In this document: one piece after another, positions 1 through 53,954 of the stretch
How positions within the stretch are numbered: the stretch's first letter is position 1
How the letters are laid out: every line of letters begins with the position of its first letter
Assembly: GCA_026992315.1 (NCBI GenBank)
Contig: JALXAG010000151.1
Span: forward strand, 1 to 53,954
Source: Sneathiellales bacterium
GTDB lineage: Bacteria; Pseudomonadota; Alphaproteobacteria; Minwuiales; Minwuiaceae
Length of the DNA: 53,954 nucleotides
Reading direction: 5' to 3'
Notes under the pieces: generated by a model
Told to the model about the DNA's origin: nothing
Database searches by the model: none
What the model saw: only the letters and a program-made list of their open reading frames with translations
Made by a program: the position numbers and the translations under genes

Positions 1-30
1 GCATGGGGCCGGCGGGGGACGCTTTGTTTT

Positions 31-1008
31 CTACAGGGGCCGGCGGTTTTGCCACAGGGCGGCGGCCTGAACATCCGCTTCCGGCGGGGTGGCGGCACGC
101 TTGCACAACAGCAGGCCGATGGCGGCGGTGGCTGTGATCGTGGCTTCGACATGTTTATCGCCGATCGTGCCGTTCCACAGGGCAGGCAGGTCTGAGAGCG
201 CATAATCGCGATCGCCGTGCCAGCCCTTCTCAATAATCGGCGGCAGTTCCGTTTCCCGGGCTTTTCCGTCTGCCACCATGTACAGGGCACATTTCTTTTC
301 GGGGCGGCGCTCCGCCTCTCCGCCGGCGCCCTTGAGCACGGCAAAGGCCGGTTGCCGCAGATGCAGGGCCGCCTGCTGCTGGAGGGTGCGGAATCCGGGA
401 TGGAAGACGCCGACGAATTGCGCCGGGGCCTGCAGCGGGTTGAACAGCCGTGCCAGGGCATTGGCCGGGCTGCGCAGGCCGAGAACGGGCCGCAGACACA
501 GCAGATGGTACAGAGGCGGGCACAGATCGGCCAGATTCATGAAGGCGATGTTTTTATCCTGCATCGCCTTGTCCGCATCCTTCAGGTCGCGGCAGCAGCG
601 GATGCCGAGCGTGGCGGCGCCTTGTTCGGTCAGGCTTTTTTCTCCGGCCACGGGGCTGGCCCCGTGGAGGAAAACACGGATGCCGTTCTGTGCCAGCAAC
701 AGGGCGGCGAGCAGGAACCATGGCTGGCCGCGGCTGCGCCCCGACGCATAGGATGACCAGTCGAGATCGGCGGCAAGGGAGGGCGGCGGCAGGATTTCAC
801 GCAGGGCCATGGTGAAGCCGGCCAGTTCTTCGGCCGTTTCGCGCTTGTAGCGCATCAGCATCAGAAAGGCCCCCAACTGTTCACGGGTCACGCCCCCGTT
901 CAGGATCATGCGCATGGCTTCCTGCGCCTCTTCGGCGCTCAGATCCCGCGCCCGTCCCGGGCCCCGCCCCAACGGACGGATGTATTTTGCAAACGGATGT
1001 TCCTTCAT
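31..1008 (-). CDS. Glycosyl transferase family protein (TrpD/YbiB-like, anthranilate phosphoribosyltransferase-like fold)
   Basis: ORF 31..1098; likely start at MKEHPFAKYIRPLGRG. N-terminal 'LSAEEAQEAMRMILNGGVTREQLGAFLMLMRYKRETAEELAGF' is typical of the glycosyl transferase family 3 N-terminal domain. Confidence 0.75.
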   Translation of the reverse strand: MKEHPFAKYIRPLGRGPGRARDLSAEEAQEAMRMILNGGVTREQLGAFLMLMRYKRETAEELAGFTMALREILPPPSLAADLDWSSYASGRSRGQPWFLLAALLLAQNGIRVFLHGASPVAGEKSLTEQGAATLGIRCCRDLKDADKAMQDKNIAFMNLADLCPPLYHLLCLRPVLGLRSPANALARLFNPLQAPAQFVGVFHPGFRTLQQQAALHLRQPAFAVLKGAGGEAERRPEKKCALYMVADGKARETELPPIIEKGWHGDRDYALSDLPALWNGTIGDKHVEATITATAAIGLLLCKRAATPPEADVQAAALWQNRRPL

Positions 1009-1199
1009 TTTCCCGCTCTTACCCTTTCTCGGCTTCACAGACAATACGATAACGCCGGGTGGGGCAACCATTGCGGATGCAACAATCCATGTGGACAAGC
1101 CTTCACGAAATCGTTAGCCTTTGTCGTCACGACGGATCATCCGCATGGTGAATGGGGGATGATTCGGGTTTCCGGCGCGCCGCCCTGCGGCCGACGCCG

Positions 1200-1232
1200 A
1201 CGCCTGTAGCTTTGGGGGGAGGCTACAGGCGT
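1200..1232. other. Perfect 11-bp inverted repeat (acgcctgtagc / gctacaggcgt) with 11-nt G-rich loop
   Basis: Read directly: acgcctgtagc-tttggggggag-gctacaggcgt. Confidence 0.7.
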
Positions 1233-1431
1233 ATTCATTTTCAGCCCCGGTCGGATCGTGACCTGCCGTTGGCCTGTTTCTGCCCGTGGCGTTTGCCTGC
1301 GATGCTGGCCCCTCTCTCTGCCGTGCTCCTCTGCCGCTGCCCGGCAGGTGTTTCTGCCCCGATCTTTCCTGTCTGCCGCTTTGCTTTTCGCCGGTCGCTC
1401 CGGCACGGAGTCTAGCGCATGCGGGCATGAA

Positions 1432-1456
1432 AAACCCCCGCAAGCAACGGGGGTTT
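1432..1456 (-). terminator. Rho-independent terminator downstream of hbd
   Basis: aaacccccg-caagcaa-cgggggttt; on the minus strand it is followed by a T-run (tttttcatg). Confidence 0.8.
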
Positions 1457-1499
1457 CTCCAGTCTTATCAGTATCGCCGACGGTACCGGTCTGGCGCCT

Positions 1500-2372
1500 T
1501 TAGCGGGTCGGAACTGGCGTTTCCCCGCGATAATCGTAGAAGCCGCGCCGGGTTTTCTGGCCGAGCCAGCCGGCTTCGACATATTTGACCAGAAGCGGGC
1601 AGGGACGGTATTTGCTGTCGGCAAGCCCGTCATAGAGCACCTGCATGATCGCCAGGCAGACATCGAGGCCGATGAAATCGGCAAGCTGGAGCGGTCCCAT
1701 CGGGTGGTTGGCACCCAGGCGCATCGCCGTGTCGATGGAATCGACCGATCCGACCCCCTCATAGAGGGTATAGATCGCCTCATTGATCATGGGCAGCAGG
1801 ATGCGGTTGACGATGAAGGCCGGGAAATCCTCCGAATTGGCGGTGGTCTTGCCCATGCGTTCGGTCAGGGCGCGGATTTCCTGGAAGGTTTCATCGTCGG
1901 TCGCAATACCCCGGATCAGCTCCACCAGCTTCATCACCGGCACCGGATTCATGAAATGCATGCCCATGAATTTTTCCGGCCGGTCGGTGACGGAGGCCAG
2001 CCGCGTGATCGAGATCGACGAGGTATTGGTCGCCAGCAGCGTATCGGGGCGAAGCAGGGGGCACAGATCGGTGAAGATCTTGCGCTTGACCGCCTCGTCC
2101 TCGGTCGCTGCCTCGATCACGAGGTCGACGTCGCTCAGCATCGACATGTCGAGGCCCGTCTTGATGCGGGCGAGTGCGGCGTCCCGGTCGCTTTCGGACA
2201 ATTTGCCCTTTCTGACCTGACGGGCAAGATTGTTCCTGATGATGTCCATGGCCCGGTCCAGGGCTTCCTGTTCCCGGTCGATGAGAACCACATCCAAACC
2301 GGATACGGCACAGACATGGGCAATGCCGTTGCCCATCTGTCCCGCACCAATGACGCCGACTTTCTCGATCAT
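1500..2372 (-). CDS. hbd: 3-hydroxybutyryl-CoA dehydrogenase
   Basis: GAGQMGNGIAHV Rossmann motif, 'TNTSSISITRLA', 'GMHFMNPVPVMKLVE', 'GFIVNRILLPM'-like motifs of 3-hydroxyacyl-CoA dehydrogenases. Confidence 0.92.
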   Translation of the reverse strand: MIEKVGVIGAGQMGNGIAHVCAVSGLDVVLIDREQEALDRAMDIIRNNLARQVRKGKLSESDRDAALARIKTGLDMSMLSDVDLVIEAATEDEAVKRKIFTDLCPLLRPDTLLATNTSSISITRLASVTDRPEKFMGMHFMNPVPVMKLVELIRGIATDDETFQEIRALTERMGKTTANSEDFPAFIVNRILLPMINEAIYTLYEGVGSVDSIDTAMRLGANHPMGPLQLADFIGLDVCLAIMQVLYDGLADSKYRPCPLLVKYVEAGWLGQKTRRGFYDYRGETPVPTR

Positions 2373-2380
2373 GTTTTTTC

Positions 2381-3310
2381 CTATAGGGCTTCTTCGAGTT
2401 CAGGCAGGGCCTTGAACAGATCCGCCACCAAGCCGTAATCGGCGACCTGGAAGATCGGGGCTTCCTCGTCCTTGTTGATGGCGACGATGATTTTCGAATC
2501 CTTCATACCAGCAAGATGCTGGATTGCGCCGGAAATGCCAACAGCAATGTACAGTTCCGGGGCGACAACCTTGCCGGTCTGGCCGACCTGCATGTCGTTG
2601 GGCACGAAACCGGCATCGACGGCGGCGCGGCTGGCACCGACCGCGGCGCCGAGCTTGTCGGCGATGCGGTTGAGCATTTCGAAATTCTCGCCCGACTGCA
2701 TGCCGCGGCCGCCGGAGATGATGATCCGGGCCGATGTCAGTTCCGGACGGTCCGACTGGGTCAGTTCGGCACCGATGAAACGGGATTTTCCGGGATCCTC
2801 GGCCGGTTCCACCTCGACGATTTCTGCGTTGCCGTTACCGGTTTCGGCCTTGGGGAAGGCCGTGGTGCGCACGGTGATGACCTTCTTGGCATCGCTGCTC
2901 TGTACCGTGGCCATGGCATTGCCGGCATAGATCGGCCGGACGAAGGTATCGCCATCGACCACGGCGGTGATATCGGAAATCTGCTGCACATCCAGCAGTG
3001 CCGCCGCACGCGGCAGCATGTTCTTGGCCGAAGTGGTCGAGGGGGCGAGGATATAATCGTAATCCGCGGCCAGTTTAACCACCAGCGGCGCCAGTGTTTC
3101 GGCCAGGGGATGTTCATAGATCGGCGCATCGGCCAGAAGCACCTTTGCCACACCGTCGATTTTGGCGGCTTCCTCGGCAACGGCGCGGGCATTGGAACCG
3201 GCCACCAATACGTGAATATCGCCACCGATTTCCTTGGCGGCGCTGACGGCGTTCAGAGTTGCCGGCGACAGGGCGGCATTGTCATGATCGGCGATAACGA
3301 GAATGGACAT
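2381..3310 (-). CDS. etfA: Electron transfer flavoprotein subunit alpha
   Basis: C-terminal FAD-binding signature '[57 protein letters not shown]'. Confidence 0.96.
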
Positions 3311-4059
3311 CAGATCACCCCAGCTTCGTTTTTCAACTTATCCACCAGTTCGGCCACATCGGCAACCTTGACACCGGCTTCGCGTTTCGGCGGCTCCTCG
3401 ACCTTGAGGGTTTTCAGCCGCGGCGTGATATCGACGCCGAGATCGGCGGGCGTCTTTTCCTCGATCGGCTTCTTCTTCGCCTTCATGATATTCGGCAGCG
3501 ATGCGTAGCGCGGCTCGTTCAGGCGCAGATCGGTGGTCACGATTGCGGGCAGGTCCAGCTCGACGGTTTCAAGGCCGCCGTCGATCTCGCGGGTGATGCG
3601 GGCCTTGCCATCGGCGATTTCGACCTTGGAGGCAAAGGTCCCCTGCCCCCATCCGGTCAGTGCCGCCAGCATCTGGCCGGTCTGGTTGCTGTCATCGTCG
3701 ATGGCCTGCTTGCCGAGGATCACCAGATCCGGCTTTTCCTCATCGACGATGGCCTTCAGCAGCTTGGCCACCGCAAGGGGCTGCAATTCATCGTCGCTCT
3801 TGACCAGAATGCCGCGGTCGGCACCCATGGCCAGGGCCGTGCGGATCGTTTCCTGACTTTGGGCCGGGCCCATGGACACGGCAACGACTTCAGTGGCAGT
3901 CCCGGCCTCCTTCAGGCGAACCGCCTCTTCAACGGCGATTTCATCGAAAGGATTCATGGACATCTTCACATTGGCAAGATCAACGCCGGTGTTGTCTGCC
4001 TTGACGCGTATCTTGACGTTGTAATCAACGACGCGCTTGACGGCGACGAGAACTTTCAT
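3310..4059 (-). CDS. etfB: Electron transfer flavoprotein subunit beta
   Basis: [20 protein letters not shown]..., '[23 protein letters not shown]', '[21 protein letters not shown]'. Adjacent to etfA. Confidence 0.96.
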
Positions 4060-4122
4060 GGGTTCCTGCACTCCAATGGTTTGCGCATGGCTTCGAAGCT
4101 GGGCTCAAAGCGCTGGGTCCTG

Positions 4123-4196
4123 CGGGCTACTGCCCGCCGCTTATCAACATCGGGCCGATGCCCGCCACTCATCACAATCGGGCGACACCCGTCACG
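4123..4196. repeat. 28-bp imperfect tandem repeat (about 2.5 units) upstream of etfB
   Basis: cgggctactgcccgccgcttatcaacat / cgggccgatgcccgccactcatcacaat / cgggcgacacccgtcacg. Confidence 0.7.
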
Positions 4197-4414
4197 TGAA
4201 AACGGCCGGAGCGATCCCTGCCGTCCTCATCATTGTGCGATGCACGATAATGACAGGCCACAGGGCTGTCAATCGCCTCTAACGGTCGTTCGGGCGATGG
4301 AGGGACCCTGAGAATTCCTGTGCATTACGGCTTCATCCTTACCCGTTATGCCGTCAAAAGTCACGCGGCAGAAGAAGGCCGGCGTCCGGATGCGACCCCC
4401 TGCCGCAGCGTCCG

Positions 4415-4984
4415 TCAGCGCCCCTGGCCGGGAACCCAGAGAATGTCATGCTTGCCGTTGTCGTTCAGGCGGCGGGAGAGAACGAAAAGAAAATCCGAGA
4501 GCCGATTGGCATATTGCAGGGCAACAGGATTGATCTTTTCACCCTCAGCCAGGGCGGCGATCAGCCGTTCGGCACGGCGGATGATGGTGCGGGCCATGTG
4601 CAGATGCGCTGCCGCCGGGCTGCCGCCGGGCAGGATGAAGCTGTTCAGGGGAGGCAGTTTTGCGTTGATTTCGTCGATCCGTTCTTCGAGCCAGGTGACC
4701 TGTGCCGCCGTCATCCGCAGCGGTGGATGGCGGTATTCCTCCTGTTCGGGCACGCACAGATCGGCGCCAAGATCGAACAGGTCGTTCTGAACACGGGCCA
4801 GAAAGGCCGTTTCCGGTTCGCCTTCGTCCATGAAGGCCCGGGCCAGGCCGATGGCGGCATTGGCTTCATCGACCGTGCCATAGGCGTCGATGCGCAGATC
4901 GTGTTTCGGCTTGCGGCTGCCATCGCCAAGGGAGGTCTGTCCCGCATCGCCGCCGCGGGTGTAAATTCTGGTCAGGCGAACCAT
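4415..4984 (-). CDS. Cob(I)yrinic acid a,c-diamide / cob(I)alamin adenosyltransferase (PduO type)
   Basis: 'MVRLTRIYTRGGDAGQTSLGDGSRKPKHDLRIDAYGTVDEANAAIGLAR...' is the classic PduO-type N-terminus; 'FILPGGSPAAAHLHMARTIIRRAER'. Confidence 0.95.
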   Translation of the reverse strand: MVRLTRIYTRGGDAGQTSLGDGSRKPKHDLRIDAYGTVDEANAAIGLARAFMDEGEPETAFLARVQNDLFDLGADLCVPEQEEYRHPPLRMTAAQVTWLEERIDEINAKLPPLNSFILPGGSPAAAHLHMARTIIRRAERLIAALAEGEKINPVALQYANRLSDFLFVLSRRLNDNGKHDILWVPGQGR

Positions 4985-4986
4985 GT

Positions 4987-5184
4987 TCAGCCCTTGTTGA
5001 CGTAAAAGGCCAGGGCCAGCAGGGCAATGGCCAGAAACTGCAGCCCGACCCGCCAGCGCATCAGCAGATTGCCGTATTTGCGGTTGAATTCGCCGTTCTG
5101 CGCCAGCCCCAGGACGCCGGCGATCAGAACGCCGAGCACGGCGGCCAGCGCCAGTCCGACAGCGATGTTGATCAGCAGAACCAT
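4987..5184 (-). CDS. HIG1 / twin-transmembrane small membrane protein
   Basis: 65 aa with two TM segments and 'NGEFNRKYGNLLMRWRVGLQFLAIALL', HIG1_N-like. Confidence 0.75.
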   Translation of the reverse strand: MVLLINIAVGLALAAVLGVLIAGVLGLAQNGEFNRKYGNLLMRWRVGLQFLAIALLALAFYVNKG

Positions 5185-5253
5185 GAACCGAGTTTATCCC
5201 ATATAAGGCCGCAAGGGCAGTGCTAAATGGCAGGAGGATCGGTGAAGACGAAA

Positions 5254-5280
5254 GGGCAGGGCCGCCTGCGCCGCCCTGCC
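5254..5280 (-). terminator. Probable terminator downstream of cbtA
   Basis: ggcaggg...ccctgcc stem, with ctttcgtctt following on the minus strand. Confidence 0.5.
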
Positions 5281-5317
5281 GGATCATTGTTTCGCGGGTC
5301 ACTCCGCTTTCCGCGCG

Positions 5318-6058
5318 TTATCCCGCGAGAGCGTCGTTACCGCCGAAACGGGCGAACAGGGTGCCGTTCAGCCAGCCCATGACCGCCCAGAACAGGGCTG
5401 TAACCACCAGCGACGATGCGGTGAACTGGGCTGCCAGCTCAGGCGGGGTATTGCCGCCGATTTCCGCCGGATGCGGTGCGCCGATCACATGAGGCAGGGC
5501 AATGACGGCCAGCCCGAGGATGTTCAGCACCCACTGGCTGCGGAAGAAAATCAGCCACAGCCCGGTGGCGGTACAGGCAACGGTAAGCGCCCACCAGCCC
5601 TGCCGCAGGGGCAGATCGGCCGCAATGGCACCGGGAGCCTCGGGCGGCAGGCCAAGGGCCGGCGCCAGGGCAAAGGCGGTAAAGCCGGCAATGCCCCAGA
5701 GCAGGCCGGTGCGGCCGTTTACCGGGCGGCCGTGCAGGGTGAACGCGGCAACGAGCAGAAGCGAGAAGCCGATGCCTGCGATGGTATTTGCCCCCAATGT
5801 ATATAAGGAGCGCTCAATCCCATCGGCCGGAGACCATTCGCGTTCCTGATGCTCGGCCACACTGCCGGAACTGGCGAGAAAGACCTGCGCCTCTCCCTTC
5901 AGGCCAGGCAGGGAATAGGCCGCTTTTTCCGGTCCGCCATTCTCGTACTCTTCGGCATGAAGGATCAGCGGTGTGGTGGTGAATTCCTGAACGAGCGATA
6001 TGATCAGCCCGGCCAGGAACCCCGCCAGCAAGGCGGTGGTAAAAACCTTACGGATCAT
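5318..6058 (-). CDS. cbtA: CbtA family cobalt transporter subunit
   Basis: 'MIRKVFTTALLAGFLAGLIISLVQEFTTTPLILHAEEYE' and multi-TM organisation; adjacent to CbtB and downstream of a B12 riboswitch. Confidence 0.88.
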   Translation of the reverse strand: MIRKVFTTALLAGFLAGLIISLVQEFTTTPLILHAEEYENGGPEKAAYSLPGLKGEAQVFLASSGSVAEHQEREWSPADGIERSLYTLGANTIAGIGFSLLLVAAFTLHGRPVNGRTGLLWGIAGFTAFALAPALGLPPEAPGAIAADLPLRQGWWALTVACTATGLWLIFFRSQWVLNILGLAVIALPHVIGAPHPAEIGGNTPPELAAQFTASSLVVTALFWAVMGWLNGTLFARFGGNDALAG

Positions 6059-6066
6059 CGCCTGGC

Positions 6067-6252
6067 CTAATGGCAGGGAAAGGCAATGGCATGCCGCGCA
6101 TCATGGGCGGCATTATGGATGGTGGAGGAACCGGCAAAGCCGATGCCGAAAATCAGAATAAGCCCGAACCCGAGCGCAAGCGCCGCGGGCAGATAGCGGT
6201 TCGATGCCCAGATGCCGGCCTGCCGGCCGTGATCGATGGTTCTGGTCGTCAT
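6067..6252 (-). CDS. cbtB: CbtB family cobalt transporter subunit
   Basis: Single TM plus His-rich C-terminus 'HNAAHDARHAIAFPCH'; precedes cbtA. Start taken at MTTRTIDHG. Confidence 0.85.
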   Translation of the reverse strand: MTTRTIDHGRQAGIWASNRYLPAALALGFGLILIFGIGFAGSSTIHNAAHDARHAIAFPCH

Positions 6253-6339
6253 AAGCAAAACTCCGTTGTGATCGGTTGTCAGGATCACACCGCAAACGGA
6301 AAATCCGCGCCCCGGCGCACCCCGCCCCGTGGCATGCAG

Positions 6340-6535
6340 TGTGTCCGCAGGCAGGTTTCCTGGCTTGCGCCTCAGCGCCCTGCTTCGCCTTCCCAGGCCC
6401 GACGGTAAAAGCCGCCATGCCCAGTGGCATGTTGAAGCAGAACTCCGCGCGTACAGTTGCGGGGGCAGCCATGGCTGACGGCAAAATCAATATCGATGCA
6501 TCAATATCGAATGCCGTTCCCATGTTCCCTTTTCC
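6340..6535 (-). promoter_or_regulatory. Cobalamin (AdoCbl) riboswitch controlling cbtBA
   Basis: Minus strand reads GGGAACATGGGAACGGCATTC...GGCTGCCCCCGCAACTGTACGCG...GCCACTGGGCATG...GGGAAGGC...GCAAGCCAGGAAACCTGCC. The B12 box is at 6350-6365. Confidence 0.93.
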
Positions 6536-6692
6536 GTCTGGCCCGGGGGCTGACGGAACCTGCGAACATTTCCCCAAACAGGGAATGCCAATCTTATGGC
6601 CGATAAAGGGAATTGTAAATACAAACGGCATCGGTGATGCCGGAGTATGGCGTTTGCGCAGCGAGCGGACGCTGATCGTGGCGATGACGGTG

Positions 6693-7247
6693 CTATGAAC
6701 GCAGCTGCAGGGCGCCGAGAATCGTATCGACCGTTCCGTCCGGACCGGCGAGGGGGCAATCGACCGAAGCGAAGGAAAGGAAATCCTTACCGCGAAAGCC
6801 GAGCGAGCCGCGGCACACCCATGCCGTGCGACTTTCGGCCACCTGCTCCAGGTAGCGGGCGAAGGCGGCCAGTTCGGCAGAGGCATCGCTGGTGGAAAAC
6901 ACCATTCCGCGTTGTGACGTGCCCATCAGCCGAACCACTTCCTCACCGTTCAGCCGGTACTCCCAGATATTTTTTTCCAGGCGGTGCAGCATGAACAGAT
7001 GCGGTGCCAGGCGGAAATGTTCGATGATATCGAAATCGCTGCGGCAGGGGATGTCCTTTCCCCTGCTGCGTTGCCACCATTCGTACAGGGCGCGGACATG
7101 GCAGGGCGCATCGCCGATATCGCCGGAGACCGGGCGGCGGGAAACATCGCGGAAGGCGGTATGGGTATCGGCTTCGCGATCGGCGCCGGTGGCGAAAGGA
7201 TCCGTCATCACGGTTTCATGCACCTGTTTCCAATCCATGTGTGGCAA
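6693..7247 (-). CDS. PAS domain-containing protein (PAS_5-like)
   Basis: 'LYEWWQRSRGKDIPCRSDFDIIEHFRLAPHLFMLHRLEKNIWEYRLNGEEVVRLMG' resembles alphaproteobacterial PAS_5 proteins. Confidence 0.7.
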   Translation of the reverse strand: MPHMDWKQVHETVMTDPFATGADREADTHTAFRDVSRRPVSGDIGDAPCHVRALYEWWQRSRGKDIPCRSDFDIIEHFRLAPHLFMLHRLEKNIWEYRLNGEEVVRLMGTSQRGMVFSTSDASAELAAFARYLEQVAESRTAWVCRGSLGFRGKDFLSFASVDCPLAGPDGTVDTILGALQLRS

Positions 7248-7521
7248 CCAATCTATGCGTGGTAAAATCTATTCCCGCCATGGCCGGAACCGGTGGCTGC
7301 TACGCTGTTTGGACGCCTTCCGGGGCCGGGATATTGCGGAGGCAGGCGCTTATATCATTCAATCTGTGGCTGTAAACAGAAAAATAAAGGCTTCAGGTCG
7401 ATTTTTTGTGCTTTGCCGGAATAAAACGGTAGCCCGCTCCCGGAAATTTGATCGACATTCCGGGGAATGCCTTTTTCTGTTGCTGTCATCGGTTGTGATC
7501 GCGGGTGAAGGCTCTTGATAA

Positions 7522-7537
7522 ATATGCATATGCATAT
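7522..7537. promoter_or_regulatory. 16-bp perfect palindrome atatgcatatgcatat, candidate operator
   Basis: Self-reverse-complementary; about 33 bp upstream of the GTG start of the KAS gene. Confidence 0.5.
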
Positions 7538-7570
7538 AAATTCATCCGGACAGCAATCCAGGAGGCCGCC

Positions 7571-8839
7571 GTGAATTCAACCGAACAGCGCATTGCCGTT
7601 ACCGGCATGGGAATGGTCACGCCCTTGGGCGATGGGGTCGGGGCCAATGCCCGCGCCCTTGAGGAAGGAGGAAGCGGGCTGGGTCTGCTCGACGACCGGC
7701 GCCGGGGCAATGCGCCGGTGCATGTGGCCGGTCTGGTGCCGGAAGAGGGTGCCGGGGCTTTCCTGGCGGACAGCTATCTGGACAAACGGGCGCAGCGGCG
7801 CATGGACCGGTTCATTCATTTTGCCATTGCCGCCGCCGATCAGGCCCTTGCCGATGCCGGCTGGAAACCGGCGGATGAAGGGGAGGCGGTCCGCACGGGA
7901 ACGTTCATCGCCTCCGGCATCGGCGGATTTCCGGCCATAGCCGATGCCTGCCGGGGGCTGGAGGCGGGGCGGATACGCCGCCTTTCGCCCTTTTTCATTC
8001 CCTCCTTTCTTGCCAATCTGGCCGCGGGGCAGGTGTCGATCCGCCACAATCTCAAGGGGCCGTTGCAGACGGCGGTCACCGCCTGTGCCGCCGGTGCGCA
8101 GGCGATCGCCGATGCCGCCAAGGCCATTTTCCTCGGCGATTGCGATGTGGCCGTTGCCGGCGGGGCGGAGGCCTGCATCGATCCCGTCTCCCTTTCGGGA
8201 TTCGCCGCCGCCGGTGCCATCGCCGCCGGCGATACGGAGAATCCCGCCTGTTCCTCGCGCCCCTTCGATATCGAACGCAAGGGGTTCGTCATGGGCGAGG
8301 GGGCGGGGATTCTGGTGTTGGAGCGCCTCGATCATGCGCGCCGGCGCGGGGCCCGGATATATGCCGAATTGGCCGGTTTCGGCGAAAGCGCCGATGCCCA
8401 TCACGTCACCGCGCCGCCGGAAAGCGGCGAGGGGGCGTTCCGGGCGATGGCCGCAGCCCTGAAACGCGCCGGACTGAAGCGGGAGGATATCGGCTATATC
8501 AATGCCCATGCCACGGCGACGAAGGTCGGCGATGCGGCAGAGGTTGCCGCGGTTCGCCGCCTGTTCGGTGCCGATGTGGCCAGGGTTGCCATATCCTCGA
8601 CCAAATCGGCGACCGGCCATCTGCTGGGGGCTGCCGGCGCGGTCGAGGCGATATATGCCATTCTGGCCTTGTGCCGGGGCTTTCTGCCGCCGACGCTCAA
8701 TCTGGAAAATGTCGATGAATCCTGCCGGGGACCGCTGCACGTGCCGGTGGCGGCTTCGGCGGCGCGGCTGAAGGCGGTGATGTCAAATGCCTTCGGTTTC
8801 GGCGGCGTCAATGCCAGCCTGATTTTCAGCCGTTGCTGA
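7571..8839 (+). CDS. fabF: Beta-ketoacyl-ACP synthase II family protein
   Basis: 'RIAVTGMGMVTPLGDG', 'TAVTACAAGAQAIADA' active-site Cys region, 'NAHATATKVGD', 'KSATGHLLGAAGAVEAI', 'NAFGFGGVNASLIF'. GTG start preceded by ccaggagg. Confidence 0.9.
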   Translation: MNSTEQRIAVTGMGMVTPLGDGVGANARALEEGGSGLGLLDDRRRGNAPVHVAGLVPEEGAGAFLADSYLDKRAQRRMDRFIHFAIAAADQALADAGWKPADEGEAVRTGTFIASGIGGFPAIADACRGLEAGRIRRLSPFFIPSFLANLAAGQVSIRHNLKGPLQTAVTACAAGAQAIADAAKAIFLGDCDVAVAGGAEACIDPVSLSGFAAAGAIAAGDTENPACSSRPFDIERKGFVMGEGAGILVLERLDHARRRGARIYAELAGFGESADAHHVTAPPESGEGAFRAMAAALKRAGLKREDIGYINAHATATKVGDAAEVAAVRRLFGADVARVAISSTKSATGHLLGAAGAVEAIYAILALCRGFLPPTLNLENVDESCRGPLHVPVAASAARLKAVMSNAFGFGGVNASLIFSRC

Positions 8840-9376
8840 GGGCGGCTGTGCGCCAATCCCGACGGGCGGCGGGATTTTCTCGATTTCTTCGCAGATCGCG
8901 GACAGTTCCGTCATCATCCTGCGCATGTCGGTCCAGTTTTCCGCGCCGAAACGTTCAAGCAGCGCCTGCTGCGCCCTTTGCCATGCGGGCAGGGCCTTTT
9001 TCATATGACGGATGCCCTTTTCCGTGATGGTGATCAGGCGGTTGCGGCGGTCGGCCCCGGGCAGGATGTCGATCAGCCCCTGACGCTGCAGGGGGGGCAG
9101 GGCGCGGCTTAACGTGGTGCGATCCAGTTCGAAACGCTTGGCCAGGCTGGCCATGGTGCCGGGCTCGCCTTTGGCGTGCAGATCGGCCAGGGTTGCCAGC
9201 AAGCCGAATTGGGTGATGGTCAGCGGTGCGGCGGCCCGGAAGAACCGCCCGTAGCTGCGCGTCAGTTGGCGGGACAGGGCCCGCATGCGCGTGGCCATGC
9301 ATTCCCCCGCCGCCAGACGGCCGAGGATCGCCGCCTCCCCGGCACTGAAGACCGTGCTGTCGCATTCCTTTTTCAT
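8783..9376 (-). CDS. MarR family transcriptional regulator
   Basis: 'LTITQFGLLATLADL...GTMASLAKRFELDRTTLSRALPPLQRQGLIDILPGADRRNRLITITEKG' wHTH. Overlaps the fabF 3' end by 57 bp. Confidence 0.9.
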   Translation of the reverse strand: MKKECDSTVFSAGEAAILGRLAAGECMATRMRALSRQLTRSYGRFFRAAAPLTITQFGLLATLADLHAKGEPGTMASLAKRFELDRTTLSRALPPLQRQGLIDILPGADRRNRLITITEKGIRHMKKALPAWQRAQQALLERFGAENWTDMRRMMTELSAICEEIEKIPPPVGIGAQPPSATAENQAGIDAAETEGI

Positions 9377-9446
9377 GGGGGGAGCATATCACCCGCGCCG
9401 ATGGCGGCAAGCGGCGGCGACACGGATATGCACCGCTGAAGGGGCG

Positions 9447-10325
9447 TCAATCCGGGGGCGGAGGCTGATCCCGGTTTTCCCGGCGCAGGGCGCGGGCAAG
9501 GAAACGGGCCAGTGCCAGGGTGGCGGGCGATCCCCCGGCATGGGCCTGATAGAGGGCGATTTCGGATTCCGGCAGGGCGGGCAGGCCGTCGGCCTCGCCC
9601 AGCAGGCGCAGACCGGGGCGGGCCGTGCCTTCCTTGACGATGGTGATGGCCAGCCCCTCTGCCGCCATGGCCTCCACCGCGCCGATACTGGTGGTCGAGA
9701 AGATGACCCGCCATTGCCGCCCGGCCGCGGCCAGGGCCTCCAGCCCCCATTGCCGGTACAGATTGCCCGGCGGCAGCAGCGCCAGCGGCAGGACCGGGCC
9801 GTCCGGCAGGGGGTGGTTTGCGGAAAAAGCGAAACAGGTGCGTTCCCGGCGCAGGACCTGGCCGCGCCCCGTGCCTTCCTTCTGGGTGGCGAGAACCAGA
9901 TCGTAGCTGCTGCCGAGTTCCTTCATCAGGTGATGCGAGAAACCGGTGGTGATTTCCAGATGGATATGCGGGTGTTCCTCGGCGAAACGGGCGAGGATCG
10001 GCGGCAGGATGACCGAGGCGTAATCGTCCATCACCGCCAGCCGGGCGGTGCCGCCGGCACCGCTGCCCTGCAGAGCCTCCAGCGTTTCGTCATGCAGGGC
10101 AAGCATGCGGCGGGCGTAGCCGAGCAGGGTTTCTCCCTCCACGGTCAGGGAAAAGCGGTTGCCCTGCCGGTCGAACAGGGTGCAGCCGGTAATCTCCTCC
10201 AGCCGGCGGATCTGCATGCTGACCGCCGATTGGGTGCGGCCCAGAATATGGGCGGCACGGGTGAACCCGCCGAAATCGACGATGGTTGCGAAGCTGCGCA
10301 GCAATTCGGTGTCGATGTGACGCAT
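9447..10325 (-). CDS. LysR family transcriptional regulator
   Basis: 'IDTELLRSFATIVDFGGFTRAAHILGRTQSAVSMQIRRLEEITGCTLFDRQGNRFSLTVEGETLLGYA' HTH. Confidence 0.95.
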   Translation of the reverse strand: MRHIDTELLRSFATIVDFGGFTRAAHILGRTQSAVSMQIRRLEEITGCTLFDRQGNRFSLTVEGETLLGYARRMLALHDETLEALQGSGAGGTARLAVMDDYASVILPPILARFAEEHPHIHLEITTGFSHHLMKELGSSYDLVLATQKEGTGRGQVLRRERTCFAFSANHPLPDGPVLPLALLPPGNLYRQWGLEALAAAGRQWRVIFSTTSIGAVEAMAAEGLAITIVKEGTARPGLRLLGEADGLPALPESEIALYQAHAGGSPATLALARFLARALRRENRDQPPPPD

Positions 10326-10379
10326 GGCGCTTCCGTTGCCGTGTTGAGCTGTCCGCCGTTTTCGGCAGGGGATTGTTCA

Positions 10380-10412
10380 ATCAATAATATTGATGAAATA
10401 TATAATATCAAT
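10380..10412. promoter_or_regulatory. AT-rich cluster of inverted half-sites between lysR and ilvD
   Basis: atcaat-N3-attgat-N12-atcaat (10380-85, 10389-94, 10407-12). Confidence 0.45.
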
Positions 10413-10451
10413 TCATTTCCAATATGACAGGCGATGATTAACCTGTGGCAG

Positions 10452-10510
10452 ATGCCCCGGCTACCGGATACACTCTCTCAAGTCCCGGCAAGGCCCGGTA
10501 GTTGGGGCAT
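10452..10510 (+). ncRNA. Candidate structured ilvD leader: 16-bp stem including two G-U wobbles, 27-nt loop
   Basis: atgccccggctaccgg (10452-10467) pairs with ccggtagttggggcat (10495-10510). Confidence 0.5.
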
Positions 10511-10560
10511 ACCGCCGCAGCACAACGCCTTACAGAATCGTTTTAACTGAGGTCGACCAG

Positions 10561-12381
10561 ATGCCCAGATACCGTTCTCACACTTCCACCCGCGGCCGTA
10601 ACATGGCCGGTGCCCGTTCGCTCTGGCGCGCCACGGGAATGACCGACGCCGATTTCAACAAGCCGATCATCGCGGTGGTCAATTCGTTTTGCGAATTCGT
10701 ACCCGGTCATGTGCATCTGCGCGATGTCGGGCGGATCGTCGCCGAACAGATTGCCGCCGCCGGCGGTGTCGGGCGGGAATTCAACACCATCGCCATCGAT
10801 GACGGCATCGCCATGGGCCATGACGGCATGCTCTACAGCCTGCCCTCGCGCGAACTGATCGCGGATTCGATCGAATACATGGTCAATGCCCATTGCGCCG
10901 ATGCGATGGTCTGCATTTCCAACTGCGACAAGATCACGCCGGGCATGATGCTGGCATCGCTGCGGCTGAACATTCCGACGGTATTCGTATCCGGCGGTCC
11001 GATGGAGGCGGGGCGCGGCAATGGCGAACGCCTCGACCTGGTGCATGCGATGAAGCGTGCCGCCGACGATCATTACACCGATGAACAGGTCGCCGAGGTG
11101 GAGCGCAATGCCTGCCCCACCTGCGGGGCCTGTTCCGGCATGTTCACGGCCAATTCGATGAATTGCCTGACCGAGGCGCTGGGCCTATCGCTGCCCGGCA
11201 ACGGCTCGCTGCTGGCCACCCATGCCCGCCGCCGCTCTTTGTTCGAGCAGGCGGGGCGGCGCATCGTCGAAATCGCCCGCGCCTGGTACGAGCAGGACGA
11301 TGAAAGCGTTCTGCCGCGCGGCATCGCCACCCGGGCCGCGTTCGAAAATGCCATGTCGCTGGACATCGCCATGGGCGGATCGACCAATACGATCCTGCAT
11401 CTTCTGGCCGCCGCCCGCGAAGGCGAGGTCGATTTCAAAATGGACGATATCGACGCCCTCTCGCGCAAGATTCCCAATCTGTGCAAGGTGGCGCCTGCCA
11501 CCGAAAATTATTTCATGGAGGATGTTCATCGCGCCGGCGGTGTGATGGCGATTCTCGGCCAGCTCGACCGGCTGGGGCTGATCGCGCGCGACGTTTCCAC
11601 CGTCAGCGGCGCCAGCCTGGGCGATCTGCTGGAAAAATGGGATATATCGCGTAACCCGGACGAAGAAGTGCAAGCCTTCTACCGCGCCGCGCCGGGTGGT
11701 GTGCGCAGCACCCGGGCCTTCGGGCAGGACAATCAATACGAAACCCTGGATACGGATCGTGAGAACGGCTGTATCCGCGATGGCGAACACGCTTATTCGC
11801 AGGATGGCGGTCTGGCGGTGCTGAAAGGCAATCTGGCCGAAGAGGGCTGTGTGGTCAAAACCGCGGCGGTGCTGGAGGATATGCGCGTCTTCTCCGGCCC
11901 GGCGAAAGTCTTCGAATCCCAGGACGAGGCGGTATCCGGCATTCTCGGCGGCGCGGTGAAGCCGGGCGATGTGGTGGTGGTGCGTTATGAAGGGCCGCGC
12001 GGCGGGCCCGGCATGCAGGAGATGCTCTACCCCACCACTTATCTGGCCTCGCGCGGGCTGGCTTCTTCCTGTGCGCTGATCACCGACGGGCGTTTCTCCG
12101 GCGGCTCCTCCGGGCTGTCGATCGGGCATATCTCGCCCGAGGCGGCCGAGGGCGGCCTGATCGCCCTGATCGAGGATGGCGATATCATTGAGATCGACAT
12201 TCCCGCCCGCCGCCTTCACCTGGCGGTGGCGGAGGATGAGCTGGCCGCCCGGCGTCGGCGCATGGAAGCATCAGCCGCGCCTTATCAGCCGAAAGCGCGC
12301 GAACGCAAGGTTTCGGCGGCGCTGAAGATCTATGCCGCTCATGTCGCCAATGCCGCCCGTGGGGCGGTGCGCGAAATCTGA
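10561..12381 (+). CDS. ilvD: Dihydroxy-acid dehydratase
   Basis: '[27 protein letters not shown]', '[33 protein letters not shown]', '[32 protein letters not shown]'. Confidence 0.98.
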
Positions 12382-12403
12382 CCGTTCCGGCGCCGCATGA
12401 CCT

Positions 12404-12443
12404 TGAGGGGGGGGGGAAGCAGGACATCCCCCCTTCGTTTTTT
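12404..12443 (+). terminator. Probable terminator after ilvD
   Basis: G-run/C-run hairpin (gaggggg...ccccccttc) followed by gtttttt. Confidence 0.6.
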
Positions 12444-12488
12444 CGTCTGGCCCTCCGGCCGAAGTTCGTAAGATTTTCCGATATGCCC

Positions 12489-13478
12489 TCAGCCCCACAG
12501 AGCCGGTTCCGGCGCATGGATGGCGCTGCCGTCAAAACGCAGGCCGGGGCTGCGGTCGCGGCTGAGCAACAGCGGCCCGTCGAGATCGACGAATTCGGCC
12601 CCCTGCGCCACGACCCAGGCCGGGGCCATGGCCAGGCTGGTGGCCAGCATGCAGCCGACCATGATGCCGAAGCCCATGTCACGAGCCGCCTTTTCGAGGG
12701 CCAGGGCTTCGCTCAGCCCGCCGGTTTTATCCAGCTTGATGTTGATGAAATCGTAGCGCCGGCGCAGTTCCTCCAGCCCGCTGCGGGTGTGGGCGGCTTC
12801 ATCGGCACAGATCGGAACCGGGCGCGTCAGGCGCGTCAGGGCGCTGTCGTCATCGGCGGGAAAAGGCTGTTCTATCAGGGCGATGCCGATTTTTTCCATG
12901 GCCGGGATCATGCGTTCGTAGGTGGCGGTGTCCCATCCCTCATTGGCATCGACGATCAGCCGCGCATCGGGGGCGCCGTCCCGCACCGCCTGCAGGCAGG
13001 CCAGGTCGTCCTCTCCGCCCAGCTTCACCTTCAGTACCGGTCGGTTGCGGGCCGCCCGGGCCTTGTTGCCCATTTCCTCTGCCGTGCCCAGGCCGATGGT
13101 GAAGGCGGTGATCAGCGGCCGGTCGGGGCGGGGCTGCCCCAAAAGGGAGAAGATATCGCCGGCGGATTTCTTGGCTTCCAGGTCCCACAGGGCGCAGTCG
13201 ATGGCGTTGCGCGCGGCGCCGGGGGCCAGGGCCGTTTGCAGCTCTTCCCGGCTCATGCCGCCTTCCAGGGCGGGGCGCAGTTCCTCGATTTGTTCGATGA
13301 CGCTGCCGACCGATTCCCCGTAACGGGCATAGGGTACGCATTCCCCGCGGCCGTGCAGGCCGGTTTCCTGCAGAATAACGGTTACGGTTTCTGCCGCGGT
13401 CTTGGTGCCGCGCGCGATGGTGAAACCGCCTTCGATCGGCCAGGAGTCGCGCTCGATGCGCAGGGTTCTTTCCGCCAT
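12489..13478 (-). CDS. dgcA: N-acetyl-D-glutamate racemase / dipeptide epimerase-like enolase superfamily protein (DgcA-like)
   Basis: 'FTIARGTKTAAETVTVILQETGLHGRGECVPYARYGES', 'LKVKLGGEDD', 'LIVDANEGWD', 'ICADEAAHT', 'INIKLDKTGGLSEAL': enolase superfamily; adjacent to a DUF1611/DgcN gene. Confidence 0.8.
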   Translation of the reverse strand: MAERTLRIERDSWPIEGGFTIARGTKTAAETVTVILQETGLHGRGECVPYARYGESVGSVIEQIEELRPALEGGMSREELQTALAPGAARNAIDCALWDLEAKKSAGDIFSLLGQPRPDRPLITAFTIGLGTAEEMGNKARAARNRPVLKVKLGGEDDLACLQAVRDGAPDARLIVDANEGWDTATYERMIPAMEKIGIALIEQPFPADDDSALTRLTRPVPICADEAAHTRSGLEELRRRYDFINIKLDKTGGLSEALALEKAARDMGFGIMVGCMLATSLAMAPAWVVAQGAEFVDLDGPLLLSRDRSPGLRFDGSAIHAPEPALWG

Positions 13479-13480
13479 CT

Positions 13481-14497
13481 TCACAGTCCCGGCATGCGAT
13501 CGACAATCGCCTCCACGCCATCGCGCAGGGGATCGACGCAGGGCAGGCCGGTGCGCTGCGCCAGATCGTCGAGCAGACGCCGCCCCTCTTCCGGAGAGAG
13601 GGCGGAGCAATTGACGCTGACGGCAATCATGCGTGCATCCGGATTGGTGCGCCGGGCAACGCGCAGGTTCAGATCGATGCATTCTTCGATGTCGGGCAGG
13701 GGGTAATCCACGGCACGCATGGTCTTGCGGGTCGGTTCATGGCACAGCACCAGCGCGTCGGGCTGGGCGCCATGGATCAGCCCCATGGTGACCCCGGCAA
13801 AGGCCGGATGGAACAAGGAACCCTGGCCTTCGATGATGTCCCAGTGATCCTCGTCATTGGCCGGGGCGATGGCCTCCACCGCACCGGAAATGAAATCGGC
13901 GACCACCGCATCGACAGAGACGCCCGATCCGGCGATCAGGATGCCGGTCTGGCCGGTGGCGCGGAAATCGGCCTTGATGCCCTTTTCCTTCAGGGCGCGC
14001 TCGATGGCGAGGGAGGTGTACATCTTGCCGACCGAACAATCGGTGCCGACCGTCAGCAGCCGCTTGCCGCTGCGCCTGGCGCCCTTGCCGGTGGCGAAGC
14101 GCTGCGTCGGATGACGCACATCGAACAAGTTGCGCCCGGCGGCGCGGGCCGCTTCGCGGATCGGGGCGATATCGTTCAGGCGCATATGCAGGCCGGAGGC
14201 GACATCCAGTCCGGCCTCAATGGCCTCCAATATCGATGTAATCCAGTTTTCGGCCAGAATGCCGCCCGAATTGGCGGCGCCGATCACCATGGTCCTTACC
14301 CCGGCGGCGGCGGCTTCCTTCGGGGTCATTTCCCGCAGGCCGAGATCGGCCTTGCAGCCGGGAAGGCGGCTCTGGCCGATGCACCATTGCGGCCGCCACT
14401 GCAGGATTCCGGCGGCTGTCTTGGCGGCCAGCTGATCCTGGACATCGCCGATGAACAAAAGATAGGGCGGAGCGATCGACAAGACGTTTTCGGTCAT
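13481..14497 (-). CDS. dgcN: DUF1611 / N-acetyltransferase DgcN-like protein
   Basis: 'PYLLFIGDVQDQLAAKTAAGILQWRPQWCIGQSRLPGC', 'LLTVGTDCSVGKMYTSLAIERALKEKG' (P-loop-like), 'IEGQGSLFHPAFAGVTMGLIHGAQPDALVLCHEPTR', typical of DUF1611. Confidence 0.85.
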   Translation of the reverse strand: MTENVLSIAPPYLLFIGDVQDQLAAKTAAGILQWRPQWCIGQSRLPGCKADLGLREMTPKEAAAAGVRTMVIGAANSGGILAENWITSILEAIEAGLDVASGLHMRLNDIAPIREAARAAGRNLFDVRHPTQRFATGKGARRSGKRLLTVGTDCSVGKMYTSLAIERALKEKGIKADFRATGQTGILIAGSGVSVDAVVADFISGAVEAIAPANDEDHWDIIEGQGSLFHPAFAGVTMGLIHGAQPDALVLCHEPTRKTMRAVDYPLPDIEECIDLNLRVARRTNPDARMIAVSVNCSALSPEEGRRLLDDLAQRTGLPCVDPLRDGVEAIVDRMPGL

Positions 14498-14504
14498 ATT
14501 GTTG

Positions 14505-15107
14505 TTATTCCTTTTCAAAAAGCGCAGCATATTCGCGGGCGAGCTGCTGCATGTAGCGGTTCATTTCCTCCTGAAATTCAGGCTGATCCCACAGCCGGTG
14601 CTCACCGCGGGCATAGGCCAGGGCATTATGGTGGTAGAGGAAGGCATTGAGCCGGTTGCGGATGTAATTGTTCTGGGTGCGCGTCACCTTGCCGGGAACG
14701 CCCATGACGATGCTGTTGTCGGGTATGACCGTCCCCTCCTTGAGAAACGAGTGGCCGCCGACGATACAATTGTTGCCGATGACGCAGCCGTCCATGATGG
14801 TGCTGTTGATGCCGATCAGGCAGTTGTCGCCGATACTGCAGCCATGAATGGTGCAGTGATGGGTGATCGAACAATGGGCGCCGACATGGGTGCCGGTGGC
14901 GGCGCCGACATGGATCATGGTGAAATCCTGAATATTGGTCCATTCGCCGATGGTGATCTCATAGAATTCGGCGCGGGCAACGACATGGGGCCAGATGCTG
15001 GCGCCTTTGCCGATGCGTACCTTCCCGTAGAGCAGGGCGCTGGGGTGGATCCAGGCCGGATCGTTCAGAACGATGCCGGGGCCGTAATCATGTGTCTTCG
15101 TATTCAT
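14505..15107 (-). CDS. Hexapeptide-repeat acyltransferase / gamma-carbonic anhydrase-like protein
   Basis: Left-handed beta-helix repeats: 'GKGASIWPHVVARAEFYEITIGEWTNIQDFTMIHVGAATGTHVGAHCSITHHCTIHGCSIGDNCLIGINSTIMDGCVIGNN'. Confidence 0.9.
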   Translation of the reverse strand: MNTKTHDYGPGIVLNDPAWIHPSALLYGKVRIGKGASIWPHVVARAEFYEITIGEWTNIQDFTMIHVGAATGTHVGAHCSITHHCTIHGCSIGDNCLIGINSTIMDGCVIGNNCIVGGHSFLKEGTVIPDNSIVMGVPGKVTRTQNNYIRNRLNAFLYHHNALAYARGEHRLWDQPEFQEEMNRYMQQLAREYAALFEKE

Positions 15108-15130
15108 GAAGTTATTCCGTTATCCAGATA

Positions 15131-16462
15131 TTATTCGAAATTGTCGAACAATGCGTCGGCGGCGGCGCTGTCGCCGCCCTCGGTGCCGGAGAATTGGGCG
15201 GCACGGCGCTGATAATAGGCGCCCTGCAGGGCGGTGTAATAGTCCAGGGAACTGCGGCGGAGTTCGTCCAGCGGTTCGAGCAGGGCTTCCCGCCGGCTCA
15301 ATCCCCCGGCGGCGGCGATGCCGTAATTGGCCGCCGGCGTCAGCAGATAGGTTTTGGGATCCAGCGCCGTATCGACTGCCAGGCCGAAGGCATCGCGCAT
15401 GTTGGAGGGGCCGATCAGCGGCAGGTCGAGATAAGGACCGGCCCCAAGGCCGTAGGCATGTAGCGTGGCCCCGAAATCGTTGGGCCGGCGCTGCCAGCCG
15501 ATCAGATCCGCCGCCGCATCGTAGAAGCCCAGCACGCCGACGGTGCTGTTGATGGCGAAACGGGCCAGAGTGGTGCCGGCCTCGCCAAATCCGCCCTGCA
15601 GCAGGCTGTTGGCGGCATTGACCGGCTCGCGCAGGTTGAACAGGGCGTTGTCAATGCCGGTTTTGATGATTTCAGGGGTATAGCCATAGAGCTGGGCCAG
15701 CGGGCGCAGAAAGAACAGATCCGCCACTTCGTTGAAGGAAAAGAGCGAAACATTGGCCGGTTCGAGCGGATCCCAGATGATATCGGCCTCTTCCGGTTCC
15801 TTGCCCGTATTCCCGTATTCCCCCGCCGGCGCTGTCTGAACAGACGATTCGTCCTGAAGCGAGTTATCCCGAGGCGAGGCGAAAACGCTGCCGACGGCCA
15901 TGGCCGTCCCGCCGGTGGCGTAATCGTTGAGGACGGGCTGATTGTACAGCGACGGCGGCAACGGCACGGCCCGCGGCGGGGGCATGTCGCCATAGATGCG
16001 GCCGCTGCGGGCCTGCGGCGGCATGAGGGCGGATGCCGATTTGTCATCGGTATAATCTCGTGTCGCGGTTGCGGCAAACAGGCCGGGGAACGCAGCGCTG
16101 ACGGCTGTCTGAATGGCGTTTTCCGCATCCGGGGCGTTTTGGCGGGCATAGGCGGCGATGGCCTGCGCCTGGGCGGGGAAGGCGGCGATGGTGGCTACGA
16201 CGGCGCTGGCCAGATCGCCATTGGCACGGCTGAGCGCCGCCTGATAGGCCGATCGCCTGAGATAGGGATTGTCGGGCAGATAGGCCTGTTCGCGCCTGGC
16301 GTTGCCGATCAGATCCTCGCGCAGACGGATGGCCCTGTCGATACTTTGCGCTGCCTGTGCGTCGATGCCGAGGGCACTGGCTGTCCCGGATGCAGCGGCA
16401 AGCAGCAGCACAATCATTGCTGCAAGGACATATCTGTAGCACGATGGCATCATTCCCCCCAC
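15131..16462 (-). CDS. MlaA/VacJ family lipoprotein with extended N-terminal region
   Basis: C-terminal half 'DPLEPANVSLFSFNEVADLFFLRPLAQLYGY...ALFNLREPVNAANSLLQGGFGEAGTTLARFAINSTVGVLGFYDAA' is VacJ; the N-terminal ~200 aa are outside that domain. Confidence 0.88.
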   Translation of the reverse strand: MGGMMPSCYRYVLAAMIVLLLAAASGTASALGIDAQAAQSIDRAIRLREDLIGNARREQAYLPDNPYLRRSAYQAALSRANGDLASAVVATIAAFPAQAQAIAAYARQNAPDAENAIQTAVSAAFPGLFAATATRDYTDDKSASALMPPQARSGRIYGDMPPPRAVPLPPSLYNQPVLNDYATGGTAMAVGSVFASPRDNSLQDESSVQTAPAGEYGNTGKEPEEADIIWDPLEPANVSLFSFNEVADLFFLRPLAQLYGYTPEIIKTGIDNALFNLREPVNAANSLLQGGFGEAGTTLARFAINSTVGVLGFYDAAADLIGWQRRPNDFGATLHAYGLGAGPYLDLPLIGPSNMRDAFGLAVDTALDPKTYLLTPAANYGIAAAGGLSRREALLEPLDELRRSSLDYYTALQGAYYQRRAAQFSGTEGGDSAAADALFDNFE

Positions 16463-16492
16463 GCCCCGTATCGTCTTTACGATGGCGGGATA

Positions 16493-17338
16493 TTAGAGCA
16501 TTTTCCGGGAGGCCGCTATTCTATCCCGCAGGCGGGCCGCTTTGGCATCGGCGGCCGCAATCGCTGCGGGCGACAGGCTTCGCCGCAGGGCTTTCACGTT
16601 TTCCGCCGCCAGTTCCTCGCCTTCCCCGGCGGCCAGGGTCGCCCAGGCCAGGGCCGTGACCGGATCGCGTCTTACCCCTTCGCCGCGGGCATAGCGCACG
16701 GCAAGGCGGCTTTGGGCGCGCACATGTCCCTGCAGGGCGGCTTTTTCGAACCAGGCGGCGGCGGCCGCCAGGTCGCGGGGGCCGCCACGGCCGTCGCGCA
16801 GGAATTTGGCCAGATTGTACTGGGCTGCAGCCAGGCCGCTGACCGCCGCTTTCTCCAGCAGGCGCCGGGCGATGGCATCGTTGCGTTCAACGCCGAGCCC
16901 ATAGGCATACATCTGCGCCAATGAGTATTGAGAACGCACCAGCCCGCCATCGGCGGCCCGCCGCAGCAGGCGCAGGGCTTCGGCGGCGGCGGCACGGTTG
17001 CCTTTCAGGCTGGCCTCCTCGATCAGGGCCAGCGCCAGATTGTGGCTGGCGGCCAGGTATCCGCCCTTGGCCGCCTGACGCCACCATGCCATGGCCCGCG
17101 CCCGATCGGCCGGCACGCCCCGGCCTTCGGCATACAGCACGCCCATATTGTACTGGGCCAGGGCGTTGCCGCCTTCCGCCAGCGGCTGCCAGTATTTCCG
17201 TGCCGTGACAAAATCGCCCTGCTGATAGGCCTGCCAGCCCATGGCGAAGGGGTTTTCCTCTGCCCGGGCGTTCGCAAAGAGGGCGGTCAGAAACATCAGT
17301 ACCGGCAGAAAGAAGAGGACTTTGCGCATAACCGTCAT
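16493..17338 (-). CDS. Sel1-repeat (SLR/TPR) secreted protein
   Basis: Signal peptide plus repeats such as 'GNALAQYNMGVLYAEGRGVPADRARAMAWWRQAAKGGYLAAS'. Confidence 0.9.
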   Translation of the reverse strand: MTVMRKVLFFLPVLMFLTALFANARAEENPFAMGWQAYQQGDFVTARKYWQPLAEGGNALAQYNMGVLYAEGRGVPADRARAMAWWRQAAKGGYLAASHNLALALIEEASLKGNRAAAAEALRLLRRAADGGLVRSQYSLAQMYAYGLGVERNDAIARRLLEKAAVSGLAAAQYNLAKFLRDGRGGPRDLAAAAAWFEKAALQGHVRAQSRLAVRYARGEGVRRDPVTALAWATLAAGEGEELAAENVKALRRSLSPAAIAAADAKAARLRDRIAASRKML

Positions 17339-17350
17339 CTGCTTTTCCTC

Positions 17351-17986
17351 CTATCGGGCCTGGACGCCCAGGCGCTGGGTGCGGGCGCGCAGCAATTGCA
17401 GCAGGCCGTTCATTCCCCCGTTGCGCAGCACGGTGGCGAATTCCTGGCGCTGGGTGACGGCCATGCTGACCCCTTCGACCGTAACGTCGATGATTTTCGG
17501 CTGTCCGGCAAATTCCCTGAGCCGCCAGCCGATTCTGATCGGCTGATTGTTCGGCCGTTCGATGACGCTGTCGACCAGCATGTCGCGCCGGCCTGCCTTG
17601 CGCACGCCGGTCACGCGTAGCGTTTCGCCGGAATATCCGCCAAGGCGCCGGGCATAGGTCTTGACGACATAGAGCGTGAACAGACGCTGATATTCGCCGC
17701 GTTGTTCAGGGGTGGCACTGCGCCAGGCGCGGCCGAGGGCGAAGCGTGCGATGAAATCGATCTGGAAACCCTGTCGGATCAGCCTGCCGACAGCGGCTTC
17801 GCGCGCGGCCACCGATGTTCCGGAGGTGCTGAGAAGTCGTGTCGCCTCCCGTCCCAGCCAGTCGATATGACTGGCGGCGGAGTTGGGGGTCAGCGCAGCG
17901 GCAAGCGGCACCGCGCCGAAGCCGAGAAAGGCGACGATCAGGATCGCCAGCAGCCGGATCTGCCGAAAATGCCGAAAATCTAGCAA
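17351..17986 (-). CDS. MlaC family phospholipid-binding ABC transporter substrate-binding protein
   Basis: 'RFALGRAWRSATPEQRGEYQRLFTLYVVKTYARRLGGYSGETLRVTGVRKAGRRDMLVDSVIERPNNQPIRIGWRLREFAGQPKIIDVTVEGVSMAVTQRQEFATVL' matches MlaC/Ttg2D. Confidence 0.93.
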   Translation of the reverse strand: MLDFRHFRQIRLLAILIVAFLGFGAVPLAAALTPNSAASHIDWLGREATRLLSTSGTSVAAREAAVGRLIRQGFQIDFIARFALGRAWRSATPEQRGEYQRLFTLYVVKTYARRLGGYSGETLRVTGVRKAGRRDMLVDSVIERPNNQPIRIGWRLREFAGQPKIIDVTVEGVSMAVTQRQEFATVLRNGGMNGLLQLLRARTQRLGVQAR

Positions 17987-18123
17987 ACAACCCTCCCGTA
18001 CGGATGAAGCCGGACCGCAATATCGCGGCCGGCGCGATGATACTTTCCCCCGTACACGGAAGGATAGAGGATCGGTTTCATCCGGGCAATCGGCAGGCGA
18101 TGGCGCCGCCTCGCTTCAGCGGG

Positions 18124-19932
18124 TCATGCCTTGCGCAGCATTTTCCGTTCCTGGACGATATAGAGTTCGGGCCGGTAGACATTGAGCCAGTCCAGAACCT
18201 CGTCGGCCGGGATGGGGCGGCTGATGTAATAGCCCTGTGCGATATCGCAATGAATATCGGCCAGGCGTTCCAGGGTGTCCTTGTCCTCGACTCCCTCGGC
18301 AACGACGCTGAAGCCCAGATTGTGGCCGAGATTGATCAGGGCATCGACGATGATGTGATCGTCCTTCGATTCCAGCATGGTCATGACGAAGGATTTGTCG
18401 ATCTTGATTTCGCTGACCGGCATCTTGCGGATGAAGGAAAGCGGCGTATAGCCAGTGCCGAAATCGTCGATCGAGATGCAGACCCCCATCGAATGCAGGC
18501 GGGTGATGGTCTGCCGCGCGCGGCTTTCATCGGCAATGATGGCGCTTTCGGTGATTTCGAGTATCAGGCGTTCGGCCGGGATGTCGAACTTTGCCAGTTG
18601 CAGCGCGACCGATTCGGTGAAATGCGGATCGTGCAGCACCTTGGTCGAGATATTGACGCTGACGCTGATGTCATTGCCTGCCTCCCGCCAGTGCTGGCAG
18701 TTCTTCAGGGCCAGTTTCAGCGTCTGGCGGGTCAGCTTCTTGATCAGGCCGCTGTCCTCGGCGACCGGAATGAAGACATCCGGCGGGATGATTCCCTTTT
18801 CAGGATGTTTCCAGCGGGCGAGCGCCTCGAAACCGGCGACGGCACCGCTGCCGGTGTCGATCTTCGGTTGGTAATAGAGGGTGATCTGGTCCTCGTCGAG
18901 GGCGCGGTCGAGATCATGGCGCAGGGAAAGGCTGTTGCGGGCCGTATCGTCGATTTCGTCTTCTTCCGCATAGATGACGAAATCTGATGCGTTGGCCTTG
19001 GCCTTGCGCATGGCATTTTCGGCGCGGCGGACCAGCATGTCGGCATTGAGACCGTGATCGGGATAGAGGCTGACGCCGATGCAGCCGCCAAGGGCAATTG
19101 TGTGTCCATCGTATTCGATCGGTTTTTTGAGCTGTTCGGCCAGGCGGCTTGCCGTGATGACCGCGCCGCTGAGAGAGGCCTTGTTCAGCAGCAGCGCCGC
19201 AAATTCATCGTCGCCGAGGCGGGCGATCAGGTCGCTGTCGCGCAGGGTTTCGCGCAGGCTGATGGCGGCGTTGCGCAGAATAACGTCACCGGCTGCATAG
19301 CCGAGGTTTTTGTTGACCGAGTTCAGACCGTTGAGGTCGATGATGAGCACGGCGATATCATTGCCGCTGCGTTGTGCCTGACGGATGGCATGTTCCAGGC
19401 TTTCAAAGAAAAAGGCGCGGTTCGGCAGCCCGGTCAGTTTGTCGTAAAGGGAGTTGCGCCGCGATTCGTCGCGTGCCTGCTGGGCGGCATGGCGGACCTT
19501 GTGATGGCGCATGCATTTCCAGACATGCAGGCCTATTCCGTCGCGTTCCAGAGTTTCCAGCGGCAGGCAATCCGAAGCACCGGCCGAGATCAGGCTGGCG
19601 GCATCGCTGTCGGAAAAATCGCGCAGAACCACGATCAGCGGCCCCTGAATGCCGGTGGGCAGCAACGGGATGGCCGAGTTCCTGTCCCTGGCAAAGAACA
19701 GGGTGCAGTCGAACAAGGCCTGCATCGGGCCGTCTTTCATGCCGCTCAGCGTATGGGCGGTGGTGATGCTGATTTCCCCGTTATGGATGGGCAGCACGGC
19801 CGAGGCGGCTGTCGCCTCCTTGAGCAGATTGTCAGGATCGACGCACAGGATGGAGAGGGAAAGGCCGGTTTCCCCTTGTTCTTCTGTCTGCGATTGCCGT
19901 ATGGCGGTATCGGTTTTGATGTTTGCTTTCAT
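18124..19932 (-). CDS. Bifunctional GGDEF/EAL protein with degenerate GGDEF (GDDEF) and intact-looking EAL
   Basis: 'LTGLPNRAFFFESLEHAIRQ...ARLGDDEFAALL', 'GFEALARWKHPEKG', 'LEITES', 'IDDFGTGYTPLSFI', 'VVAEGVED...QGYYISRP'. ORF extends to 19995. Confidence 0.93.
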   Translation of the reverse strand: MKANIKTDTAIRQSQTEEQGETGLSLSILCVDPDNLLKEATAASAVLPIHNGEISITTAHTLSGMKDGPMQALFDCTLFFARDRNSAIPLLPTGIQGPLIVVLRDFSDSDAASLISAGASDCLPLETLERDGIGLHVWKCMRHHKVRHAAQQARDESRRNSLYDKLTGLPNRAFFFESLEHAIRQAQRSGNDIAVLIIDLNGLNSVNKNLGYAAGDVILRNAAISLRETLRDSDLIARLGDDEFAALLLNKASLSGAVITASRLAEQLKKPIEYDGHTIALGGCIGVSLYPDHGLNADMLVRRAENAMRKAKANASDFVIYAEEDEIDDTARNSLSLRHDLDRALDEDQITLYYQPKIDTGSGAVAGFEALARWKHPEKGIIPPDVFIPVAEDSGLIKKLTRQTLKLALKNCQHWREAGNDISVSVNISTKVLHDPHFTESVALQLAKFDIPAERLILEITESAIIADESRARQTITRLHSMGVCISIDDFGTGYTPLSFIRKMPVSEIKIDKSFVMTMLESKDDHIIVDALINLGHNLGFSVVAEGVEDKDTLERLADIHCDIAQGYYISRPIPADEVLDWLNVYRPELYIVQERKMLRKA

Positions 19933-20079
19933 CCGGCTCGCTTCAGAACGGTGATGGCCATTTCTATACGCAGGTGCTGTCGGGAAGCTTGACAAGCCGA
20001 TCCTGCCGTTACGGGAGGAGTGTAGGCGGAGTGCGTAAAGAAGCTCTTAACCGCAAGGGGCAAAGCCGCTTTTTTCTAT

Positions 20080-22317
20080 TCATTTTGTGGTAGCGCGGAA
20101 GACGCCGTCCCAGTCCGCCGGCGGCGGTGCCGCCGTAAAATGATCCAGGCGTTGGTTGTACAGATCCCAGAGAATCTGCAGATCGGGGGCCTGGGTGCGG
20201 CATTCTTCCAGAAGATCGCGGGCCCGCCGCCAGTTCTGCGAGCGATAGGCAGCAAGCATCTTCTGCATGCTTTCGCGCAAACGCTGGTAAGCAGGAGTGG
20301 AGGCGATTTCCTCTCCGCCGAGCAGGGTATAGATGCGCACGGCCTCGCTCTTTCCCTTCACGGCGATCAGATCGAGTTCCAGCGTTGCGTATTCATCCAG
20401 ATGCACGGCGGTGCCTTCGCCAAGAACCACGGTAACGCCATAGGTCTTGGACTGTCCTTCCAGCCGGGAGGCCAGGTTGACGGCATCGCCGAGCACGGAA
20501 TAATCGAAGCGTTGACGCGATCCCATATTGCCGACGACGCATTCACCGGTATTGATGCCGATACCGATATTGATCGGCAGGAAGGGACGGCCTTCGGCCT
20601 CGGCCTCGCGTCTGAGCGCGGCGTTCAGTTCGTTCAGTTCGCTCTGCATCAGCATGGCGGCGCGGGCAGCGTTCAGGTAGTGCTCCGGGTCGTCGAGCGG
20701 GGCGTTCCAGAAGGCCATGATGCAATCGCCCATATATTTGTCGATCGTGCCCTTGTTGGCCATGATGATGTCGGTCATGGGGGTAAGGAAACGGTTGATC
20801 AATACGGTCAGGCCCTGTGGATCGTCCTTGTATTGTTCCGATATCGGGGTGAAACCGCGGATATCGCAGAACAGGAAGGTCATTTCCCGCGTTTCCCCGC
20901 CCAGCGTCAGCTTGTCCGGATTGTCGGCCAGTTGTTCCACCAATGCCGGGGACAGATACTGGCTGAAGGCGCTGCGCACCTGTTTGCGCTCCGATTCGGT
21001 CTGAACGTAGTTGATCAGGGAACCGGCAAGGTAGATGGCGAAAACGGCACTAGACGGGCCGACGGGATCGAAAAGGAAACGCAATTCGCTATAGGCCAGC
21101 CAGGAGGCGGTAACGGCGATGGCAATGGCGGTGGCGGCGATCATGGCGCAGGCCAGCGCGCCGAGGCGGCGGATCAGCAGAATGACGATTACACCGATCA
21201 CGATCAGAAACAGCCGTTCCACCGCAGGGGCCCAGTCGGGGCGCTGCAGATAACTGCCGAGCAGGATCTGTTCGAGAATATTGGCGTGAACCTCCACCCC
21301 CGGCGTGAAGGGATTCAGCGGCGTGGCGCGCAGATCCTTCAATCCCTCGGCGCTGGTGCCGACCAGCAGAATGCGGCCTTCCAGTTCTTCCGGCGTGACA
21401 TTGCCGGTAATGACCTTCCAGGCCGGTATGACCCGCTTCGGCGTCGAAGGGGCGTAATGCAGCCAGAAACGTGTGTAGGGATCGACGGGGATTTCGAAAC
21501 GGCCGATCTTGACATGGTTGAAGCCGGTTTCGGCACCGAAGCTTTTTTCATCATAAGCGCCCGCGGCCTTGAGGATGTAGGTGCTGGCGCCCTGGGCGAC
21601 GCGCAGGGTTTCCGCGGCGAGGGAGGGAAAGATTTCCTTGCCGGAACGGAAGAACATCGGCGCGCGGCGGATGACGTTATCGACCTCGTCCTTGGTGTCC
21701 AGGTTGAAGCTGCCCAGCCCGGCGGCGGCCTCCTCGATTTCCGGAATGTTGCGGATGGCGCCTTTGTAATTGGTCAGAAAGCCGAGCGGATCCTGCCCGG
21801 CCCCGCCGGTGATGGCAAAGCCCCATTTCGGTTTCGGCAGATTGCCTTCGAGATCATTGGTCATGGCCATGCCGACGACCACATTGGTCTGGGCCATGAT
21901 ATCGGCAAATTCCTTGTCGTGATCGGGCAGGGCGGCGATCACGTCTTCGATCTCTTTCAGAGCATCGGTCTGCGGCCAGTAGGTGGAAACCTGTTTCGGC
22001 GATGTCCGGTCCGGCGCATCGAAGACGATATCGAAGCTGACAACCCCCGCCCCCTTGGTGAAGGCATGATAGAGCAAGGCCTGAAAATAGGTGCGCGGCC
22101 AGGGCCATTGGCCCAGTTTCTCCAGGCTTTCGTTGTCGATATCGATAATACGCACGGCCGTATCCTCGTAAGGCCGCGGCGACAGGCGCTGATAGGCGTC
22201 GAAAACCTGATTCTGAAAGAATTCGACAAGACGCGGCTGCAGCACCGGCACGGCCAGAGCCACCGCCAGCATGGCGAAGGGGATAAGCAGGTAGAGCCAT
22301 TTCTGCAGCGTTCGCAT
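20080..22317 (-). CDS. CHASE2 domain-containing class III adenylate/guanylate cyclase
   Basis: Extracytoplasmic CHASE2 region, three C-terminal TMs, then 'EMTFLFCDIRGFTPISEQ', 'DKYMGDCIMAFWNAP', 'FDYSVLGDAVNLASRLEGQSK'. Confidence 0.94.
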   Translation of the reverse strand: MRTLQKWLYLLIPFAMLAVALAVPVLQPRLVEFFQNQVFDAYQRLSPRPYEDTAVRIIDIDNESLEKLGQWPWPRTYFQALLYHAFTKGAGVVSFDIVFDAPDRTSPKQVSTYWPQTDALKEIEDVIAALPDHDKEFADIMAQTNVVVGMAMTNDLEGNLPKPKWGFAITGGAGQDPLGFLTNYKGAIRNIPEIEEAAAGLGSFNLDTKDEVDNVIRRAPMFFRSGKEIFPSLAAETLRVAQGASTYILKAAGAYDEKSFGAETGFNHVKIGRFEIPVDPYTRFWLHYAPSTPKRVIPAWKVITGNVTPEELEGRILLVGTSAEGLKDLRATPLNPFTPGVEVHANILEQILLGSYLQRPDWAPAVERLFLIVIGVIVILLIRRLGALACAMIAATAIAIAVTASWLAYSELRFLFDPVGPSSAVFAIYLAGSLINYVQTESERKQVRSAFSQYLSPALVEQLADNPDKLTLGGETREMTFLFCDIRGFTPISEQYKDDPQGLTVLINRFLTPMTDIIMANKGTIDKYMGDCIMAFWNAPLDDPEHYLNAARAAMLMQSELNELNAALRREAEAEGRPFLPINIGIGINTGECVVGNMGSRQRFDYSVLGDAVNLASRLEGQSKTYGVTVVLGEGTAVHLDEYATLELDLIAVKGKSEAVRIYTLLGGEEIASTPAYQRLRESMQKMLAAYRSQNWRRARDLLEECRTQAPDLQILWDLYNQRLDHFTAAPPPADWDGVFRATTK

Positions 22318-22467
22318 GGGCCGATGCTACGCAGCACACCACCCGCATGGCAAGGGGCAGTATGCGCTGCACTGCCCGGAATGCGGGATAAAAAACATAT
22401 GAATTATTTTTTGATTTTATGAAACAAATGTGTTTTTCTGTTGGGGTGTCGTTGGCAAGGTGAAATC

Positions 22468-23370
22468 ATGGTTACTTTCTCCAGTCTGGAAAAGGAATTG
22501 CAGCGGCGTTATCCGGCGCTCAGCCCCCGTCTGAAGACGGCGGCGCGCTATGCGCTCGACATGCCCGACGATATTGCCCTGCTGCCCCTGCGCCGTGTCG
22601 CTGCCCGCGCCGGCGTGGCGCCGGCGACACTGGTGCGTCTGGCCCGGGCGATGGATTTTTCCAGCTACAGCGCCTTCCGCGATGTCTTTGCCCAGCGCCT
22701 GCGCAGCGGGCCGGGGCGCTATGGCGGTAATGCCCGGGCATTGCAGGCAAGGGAATCGGCACAGGCCGGGGACGGACCTGCCGCCTCCGGTTCGGGCGGG
22801 GTGCTTGGCGAATTGTTCGCGATGGACAAGGACAATCTCGACCGGACCCTGGCGGAAAATCCGCCCGCATCCTTCTGTGCTGCGGCCGGGCGGCTGATGG
22901 CGGCCCGGCGCGTTTATGTGGTCGGGCGGCGGAAATGTTTCCCTGTTGCCTCCTATTTTCATTATGCGGCGCGAATGTGCCGCAAGGATGTGTTCCTCGC
23001 TCAGGGCATAGGCGGCATGGTCATGGACGATCTGGTTGAAATAAGTGGCGATGACATGCTGCTGGCGGCCGGTTTCGAACCCTATGCGAAGGAAACGGTC
23101 ATGGCGGTGCAATATGCCCGTGTCCGCGGCGCCGGGCTGATCGCCATCACCGACAGCCCGGTATCGCCGCTGGCGGCAGAGGGGGGCGATGTCTTCGTCG
23201 TAGCCAATGCCAGCCCCTCCTTCTTCCGCTCGATCACCGGTGCCATGGCCATTGCCCAGGCGCTGGTGGCGCAGATGGTTGCCCGCGGCGGTGAAGAGGT
23301 GCTCGCGCGGATCGAGCAGATGGAAAAAAACCTCGATGGTTTCGAGGCCTACTGGATGGAGAAATCTTGA
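22468..23370 (+). CDS. MurR/RpiR family transcriptional regulator (HTH + SIS)
   Basis: 'PALSPRLKTAARYALDMPDDIALLPLRRVAARAGVAPATLVRLARAMDFSSYSAFRDVFAQRL' HTH_6 and a SIS domain. Confidence 0.92.
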   Translation: MVTFSSLEKELQRRYPALSPRLKTAARYALDMPDDIALLPLRRVAARAGVAPATLVRLARAMDFSSYSAFRDVFAQRLRSGPGRYGGNARALQARESAQAGDGPAASGSGGVLGELFAMDKDNLDRTLAENPPASFCAAAGRLMAARRVYVVGRRKCFPVASYFHYAARMCRKDVFLAQGIGGMVMDDLVEISGDDMLLAAGFEPYAKETVMAVQYARVRGAGLIAITDSPVSPLAAEGGDVFVVANASPSFFRSITGAMAIAQALVAQMVARGGEEVLARIEQMEKNLDGFEAYWMEKS

Positions 23371-24717
23371 ATGACCCATGTGTTTCACCGCCATTGCGGT
23401 GCGGTGCCGCCGCTGGCCGTGCGCGGAGAGGGCGCCTATGTGATCGATGGCGATGGCCGGCGCTATTTCGATGCCTCGGGCGGGGCGGCGGTATCCTGTC
23501 TGGGGCACAGCGACGAGGATGTCCGCGCGGCGATCAAGGCACAGATCGATCGTCTCGCCTATGCCCATTCCGGTTTCTTCACCACTGAACCGACCGAGGA
23601 ACTGGCCGATTACCTGGCCGCCCGCGCGCCGGGGGATATCGATTACTTCTATTTTCTTTCCGGCGGGTCGGAGGCAGTGGAAGCGGCGCTGAAACTGGCG
23701 CGTCAGTATTTTCTGGAGCGCGGCGAGGAAAAGCGCCACCGTTTCATCGCCCGCCGCCAGAGCTATCACGGCAATACCCTCGGGGCCCTCGCGGTGGGAG
23801 GGAACATGTGGCGGCGCGAACCTTTCGCGCCTTTGATGAGCGAAGCCCATCACATCGACCCCTGTTATGAATACCGACTGCGTCAGCAGGGCGAATCGGC
23901 TGAAGAATACGGCCTTCGGGCCGCGGAGCTGCTGCGTCGGGAAATAGAACGTCTGGGGCCGGAAACGGTCTGCGCCTTCATTGCCGAGCCGGTGGTGGGG
24001 GCAACGGCAGGGGCGGTGACGGCGCCGCCGGGATATTTCAGGCGCATCCGGGAAATCTGCGACCGCTACGGGGTGTTGCTGATCCTCGACGAGGTCATGT
24101 GCGGCATGGGGCGGACCGGTTCCTTGTTCGCCTGCGAGCATGACGGTATCGCCCCCGATATCGTGACCATTGCCAAGGGCCTCGGCGCCGGATACCAGCC
24201 GATCGGGGCCATGGGGGTGTCGAAACGGATTTACGAGATCATTCGCGATGGCAGCGGATTTTTTCAGCACGGCCATACCTATATGGGGCATGCCACGGCC
24301 AGTGCCGCGGCACTGGCCGTGCTGCGCAAGATCGAGGCGGCCGGGTTACTGCACAATGTCCGCCGCCGGGGCGGGCAGCTGATGGCGGCGTTGCATGATC
24401 GCCTTGATCGGCATCCGGCTGTCGGCGATATCCGGGGGCGCGGGCTGTTCATCGGTATCGAACTGGTGGCGGACCGTGAAAGCAAGGAGCCTTTTGCACC
24501 GGAACTGAAGCTGCATGCGCAGATCAAGCGCGCGGCAATGGATGCTGGGCTGATGATCTATCCCATGGGCGGTACCATCGATGGCAGAAAGGGCGATCAT
24601 ATATTGCTGGCGCCGCCCTTTATCGTCAGCGAAGAGGAGGTCGCCATGATTGCCGATAAGGTCACGGCGGCCATCGATGGCGCGCTTGCCGCCTGTGTGC
24701 AGGAGGGGGGATCATGA
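23371..24717 (+). CDS. Class III PLP-dependent aminotransferase family protein
   Basis: 'FLSGGSEAVEAALKLARQYFLERGE', 'LLILDEVMCGMGRTGSLFACEHDGIAPDIVTIAKGLGAGYQPIGAMGVSKRI', 'DIRGRGLFIGIELV'. Confidence 0.94.
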   Translation: MTHVFHRHCGAVPPLAVRGEGAYVIDGDGRRYFDASGGAAVSCLGHSDEDVRAAIKAQIDRLAYAHSGFFTTEPTEELADYLAARAPGDIDYFYFLSGGSEAVEAALKLARQYFLERGEEKRHRFIARRQSYHGNTLGALAVGGNMWRREPFAPLMSEAHHIDPCYEYRLRQQGESAEEYGLRAAELLRREIERLGPETVCAFIAEPVVGATAGAVTAPPGYFRRIREICDRYGVLLILDEVMCGMGRTGSLFACEHDGIAPDIVTIAKGLGAGYQPIGAMGVSKRIYEIIRDGSGFFQHGHTYMGHATASAAALAVLRKIEAAGLLHNVRRRGGQLMAALHDRLDRHPAVGDIRGRGLFIGIELVADRESKEPFAPELKLHAQIKRAAMDAGLMIYPMGGTIDGRKGDHILLAPPFIVSEEEVAMIADKVTAAIDGALAACVQEGGS

Positions 24718-25595
24718 ACGATATATCCGCCACTGAACGGGAAGCGGTCACGATCATGGTGGCGCCCAACGGCGCCCGGCGCAGCAAGGCTGATCATCCG
24801 GCCCTGCCGCTATCGTCCGACGAACTGGCACAATGTGCCGAGGATTGCCTGAAAGCCGGCGCCACGGCGATCCACCTGCATGTGCGTGACGACGAGGGAC
24901 GGCACAGCCTGGATGCGGAACGCTATCGTCAGGCCATTGCCGCCATTCGCGAACGTGTCGGCGATGACATGATCATCCAGGTGACGACCGAGGCTGTCGG
25001 CCGCTACCGCCCCCGCGAACAGATGGAACTGCTGCGCGAGCTGCGTCCGCAGGCGGCATCCCTGGCGATCAGGGAAATATTGCCGCAGGGGGCTACGGCC
25101 GCTGAGGTCGGGGCCTTGGCGGCCTTTCTGCATGAAATGCACGATGCCGGGGTATTGGTGCAGTACATCCTTTACGATGCCGATGACCTTCGCCGTCTTG
25201 CCGTGCTGCATGAGGAGGGGCGAATACCGCAGCGGCAGCCCTGGATGCTGTTCGTTCTGGGTCGCTATGCCCGTGACGGCCGTTCGCACCCGGGAGACCT
25301 CACCCCCTTTCTGCGGGAGCTGCAGGCCGGCCGGCTGCATGAGGCGCCCTGGAGCGTTTGTGCCTTCGGGGTCAACGAATATCTCTGCGCGGTGAATGCG
25401 GCTGCCCTCGGTGGCGATGTCCGGGTCGGGTTCGAGAACAATCTGCTGCGTGCCGATGGCAGCCTGGCCGCGGATAATGCCGACAATGTGGCCCGGATTG
25501 CCGAGGCAATCGATAAAATGGGCCGGAAGATCGCAACGGCGCAGGAGACCCTGGACAGACTCCGCCATTCTGCCGGGGCCGTTCGCCAAACGTGA
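24714..25595 (+). CDS. BKACE / 3-keto-5-aminohexanoate cleavage family protein (DUF849)
   Basis: 'VTIMVAPNGARRSKADHPALPLSSDELAQCAEDCLKAGATAIHLHVRDDEGRHSLDAERYRQAIAAIRE', 'VRVGFENNLLRADG'. Overlaps the upstream stop (ATGA). Confidence 0.92.
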   Translation: MNDISATEREAVTIMVAPNGARRSKADHPALPLSSDELAQCAEDCLKAGATAIHLHVRDDEGRHSLDAERYRQAIAAIRERVGDDMIIQVTTEAVGRYRPREQMELLRELRPQAASLAIREILPQGATAAEVGALAAFLHEMHDAGVLVQYILYDADDLRRLAVLHEEGRIPQRQPWMLFVLGRYARDGRSHPGDLTPFLRELQAGRLHEAPWSVCAFGVNEYLCAVNAAALGGDVRVGFENNLLRADGSLAADNADNVARIAEAIDKMGRKIATAQETLDRLRHSAGAVRQT

Positions 25596-25834
25596 TGCCC
25601 GGGAGAATATTCATTTGGATTCAGCCTTCAGAATCTGACGGAAGAACGCCCGTGAAAATGCCCGGTTGAAGCCACGCGGTTGAGAAATATCCCTTGCCCG
25701 AGTGGTTTCGAAGCGGAGTTTTCAGATACGTTATGACCAGGAACGGTCGGAAAGGTGTCGGGTATTTTTACATTTTTTCTTCGGAGTAACTTTGCGCTGA
25801 TTTTATCCAATTGAAGGATAATAATATTTCAAGA

Positions 25835-25851
25835 CTGGCATGATGCTTGCT
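25835..25851 (+). promoter_or_regulatory. Candidate sigma-54 (-24/-12) promoter upstream of the PEP-CTERM gene
   Basis: ctggcatgatgcttgct versus consensus YTGGCACGRNNNTTGCW: one mismatch, correct spacing. Confidence 0.65.
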
Positions 25852-26061
25852 TGTGATCCGTCAGTGGTCATGGATATGGCCAAGTTTAGCGGTTCTGGCG
25901 GAGGGGGCGGCAAAGTAGCAGGTTCTACCGCGTTGTTCTGCCGAGAATTGGCAGATGTAAAAATTGTTGCCTTGGGTAGCTTCGTTCGTTCAGGCGTTGA
26001 ATCAAACCTCCTGCCAAATTGTAGAGAGAGAATCTAAAAGTTGCAGAGGAGGATCTGAAGT

Positions 26062-26910
26062 ATGAGCATCCGTTTGGGGTACTTGGTAAAGCCGGTGATG
26101 GCTGTTGCGGTTCTTGCGCTGGCGGGGCTGCAGCCCGCGGCGGCGGCGTTGATAGTGGACCGAGGGCTGCCGACCGATAATCTGAATAATGCCGCAGGTT
26201 CCAACCGAAGCAATGTGGCATGGGATTTATACCCGCCTGAAACCTATATATCCGGAGATGATTTCACCCTGCCCGATGCCGGCGGCAAGGCCTGGCGGAT
26301 AGACACGATTCGTGTATGGGTCATTGCTGACAATTCACAGGGAGTATCCATCGCCTTGGGCGATCGTTACGACACGGTTTCGCTGTTTTTAGGCGATGCT
26401 TCCGCTACCACTGCCGACCGGGTCAAGACATCGGGTATCATTGCCGGTAGCAATGCGACGGATAATCCGGATGTCGTCATCACCCCGGTAACCTATAGCA
26501 ATGGCGAGGAATATCAGGGGCCCAGCGGAAGTTTCATGCAGATCTGGCAGATAGATTTCAATAACCTTGGCGTGTTCGCCCCCGGTAAGCTGATGTTTGC
26601 GGTAGATGGTGTCGGTCCTCTGGACATATATTGGTTCAATCACGCGTCGAATGCAGCCTTGAGCGGCTCTCCTCAGGATGGGGCGGATGACCAGATGCTT
26701 TGGTTCACCGGCTCAGCCAGTGACGCAAGCATTACTTTGAGCGGAACCTGGGATTCCAACGGCAGTGGCTGGGATAAGTCGAGCGATCACAATATCCAGG
26801 TGTTTGCGACCGCCGTGTCGGTGCCCGAGCCGGGAACCCTGGCATTATTGGGTTTCGGCCTTTTCGCCGTATTCGCTGCTGGCAGGCGGCGCGTTGCGGT
26901 GGAACGGTAA
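26062..26910 (+). CDS. PEP-CTERM sorting domain-containing secreted protein
   Basis: Signal peptide at the N-terminus; C-terminus 'VPEPGTLALLGFGLFAVFAAGRRRVAVER' (PEP motif, TM, Arg cluster). Confidence 0.93.
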   Translation: MSIRLGYLVKPVMAVAVLALAGLQPAAAALIVDRGLPTDNLNNAAGSNRSNVAWDLYPPETYISGDDFTLPDAGGKAWRIDTIRVWVIADNSQGVSIALGDRYDTVSLFLGDASATTADRVKTSGIIAGSNATDNPDVVITPVTYSNGEEYQGPSGSFMQIWQIDFNNLGVFAPGKLMFAVDGVGPLDIYWFNHASNAALSGSPQDGADDQMLWFTGSASDASITLSGTWDSNGSGWDKSSDHNIQVFATAVSVPEPGTLALLGFGLFAVFAAGRRRVAVER

Positions 26911-27139
26911 CTTCATCAGAGAGGGGGCCGACGTCATAACCCGGTCCGTTTTGGTGTTGCGGCGCGGGCTGCACAGCCAGGTTATGCAGCCCAACAGGAT
27001 GCATTTTACCCATATCTCTTGACCTGCTTCCTAAAGACAGGGAATCGCGGTCGCCATAACTTGGGAAGTCTGAAACCACCGGGAAGACAGCTTCTGAACG
27101 GTCGCAGGCGCCTGAAAACAAAGGGGCCCTGAAATGAAA

Positions 27140-27164
27140 GACCCCGCTGCCGGGCAGCGGGGTC
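27140..27164 (-). terminator. Terminator downstream of cytochrome c gene
   Basis: gaccccgctgc-cgg-gcagcggggtc; on the minus strand it is followed by TTTCATTTC. Confidence 0.8.
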
Positions 27165-27195
27165 CTGGTATCTGGCGGATTGCCTTGCGGAAAGC

Positions 27196-27588
27196 TTATT
27201 TCGACAAGGACTTGAGATAAGCGATAACGTTCTCGCGGTCTTTTTCCTTGCGCAGGCCGCCGAAGGACATTTTCGTTTTCTTGATGAATTTCCGCGGCTT
27301 TTTCAGGAATTTGTCGAGGTTTTCCTCGGTCCAGACCAGACCGTCGGCACCGGCTTTCTTCATGGCCTTGGAGTATTTGAAGCCTTCATGGCTGGCCGCC
27401 TTGCGGCCGACGATACCATAAAGATTGGGACCAACCTTGTTCTTGCCGCCGGCTTCGGCTGTATGACAGGCCTTGCACTTCTTGAACACCTTGGCGCCCT
27501 TGGCCGGATCCCCGGCGGCAGCGGCCTGGCCGGCAGCGGCAGAGAGTGCCAGGGCAACACCCATTGCTAAGACTTTTGCGAACTTCAT
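27196..27588 (-). CDS. Class I cytochrome c (c2-like), secreted
   Basis: '[32 protein letters not shown]...' CxxCH and distal Met ('KTKMSF'). Confidence 0.95.
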
Positions 27589-27990
27589 ATCCTTGTCTCC
27601 TGATCTAGACGCGTAAACCATCTGTGCCGCGACTACAGCGCGACGTTCGAAACCATACGGCCATACCATCCCATGCAGCATGCCCGGTGAATATGGGCAG
27701 AACATGGCGATCCGGCCTCGGCCCTTTACCGTCCGCACGGGCGGGCGGCCCTCCCCGCGCTTCATCATATACACAAGCGCGGCTCGTGGATCAAAGGCAA
27801 GTTTTTTCCGCCGGTCGGAACCGACTCATGAGGAAATGGTTTCGTTTCAAAGGAGAATTCGATCCCGCAGCGCACTTGTTCACGGAGTATTAACCAACAG
27901 CGGCGAATATTATGTCATGCCCGTTGTAATCATTCGAAGATGCTGGCGGTGGGCAGCCATGCCTTGCCCTGCGGCGGAAAGGTGGGAAAG

Positions 27991-29136
27991 GTGAAAAAAC
28001 TGACGAAAGCTGACATTGAGGGCCTGCTGACAAATCCCGACGAAGGCGGGCGTGTGGAGGCCGCGAGCAAGGTTGCGGAAGTCTTCAATGTCGGACAGTT
28101 GAGCGATACCGAACGGGAAATCGCCCTCGATATCTTCCGTATCATGCTGGAAGATGCCGCCGTCAGGGTGCGTCAGGCCCTGTCGGAGAACCTGAAGCTC
28201 AACCCGGATGTTCCCCCGGACGTAGCCAAGACCCTGGCTTCCGACGTTGCCGAAGTGGCGGCGCCGATGCTCGAATATTCGGAAGTGCTGAGCGATGAGG
28301 ATCTGATCGAGATCATCGGCAGCCGTCCGACGGAGCATATGAAGGCCATCGCCCGGCGCTCCCGGGTTTCCGAATCCGTCTCCGGCGCCCTTGTCGACAA
28401 GGGCGATGAGGATGTCGTTGCCACGTTGATGAGCAATGAAGGGGCGGAAATCGCCGAGGAAACCTATCAGAAGGCCATGGACAATTTCGGCGAAAGCGAA
28501 AAGGTCAACAGCGCCATGGCCCATCGCAGCCAGTTGCCCCTTTCCGTTTCGGAACGGCTGGTGACCCTGGTCTCCGATGCCCTGAAGGAACATCTCGTCA
28601 CCCATCATGCCATGTCGCCGGATATGGCGATGGATCTGGTGATGGAAAGCCGCGAGCGGGCCATTCTGGGTTTGGTGGACAATGACACCGACATCAAGGA
28701 TACATTCGAACTGGTCCGCCAGCTTCATGACAACGGCCGTCTGACCGATACGCTGATCGTGCGTTCCATCTGCCTTGGCGATATCGATTTCTTCGAGGTG
28801 GCCATGGCCGTGCGTGCCGGGGTGCCGGTGCCCAACGCCCATATTCTGATTCACGATGCCGGCGGCGAGGGGCTGAAGCGTCTGTATCGCAAATCCGGTA
28901 TCGACGATAAATATTACAAGCTGGTTTGTTCTGCGGTACAGATTTCCGCCGAAATGGAACTGGATGGCGGCGATCGCGATCGGGAACGTTTCCGCAACCG
29001 CATGATCACGCGGGTGCTGACCCAGTTCGAAAATGAATTCGACGATGAGAATTTCGAATATCTCGCCAATAAGATGATCGGAATACCCCTTTCCTCCGCC
29101 ATGCCTGCAAGTGCCGAGGCCTATTCCGTTTCCTGA
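27991..29136 (+). CDS. DUF2336 domain-containing protein
   Basis: HEAT-like alphaproteobacterial DUF2336 pattern ('DIFRIMLEDAAVRVRQALSENLKLNPDVPPDVAKTLASDVAEVAAPMLEYSEVLSDEDLIEII'). GTG start after ggtgggaaag. Confidence 0.85.
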   Translation: MKKLTKADIEGLLTNPDEGGRVEAASKVAEVFNVGQLSDTEREIALDIFRIMLEDAAVRVRQALSENLKLNPDVPPDVAKTLASDVAEVAAPMLEYSEVLSDEDLIEIIGSRPTEHMKAIARRSRVSESVSGALVDKGDEDVVATLMSNEGAEIAEETYQKAMDNFGESEKVNSAMAHRSQLPLSVSERLVTLVSDALKEHLVTHHAMSPDMAMDLVMESRERAILGLVDNDTDIKDTFELVRQLHDNGRLTDTLIVRSICLGDIDFFEVAMAVRAGVPVPNAHILIHDAGGEGLKRLYRKSGIDDKYYKLVCSAVQISAEMELDGGDRDRERFRNRMITRVLTQFENEFDDENFEYLANKMIGIPLSSAMPASAEAYSVS

Positions 29137-29235
29137 CGCCGCCTCTGCTTGATCGCCGGCGGGTCCCGTGCCATTCTGCGCCGAGGCGGGGCTGCTGGGC
29201 GATGGGACGGCGTGGATAATACGCTTCAGAAGAAG

Positions 29236-30366
29236 ATGGCCACCTTATCCGTGCACACCGGCGCGGGCACGGATGCTCCCTGCGTCAGGCTCGGCGGTGA
29301 CTGGACCGTCGAACAGGCTGGCGATATTCAACGGAAAATAGCGGAACTGATCCTGACACCGGGGGAAGCGTACAGGATCGATGCCGCACAGATCCGCCGC
29401 CTCGATACCACGGGGGCCCTGCTGCTGATCAAGCTGGCCCGGCGCTGCGGGAGCGATGCTGCAACCGTCATTGCCCAGGGCGGCCTGCCGGAACGCCTGA
29501 AAGAGCTTTTGAGCGTGGTGGACAGCCACATTGCCGCGCCGGCGCCCGAACCGCCGGCGCGTACCGGATTGCTGCATCTGGTCGAACAGGTGGGTGAAAC
29601 CGCCCTCTGGCTGTGGAAGGACAGCCTGCAGTTCATCGCCTTTGTCGGGGCGGTGGTGCAGACATTCTTTTTCGTGCTGACCCGTCCCCGGCGTTTCCGT
29701 TTTACCTCCTTGGTGTTCAGCATCGAGCAGGTCGGGCTGAACGCCCTGCCGATCGTCGGGCTGATCTCCTTTCTCATCGGGGTGGTGCTGGCCTATCAGG
29801 GGGCCAGCCAGCTGCGCCGTTTCGGTGCGGAAATTTTCGTCGTCGATCTGATTGCGATTTCAGTACTGCGCGAGGTCGGTATCCTGCTGACGGCCATTGT
29901 CGTTGCCGGTCGTTCGGGCAGTGCCTTTACGGCCCAGATCGGATCGATGGTCGTCCATGAGGAAGTGGACGCCATGCGCACCATCGGCCTCGATCCGATG
30001 GAGGTGCTGGTGCTGCCCAGGGTTCTGGCGCTGGTGATTGCCCTGCCGCTTCTGGCGTTTTTTTCCGATATCCTCGGCCTGATCGGCGGCGGGCTGATGG
30101 CCTGGGTGACGCAAGGGCTCTCCCCGGTACTGTTTATGGAGCGGCTGCAGGAAAATATCGGTTTCTGGACCTTCGGCGTCGGCATGATCAAGGCGCCGGT
30201 TTTCGCGGCGCTGATTTCCCTGGTCGGCTGTTACGAGGGTTTTCAGGTTTCCGGCAGTGCCGAATCGGTCGGGCGGCAGACGACGCGTTCGGTGGTCGAG
30301 GCGATCTTTCTGGTCATTGTCGCCGATGCCGTGTTCTCGATCTTCTTCAACATGATCGGGATATAG
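29236..30366 (+). CDS. MlaE family ABC transporter permease with N-terminal STAS domain
   Basis: 'VGLNALPIVGLISFLIGVVLAYQGASQLRRFGAEIFVVDLIAISVLREVGILLTAIVVAGRSGSAFTAQIGSMVVHEEVDAM' (MlaE). ORF opens at 29149; start uncertain. Confidence 0.93.
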   Translation: MATLSVHTGAGTDAPCVRLGGDWTVEQAGDIQRKIAELILTPGEAYRIDAAQIRRLDTTGALLLIKLARRCGSDAATVIAQGGLPERLKELLSVVDSHIAAPAPEPPARTGLLHLVEQVGETALWLWKDSLQFIAFVGAVVQTFFFVLTRPRRFRFTSLVFSIEQVGLNALPIVGLISFLIGVVLAYQGASQLRRFGAEIFVVDLIAISVLREVGILLTAIVVAGRSGSAFTAQIGSMVVHEEVDAMRTIGLDPMEVLVLPRVLALVIALPLLAFFSDILGLIGGGLMAWVTQGLSPVLFMERLQENIGFWTFGVGMIKAPVFAALISLVGCYEGFQVSGSAESVGRQTTRSVVEAIFLVIVADAVFSIFFNMIGI

Positions 30367-30369
30367 ACC

Positions 30370-31164
30370 ATGGACGGGGACGTCATCATCGACATTCAGG
30401 GGCTGTGCAACCGTTTCGGGCCGCATGTGGTGCATGACGGTCTCGACCTGCAGGTGCGCCGTGGCGAGGTGCTGGGCGTCGTCGGCGGCTCGGGCACCGG
30501 CAAGTCGGTGCTGTTGCGTACGATCGTCGGCCTGAACAGGCCGGCGGCGGGGCGGATACGGGTATTCGGGCAGGATACGCGCAATCTCGATGCCGCCGCG
30601 CGCCGGGCGCTGGAACGGCGCTGGGGGGTGTTGTTTCAGGACGGGGCGCTGTTCAGCTCGCTGACGGTGGCGCAGAATGTGCAGGTTCCCTTGCGCGAGC
30701 ATCTCGCCCTGCCGCAGCCGCTGATGGACGAGATCGCGGCGCTGAAGATCGCCCTGTCGGGGCTGAAGGCCGAGGCCGGGGCGAAATTCCCCGCCGAACT
30801 GTCGGGCGGCATGCGCAAGCGCGCAGGCCTGGCCCGGGCCCTGGCGCTGGATCCGGAGATCCTGTTCCTCGACGAGCCGACGGCGGGGCTGGATCCCATT
30901 GGCGCCGCGGCCTTCGATCAGCTCATACTCGAACTCAGCCATGCCCTGGGGCTGACGGTATTCATGGTCACCCACGATCTGGACAGTCTCTATACGATCT
31001 GCGACCGGGTGGCGGTGCTGGCGGAAAAGAAGGTCCTGGCCGTGGACACCATCGACCGCCTTCTGGATAATGATCATCCTTGGATACACGAATATTTCCA
31101 TGGACCCAGGGCCCGGGCGGCGCTGCGGGCGGCTCCGGAGCGGGGCGAGGAGGGAAGCGGATAA
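30370..31164 (+). CDS. MlaF-like ABC transporter ATP-binding protein
   Basis: 'VVGGSGTGKSVLLRTIVGL' Walker A, 'LSGGMRKRAGLARALALDPEILFLDEPTAGLDPIGA'. Confidence 0.95.
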   Translation: MDGDVIIDIQGLCNRFGPHVVHDGLDLQVRRGEVLGVVGGSGTGKSVLLRTIVGLNRPAAGRIRVFGQDTRNLDAAARRALERRWGVLFQDGALFSSLTVAQNVQVPLREHLALPQPLMDEIAALKIALSGLKAEAGAKFPAELSGGMRKRAGLARALALDPEILFLDEPTAGLDPIGAAAFDQLILELSHALGLTVFMVTHDLDSLYTICDRVAVLAEKKVLAVDTIDRLLDNDHPWIHEYFHGPRARAALRAAPERGEEGSG

Positions 31165-32171
31165 TGGAAACGCGTGCCAGTCACCTTATCATCGGGTTTT
31201 TCGTGATCGGCTTTACGGCGGCGGCGTTTGCGTTCGTCTTCTGGCTGACCAAACGGGAGGTCAATCAGGAATTCGCCTATTACCGGATCTATTTCAACGA
31301 AAGCGTCGCGGGATTGGGCATTGGCGGCGATGTGCGCTACCGGGGCATCCGCGCCGGTGCGGTGACCGATATCCGTATCGATCCCAAGGATCCGTCGCGG
31401 GTGATGGTGACGGCGGAAATCGACAAGCGCTTCATCATCCGCCAGGGCGATGAGGCGGAACTTCAGGCCCAGGGCATAACGGGGCTGTCCTATGTCAATA
31501 TCGGCGGGGCGGCGGCGGACAGCCCGCCATTGACCCCGGCTAAGGGGGAAAAGCTCGCGGTCATCCCCTCCCGGCCGTCATCGCTGCAGAAACTGTTCTC
31601 CGGCGCTCCGGATCTGATCGCCAGCGGCATCGAACTGACCAACCGCGCCGCCGATCTGCTGAACGAGGACAACCGCCGCGCGATCGGCAATATTCTTGCC
31701 GATATCAACCGGATTACCGATACGATGGCGGCCCAGCGGGAGCGGATCGAACGCTTGCTGGTCATGGCGGAAAAATTCGGCGGCGATATGAACGAAACGG
31801 TGGTGGCGCTGAAGGATACGGCCCGGCGCGCCAACCGGCTGCTCGATGAAAGCGCGGCGACGATGGCGGTGGCCCGCGGAACGCTCAGCGGCGTCGATTC
31901 GGTGGTGGACGGCGAGCTGCGCACCACGCTGAACGAATTTTCCAAAGCGGCGGATCGCGTCGGCAGGCTGGCGGAGGAAAGCACGGCGATGATTGCCGAA
32001 AACCGCGAACCCCTGCATGCCTTCGCCGCCGACGGTCTGCCCAAATTCAACAGTTTCATCGATGAGGCGCGGGTGCTGATCGCGGCGCTGTCGCGCCTGA
32101 CCGAACGGCTGGAAAGCGACGGGGCGCGTTTCCTGCTCGGCAACCGCGATGCCGAGTACAAGGCGGAGTAG
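31164..32171 (+). CDS. MlaD/MCE family protein
   Basis: N-terminal TM then 'YRIYFNESVAGLGIGGDVRYRGIRAGAVTDIRIDPKDPSRVMVTAEIDKRFIIRQGDEAELQAQGITGLSYVNI'. Confidence 0.93.
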   Translation: METRASHLIIGFFVIGFTAAAFAFVFWLTKREVNQEFAYYRIYFNESVAGLGIGGDVRYRGIRAGAVTDIRIDPKDPSRVMVTAEIDKRFIIRQGDEAELQAQGITGLSYVNIGGAAADSPPLTPAKGEKLAVIPSRPSSLQKLFSGAPDLIASGIELTNRAADLLNEDNRRAIGNILADINRITDTMAAQRERIERLLVMAEKFGGDMNETVVALKDTARRANRLLDESAATMAVARGTLSGVDSVVDGELRTTLNEFSKAADRVGRLAEESTAMIAENREPLHAFAADGLPKFNSFIDEARVLIAALSRLTERLESDGARFLLGNRDAEYKAE

Positions 32172-32176
32172 GGATC

Positions 32177-32851
32177 ATGGTATTTTTCAGCTTCTTCCGG
32201 CGCCATCTCGCCGTTCTTCTTCTGCCTCTGCTGCTGGGGGGCTGTGCCGGGCTGCTGCCCGGTGCGGGACCGGCGCCGAACATGTACAATCTGACGCCGA
32301 AGAACACATTCCCTCAGGGCATGACGCCGGTGCGCTGGCAATTGGTGATCGAGGAGCCGCTGGCCGCGGGCGGGCTCGATACCAACCGCATTGCCCTGCG
32401 CCCACGACCGACGGAGCTGAAGTATTTCGCCGGTTCCCGCTGGACCGAACGGGCACCGCGCATGGTGCAGACCCTGATTGTCGAAAGTTTCGAGAATACC
32501 AATGCGATCACTGCGGTGGGGCGTCAGGCCATCGGGTTACGCTCCGATTACAGCCTGAAGACGGAAATGCGGGAATTTCAGGCCGAATATTTTAACGGCA
32601 GCGGCCGGGCACCGCGTATTCGCGTGCGTCTGAACGCCAAGCTGGTGCGCAAGCCGCGGGAAAATATCGTCGCTTCACGCACCTTCGAGAAGGTCGTTAC
32701 CGCGGAAGGGACGAACATGCAGGCCATCGTTCTGGCCTTCGATGAGGCACTGGGCAAGGTGATCAAGCAGCTTGTGATCTGGACCCTGCGCGAGGGAGAG
32801 GCCGACTGGCAACGCCATCAGGGACGGCGGGTGCAGCCTTCTTCTTCATGA
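32177..32851 (+). CDS. ABC-type transport auxiliary lipoprotein (PqiC-like)
   Basis: Lipobox 'LLLGGCAG', 'YNLTPKNTFP', 'RIALRPRPTELKYFAGSRWTERAPRMVQTLIVESFENT'. Confidence 0.88.
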   Translation: MVFFSFFRRHLAVLLLPLLLGGCAGLLPGAGPAPNMYNLTPKNTFPQGMTPVRWQLVIEEPLAAGGLDTNRIALRPRPTELKYFAGSRWTERAPRMVQTLIVESFENTNAITAVGRQAIGLRSDYSLKTEMREFQAEYFNGSGRAPRIRVRLNAKLVRKPRENIVASRTFEKVVTAEGTNMQAIVLAFDEALGKVIKQLVIWTLREGEADWQRHQGRRVQPSSS

Positions 32852-33790
32852 AGGGACGCTCATCCCGCTTTCATTCAGTCGCCCGGACAGCCAGGCGGTG
32901 CAGCGTTCTATCATGGCATCGACGCCGGGGCTGCGTCCGGCGGCGCGCAGGCTGGCATGAACCAGCCCCTTTCCCAGATGCAGTGACACGGGCACCCCGG
33001 CCCGGCGCAGACGCTCGGCGAAGGCATAGGCTTCGTCGCGCAGGGGATCGTGTTCCACCGGCAGCAGCAACACCGGCGGCAGGCCCGAGAGATTCGGCGC
33101 CGCCAGCGGCGATCCGTAAGGGCCGTGATCGAAGCCGGGACCGTAATAGGCGTCGCGATAGGCGGTCAGGTCGGCGGTGCGGAGCAGGGGCGCCTCGGCT
33201 TCCTCGCTGAAGGAGGGCAGGTCGAGCTGCCAGCCCAGGGCCGGGTAGATCAGGGCCATTCCGGCCAGGCTTTCTCTGCCCCGGTCGCGGTTGAGCAGGG
33301 CCAGCCCGGCGCACAGCGTCGCCCCGGCGCTGTCGCCGCACAGGGCGATGCGGCCATCGTCTTGCATCTGTGTGCCCAGCCAGGCCAGTGCCGCCGCCGA
33401 ATCGTCCAATGCCGCAGGGCAGCGATGCTCCGGGGCCAGGCGATAATCAATGGCCAGCACCGGCTGGCCGGTGCGTTCGCAGATATGGGCGGCGATGAAA
33501 TCATGGCTGTCCAGCCCGCCGAGGACGAATCCCCCGCCATGCAGAAACAATATGGCGCCCTTCGCCCCCTGCAGGACCTTGCCGCGGCAATACAGTCGGT
33601 AGGGAATATCGCCCGCCGGACCGGGCAGCATACCGTCGCGGGCGCTGACGGCGGCAGAGCGGGGCGGGTTCAGATGGCGGCACAGGCGGTCGTACAGGGC
33701 CCGCTGTTCGTCGAGTGAGCGGGGCGCCGGGGCTGCGGCCGTGAAGGCTTCTGCCTCTTCGATGAAAGCGGCGATCTGGGGTTCGAGCAT
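32846..33790 (-). CDS. Alpha/beta hydrolase (HSL-family esterase/lipase)
   Basis: 'LFLHGGGFVLGGLDSHD' HGGG motif, 'ALCGDSAGATLCAG' GDSAG. Confidence 0.93.
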   Translation of the reverse strand: MLEPQIAAFIEEAEAFTAAAPAPRSLDEQRALYDRLCRHLNPPRSAAVSARDGMLPGPAGDIPYRLYCRGKVLQGAKGAILFLHGGGFVLGGLDSHDFIAAHICERTGQPVLAIDYRLAPEHRCPAALDDSAAALAWLGTQMQDDGRIALCGDSAGATLCAGLALLNRDRGRESLAGMALIYPALGWQLDLPSFSEEAEAPLLRTADLTAYRDAYYGPGFDHGPYGSPLAAPNLSGLPPVLLLPVEHDPLRDEAYAFAERLRRAGVPVSLHLGKGLVHASLRAAGRSPGVDAMIERCTAWLSGRLNESGMSVPS

Positions 33791-34072
33791 GGGGTACCTG
33801 CATGTGATGCTGCCACGGCATTCTGTTCCGGGCAGAAGAAATCCCGATTCGGGTTTTCGCAGCCCTCCGGCTGCTTGGCAAGAGGGCTGAATGACAGAAT
33901 GTGTGCTAACAGGTTGACGGCGGCGCGTTTTCAGCGAAAGATTTCCGCAGATGGCTGTGGGGATGAGGAAACGTTTCGTTCGTCCTGCCTGTTTGCGGGC
34001 AAGATTGTTTCGACAGCCACAAGAACGAGCCCATGGGGGGCCGGAATTTCAATCAGGGGGAGACAATCCGAC

Positions 34073-35674
34073 ATGCGATTGACCAAACTATTCATGGCGG
34101 GGGCGGCGGCTTTGACGCTGTTCGCAGCCCAGCCCGCAGTTACGGTGAATGCGGAAACCCTGCGCTTTGCCTTCCAGGGCGATGCCAATTCGATGGATCC
34201 GTACAATCTGAACGAAACCTTCACGTTGGGCTTCCTCGGCAATATTTACGAGGGGCTGATTCGGCGCAATGCCAATCTGGAAATCGAACCGGCCCTGGCC
34301 GAAAGCTGGGAAATCGTCGAGCCGACGCGCTGGCGCTTCCATCTGCGCAAGGGCGTGAAATTCCATGACGGCACGCCCTTTACCGCTGACGATGTGCTGT
34401 TTTCCGCCGATCGCGTCCGCGCCGACGGCAGCGACCTGAAGACCCGCCTGAGTGCCGATACCAAGGTCGTCAAGGTCGATGACTATACGGTCGATTTCAT
34501 CACGCCCAAGCCCAACCCCATCCTGATCGCGGAATGGGAAACCTTCTACATCATGTCGAAGAAATGGGCCGAAAAATATGGCGCGGTGAAGCCGCAGCAG
34601 GCCACCGGCAATGAGGAAAACTACGCAACCCGCCATGCCAACGGTACCGGCCCCTTCAAGCTGGTCAGCCGCGAAATCGACGTGAAAACGGTGCTGGAGG
34701 CCAACCCCGACTGGTGGGGCAATGCCACCAAGAAGACCAATGTCACCCGTGTCGAGTTCCAGCCGATTTCCCAGGATGCAACCCGCGTGGCCGCCCTGCT
34801 GTCGGGCGAGCTGGACATGGCCTATCCCATTCCCGTGCAGGATCAGAAGCGGGTGAATGCCAATCCGGGCACCAAGGTGATCGTCGGTCCCGAACTGCGC
34901 ACGATCTTCCTGGGCATGGACGAATACCGCGACGAATTGCTCTATTCCAACGTCAAGGGCAAGAACCCCTTCAAGGACAAGCGCGTCCGCCAGGCCTTCT
35001 ATCAGGCGATCAATATCGAGGCGATCAAGAAAAAGGTCATGCGCGGCCTGTCCAACCCCTCGGCAATGATGGTCGCACCGGGCATCAACGGCTGGTCGGA
35101 CAAGTACAAGCGCCTGCCCTACGATCCGAAGAAGGCCAAGGCCCTGCTGGCCGAGGCCGGTTATCCCAACGGCTTCGAGGTCGGCATGGACTGCCCCAAT
35201 GACCGCTATGTCAATGACGAGGCGATCTGTCAGGCCGTGGTCTCGATGCTGGCCAAGGTCGGGGTGAAGGTCAACCTGCTGGCCCAGCCGAAGGCGAAAT
35301 ACTTCAAGAAGGTGCTGGCACCGAATTTCGACACCAGCTTCTACCTGATCGGCTGGACGCCGTCCTCGCTGGATGCGCTGAACGTTCTGTACAATCTGCT
35401 CAACTGCTACGATCCGAAGACCGGCCGCGGCAAATTCAATCTCGGCCGCTACTGCAATCCGGAAGTGGACAAGCTGACGGATCAGATTCTCGTCGAAACC
35501 GATCAGGAAAAGCGTAACGCCCTGATCAACAAGGCCTGGGATCTGACCCTGGGGGACATCGCCACCCTGCCGCTGCATCAGCAGGCCCTGTCCTGGGGCG
35601 TGCGGGACAATGTTTCCCTGAAACAGCGTGCGGATAATGTGTTCCTGATCCGCGAAGTCGTGATCAAGAAATAG
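34073..35674 (+). CDS. Peptide-type ABC transporter substrate-binding protein (family 5 SBP)
   Basis: Signal peptide; 'SMDPYNLNETFTLGFLGNIYEGLIRRNANLEIEPALAESWEIVEPTRWRFHLRKGVKFHDGTPFTADDVLFS'. Confidence 0.96.
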   Translation: MRLTKLFMAGAAALTLFAAQPAVTVNAETLRFAFQGDANSMDPYNLNETFTLGFLGNIYEGLIRRNANLEIEPALAESWEIVEPTRWRFHLRKGVKFHDGTPFTADDVLFSADRVRADGSDLKTRLSADTKVVKVDDYTVDFITPKPNPILIAEWETFYIMSKKWAEKYGAVKPQQATGNEENYATRHANGTGPFKLVSREIDVKTVLEANPDWWGNATKKTNVTRVEFQPISQDATRVAALLSGELDMAYPIPVQDQKRVNANPGTKVIVGPELRTIFLGMDEYRDELLYSNVKGKNPFKDKRVRQAFYQAINIEAIKKKVMRGLSNPSAMMVAPGINGWSDKYKRLPYDPKKAKALLAEAGYPNGFEVGMDCPNDRYVNDEAICQAVVSMLAKVGVKVNLLAQPKAKYFKKVLAPNFDTSFYLIGWTPSSLDALNVLYNLLNCYDPKTGRGKFNLGRYCNPEVDKLTDQILVETDQEKRNALINKAWDLTLGDIATLPLHQQALSWGVRDNVSLKQRADNVFLIREVVIKK

Positions 35675-35685
35675 CATTCCCTGAT

Positions 35686-35714
35686 GCCCCGGGGCGGGAT
35701 CGCCGCCCCGGGGC
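35686..35714 (+). terminator. Perfect 12-bp GC hairpin between SBP and permease genes (attenuator or 3'-stabiliser)
   Basis: gccccggggcgg-gatcg-ccgccccggggc followed by ccgtttctttcc. Confidence 0.7.
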
Positions 35715-35735
35715 CCGTTTCTTTCCGGGTTTTTC

Positions 35736-36719
35736 ATGCTTGCATTCGTTTTACGCCGCTTGGTGCAATCGCTGCTGGTGATGTTTTTCGTCGCCCTGCT
35801 GGCGTTTTCCATGTTCCGTTTTCTCGGCGATCCCATCGCGCAGATGGTGGGCCAGGACACTTCCCTGCAGGAGCGTGAGCGCCTGCGCGTCGAGCTGGGG
35901 CTGAACGATCCGGTGCCGGTACAGTTCGCCCGTTATGTCGCCGGGGTGCTGAAGGGGGAATTCGGCATTTCCTACCGTATCGGCCGCCCCGTGGACGAAC
36001 TGATCGCCGAACGGCTGCCCGCGACATTGGAGCTGAGCTTCGTCGCCGCGCTGTTCGCCCTGCTCGCGGGTATTCCCATGGGGGTCTATACGGGGCTGTA
36101 TCCCGACCGCTGGCTGTCGAAGGTGCTGTTGTCGCTGTCGCTGATGGGAATCGCCCTGCCGACCTTTCTGATCGGCATCCTGCTTATCCTGATTTTTGGC
36201 GTCAATCTCGGCCTGCTGCCCACTTTCGGCCGTGGCGAGGTGGTGCATATCGGTTTCTGGTCGACCGGGTTTCTCACCATCAGCGGGCTGAAATCGCTGA
36301 TCATGCCCGCGATCACGCTGGGCATGTTCCAGCTGGCCCTGATCATGCGGCTGGTGCGTTCCGAAATGCTGGAGGTGCTGCGCACCGATTTCATCAAATT
36401 CGCCCGTGCCAGGGGGTTGAGCAACCGCGCGGTCTATTTCGGCCATGCGCTGAAAAACACGCTGGTGCCGGTGATCACCATTACCGGGCTGCAGATCGGC
36501 TCCATCATCGCCTTTGCCATCATTACCGAAAGCGTCTTTCAGTGGCCGGGCATGGGGCTTTTGTTCATTCAGGCCATTCAGTTCGTCGATATTCCGGTCA
36601 TGTCCACCTATCTCATTCTCATCGCTTTTTTCTTCGTCGTGATCAATCTGACCGTCGATCTGCTCTATTATGCCGTCGATCCGCGCCTTCGGGTCCATGG
36701 CGGTGCCGGGGGGAAATAG
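35736..36719 (+). CDS. Dpp/Opp-type ABC transporter permease
   Basis: 'MLAFVLRRLVQSLLVMFFVALLAFSMFRFLGDP', 'LRTDFIKFARARGLSNRAVYFGHALKNTLVPVITITGLQIGSIIA'. Confidence 0.96.
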   Translation: MLAFVLRRLVQSLLVMFFVALLAFSMFRFLGDPIAQMVGQDTSLQERERLRVELGLNDPVPVQFARYVAGVLKGEFGISYRIGRPVDELIAERLPATLELSFVAALFALLAGIPMGVYTGLYPDRWLSKVLLSLSLMGIALPTFLIGILLILIFGVNLGLLPTFGRGEVVHIGFWSTGFLTISGLKSLIMPAITLGMFQLALIMRLVRSEMLEVLRTDFIKFARARGLSNRAVYFGHALKNTLVPVITITGLQIGSIIAFAIITESVFQWPGMGLLFIQAIQFVDIPVMSTYLILIAFFFVVINLTVDLLYYAVDPRLRVHGGAGGK

Positions 36720-36720
36720 C

Positions 36721-37653
36721 ATGCTGTCGCAAAGCCGGTTTGCCGATTCGCTGCGGCGGTTTTTCGACAGCGATATCTGGTACAGTTTCAAATCCTCCAG
36801 GGTGACGGTGGCGGCCGCGATCGTAACCGCGGTGATGATCCTGACAGCCATATTCAGCCCCTGGATTGCGCCGCAGAACCCGTTCGATCCTGCATCCCTC
36901 GACCTGATGGATGCCTTCACGCCGCCGGTCTGGTACGAGGACGGCGTGCCGAAATACCTGCTGGGCACGGACGATCAGGGCCGGGACATGCTTTCCGCGC
37001 TGATGTACGGGGCGCGGATTTCGATCTTCGTCGGTTTCGTGGCGGTGCTGGTATCGATGCTGATCGGGGTGACGCTGGGCGTCATCGCCGGTTATGTCGG
37101 CGGGGCGGTGGATGCGCTGATCATGCGCATCGCCGATATCCAGTTCACCTTTCCGGCAATTCTGGTGGCGCTGCTGGTGGACGGCATCATGCGCGGCATC
37201 CTGCCCAAGGAAGTGCATGACGATCTGGTGCTGGTGGTGATCATTCTGGCGCTCGGCGTGTCGGGCTGGCCGCAATTCGCCCGTACCGTGCGCGGTTCCA
37301 CCCTGGTGGAGAAGAACAAGGAATACGTGCTGGCCGCCCGTGTGATCGGGCTGAAGCGCTCGACCATCATGCTGTCGCACGTGCTGCCCAATGTTCTGGG
37401 GCCGGTGCTGGTGATCGGCACCATCAATCTGGCGATCGCGATTCTGGGCGAGGCGACGCTCTCCTTCCTTGGCGTCGGCGTGCCGCCGACCGAGCCGTCG
37501 CTGGGAACCCTGATCCGCATTGGTAACGATTTTCTCTTCTCCGGCGAATGGTGGATCGTCATTTTCCCCGGGCTGACCCTGGCGCTGCTGGTGCTTTCGG
37601 TCAATCTGCTGGGGGACTGGCTGCGCGATGCGCTGAATCCCAAGCTGCGCTGA
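36721..37653 (+). CDS. Dpp/Opp-type ABC transporter permease
   Basis: 'YLLGTDDQGRDMLSALMYGARISIFVGFVAVLVSMLIGVTLGVIAGYVGG'. Confidence 0.96.
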   Translation: MLSQSRFADSLRRFFDSDIWYSFKSSRVTVAAAIVTAVMILTAIFSPWIAPQNPFDPASLDLMDAFTPPVWYEDGVPKYLLGTDDQGRDMLSALMYGARISIFVGFVAVLVSMLIGVTLGVIAGYVGGAVDALIMRIADIQFTFPAILVALLVDGIMRGILPKEVHDDLVLVVIILALGVSGWPQFARTVRGSTLVEKNKEYVLAARVIGLKRSTIMLSHVLPNVLGPVLVIGTINLAIAILGEATLSFLGVGVPPTEPSLGTLIRIGNDFLFSGEWWIVIFPGLTLALLVLSVNLLGDWLRDALNPKLR

Positions 37654-37663
37654 GGGACGGGGC

Positions 37664-38686
37664 ATGAACGGCATGGAAAACAACGTTGCAGCCCCCGTGG
37701 CGGATACCGCGCCCGCCCTGCTGGAGGTTCGTTCCCTCAGGGTGGAGTTTCCGACGCGCCGGGGCACGCTGGTTGCGGTCGACGATGTCAGCTTCTCGCT
37801 GCGCGCGGGCGAAATTCTCGGCGTCGTCGGCGAATCGGGGGCGGGTAAATCGATGACCGGCACGGCGATCATCGGCTTGCTGGAGCCGCCGGGGCGCATC
37901 GCCGGCGGGGAAATCCTGCTCGAGGGGCGGCGGATCGACAATCTCGATTACGAACGGATGCGCCGTATCCGCGGCAAGGAGATCGGCGCGATTTTTCAGG
38001 ATCCGCTGACCAGCCTCAACCCGCTCTATACGGTGGGGCGTCAATTGGTGGAGACGATCCGCACCCATCTGACGATGACCGAGGCCCAGGCGCGCCGCCA
38101 TGCCCTGGACATGCTCAAGGAGGTGGGGATTCCGGCGGCGGAGGAGCGGATCGATCATTACCCCCATCAATTCTCCGGCGGTATGCGCCAGCGGGTGGTG
38201 ATCGCCCTGGCGCTTTGTGCCGGGCCGAAGCTGGTTATCGCCGATGAACCGACCACGGCGCTGGATGTGTCGATACAGGCGCAGATCATCACCCTGCTCA
38301 AGCGGCTGTGCCGCGATCATGGCACGGCGGTGATGCTGGTCACCCATGACATGGGGGTGATTGCAGAAGCAGCGGACCGCGTGGCGGTGATGTATGCGGG
38401 GCGGCTGGTCGAAATCGGCCCGGCCCAGGCGGTGATCCGGGATGCCCATCATCCCTATACACGGGGGTTGATGGGATCCATTCCGACCATCGGGCGCGAT
38501 GTCGAACGGCTGGAGCAGATCGACGGTTCGATGCCGCGCCTCGATGCCATTCCGCCGGGCTGTGCCTTCAATCCCCGTTGCCGGCAGCGTTTCGGACGTT
38601 GCGAGCGCGAGAAACCGTCCCTGATCGGTCAGGGGGACCGCGCCGTCGCCTGCTGGTTACACGAACAGGGGGAGGGCGCGTCATGA
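37664..38686 (+). CDS. Dpp/Opp-type ABC transporter ATP-binding protein (DppD-like)
   Basis: 'GVVGESGAGKSMTGTAIIGLL', 'FSGGMRQRVVIALALCAGPKLVIADEPTTALDVSIQAQI', 'PGCAFNPRCRQRFGRC'. Confidence 0.97.
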   Translation: MNGMENNVAAPVADTAPALLEVRSLRVEFPTRRGTLVAVDDVSFSLRAGEILGVVGESGAGKSMTGTAIIGLLEPPGRIAGGEILLEGRRIDNLDYERMRRIRGKEIGAIFQDPLTSLNPLYTVGRQLVETIRTHLTMTEAQARRHALDMLKEVGIPAAEERIDHYPHQFSGGMRQRVVIALALCAGPKLVIADEPTTALDVSIQAQIITLLKRLCRDHGTAVMLVTHDMGVIAEAADRVAVMYAGRLVEIGPAQAVIRDAHHPYTRGLMGSIPTIGRDVERLEQIDGSMPRLDAIPPGCAFNPRCRQRFGRCEREKPSLIGQGDRAVACWLHEQGEGAS

Positions 38687-39723
38687 GCGAGGATCTGAAC
38701 CGTGAACGCGACGGCGAGGCATTCGTTCTCCGTGTCGAGGGGCTGACGCGTTACTTCGATGTCTCCCCGCCATGGCTCAATCGCGTGATCGAACGGACCG
38801 GCAAGCGGATCGTCAGGGCGGTCGATGGCGTCGATTTCGCCATCCGCAAGGGGGAGACCTTCAGCCTGGTCGGCGAATCCGGTTGCGGCAAGTCCACCGT
38901 GGCGCGGCTGATTTCCGGTCTGTACGAGCCCAGCGCCGGGGCCATGCATTTCGGCAGGCGCGGCGACAGCGGCGAAAAACTGCGGGTGCAGATGATTTTT
39001 CAGGATCCCTATGCCTCGCTCAATCCGCGCTGGCGGGTTGCCGATATCGTTGCCGAACCGATCCGCGTCTACAATCTTTGTCCCGATGCCGCCTCCCGCC
39101 GCCGCCGGGTGGGAGAGCTGCTGGAGCAGGTCGGCCTGTCCGCCAGCGACGGCGAGAAGTTTCCCCATGAATTTTCGGGCGGGCAGCGCCAGCGCATTTC
39201 CATCGCGCGGGCCTTGGCGGGGGAGCCTGATTTTCTGGTCTGCGATGAGCCGACATCGGCGCTGGATGTTTCGGTACAGGCGCAGATCCTCAATCTGATG
39301 AAGGACCTGCAACGCGAATACGGGCTGACCTATCTGTTCATCAGCCATGATCTGGCGGTGGTGTATCATATTTCCACCACCGTCGGGGTGATGTATCTGG
39401 GCCGTCTGGTGGAATGGGCGGAAAAAAAGACGCTGTTTTCCGATCCCCGCCATCCCTATACGCGGATGCTGCTGGCGGCGATCCCCGATCTGGGGATGAG
39501 CGGCAAACCCCGCACGCCGGTGGCCGGCGAGGTGCCGAGCCCGATCAATCCGCCGCCGGGCTGCGCCTTTCATCCGCGCTGCCCCTTCGCCGAGGAGCGC
39601 TGCCGCCGGGAAGTGCCGCAGATGCGTTCCGTCGGCGGGCGCTATGTTTCCTGCCACGGGGTTGAGGAGGGGCGGATTCCCGATGAGGACGCGCTCGTGC
39701 CGATGAATGGAGAGAGGCAATGA
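38683..39723 (+). CDS. Dpp/Opp-type ABC transporter ATP-binding protein (DppF-like)
   Basis: 'LVGESGCGKSTVARLISGLYEPSAG', '[39 protein letters not shown]', 'PGCAFHPRCPFAEERC'. Confidence 0.97.
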   Translation: MSEDLNRERDGEAFVLRVEGLTRYFDVSPPWLNRVIERTGKRIVRAVDGVDFAIRKGETFSLVGESGCGKSTVARLISGLYEPSAGAMHFGRRGDSGEKLRVQMIFQDPYASLNPRWRVADIVAEPIRVYNLCPDAASRRRRVGELLEQVGLSASDGEKFPHEFSGGQRQRISIARALAGEPDFLVCDEPTSALDVSVQAQILNLMKDLQREYGLTYLFISHDLAVVYHISTTVGVMYLGRLVEWAEKKTLFSDPRHPYTRMLLAAIPDLGMSGKPRTPVAGEVPSPINPPPGCAFHPRCPFAEERCRREVPQMRSVGGRYVSCHGVEEGRIPDEDALVPMNGERQ

Positions 39724-40889
39724 ACAAGCCCGTTTTTCCCGAAGAGATCGTTCGTGACATGACGGAGTGGCGCCGCGATATTCATCGCCATCCCGAAACG
39801 GCCTTCGAGGAGGAGCGGACGGCGCGGATCGTCGCCGGGTTGCTTGAAAGCTGGGGGATCGAGGTGCATCGCGGCCTGGCGCGCACCGGTGTCGTCGGGA
39901 CCCTGAAGGTCGGCAGTTCCCCGCGCTGTATCGGCCTGCGCGCCGATCTGGATGCGCTGGATCTGGAGGAAATGACCAATGTGCCCTGGTCCTCCACCAT
40001 CCGGGGCAAGATGCATGCCTGCGGTCACGACGGTCATACGGCGATGCTGTTGGGGGCGGCGCGTTATCTGGCCGAAACCCGCCGTTTCGACGGCACGGTG
40101 CGTTTCATCTTTCAGCCGGCGGAAGAAAATGTCGCCGGCGGGCGGCGCATGATCGAGGACGGGCTGTTCGAACTGTTTCCTGTCGATGCCGTTTACGGCA
40201 TGCATAACATGCCGGGGCTGCCCGTGGGAGAATTCGCCATCCGCAAGGGGCCGCTGATGGCGGCCGCGGATTTCTTCCGCCTGAAAATCACCGGTCGGGG
40301 CGGGCACGGGGCCTTTCCTCACGAAAGCCGCGATCCGATCGTGGCGGCGGCGCAGATCGTCTCGGCCTGGCAGGGTATTGTCAGCCGTAATACGGATCCG
40401 ATGAAGGCCGCCGTGATCAGCGTCACCCGCATTCATGGCGGCGAGACCGGCAATGTCATCCCCGAGGAGGTGGAACTGGCCGGCACCACCCGCAGCTTCG
40501 AACCCGCCGTGCAGGATATGATCGAGGAACGCATGCGCATCACCGCCGAAGGCATCGCCCTTGCCTGCGGTGTGGCGGCGGAACTGGAATACGAACGCCG
40601 CTATTGCGCCACCATCAACAGCGAGCGGGAAACGGAGGTCGCCGTGAAGACGGCGGCGGCCCTCGTCGGGCGGGGGCAGGTGAATGCGGATACGCCGCCG
40701 GTCATGGGGGCGGAGGATTTCGGCTGGATGCTGCGCGAACGCCCGGGTGCCTTTATCTTCATCGGTAACGGAACCGAAAAAGGCGGTTGCATGATCCACA
40801 ACCCCCATTACGATTTCAATGACGATATTCTGCCTCTTGGCGCGGCCTATTGGTGCCGCCTTGTCGAAGGGCAGCTCGGTAAAGGGTAA
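39720..40889 (+). CDS. M20 aminoacylase/amidohydrolase family protein
   Basis: 'WRRDIHRHPETAFEEERTA', 'GKMHACGHDGHTAMLLGAARYLAE', 'FIFQPAEENVAGGRRMIEDG', 'GRGGHGAFPHESRDPI', 'PPVMGAEDFGWML'. Confidence 0.96.
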   Translation: MNKPVFPEEIVRDMTEWRRDIHRHPETAFEEERTARIVAGLLESWGIEVHRGLARTGVVGTLKVGSSPRCIGLRADLDALDLEEMTNVPWSSTIRGKMHACGHDGHTAMLLGAARYLAETRRFDGTVRFIFQPAEENVAGGRRMIEDGLFELFPVDAVYGMHNMPGLPVGEFAIRKGPLMAAADFFRLKITGRGGHGAFPHESRDPIVAAAQIVSAWQGIVSRNTDPMKAAVISVTRIHGGETGNVIPEEVELAGTTRSFEPAVQDMIEERMRITAEGIALACGVAAELEYERRYCATINSERETEVAVKTAAALVGRGQVNADTPPVMGAEDFGWMLRERPGAFIFIGNGTEKGGCMIHNPHYDFNDDILPLGAAYWCRLVEGQLGKG

Positions 40890-40965
40890 GCATTGAATCA
40901 GGGGTGATGGTAGCAATGCAAAGCGGCGGTCTGTATAATTGGCTGAAATGCAATATATGCATGAA
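40863..40965 (+). repeat. Direct repeat A, copy 1 (M20 3' end + intergenic + paralog 1 N-terminus)
   Basis: gtcgaagggcagctcggtaaagggtaagcattgaatcaggggtgatggtagcaatg...caatatatgcatgaa; about 10 mismatches and two 1-nt indels versus 41531..41635. Confidence 0.92.
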
Positions 40966-41557
40966 GCATTACAATAAAATATATATATTTTATATGCTTG
41001 TATGGGCATCATATACTTTATTTATAGTTAGTTTTGTATTATCCTATGATGAGAGCCAAAAATTGATGATTTATAAATATTTCCAATTATTCGATATGAA
41101 ATTTATTGAAGATTTTATTGCAAGTTTTTCATATTTCAATGATCCTTTTCGTGTGGCGGGGTTAACGGTAATAATTTTTCCTATTGTTTTGCTTAATATT
41201 TTTCATATTGTTTTCATACCTGTGCTTAAAAGAAAACTTAAATTGAATTACCATAGGGGCATTGGTTATCTTTGTAGTATTTATGGTAAATATTTGTGTC
41301 ACGTGGTATCATATATATCGGTATTTTTTTTAGTATTATCTTTTATATATGTTTTTCGTTTGGCAGTATTGTACGATACATACAGTGACGATAAGTTTTA
41401 TAGCTTATCGGCTATGTTGTTTATGGGTGGTGCTTTTCTTTCCAATGTCCCATGTCTTGTCGTGGTGCTGAAATGGGATATCAAAACATTCCGGCACAGG
41501 TTGCGGCTTTTGCGGTACAGACGTCGCTTCGTCGAAGGGCGGCTCGGTAAAGGGTGA
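40907..41557 (+). CDS. Small AT-rich multi-TM membrane protein, paralog 1 (unknown family)
   Basis: About four hydrophobic segments, 'LYNWLKCNICMK' N-terminus, 'LKWDIKTFRHRLRLLRYRRR' basic tail; in-frame tail FVEGRLGKG. Paralogous to 41577..42206. Start could be GTG 40904 or ATG 40916. Confidence 0.75.
   Translation: MVAMQSGGLYNWLKCNICMKHYNKIYIFYMLVWASYTLFIVSFVLSYDESQKLMIYKYFQLFDMKFIEDFIASFSYFNDPFRVAGLTVIIFPIVLLNIFHIVFIPVLKRKLKLNYHRGIGYLCSIYGKYLCHVVSYISVFFLVLSFIYVFRLAVLYDTYSDDKFYSLSAMLFMGGAFLSNVPCLVVVLKWDIKTFRHRLRLLRYRRRFVEGRLGKG
41468..41527 (+). repeat. Direct repeat B, copy 1 (paralog 3' coding end)
   Basis: 60 bp, 59/60 identical to 42135..42194. Confidence 0.92.
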
Positions 41558-41635
41558 GCGTTGAATTCAGGGGTGTATGGTAACAATGCATAGAGGCACT
41601 CTGTATGATTGGCTAAAATGCAATATATGCATGAA
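41531..41635 (+). repeat. Direct repeat A, copy 2
   Basis: gtcgaagggcggctcggtaaagggtgagcgttgaattcaggggtgtatggtaacaatg...caatatatgcatgaa. Confidence 0.92.
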
Positions 41636-42206
41636 ATATAACGGAATATTATATTTGTTGTTTAGATTTATTTTTGTTCCATATGCTTTATTTATGTTAT
41701 ATTTAGTTGTATTTTATAATCAACCAACGGAAATGGTTTATATATACTACCAATTATTTGATATAAAATCTGTTGAGGAATTTATTGCAAGTTTTTCGTA
41801 CTTCAGAAATCCCCTGCGTGTGGCAGAGTTGACGGTTGTAATTCTCCCCATTTTATTTTTCAACATTATTAGCTTGTTATTTGTTCTGTTGTTTAAGAGA
41901 AAGTATAAAAAAAGGTATTATGACATGCTGTCAAAGAGATATAAAATAAGAGGAATGCGTTATGCGCATGAAACATTTTTTATAGGTGCGATTGTCATTT
42001 TTGGATCCCTTGTTTTCTTTTTGTACTTTTTGTTGAATTATAGTTCGTATGATAATTCTGATTATACTAATATCTCGATGTATTTGCTTTTAATGGGGTT
42101 TTTCTTTTCGAATATCCCGTTTTTTGTCGTAACGCTGAAATGGGATATCAAAACATTTCGGCACAGGTTGCGGCTTTTGCGGTACAGACGTCGCCGTTCG
42201 GTATGA
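41577..42206 (+). CDS. Small AT-rich multi-TM membrane protein, paralog 2 (unknown family)
   Basis: Same architecture as 40907..41557 with 'LYDWLKCNICMK', 'EEFIASFSYFRNPLRVAELTV', 'LKWDIKTFRHRLRLLRYRRR', ending RRSV. Confidence 0.75.
   Translation: MVTMHRGTLYDWLKCNICMKYNGILYLLFRFIFVPYALFMLYLVVFYNQPTEMVYIYYQLFDIKSVEEFIASFSYFRNPLRVAELTVVILPILFFNIISLLFVLLFKRKYKKRYYDMLSKRYKIRGMRYAHETFFIGAIVIFGSLVFFLYFLLNYSSYDNSDYTNISMYLLLMGFFFSNIPFFVVTLKWDIKTFRHRLRLLRYRRRRSV
42135..42194 (+). repeat. Direct repeat B, copy 2
   Basis: ctgaaatgggatatcaaaacatttcggcacaggttgcggcttttgcggtacagacgtcgc. Confidence 0.92.
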
Positions 42207-42282
42207 AGCCGGTCGTCAGGGGCCGGATGCTGAGCTGATTGTCAATCCGGAAAAGGCTTGAGATCGGCCGCAGCCGGAATTT

Positions 42283-43107
42283 TCATGCCAGGTGCAGGCG
42301 CATGTTTTCCCGGGCAACGATGTTGCCTTCCCAGGCAAAGCGCGCCTCTTCTTCCAGCCGTTCCATGAAGCGGTCCTCATGGTCGGGGTCGTGGTGGAAA
42401 ATGGCTAACCGTTTGACACCGGCGGCCTGGCACAGGCGCATGCCCTCCTGCCAGGTGGAATGCCCCCAGCCGATTTTGGCGGGAAATTCCTTATCCGTAT
42501 AGGTGCTGTCGTAAATGACCAGGTCGGCCCCTTCGATCAGGGCGAGGATGTTTTCATCCGGTTTGCCCGGGACGTGCTCGGTATCGGTCACATAACAGAG
42601 CGATTTGCCGCGATAGGTGATGCGGTAGCCCGTCGCCCCGTCGGGATGGTTCAGCGCGATCGTGCGGATGGCGATGCCGCGCATGATCTCGAAATCTTCG
42701 CCGGCACGGAAATCCTCGAAGCTCATGCGGGCCTTCATGATATCGAGCGGCACGGGAAAGGTCGGCTGGGCCATCTGGCTGGAGAGTACCGAGCGCACGC
42801 CGCCGCGGTCCGAGAGATGACCCGCCATGATGGTGTAGGCATGGTCCTCGCGAAAGGCCGGGGCGAAGAAAGGGAAGCCGTTGATGTGATCCCAATGGGT
42901 GTGCGAAAGCAGGATATGCGCATTGTTGACGTTCTTGCGCATCAGCCAATGGCCGAGATTGCGGATCCCGGTGCCGGCATCGAGGATGATGCGCTGCCCG
43001 CCCAATGCCAGTTCGACACAGCTTGTATTACCGCCGAAGGCGACATGTCGGGAACCGGGCGTGGCGATGCTGCCGCGCACCCCCCAGAACTTGACCTTGA
43101 ATGCCAT
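42283..43107 (-). CDS. MBL-fold metallo-hydrolase
   Basis: 'GVRGSIATPGSRHVAFGGNTSCVEL', 'LLSHTHWDHINGFPFF', 'DLVIYDSTYTDKEF', 'IFHHDPDHEDRFM'. Confidence 0.93.
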   Translation of the reverse strand: MAFKVKFWGVRGSIATPGSRHVAFGGNTSCVELALGGQRIILDAGTGIRNLGHWLMRKNVNNAHILLSHTHWDHINGFPFFAPAFREDHAYTIMAGHLSDRGGVRSVLSSQMAQPTFPVPLDIMKARMSFEDFRAGEDFEIMRGIAIRTIALNHPDGATGYRITYRGKSLCYVTDTEHVPGKPDENILALIEGADLVIYDSTYTDKEFPAKIGWGHSTWQEGMRLCQAAGVKRLAIFHHDPDHEDRFMERLEEEARFAWEGNIVARENMRLHLA

Positions 43108-43320
43108 TATTTATCCTGTTCACAGATGCCTTTTCATGCGGGCGTTTGTTATGGCTGTCACAATTTCATATCTGTAGCCGCGAATATGTGATCCCCGTCA
43201 CATTCAACGGTAATATCCTGACACTGTTAAGAAATTTTTATTTTTCCCCCGAAAGAATGCCATGAGACATGGCGAGGGCGGGGAAAGTCGGGCTTGTTTT
43301 GTATGGTTTCCGTCGGTATT

Positions 43321-43334
43321 ATTTGTATACAAAT
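43321..43334. promoter_or_regulatory. 14-bp perfect palindrome atttgtatacaaat (GntR/FCD-like operator candidate)
   Basis: Self-reverse-complementary; core TTGTATACAA fits TNGTNNNACNA. Confidence 0.45.
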
Positions 43335-43633
43335 GAAAAAAATGAATGAATTTCTCATTGTCCCGTGGCAGCCAGTGCATTATTTACATTTTTGAAAACG
43401 GTATATTCACGATTACCAGTTATATAGTGTTAAATTAATGGCGCCGGCAGGTTCCGCCGTTTGGGACTATTGTCCGCCGCACTTGTGCCCAAGGATGGCC
43501 GGGTGTATTCGGTGGATGCCGGCGGCAGACGATTTGACCTCGGTCATGGTGCCGGCAGTGGGTATATGGTTTTCGCTGTTCGTGTTTTTCGCCGCCATGG
43601 CAATCCATGGCGCTATGCAAGGCAGGTTCGCTC

Positions 43634-45505
43634 ATGACAGATCTTCAGGTCGCCACGGCCGGCAATACCGCTTCTTCCCGGCGGAAACTGGATTCCGTGG
43701 TCGTACGTTTCGCCGGCGATTCAGGCGACGGTATCCAGGTAACGGGCGGGCAGTTCACGCTTGCCACGGCGCTGGCGGGCAATGATCTGGCCACCTTCCC
43801 CGATTACCCGGCGGAAATCCGCGCCCCCGTCGGCACGACCTTCGGCGTTTCGGCATTTCAGATTCATTTCGGCGATCGCAGTGTCAAGACCGCAGGCGAT
43901 GCGCCCGACACGCTGATCGCCTTCAACCCGGCGGCGCTGAAGGTCAATCTGCCGCGCCTGCCCAAGGGGGGCTTGCTGATCGTCGATGAAGGCAGCTTCA
44001 ACGAACGTAATTTCAAGAAGGCCGAAATTACCGCCAATCCGCTGGAGGACGGATCCCTCGACGATTACAATTTGATCCGCATCGATATCACCAAACGCAC
44101 GCTGGAAGCGGTAAAGCCATACGGTTTGTCGCAGAAGGAAGGGGTGCGCTGCAAGAATTTCTGGGCTCTGGGGCTGGTCTACTGGCTGTATGACCGCGAT
44201 CCCGCCCCGACCGAGGAATGGCTGAAGGCCAAGTTCAGGAACAACCCCAAGATCGCCGAGGCGAACATTGCCGCCATGCATGCCGGTCATGCCTATGGCG
44301 AAACGATGGAGCTGGATGGTTTCGGTGCCTATACGGTGCCCCCGGCCCCCATTGCGCCCGGCCAGTATCGCACGGTCACCGGGGCGGAGGCCATGGCCTG
44401 GGGGCTGGTGGTCGCCGCCGGGCTTGCGGATAAGGAGATGATGTTCGCCTCCTACCCCATCACGCCCGCTTCGGTCATCCTGCATCATCTGGCCCGCCTG
44501 AGCGATTATCGCGTCACCACCTTTCAGGCGGAGGATGAGATCGCGGCCGTCTGCGCGGCCATCGGCGCGTCATATGCCGGTTCCATCGGCGTTACCTCCA
44601 GCTCCGGCCCCGGCATCGCCCTGAAGGGGGAGGCACTGGGTCTGGCCGTTGCCGTCGAACTGCCTTTGGTGGTGGTCAATTCCCAGCGGGCGGGGCCATC
44701 CACCGGCATGCCGACCAAAACGGAACAGGCCGATCTTTTCCAGGCTGTCTTCGGGCGCAACGGCGATGCGCCGATGGCGGTGCTGGCCGTCCGTTCGCCG
44801 GGAGATGCCTTCGATGTGGCGGTGGAGGCGACACGCATTGCCCTGACCTATATGACGCCGGTGATGATCTTGACCGACGGCTATATCAACAATGCCGCCG
44901 AACCATGGAAGATTCCCGATGTCAGGAACATGGTGGCCATCGATGCGCCGTATCACACACAGGCGGAAGGTTTTCACCCCTTTGCCCGCGACCCGGAAAC
45001 CCTGGCCCGGCCCTGGGCCATTCCCGGCACGCCTGGGCTGGCGCACCGCATCGGGGGGATCGAGCGCGATGCGCTGACCGGCAATATCTCCTATGATCCG
45101 GCCAACCATCAGAAGATGACGGATCTGCGCGCCGCCAAGATCCGCGGCATCGCCAACAGCTACGGGCCGCTGGAAATGGCGGCCGGAAAACCCGGGGCGG
45201 CGCTGACGGTGGTTGGATGGGGCTCGACCTATGGCGCCGTCAACGAGGCCGTACAGGACCTGATCGGCGAGGGGGCCGATATCGCCCATGTGCATCTGCG
45301 CCATATCTGGCCGCTGCATCCCGATCTCGGCGATGTCCTGCGCCGTGCCGGCCGGGTCGTGGTGCCGGAAATGAACAATGGTCAGCTGTTGACCCTGCTA
45401 CGTTCCGAATATCTGATCGATGCCCGCCCCCTGGACCAGGTGACGGGGCAGCCGTTCAGGATCGGCAATCTGAAAGCGGCTTTCCGCCGCCATCTGGAGG
45501 CATGA
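43634..45505 (+). CDS. korA: 2-oxoacid:ferredoxin oxidoreductase subunit alpha (gamma-alpha fusion)
   Basis: 'VVRFAGDSGDGIQVTGGQFTLATALAGNDLATFPDYPAEIRAPVGTTFGVSAFQIHFG' (gamma domain), 'FASYPITPASVILHHLARL', 'SSSGPGIALKGEALGLAVAVELPLVVVNSQRAGPSTGMPTKTEQADL'. Confidence 0.95.
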   Translation: MTDLQVATAGNTASSRRKLDSVVVRFAGDSGDGIQVTGGQFTLATALAGNDLATFPDYPAEIRAPVGTTFGVSAFQIHFGDRSVKTAGDAPDTLIAFNPAALKVNLPRLPKGGLLIVDEGSFNERNFKKAEITANPLEDGSLDDYNLIRIDITKRTLEAVKPYGLSQKEGVRCKNFWALGLVYWLYDRDPAPTEEWLKAKFRNNPKIAEANIAAMHAGHAYGETMELDGFGAYTVPPAPIAPGQYRTVTGAEAMAWGLVVAAGLADKEMMFASYPITPASVILHHLARLSDYRVTTFQAEDEIAAVCAAIGASYAGSIGVTSSSGPGIALKGEALGLAVAVELPLVVVNSQRAGPSTGMPTKTEQADLFQAVFGRNGDAPMAVLAVRSPGDAFDVAVEATRIALTYMTPVMILTDGYINNAAEPWKIPDVRNMVAIDAPYHTQAEGFHPFARDPETLARPWAIPGTPGLAHRIGGIERDALTGNISYDPANHQKMTDLRAAKIRGIANSYGPLEMAAGKPGAALTVVGWGSTYGAVNEAVQDLIGEGADIAHVHLRHIWPLHPDLGDVLRRAGRVVVPEMNNGQLLTLLRSEYLIDARPLDQVTGQPFRIGNLKAAFRRHLEA

Positions 45506-45506
45506 A

Positions 45507-46547
45507 ATGAACATTGCCACTCCCGTCATGAAGCGGACAATCAAGGATTTCACCAGCGATCAGGAAGTGCGCTGGTGCCCCGGCTGCGGCGATTACGCCA
45601 TTCTCAAGGCGGTGCAGAAAACCCTGGTCGATATCGATGCCGACCCGGACCGGACGGTCTTTGTCTCGGGCATCGGCTGTGCGGCGCGTTTTCCCTATTA
45701 TGTCAGCACCTATGGTTTTCACACCATTCACGGGCGCGCGCCGGCCTTTGCCACCGGTATCAAGCTCAGCAATCCCGAACTCGATGTCTGGCTGATCACC
45801 GGCGATGGCGATGCGCTCTCCATCGGCGGCAATCATCTGGTGCATGTGCTGCGCCGCAATGTCGATATGCAGATCCTGCTGTTCAATAACGAGATCTACG
45901 GCCTGACCAAGGGGCAGTATTCCCCGACCACGCAGAAGGGGACGCGCACGCCCTCCTCGCCGCAGGGATCCGTGGATGCGCCCTTGTCCGCGACCCTGCT
46001 GGCCCTGGGGGCCGGGGCGCGTTTCGTCGCCCGCGGCATCGATCGCCTGCAGAAGGATCTGCCGGGCATTCTGGCCCGCGCCCATGCCCATAAGGGGGCA
46101 TCCTTCGTCGAGATCTACCAGAACTGCATCATCTATAACGACGGCGTGTTCGAGGGGCTGACGGAAAAGGGCATCGGCGAGGACCACCGCATCCTGCTCG
46201 AACACGGCAAGCCGATGATTTTCGGCCGCAACAGGGACAAGGGGCTGGTGCTGAACCATGACCGCCTTGCGCTGGAGGTCGTCGATCTGGGCGAAGGGGC
46301 CGATACCGGCCGCCTGCTGGTTCACGACGAAACCAACAAGACGATGGCGAGCATGCTGGCGGCCATGGAAGGCCCTGACATGCCGGTGGCCCTGGGGGTG
46401 CTGTACTGCAACCCGGATGCCAGTTACGAGCAGGAAGTAACCGCCAGGGAAAATCACGACCGTGTCGATGCCGACCGTCTGAACGCCATGCTGCGCCAGG
46501 GGCGCTGCTGGACGGTCGGCGAAGACGGCACAGGCAGCGGCGGGTAA
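45507..46547 (+). CDS. korB: 2-oxoacid:ferredoxin oxidoreductase subunit beta
   Basis: 'RWCPGCGDYAILKAVQKTL', 'GIGCAARFPYYVSTYGFHTIHGRAPAFATGIKLSNPELDVWLITGDGDALSIGGNHLVHVLRRN'. Confidence 0.96.
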   Translation: MNIATPVMKRTIKDFTSDQEVRWCPGCGDYAILKAVQKTLVDIDADPDRTVFVSGIGCAARFPYYVSTYGFHTIHGRAPAFATGIKLSNPELDVWLITGDGDALSIGGNHLVHVLRRNVDMQILLFNNEIYGLTKGQYSPTTQKGTRTPSSPQGSVDAPLSATLLALGAGARFVARGIDRLQKDLPGILARAHAHKGASFVEIYQNCIIYNDGVFEGLTEKGIGEDHRILLEHGKPMIFGRNRDKGLVLNHDRLALEVVDLGEGADTGRLLVHDETNKTMASMLAAMEGPDMPVALGVLYCNPDASYEQEVTARENHDRVDADRLNAMLRQGRCWTVGEDGTGSGG

Positions 46548-46694
46548 TGCCCCGGCCTGGTTCGCAAAGCGTTTGCCTTCTCAGAGGATAAAATGCATCT
46601 GCCCTCTTTTGTTATACGGGAAAAGCGCGTAGATTGCCCCTGTGGCTATGGGTTCGTTTTTCCAGGACGGTAAGAGGCTGGGCGTTATTCTGTA

Positions 46695-47246
46695 ATGGCA
46701 AATTATAACTTCGATCGTTTCACGGTCCTGGTGGTCGATGAAAATTCCTATATGCGTTCGCTGATGACCATGGCGCTGAAGGCGCTGGGCATCGGCACGG
46801 TCAAGACGGCGAAGGACGGCGGCGATGCCATCGATCTGCTGCGCCTGATGGAACAGAATCCGATGAAGGCCGGGATGCTGTCGGTCGATATCGTTTTTTC
46901 GGCCTGGGACATGTCGCCCGTCGACGGCATGATGCTGTTGCGCTGGATCCGTCGCCACAAGGAAAGTCCGGACCGCTTCATTCCCTTTGTGATGGTGACC
47001 GGCCATGCCGAACCTGATAACATCCGCGAAATGCGCGATATGGGGGTGACGGAGGTTCTGGCGATGCCGTTTTCGGTCAATGGGGTGGCCAGCCGCCTGC
47101 TGCAGGTGGTGGACCGTCCGCGCCAGTTCGTGCATACATCCGATTATTTCGGGCCCGACCGGCGCCGGCAGAACATCCCCAGCGGATTGCCGGAACGGCG
47201 GGTGCTGACCGATGACCACCCTCAGGTGGAGATTGTCTATGACTAA
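46695..47246 (+). CDS. Response regulator receiver-domain protein with degenerate active site
   Basis: 'FTVLVVDENSYMRSLMTMALKALG', 'DIVFSAWDMSPVDGMMLLRWIR', 'FVMVTGHAEPDNIREMRDMGVTEVLAMPFSVNGVASRL'. Confidence 0.88.
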   Translation: MANYNFDRFTVLVVDENSYMRSLMTMALKALGIGTVKTAKDGGDAIDLLRLMEQNPMKAGMLSVDIVFSAWDMSPVDGMMLLRWIRRHKESPDRFIPFVMVTGHAEPDNIREMRDMGVTEVLAMPFSVNGVASRLLQVVDRPRQFVHTSDYFGPDRRRQNIPSGLPERRVLTDDHPQVEIVYD

Positions 47247-47766
47247 GGCCGGTTCCGGAAAAAAGCCACCCGTTCGGGTGCGTTTCTACCGTCTGCGCAA
47301 CAAGCTGAAGGAAAAGGCCGGCGGCGGCAGCGGCGAAGGCGGCGGCACCATTTCCGCCGATGCGCTGGCGGCGGCGCAGGAGGCCTTCGATCAGGCGGCG
47401 GAGGATTATCCCGATTGGGTGAAACCTTATATCGACGAACTTTACGAACATTTCCGCCGTTGCGTCGATACGCCCGAACAGCGCCTGCAGCACTTCGCCC
47501 AGGTGCGCAGGATCGCCCATGACCTGAAAGGCCAGGGCAGCACCTTCGGCTATAACCTCATGACCTTCTTTGCCGCTTCACTGTACGATTTCGCCTTTCA
47601 GGAAGGGGAAATCTCCGACAATCATGTGGAACTGCTGAAAGCGCATATCGATTCCATGAATGTCGTCATCAAGGATCGGATCCGTGGCGATGGCGGTGAG
47701 GAAGGGCAGGCCCTGCAAAAGGGGCTGCAGGATGCCATCGAGAAATATATGAACACGGTGGAGTAG
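47239..47766 (+). CDS. HPt (histidine phosphotransfer) domain-like protein
   Basis: 'QVRRIAHDLKGQGSTFGYNLMTFFAASLYDF' resembles AHxLKGxSxxxG; start overlaps the receiver gene stop (ATGACTAA). Confidence 0.75.
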   Translation: MTKAGSGKKPPVRVRFYRLRNKLKEKAGGGSGEGGGTISADALAAAQEAFDQAAEDYPDWVKPYIDELYEHFRRCVDTPEQRLQHFAQVRRIAHDLKGQGSTFGYNLMTFFAASLYDFAFQEGEISDNHVELLKAHIDSMNVVIKDRIRGDGGEEGQALQKGLQDAIEKYMNTVE

Positions 47767-47787
47767 GGAGCCGGATCCTGGTGCCCC

Positions 47788-48219
47788 CTATGGCGCACAG
47801 GCGGCGCCGGAGGGGCTTGGCCGCAGGCGGATGATGATTTGCCGGTATTGCTGCCTGGCGCGGAATTCCAGCCCCGGATGCGCCCGCAGCAATGCCCAGT
47901 CCGCGCCTGTCTGCACCAGGCGCAGGCAGCCGGGAAAACGTCGCGGCAAGGCGCGCAGCCCGGAAAGATCCGTCGCCTTGTTCAGGGTGACCATCAATTG
48001 CTGTTCGCTACTGCTGAAGCGGACAGTTGCGCTGCGCGGCAGGGTAATCGCAATATCGATGCCGCCGCCGTTGGGGGCGGCTATGATTTCCGCCTGATTG
48101 CTCGGTTTCGGCGTCGGTGGCGGCAGCGGCACCTCCGGCGGTGAGGCGCAGCCGGCCAACAGCAGAAAAACCCCGGCGGCGGCAAGCATCGGCAGGATGC
48201 TGTCCGCGCGCCCGCGCAT
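47788..48219 (-). CDS. Putative lipoprotein of unknown function
   Basis: 'MRGRADSILPMLAAAGVFLLLAGCASPPEVPLPPPTPKP' lipobox; 5 bp downstream of the epimerase gene. Confidence 0.65.
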   Translation of the reverse strand: MRGRADSILPMLAAAGVFLLLAGCASPPEVPLPPPTPKPSNQAEIIAAPNGGGIDIAITLPRSATVRFSSSEQQLMVTLNKATDLSGLRALPRRFPGCLRLVQTGADWALLRAHPGLEFRARQQYRQIIIRLRPSPSGAACAP

Positions 48220-48224
48220 GAGGA

Positions 48225-49157
48225 TCAGCCTTCCGGCAGGGCGGCCAGGGTTTGGCGCAACCCGTCGATCAGCGTGGTTTGTGCCCGGACGTTCAGTTCC
48301 CGTATCGCCTTGTCGGGGCGGCCGAAGGAATGGCGGATATCGCCTTCCCGGGCCGGGGCGATAACGATTTCGGCCTGCCTGCCCTCCACCTCGCCGATGG
48401 CTTCGGCAAGCTGGCGAATGCTGGTCTGCCGCCCGGTACAGACATTGAAGATGCGCGGCGTGTCGGCAGGGCTGTCCATCGCCGCCAGAAGATGGGCCAC
48501 CACATCGCCGACATAGATGAAATCCCGGGTCTGTTCGCCATCGCCGAAGATTCGCACCGCTTTCCCGGCCTTGATCCGGTCGGAAAAGATGGCGATCACC
48601 CCTGAATAGGGCGATTTCGGATCCTGGCGGGGGCCATAGACATTGAAGAAACGCAGGCCCGTGGTCGGCACGCCATGAACCAGGGTGGCGACACGCCCGT
48701 GCAGTTCGCAGCCCAGCTTGTCGGCGCCATAGGCCGAAAGGGGGCGGGTGGCCGATTCCTCGTCCAGCGGCAGATCGGGATTGTCGCCGAACACGGCGGC
48801 CGACGAGGCATAGACGACCGGAACGGCAGCCCTGTCGGCGGTGGCGCGGGCGGCATCGAAGATGGTGATGCTGCCGCTCAGATTGGTCCGGTGCGTGGCG
48901 ACCCATTCCTCGTTGCCCTTTTGCACCGAGGCAATGGCGGCAAGATGAAAGCAGCCGTCCACATCGGCCATCAGGGTCTTGACCAGATCCGCATCGGAAA
49001 TGTCTCCGATGACGATCTCGGCCCCTTCGGGGGCGTTCTCACGCCTGCCGGTCGACAGATCGTCGAGGACGATCACCGTATCGCCGCGCCCGATCAGGGC
49101 TTCCGCCAAATGGGAGCCGATAAAGCCGCAGCCGCCGGTTACAAGCCATCTGGACAT
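48225..49157 (-). CDS. NAD-dependent epimerase/dehydratase (UDP-glucose 4-epimerase-like)
   Basis: 'RWLVTGGCGFIGSHLAEALIGRGDTVIVLDDLSTGRREN', 'FFNVYGPRQDPKSPYSGVIAIF', 'DFIYVGDVVAHLLAAM'. Confidence 0.94.
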   Translation of the reverse strand: MSRWLVTGGCGFIGSHLAEALIGRGDTVIVLDDLSTGRRENAPEGAEIVIGDISDADLVKTLMADVDGCFHLAAIASVQKGNEEWVATHRTNLSGSITIFDAARATADRAAVPVVYASSAAVFGDNPDLPLDEESATRPLSAYGADKLGCELHGRVATLVHGVPTTGLRFFNVYGPRQDPKSPYSGVIAIFSDRIKAGKAVRIFGDGEQTRDFIYVGDVVAHLLAAMDSPADTPRIFNVCTGRQTSIRQLAEAIGEVEGRQAEIVIAPAREGDIRHSFGRPDKAIRELNVRAQTTLIDGLRQTLAALPEG

Positions 49158-49223
49158 ATTTCCGTCTTCTCCTCAATGGGCTGGAAGCCGCCTTAGTCGG
49201 GGGCCTGCAGCATTGTTCATCGG

Positions 49224-49922
49224 TTAGGATGTAGCGATACGAGGATACAGATGTTTGTTAAGTTTCCGTTCCAGTTGCCTGAATATCGCCGTCAGCATGA
49301 AGGTGATGGTCAGATAGAAGACGGCGGATGTCAGGAATCCCTCGAAAGCCAGGTAATAACGCGCGTTCAGCGTCCGTCCGGCGCCGAGGATGTCCATCAG
49401 CGTAATCACCGAGGCAATGGCCGAACCGTGCAGCATGAAGATGACTTCGTTCGAATAGGCGGGCAGGGCGCGGCGAAAGGCGCTGGGCAGGATGATGCGG
49501 CGCATGCGCAGCCAGGGGCCCATTCCGGCGGCGCGTGCCGCCTCGATTTCGCCGCGGGGCGTCGTTTCGATGAAACCGCGCAGGATCTCGGTCGTATAGG
49601 CGCAGGTATTCAGGCTGAAGGCGATCAGCGCGCACCAGTAGGCATCGCGCAGCACCGTCCATAAAATGCTTTCACGGATGAAATCGAACTGGCTCAGCCC
49701 GTTATAGACCAGATAGGTCTGCACCAGCAGCGGCGTGCCGCGGAAAAAATAGGTGAACATCCATACCGGCCGGTTGAACCAGCGGTGTCTGGTGGCCCGT
49801 GCGATCGCCAGGGGGATAGACAGGGTTCCGCCGATCAGCAGCGAAAAGAACAGCAGGCGCAGGGTCATCCAGGTGCCCTGGAAGAACAGGTCGATGTTCT
49901 TGAAGATCAGATCGAATTCCAT
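49224..49922 (-). CDS. Polar amino acid ABC transporter permease (HisM-like)
   Basis: 'FRGTPLLVQTYLVYNGLSQFDFIRESILWTVLRDAYWCALIAFSLNTCAYTTEILRGFIETTPRGEIEAARAAGM'. Confidence 0.95.
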   Translation of the reverse strand: MEFDLIFKNIDLFFQGTWMTLRLLFFSLLIGGTLSIPLAIARATRHRWFNRPVWMFTYFFRGTPLLVQTYLVYNGLSQFDFIRESILWTVLRDAYWCALIAFSLNTCAYTTEILRGFIETTPRGEIEAARAAGMGPWLRMRRIILPSAFRRALPAYSNEVIFMLHGSAIASVITLMDILGAGRTLNARYYLAFEGFLTSAVFYLTITFMLTAIFRQLERKLNKHLYPRIATS

Positions 49923-49925
49923 CGC

Positions 49926-50612
49926 CTAGTTCCGCTCGTGACCGATATTGTAGCGGCGCTCCAGCCAGTTGAGGCCGGCATTTGAGATCGAGGTCAGTAT
50001 CAGGAAGATGATCAGCACCCCGAACAGGAAGGTAAAGGGCTGGCGCGTCGATTTGCCGGCGGCATTGGCCAGATAGACCACATCCTGCAGGCCGATGATC
50101 GAGACCAGTGCCGTGGTTTTGATCATCACCAGCCAGTTGTTGCCGAAGCTGGGCAGGGCATAGCGGACGAGCTGGGGCCAGATGATGCGGCGAAAGACCG
50201 TCCAGCGGCTCATGCCGCAGGCCATGCCGGCCTCGATCTGACCGGCGGGGATGGCGAGATAGGCGCCACGGAAGGTTTCGGTCATATAGGCGCCGAAGAT
50301 GAAGCCGATGGTCGTCACCCCGGCGGTGAAGGCATCGATTTCGACATAGTCCCAACCGAAATAATCGCCGATCTGGTTGACGATCTGCTGGCCGCCATAG
50401 AACAGCAGCAGCATCAGCACGATATCGGGAATGCCGCGCACGATGGTGGTATAGGTCTTGGCCGCGCCTTGCGCAACGGGGGAACGTGACAGCTTGCCCC
50501 AGGCGCCGAGCAGGCCGAGGACGACCGAAATGGCAAGCGACGTTAGCCCGACGGCAATGGTCAGAACCGTGCCCTTGAGCAGCAATGGCGTATAGTTCAG
50601 CAGCAGTTCCAT
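49926..50612 (-). CDS. Polar amino acid ABC transporter permease (HisQ-like)
   Basis: 'TYTTIVRGIPDIVLMLLLFYGGQQIVNQIG...GAYMTETFRGAYLAIPAGQIEAGMACGM'. Confidence 0.95.
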   Translation of the reverse strand: MELLLNYTPLLLKGTVLTIAVGLTSLAISVVLGLLGAWGKLSRSPVAQGAAKTYTTIVRGIPDIVLMLLLFYGGQQIVNQIGDYFGWDYVEIDAFTAGVTTIGFIFGAYMTETFRGAYLAIPAGQIEAGMACGMSRWTVFRRIIWPQLVRYALPSFGNNWLVMIKTTALVSIIGLQDVVYLANAAGKSTRQPFTFLFGVLIIFLILTSISNAGLNWLERRYNIGHERN

Positions 50613-50674
50613 CGGTCGTGCATTTGCTTGTAAAGGCCGGGCGGTTCAGGCGGTTGGCAGAGATGTGCGGGGAA

Positions 50675-50703
50675 GGAACCCGGCGGGCCGGCCGCCGGGT
50701 TCC
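50675..50703 (-). terminator. Perfect 12-bp GC hairpin between SBP and permease genes
   Basis: ggaacccggcgg-gccgg-ccgccgggttcc. Confidence 0.65.
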
Positions 50704-50720
50704 GGTGAGGTTTCGTCAAA

Positions 50721-51494
50721 TCAGTCGCCGTAGATGTCGAAGGCGAAATATTTGTCGTTGATCTTTTTGTAGGTGCCGTTGGCGCGGATGGCGGCAATGG
50801 CCTTGTTGAAGGCTTCGCGCAGCTTGTCATCGCCCTTGCGCACGGCGATGCCGGCCCCTTCGCCGAAGCATTGCGGGTCGATCTGATCGCCGCCGAGGAA
50901 GGCAAAGCCCTTGCCGCGTTCGGTTTTCAGGAAGCCGTCATCGAGCGCGATCGCATCGGCCAGAACGGCGTCGATCCGCCCGGCGACGAGGTCGAGATTG
51001 ACCGCATCCTGGGTGTCATACAGGTTCAGTTTCACATCGGGGAAATGCTTTTCCATATAGCACTGATGAATGGTGCCGCGCTGAACCCCGACGACCTTGC
51101 CTTTCAGCCCCTCGGGCGTCGGCTCGAAATCGGCCCCTTTCCTGGCGACGAAACGGGCCGGGGTGTTGTAGTATTTATTGGTGAAATCGACCTTTTTCTT
51201 GCGCTCTTCCGTGATCGACATGGAGGCGATGATGGCATCGAATTTCCGGGCGCGCAGGGCCGGGATCATGCCGTCCCAATCCTGTTCGACCATGACGCAT
51301 TTACGGCCCATTTCGGCGCAGAGCGCCTTGGCGATGTCGATGTCGAAGCCGACCACTTCGCCGGAGGCGGTCTTTTCCGAGAAGGGGGGGTAGGCGCCTT
51401 CAACGCCGATGCGCAGCACTTCTTCCGCCTGCGCGGCGCCGACGAAGGCACCGAGGGCAATGGCGGCGGCAAGGCCGAAAAGTTTCTTTTTCAT
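50721..51494 (-). CDS. Lysine/arginine/ornithine-type ABC transporter substrate-binding protein
   Basis: 'EEVLRIGVEGAYPPFSEKTASGEVVGFDIDIAKALCAEMGRKCVMVEQDWDGMIPALRARKFDAIIASMSITEERKKKVDFTNKYYNTP'. Confidence 0.96.
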   Translation of the reverse strand: MKKKLFGLAAAIALGAFVGAAQAEEVLRIGVEGAYPPFSEKTASGEVVGFDIDIAKALCAEMGRKCVMVEQDWDGMIPALRARKFDAIIASMSITEERKKKVDFTNKYYNTPARFVARKGADFEPTPEGLKGKVVGVQRGTIHQCYMEKHFPDVKLNLYDTQDAVNLDLVAGRIDAVLADAIALDDGFLKTERGKGFAFLGGDQIDPQCFGEGAGIAVRKGDDKLREAFNKAIAAIRANGTYKKINDKYFAFDIYGD

Positions 51495-51533
51495 ATTGTC
51501 TCTCCCTGGTTTGAGGTTGATGCGATTGTAATC

Positions 51534-52313
<780 letters not shown>

Positions 52314-52583
52314 GGATTGCCTGTTCTTCTTTTCGTTTTCTGTCTACTCGTTCCGGCGGATATCCTTTATTCGTCAGCGATGCCGGCCGCGTTTGCGCGC
52401 GGTCGTTTTCGTATCCGCTCATCGCAGCGACGTTAAACAGCTTTGCGGGGCGAGGCAAGGGGGGCATGTGCAGAAGCCTCCCGCGCCTGCGACATTTTGG
52501 AAGCCGGATGTATCGCCGTCTTGATCCCGGCCTGGCCTGCCCCTACCTTGCAACGGGATACTCATGCTTGCGGAATGGATGGG

Positions 52584-53438
52584 ATGATGGAATTCAAAGG
52601 CACGGACAGCTATGTGGCGACGCCGGATCTGATGGTGGCCGTCAATGCGGCGCTGAAACTGGAACGGCCATTGCTGATCAAGGGCGAACCGGGCACCGGC
52701 AAGACGGTGCTGGCACAGGAGGTCGCCCGGGCACTGGACCGGCAACTGATCGAATGGCACATCAAATCCACGACCAAGGCGCAGCAGGGCCTGTATGAAT
52801 ACGACGCGGTTTCCCGCCTGCGCGATTCCCAGCTTGGCGACGATCGCGTGCACGATATCCGCAATTACATCGTCCGCGGCAAGTTGTGGGAGGCCTTTGT
52901 CGCCGAAAAGCCGCCGGTGCTGCTGATCGATGAGATCGACAAGGCGGATATCGAATTCCCCAACGATCTGTTGCAGGAACTGGATCGGATGGAGTTTTTC
53001 GTATACGAAACCCGCGAGACGATCCGGGCAAAACAGCGCCCGCTGGTCATCATTACCTCGAACAACGAAAAGGACCTGCCGGATGCGTTTCTGCGCCGGT
53101 GCTTCTTCCATTATATCCGCTTCCCGGATCCGGAGACGATGCAGCAGATCATCGATGTACATTTTCCGGAAATCCGCACGACCCTGGTGCGCGAGGCGCT
53201 GAAGATCTTCTACGAGATCCGCGAAACGCCGGGGCTGAAGAAGAAGCCCTCGACCTCGGAGCTTCTCGACTGGCTGAAGCTGCTGATGGCCGAGGACCTG
53301 CCCGAGGAAACCCTGCGCTCACGCGATCCGGCGAAGCTGATTCCGCCTCTGGCCGGGGCGCTGCTGAAGAACGAGCAGGATGTGCATCTGTTCGAACGCC
53401 TGGCCTTCATCGCCCGGCGTGAGCGGGCCGGCCGCTAA
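52584..53438 (+). CDS. MoxR-family AAA+ ATPase
   Basis: 'LLIKGEPGTGKTVLAQEVARAL', 'PPVLLIDEIDKADIEFPNDLLQELDRMEF', 'VIITSNNEKDLPDAFLRRCFFHYIRFPD'. Confidence 0.95.
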   Translation: MMEFKGTDSYVATPDLMVAVNAALKLERPLLIKGEPGTGKTVLAQEVARALDRQLIEWHIKSTTKAQQGLYEYDAVSRLRDSQLGDDRVHDIRNYIVRGKLWEAFVAEKPPVLLIDEIDKADIEFPNDLLQELDRMEFFVYETRETIRAKQRPLVIITSNNEKDLPDAFLRRCFFHYIRFPDPETMQQIIDVHFPEIRTTLVREALKIFYEIRETPGLKKKPSTSELLDWLKLLMAEDLPEETLRSRDPAKLIPPLAGALLKNEQDVHLFERLAFIARRERAGR

Positions 53439-53455
53439 GGCGCGGCGGGGCGGCG

Positions 53456-53954
53456 ATGTTCATCGAATTCTTTCTCGATCTGCGCAAGGCGGGCGTCCCC
53501 GCCAGCCTGCGGGAGTTCCTGGCCCTGCAGGAAGCCATGCTGGCCGGGATCGCCGCATACAGCGTGGAGGATTTCTATTATCTGGCCCGCGCCATTCTGG
53601 TGAAGGACGAGAAGAACATCGACCGTTTCGACCGGGTGTTCGCCAAGCATTTCAACGGCATCGAATTCATTCAGGACGATCCCAAGGCGGAGATCCCCGA
53701 GGAATGGCTGCGCGCCCTGGCCGAGAAGGTGCTGACCGAGGAGGAGAAAGCGCAGATCGAGGCGCTGGGCGGCTGGGAAAAACTGATGGAAACCCTGCGC
53801 AAGCGCCTGGAGGAACAGAAGGAGCGCCACCAGGGCGGCAACAAGTGGATCGGCACCGGCGGCACCTCGCCCTTCGGTGCCTATGGCTATAATCCCGAAG
53901 GCATCCGCATCGGCCAGGACCGTTCCCGCCACCGCCGGGCGGTCAAGGTGTGGG
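53456..53954 (+). CDS. VWA/CoxE-like protein, N-terminal part (truncated by window edge)
   Basis: Open to the window end in frame: MFIEFFLDLRKAGVPASLREFLALQEAMLAGIAAYSVEDFYYLARAILVKDEKNIDRFDRVFAKHFNG...GTGGTSPFGAYGYNPEGIRIG. Absent from the supplied ORF track because no stop lies in the window. Confidence 0.88.
   Translation, partial: MFIEFFLDLRKAGVPASLREFLALQEAMLAGIAAYSVEDFYYLARAILVKDEKNIDRFDRVFAKHFNGIEFIQDDPKAEIPEEWLRALAEKVLTEEEKAQIEALGGWEKLMETLRKRLEEQKERHQGGNKWIGTGGTSPFGAYGYNPEGIRIGQDRSRHRRAVKVW

Follow-up and report, generated by a model that had tools for sequence, protein, structure and literature searches.

A pseudo-receiver and an HPt protein encoded by two overlapping genes have been identified in a Sneathiellales bacterium, in a stretch of 53,954 nucleotides (contig JALXAG010000151.1) that is referred to here as the window. 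The features of the two proteins and of their relatives suggest a two-protein module in which a phosphorylation-independent receiver subunit, probably responsive to c-di-GMP, regulates its own HPt protein. We give this reading about an even chance.

The pseudo-receiver gene (46695..47246, + strand) encodes a protein of 183 residues with a CheY-like domain at approximately residues 9-141, which matches the Response_reg family (PF00072) of Pfam with 53.4 bits against a cut-off of 30.2. The AlphaFold model (pLDDT 77) has a five-stranded receiver fold in which residue 70 ends strand 3. The closest PDB structures are those of CheY (E-value about 1e-9, TM about 0.84 on the target), and the CheY D57A mutant is among the structures matched. 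In the alignment to CheY, D57 falls on Ala70 (46902..46904, +, codon GCC) and K109 on Met124 (47064..47066, +, codon ATG), as proposed in the first-pass annotation, and Thr102 is kept. The same annotation had considered the acidic pair to be retained together with the threonine. This is correct for Asp15 and Thr102, but the pair reads D15-E16, and Glu16 (46740..46742, +, codon GAA) at the DD2 position replaces an Asp that is present in 28/28 clade relatives. The canonical set of a phosphorylatable receiver is represented by D15 and T102 only, with A70, E16 and M124 as the departures, so that the receiver deviates from the clade norm at three of five catalytic positions. On these residues the window receiver is predicted to be unable to work by canonical Asp phosphorylation. 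The Asp of the segment 'WDM' has been considered as an alternative active-site residue and rejected, as both the CheY alignment and the structure model place it at D+2, outside the active site. Since the acceptor Asp is absent from 2.0% of receivers (PMC12632262), its absence from the window receiver is not ascribed to chance; in the source genome Asp is kept in nearly all the receivers examined.

The HPt protein gene (47239..47766, +) encodes 175 residues and matches PF01627 with 27.2 bits against a cut-off of 24.6. Its ATG at 47239 lies within the receiver gene, whose stop ends at 47246, and the resulting 8-nt stop/start overlap ATGACTAA (47239..47246, +) is preceded by GGAG. The overlap noted earlier is thereby borne out, and so is the HPt-like motif with a retained histidine: His94 (codon CAT, 47518) sits in HDLKGQGSTFGY, and the HxxKG-type motif reads HDLKG. 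The protein is built of a conserved N-terminal VRFYRxxNxLxEK segment, a helical core containing His94 and a C-terminal GDGG region. Its model is a helical bundle (pLDDT 77.5) with CheA P1 within the top ten Foldseek matches, at probabilities of 0.93-1.00 and weak E-values of 0.1-0.9. Profile, motif and, less strongly, fold thus identify the downstream protein as an HPt; any other identity has been ruled out by the PF01627 profile and the fold match. It shares the helical-bundle fold and the HxxKG-type motif with its histidine with the CheA P1/HPt domains of PF01627, and differs from them in the N-terminal and C-terminal regions that are its own. A start nine codons further upstream, at 47212, is less likely, as 47239 is the start conserved in the clade. 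The same 8-nt overlap is found in 19/29 clade members, and by this arrangement receiver and HPt are translationally coupled.

When GTDB genomes were scanned with the receiver, 16 alphaproteobacterial orthologs of 50-61% identity were found, from Kordiimonas and MAGs, in addition to one unrelated receiver. Each of the 16 orthologs is followed directly by the HPt gene with the same 8-nt overlap. A profile search with the HPt family across 385 Alphaproteobacteria identified 138 genomes with a match of 1e-12 or better, and about 100 receiver-HPt pairs have been drawn from the genomes of the class. The receiver is upstream of the HPt in 84 cases, the two form natural one-frame fusions in 25, and the HPt is found without a receiver in 14, counts that take in a few duplicates and distant pairs. 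The receiver-HPt pair is an alphaproteobacterial module.

A quick tree of 98 pairs, from which the catalytic columns were removed and whose small branches are uncertain, places the window receiver in a clade of 29 members (SH-aLRT 97) beside fused Asp-type proteins. Whether the orthologs share the Ala and the Met had been left by the first-pass annotation as a point to check, and they do not. The acceptor position is Asn in 26 members and Asp in two near-identical ones (L026/L027), Ala is confined to the window, and the conserved Lys is present in 28/28 relatives. The tree suggests that the acceptor Asp was lost once in the clade, by a change from Asp to Asn; the Asp of L026/L027 is probably a reversion, since these two sequences are nested within the clade. 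The sister sequence (L005) has Asn at the acceptor position and keeps the Lys. The Ala and Met of the window, together with the change of DD2 from Asp to Glu, would accordingly represent a second step in the window lineage that followed an old loss of the Asp.

All 28 relatives, for example the Asn-type L019, L023 and L041, keep the DD2 Asp and the Lys, as if the pocket were still useful. Such retention in the Asn clade is not accounted for by a mere loss of phosphorylation. It favours a reading in which the receivers are still phosphorylated, either because Asn deamidates to Asp in the relatives or because the neighbouring Ser69 takes the phosphate. Ser56 takes phosphate in CheY D57N. The return of one lineage (L026/L027) to Asp agrees with such a reading, as does a documented Asn-to-Asp reversion in a receiver (PMC4395418). 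The window receiver, however, has an Ala, which is not open to deamidation, and has also lost the DD2 Asp and the Lys. The serine, moreover, is not invariant, being Ala in 3/28 and Thr in 1/28 relatives, and alternative Ser phosphorylation is disfavoured as a clade-wide rule. Continued phosphorylation of the receiver is considered very improbable.

The loss of three catalytic residues, and a terminal branch somewhat longer in the window than in its sister (0.42 against 0.24), could also indicate a decaying gene with no remaining function. The pattern of change speaks against it. The window receiver departs at three of the 39 conserved columns (those with conservation of 90% or more in the 28 other clade members), and the three are exactly the catalytic ones; random placement would give this once in 9139, a post hoc figure. 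The reading frame is intact, and the other 36 conserved columns, the tail and the overlap are all kept. The integrity of the receiver outside its catalytic columns argues against general decay, which we regard as highly unlikely. Among 36 conserved HPt columns the HPt protein of the window shows a single departure, which does not affect the His.

The C-terminus of the receiver, which consists of RPRQFVHTSDYFGPDRRRQNIPSGLPERR and a short remainder, contains an arginine-rich tail (47145..47201, +) that was overlooked in the first-pass annotation. The tail matches the arginine-rich region (ARR) of the Caulobacter Cle proteins, in which peptides with the motif [YF]XGP[DE][RK]R bind c-di-GMP (PMC5677366). 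Motif 1 is intact as YFGPDRRR at residues 151-158 (YFGPDRR at 151-157). Motif 2, SGLPERR at residues 163-169, is partly degenerate, with P-E-R-R kept and the [YF]xG part not. A profile of the tail (A3) has a sole significant PDB match, 6sft of CleD (E-value 2.2e-5), and the single exact copy of the ARR DNA pattern in the source genome is the one at the window receiver. Among the relatives motif 1 is present in 29/29 clade members, where YFGPDRRR is nearly invariant, in 24/25 fusions and in 40/49 other pairs. A strict motif 2 is found in 2/29, 1/25 and 14/49 respectively, and its acidic-RR core usually remains.

The Cle proteins also require a conserved Arg of helix alpha4 (R111 of CleA, R113 of CleD; PMC5677366). 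By its position Arg114 of the window receiver (47034..47036, +, codon CGC), in the predicted helix alpha4 before strand 5, may correspond to this residue, and it is invariant in the clade and the fusions. CleA D67A and CleD E70A are still functional whereas ARR mutants are not (PMC5677366). The tail suggests that c-di-GMP, in place of phosphate, is the likely input of the receiver. This c-di-GMP step is the weakest part of the module model, as motif 2 is imperfect in the clade. Because of the partial degeneration of this motif, binding of c-di-GMP may be weak or lost, and a motif kept through common descent need not retain its ligand. The tail alone does not explain the loss of the Asp, since many Asp-type relatives share both tail and HPt.

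The same receiver-HPt coupling could be read without any c-di-GMP. The receiver would then partner or cap the HPt independently of phosphorylation (as a structural subunit, brake or stabiliser), with the tail serving only as a linker or docking peptide. This agrees with the coupling and the fusions, in which the tail is placed between the receiver and HPt domains, and with a motif 2 that is usually not strict in the clade. A linker, on the other hand, does not call for the degree of conservation seen in motif 1 and the RR pair, and it is the CleD peptide that the tail profile recognises. We consider this reading unlikely, although it carries appreciable weight.

The natural fusions, and the 8-nt overlap shared by 19/29 clade members, speak for a receiver that acts on its HPt or together with it. 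They weigh against one that acts elsewhere, either as a kinase inhibitor, as Osp does on CckA and FixT on FixL, or as a binder of the flagellar switch, as CleA/CleD do, with the HPt as a separate relay gene in the same operon. Single-domain receivers that are not phosphorylated are described as kinase inhibitors in the class (PMC9430884), and Cle proteins bind FliM (PMC5677366), of which the source genome encodes one. At the locus itself no recognised kinase or flagellar protein gene is found, and action away from the HPt appears improbable. The first-pass annotation had suggested a phosphorylation-independent docking partner or a decoy. The role of partner fits, because the Asp was lost early, in the clade as a whole, and fusions to the HPt occur among related receivers; the decoy has no specific support.

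The natural fusions fall among the Asp-type relatives. A rule of reciprocal loss, by which a module gives up either the receiver Asp or the HPt His and never both, has also been considered. The HPt His is kept in 27/28 Asp-less modules and lost in 13/70 Asp modules, but the independent events on the tree are too few to support such a rule. In 12 Asp-type receiver-HPt modules (L054, L057, L067, L078, L081, L083, L084, L093, L094, L097, L114 and L119) the HPt His is replaced by Leu, Asn, Arg or Asp. These represent the inverse degeneration, with the receiver alive and the HPt dead.

In the preferred model, that of a c-di-GMP-responsive receiver subunit acting on its HPt, the receiver would dock on its partner HPt by way of the customary receiver-HPt interface. 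Its state would be set, as in CleA/CleD, by c-di-GMP captured by the tail and the alpha4 Arg114 and not by phosphate, and this state would mask or expose the HPt His. In this manner c-di-GMP could gate the flow of phosphate from hybrid kinases devoid of an HPt of their own to downstream regulators. The source genome encodes three PF01627 HPts, two of which lie in long kinase-like frames, the window HPt alone being free-standing. It also encodes a ChpT-like protein and at least five hybrid kinases whose frames, judged from coordinates, include a receiver and lack a PF01627 HPt. The free-standing HPt could serve some of these kinases. Nine GGDEF domains are encoded in the genome, one of them within the window.

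The closest functional analogues are CleA/CleD, in which c-di-GMP controls a receiver without phosphorylation, and ShkA. The Cle proteins are likewise alphaproteobacterial CheY-like single receivers with a C-terminal ARR and a conserved alpha4 Arg. Their activity is independent of the phospho-acceptor, Glu70 of CleD being dispensable (PMC5677366). They differ in acting on the flagellar switch, with no HPt partner mentioned (PMC5677366), whereas receivers of the window type are tied to an HPt by coupling or fusion, and their motif 2 is usually imperfect. In the ShkA-ShpA-TacA system of Caulobacter a pseudo-receiver binds c-di-GMP and controls an HPt-containing phosphorelay through the HPt ShpA (PMC7010744). 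The pseudo-receiver of ShkA is part of a hybrid kinase and binds c-di-GMP by its beta5-alpha5 surface (PMC7010744), whereas that of the window is a separate protein tied to an HPt and equipped with an ARR tail.

Osp of Rhodobacter and FixT are also small alphaproteobacterial receivers, reported to be unphosphorylated, that regulate a two-component pathway. They bind the kinase, and neither HPt coupling nor an ARR tail is described in the available part of the source (PMC9430884). The aspartate-less or pseudo-receivers in general share the receiver fold without the acceptor Asp, Asn being the second most common replacement (PMC4395418, PMC12632262). RitR, the example treated there in most detail, differs in being a response regulator and not a stand-alone receiver tied to an HPt gene (PMC4395418, PMC12632262). 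A 2025 review considers on/off switching of pseudo-receivers a major unknown (PMC12632262). The present clade appears to combine a single acceptor loss, a second-step loss around the active site, the retention of a putative ligand-binding tail and a likely partner named by the genome.

The association of the ARR with the HPt family extends across genomes. Among the 385 genomes the ARR DNA pattern occurs in 106/138 of those with the HPt family and in 16/247 of those without it (odds ratio 48), raw genome counts whose figure is inflated by shared ancestry. Among the sites listed, 58/150 ARR sites are located at most 1.5 kb from a listed HPt match, where about 0.15 would be expected. The genome-level association agrees with the adjacency of ARR and HPt in many lineages and with the fusions. 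We propose, tentatively and as less likely than not, that Alphaproteobacteria widely possess a module through which c-di-GMP controls a phosphorelay at the level of the HPt rather than of the kinase, by way of a Cle-type c-di-GMP receiver bound to that HPt. In the receiver of one clade phosphorylation would have been abandoned entirely, leaving a pure c-di-GMP-responsive gate. If true, this would be a further node at which c-di-GMP and phosphorelays meet. It is tied to an HPt family common in Alphaproteobacteria whose receivers mostly carry the Cle motif, and it does not figure in the Cle paper, in which 302 ARR proteins are reported, 91% of them single receivers, with no HPt mentioned (PMC5677366). 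In the literature searched no paper links Cle proteins with an HPt partner and no text matches the letters of the motif, and the pairing appears to be undescribed there.

Just upstream of the receiver is korA-korB (43607..46547, +), encoding a 2-oxoacid:acceptor oxidoreductase, a neighbour conserved in part of the clade, including several members from other families. Other nearby genes encode metallo-beta-lactamase-fold, M20 hydrolase-like, ferredoxin reductase-like, MoxR and CoxE proteins. The recurrent neighbours, namely korAB, the ferredoxin reductase-like gene, MoxR/CoxE and a histidine phosphatase, have been considered as a guide to function and set aside, as they name no pathway or output. 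Scans for promoters and terminators gave nothing above chance.

In one family, represented by three genomes, the pseudo-receiver is preceded by genes for a MarR regulator and a histidine phosphatase-family protein, the second of these lying two genes upstream (L128 11265-11861; L129 8137-8685; L130 7875-8585). Phosphatases of the histidine phosphatase superfamily (SixA) can act on HPt proteins. In the Kordiimonas-like loci the pseudo-receiver gene is immediately preceded by one for a second small HPt protein (L024 3595-3957; L025 3522-3884; L028 3492-3875; L030 3481-3909), beyond which a divergent membrane and coiled-coil protein of 850-1050 residues is encoded.

Genes of c-di-GMP and cyclic-nucleotide signalling share the contig with the receiver-HPt pair. 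A GGDEF-EAL protein gene and a CHASE2-nucleotide cyclase gene adjoin each other at 18124-19995 (-) and 20080-22317 (-). Two tandem paralogous membrane-like proteins, 41% identical and with no match in Pfam, are encoded at 40904-41557 and 41577-42206. This stretch (40904-42206) has a GC content of 30-34% in surroundings of about 60-65% and looks like a recent acquisition with duplication.
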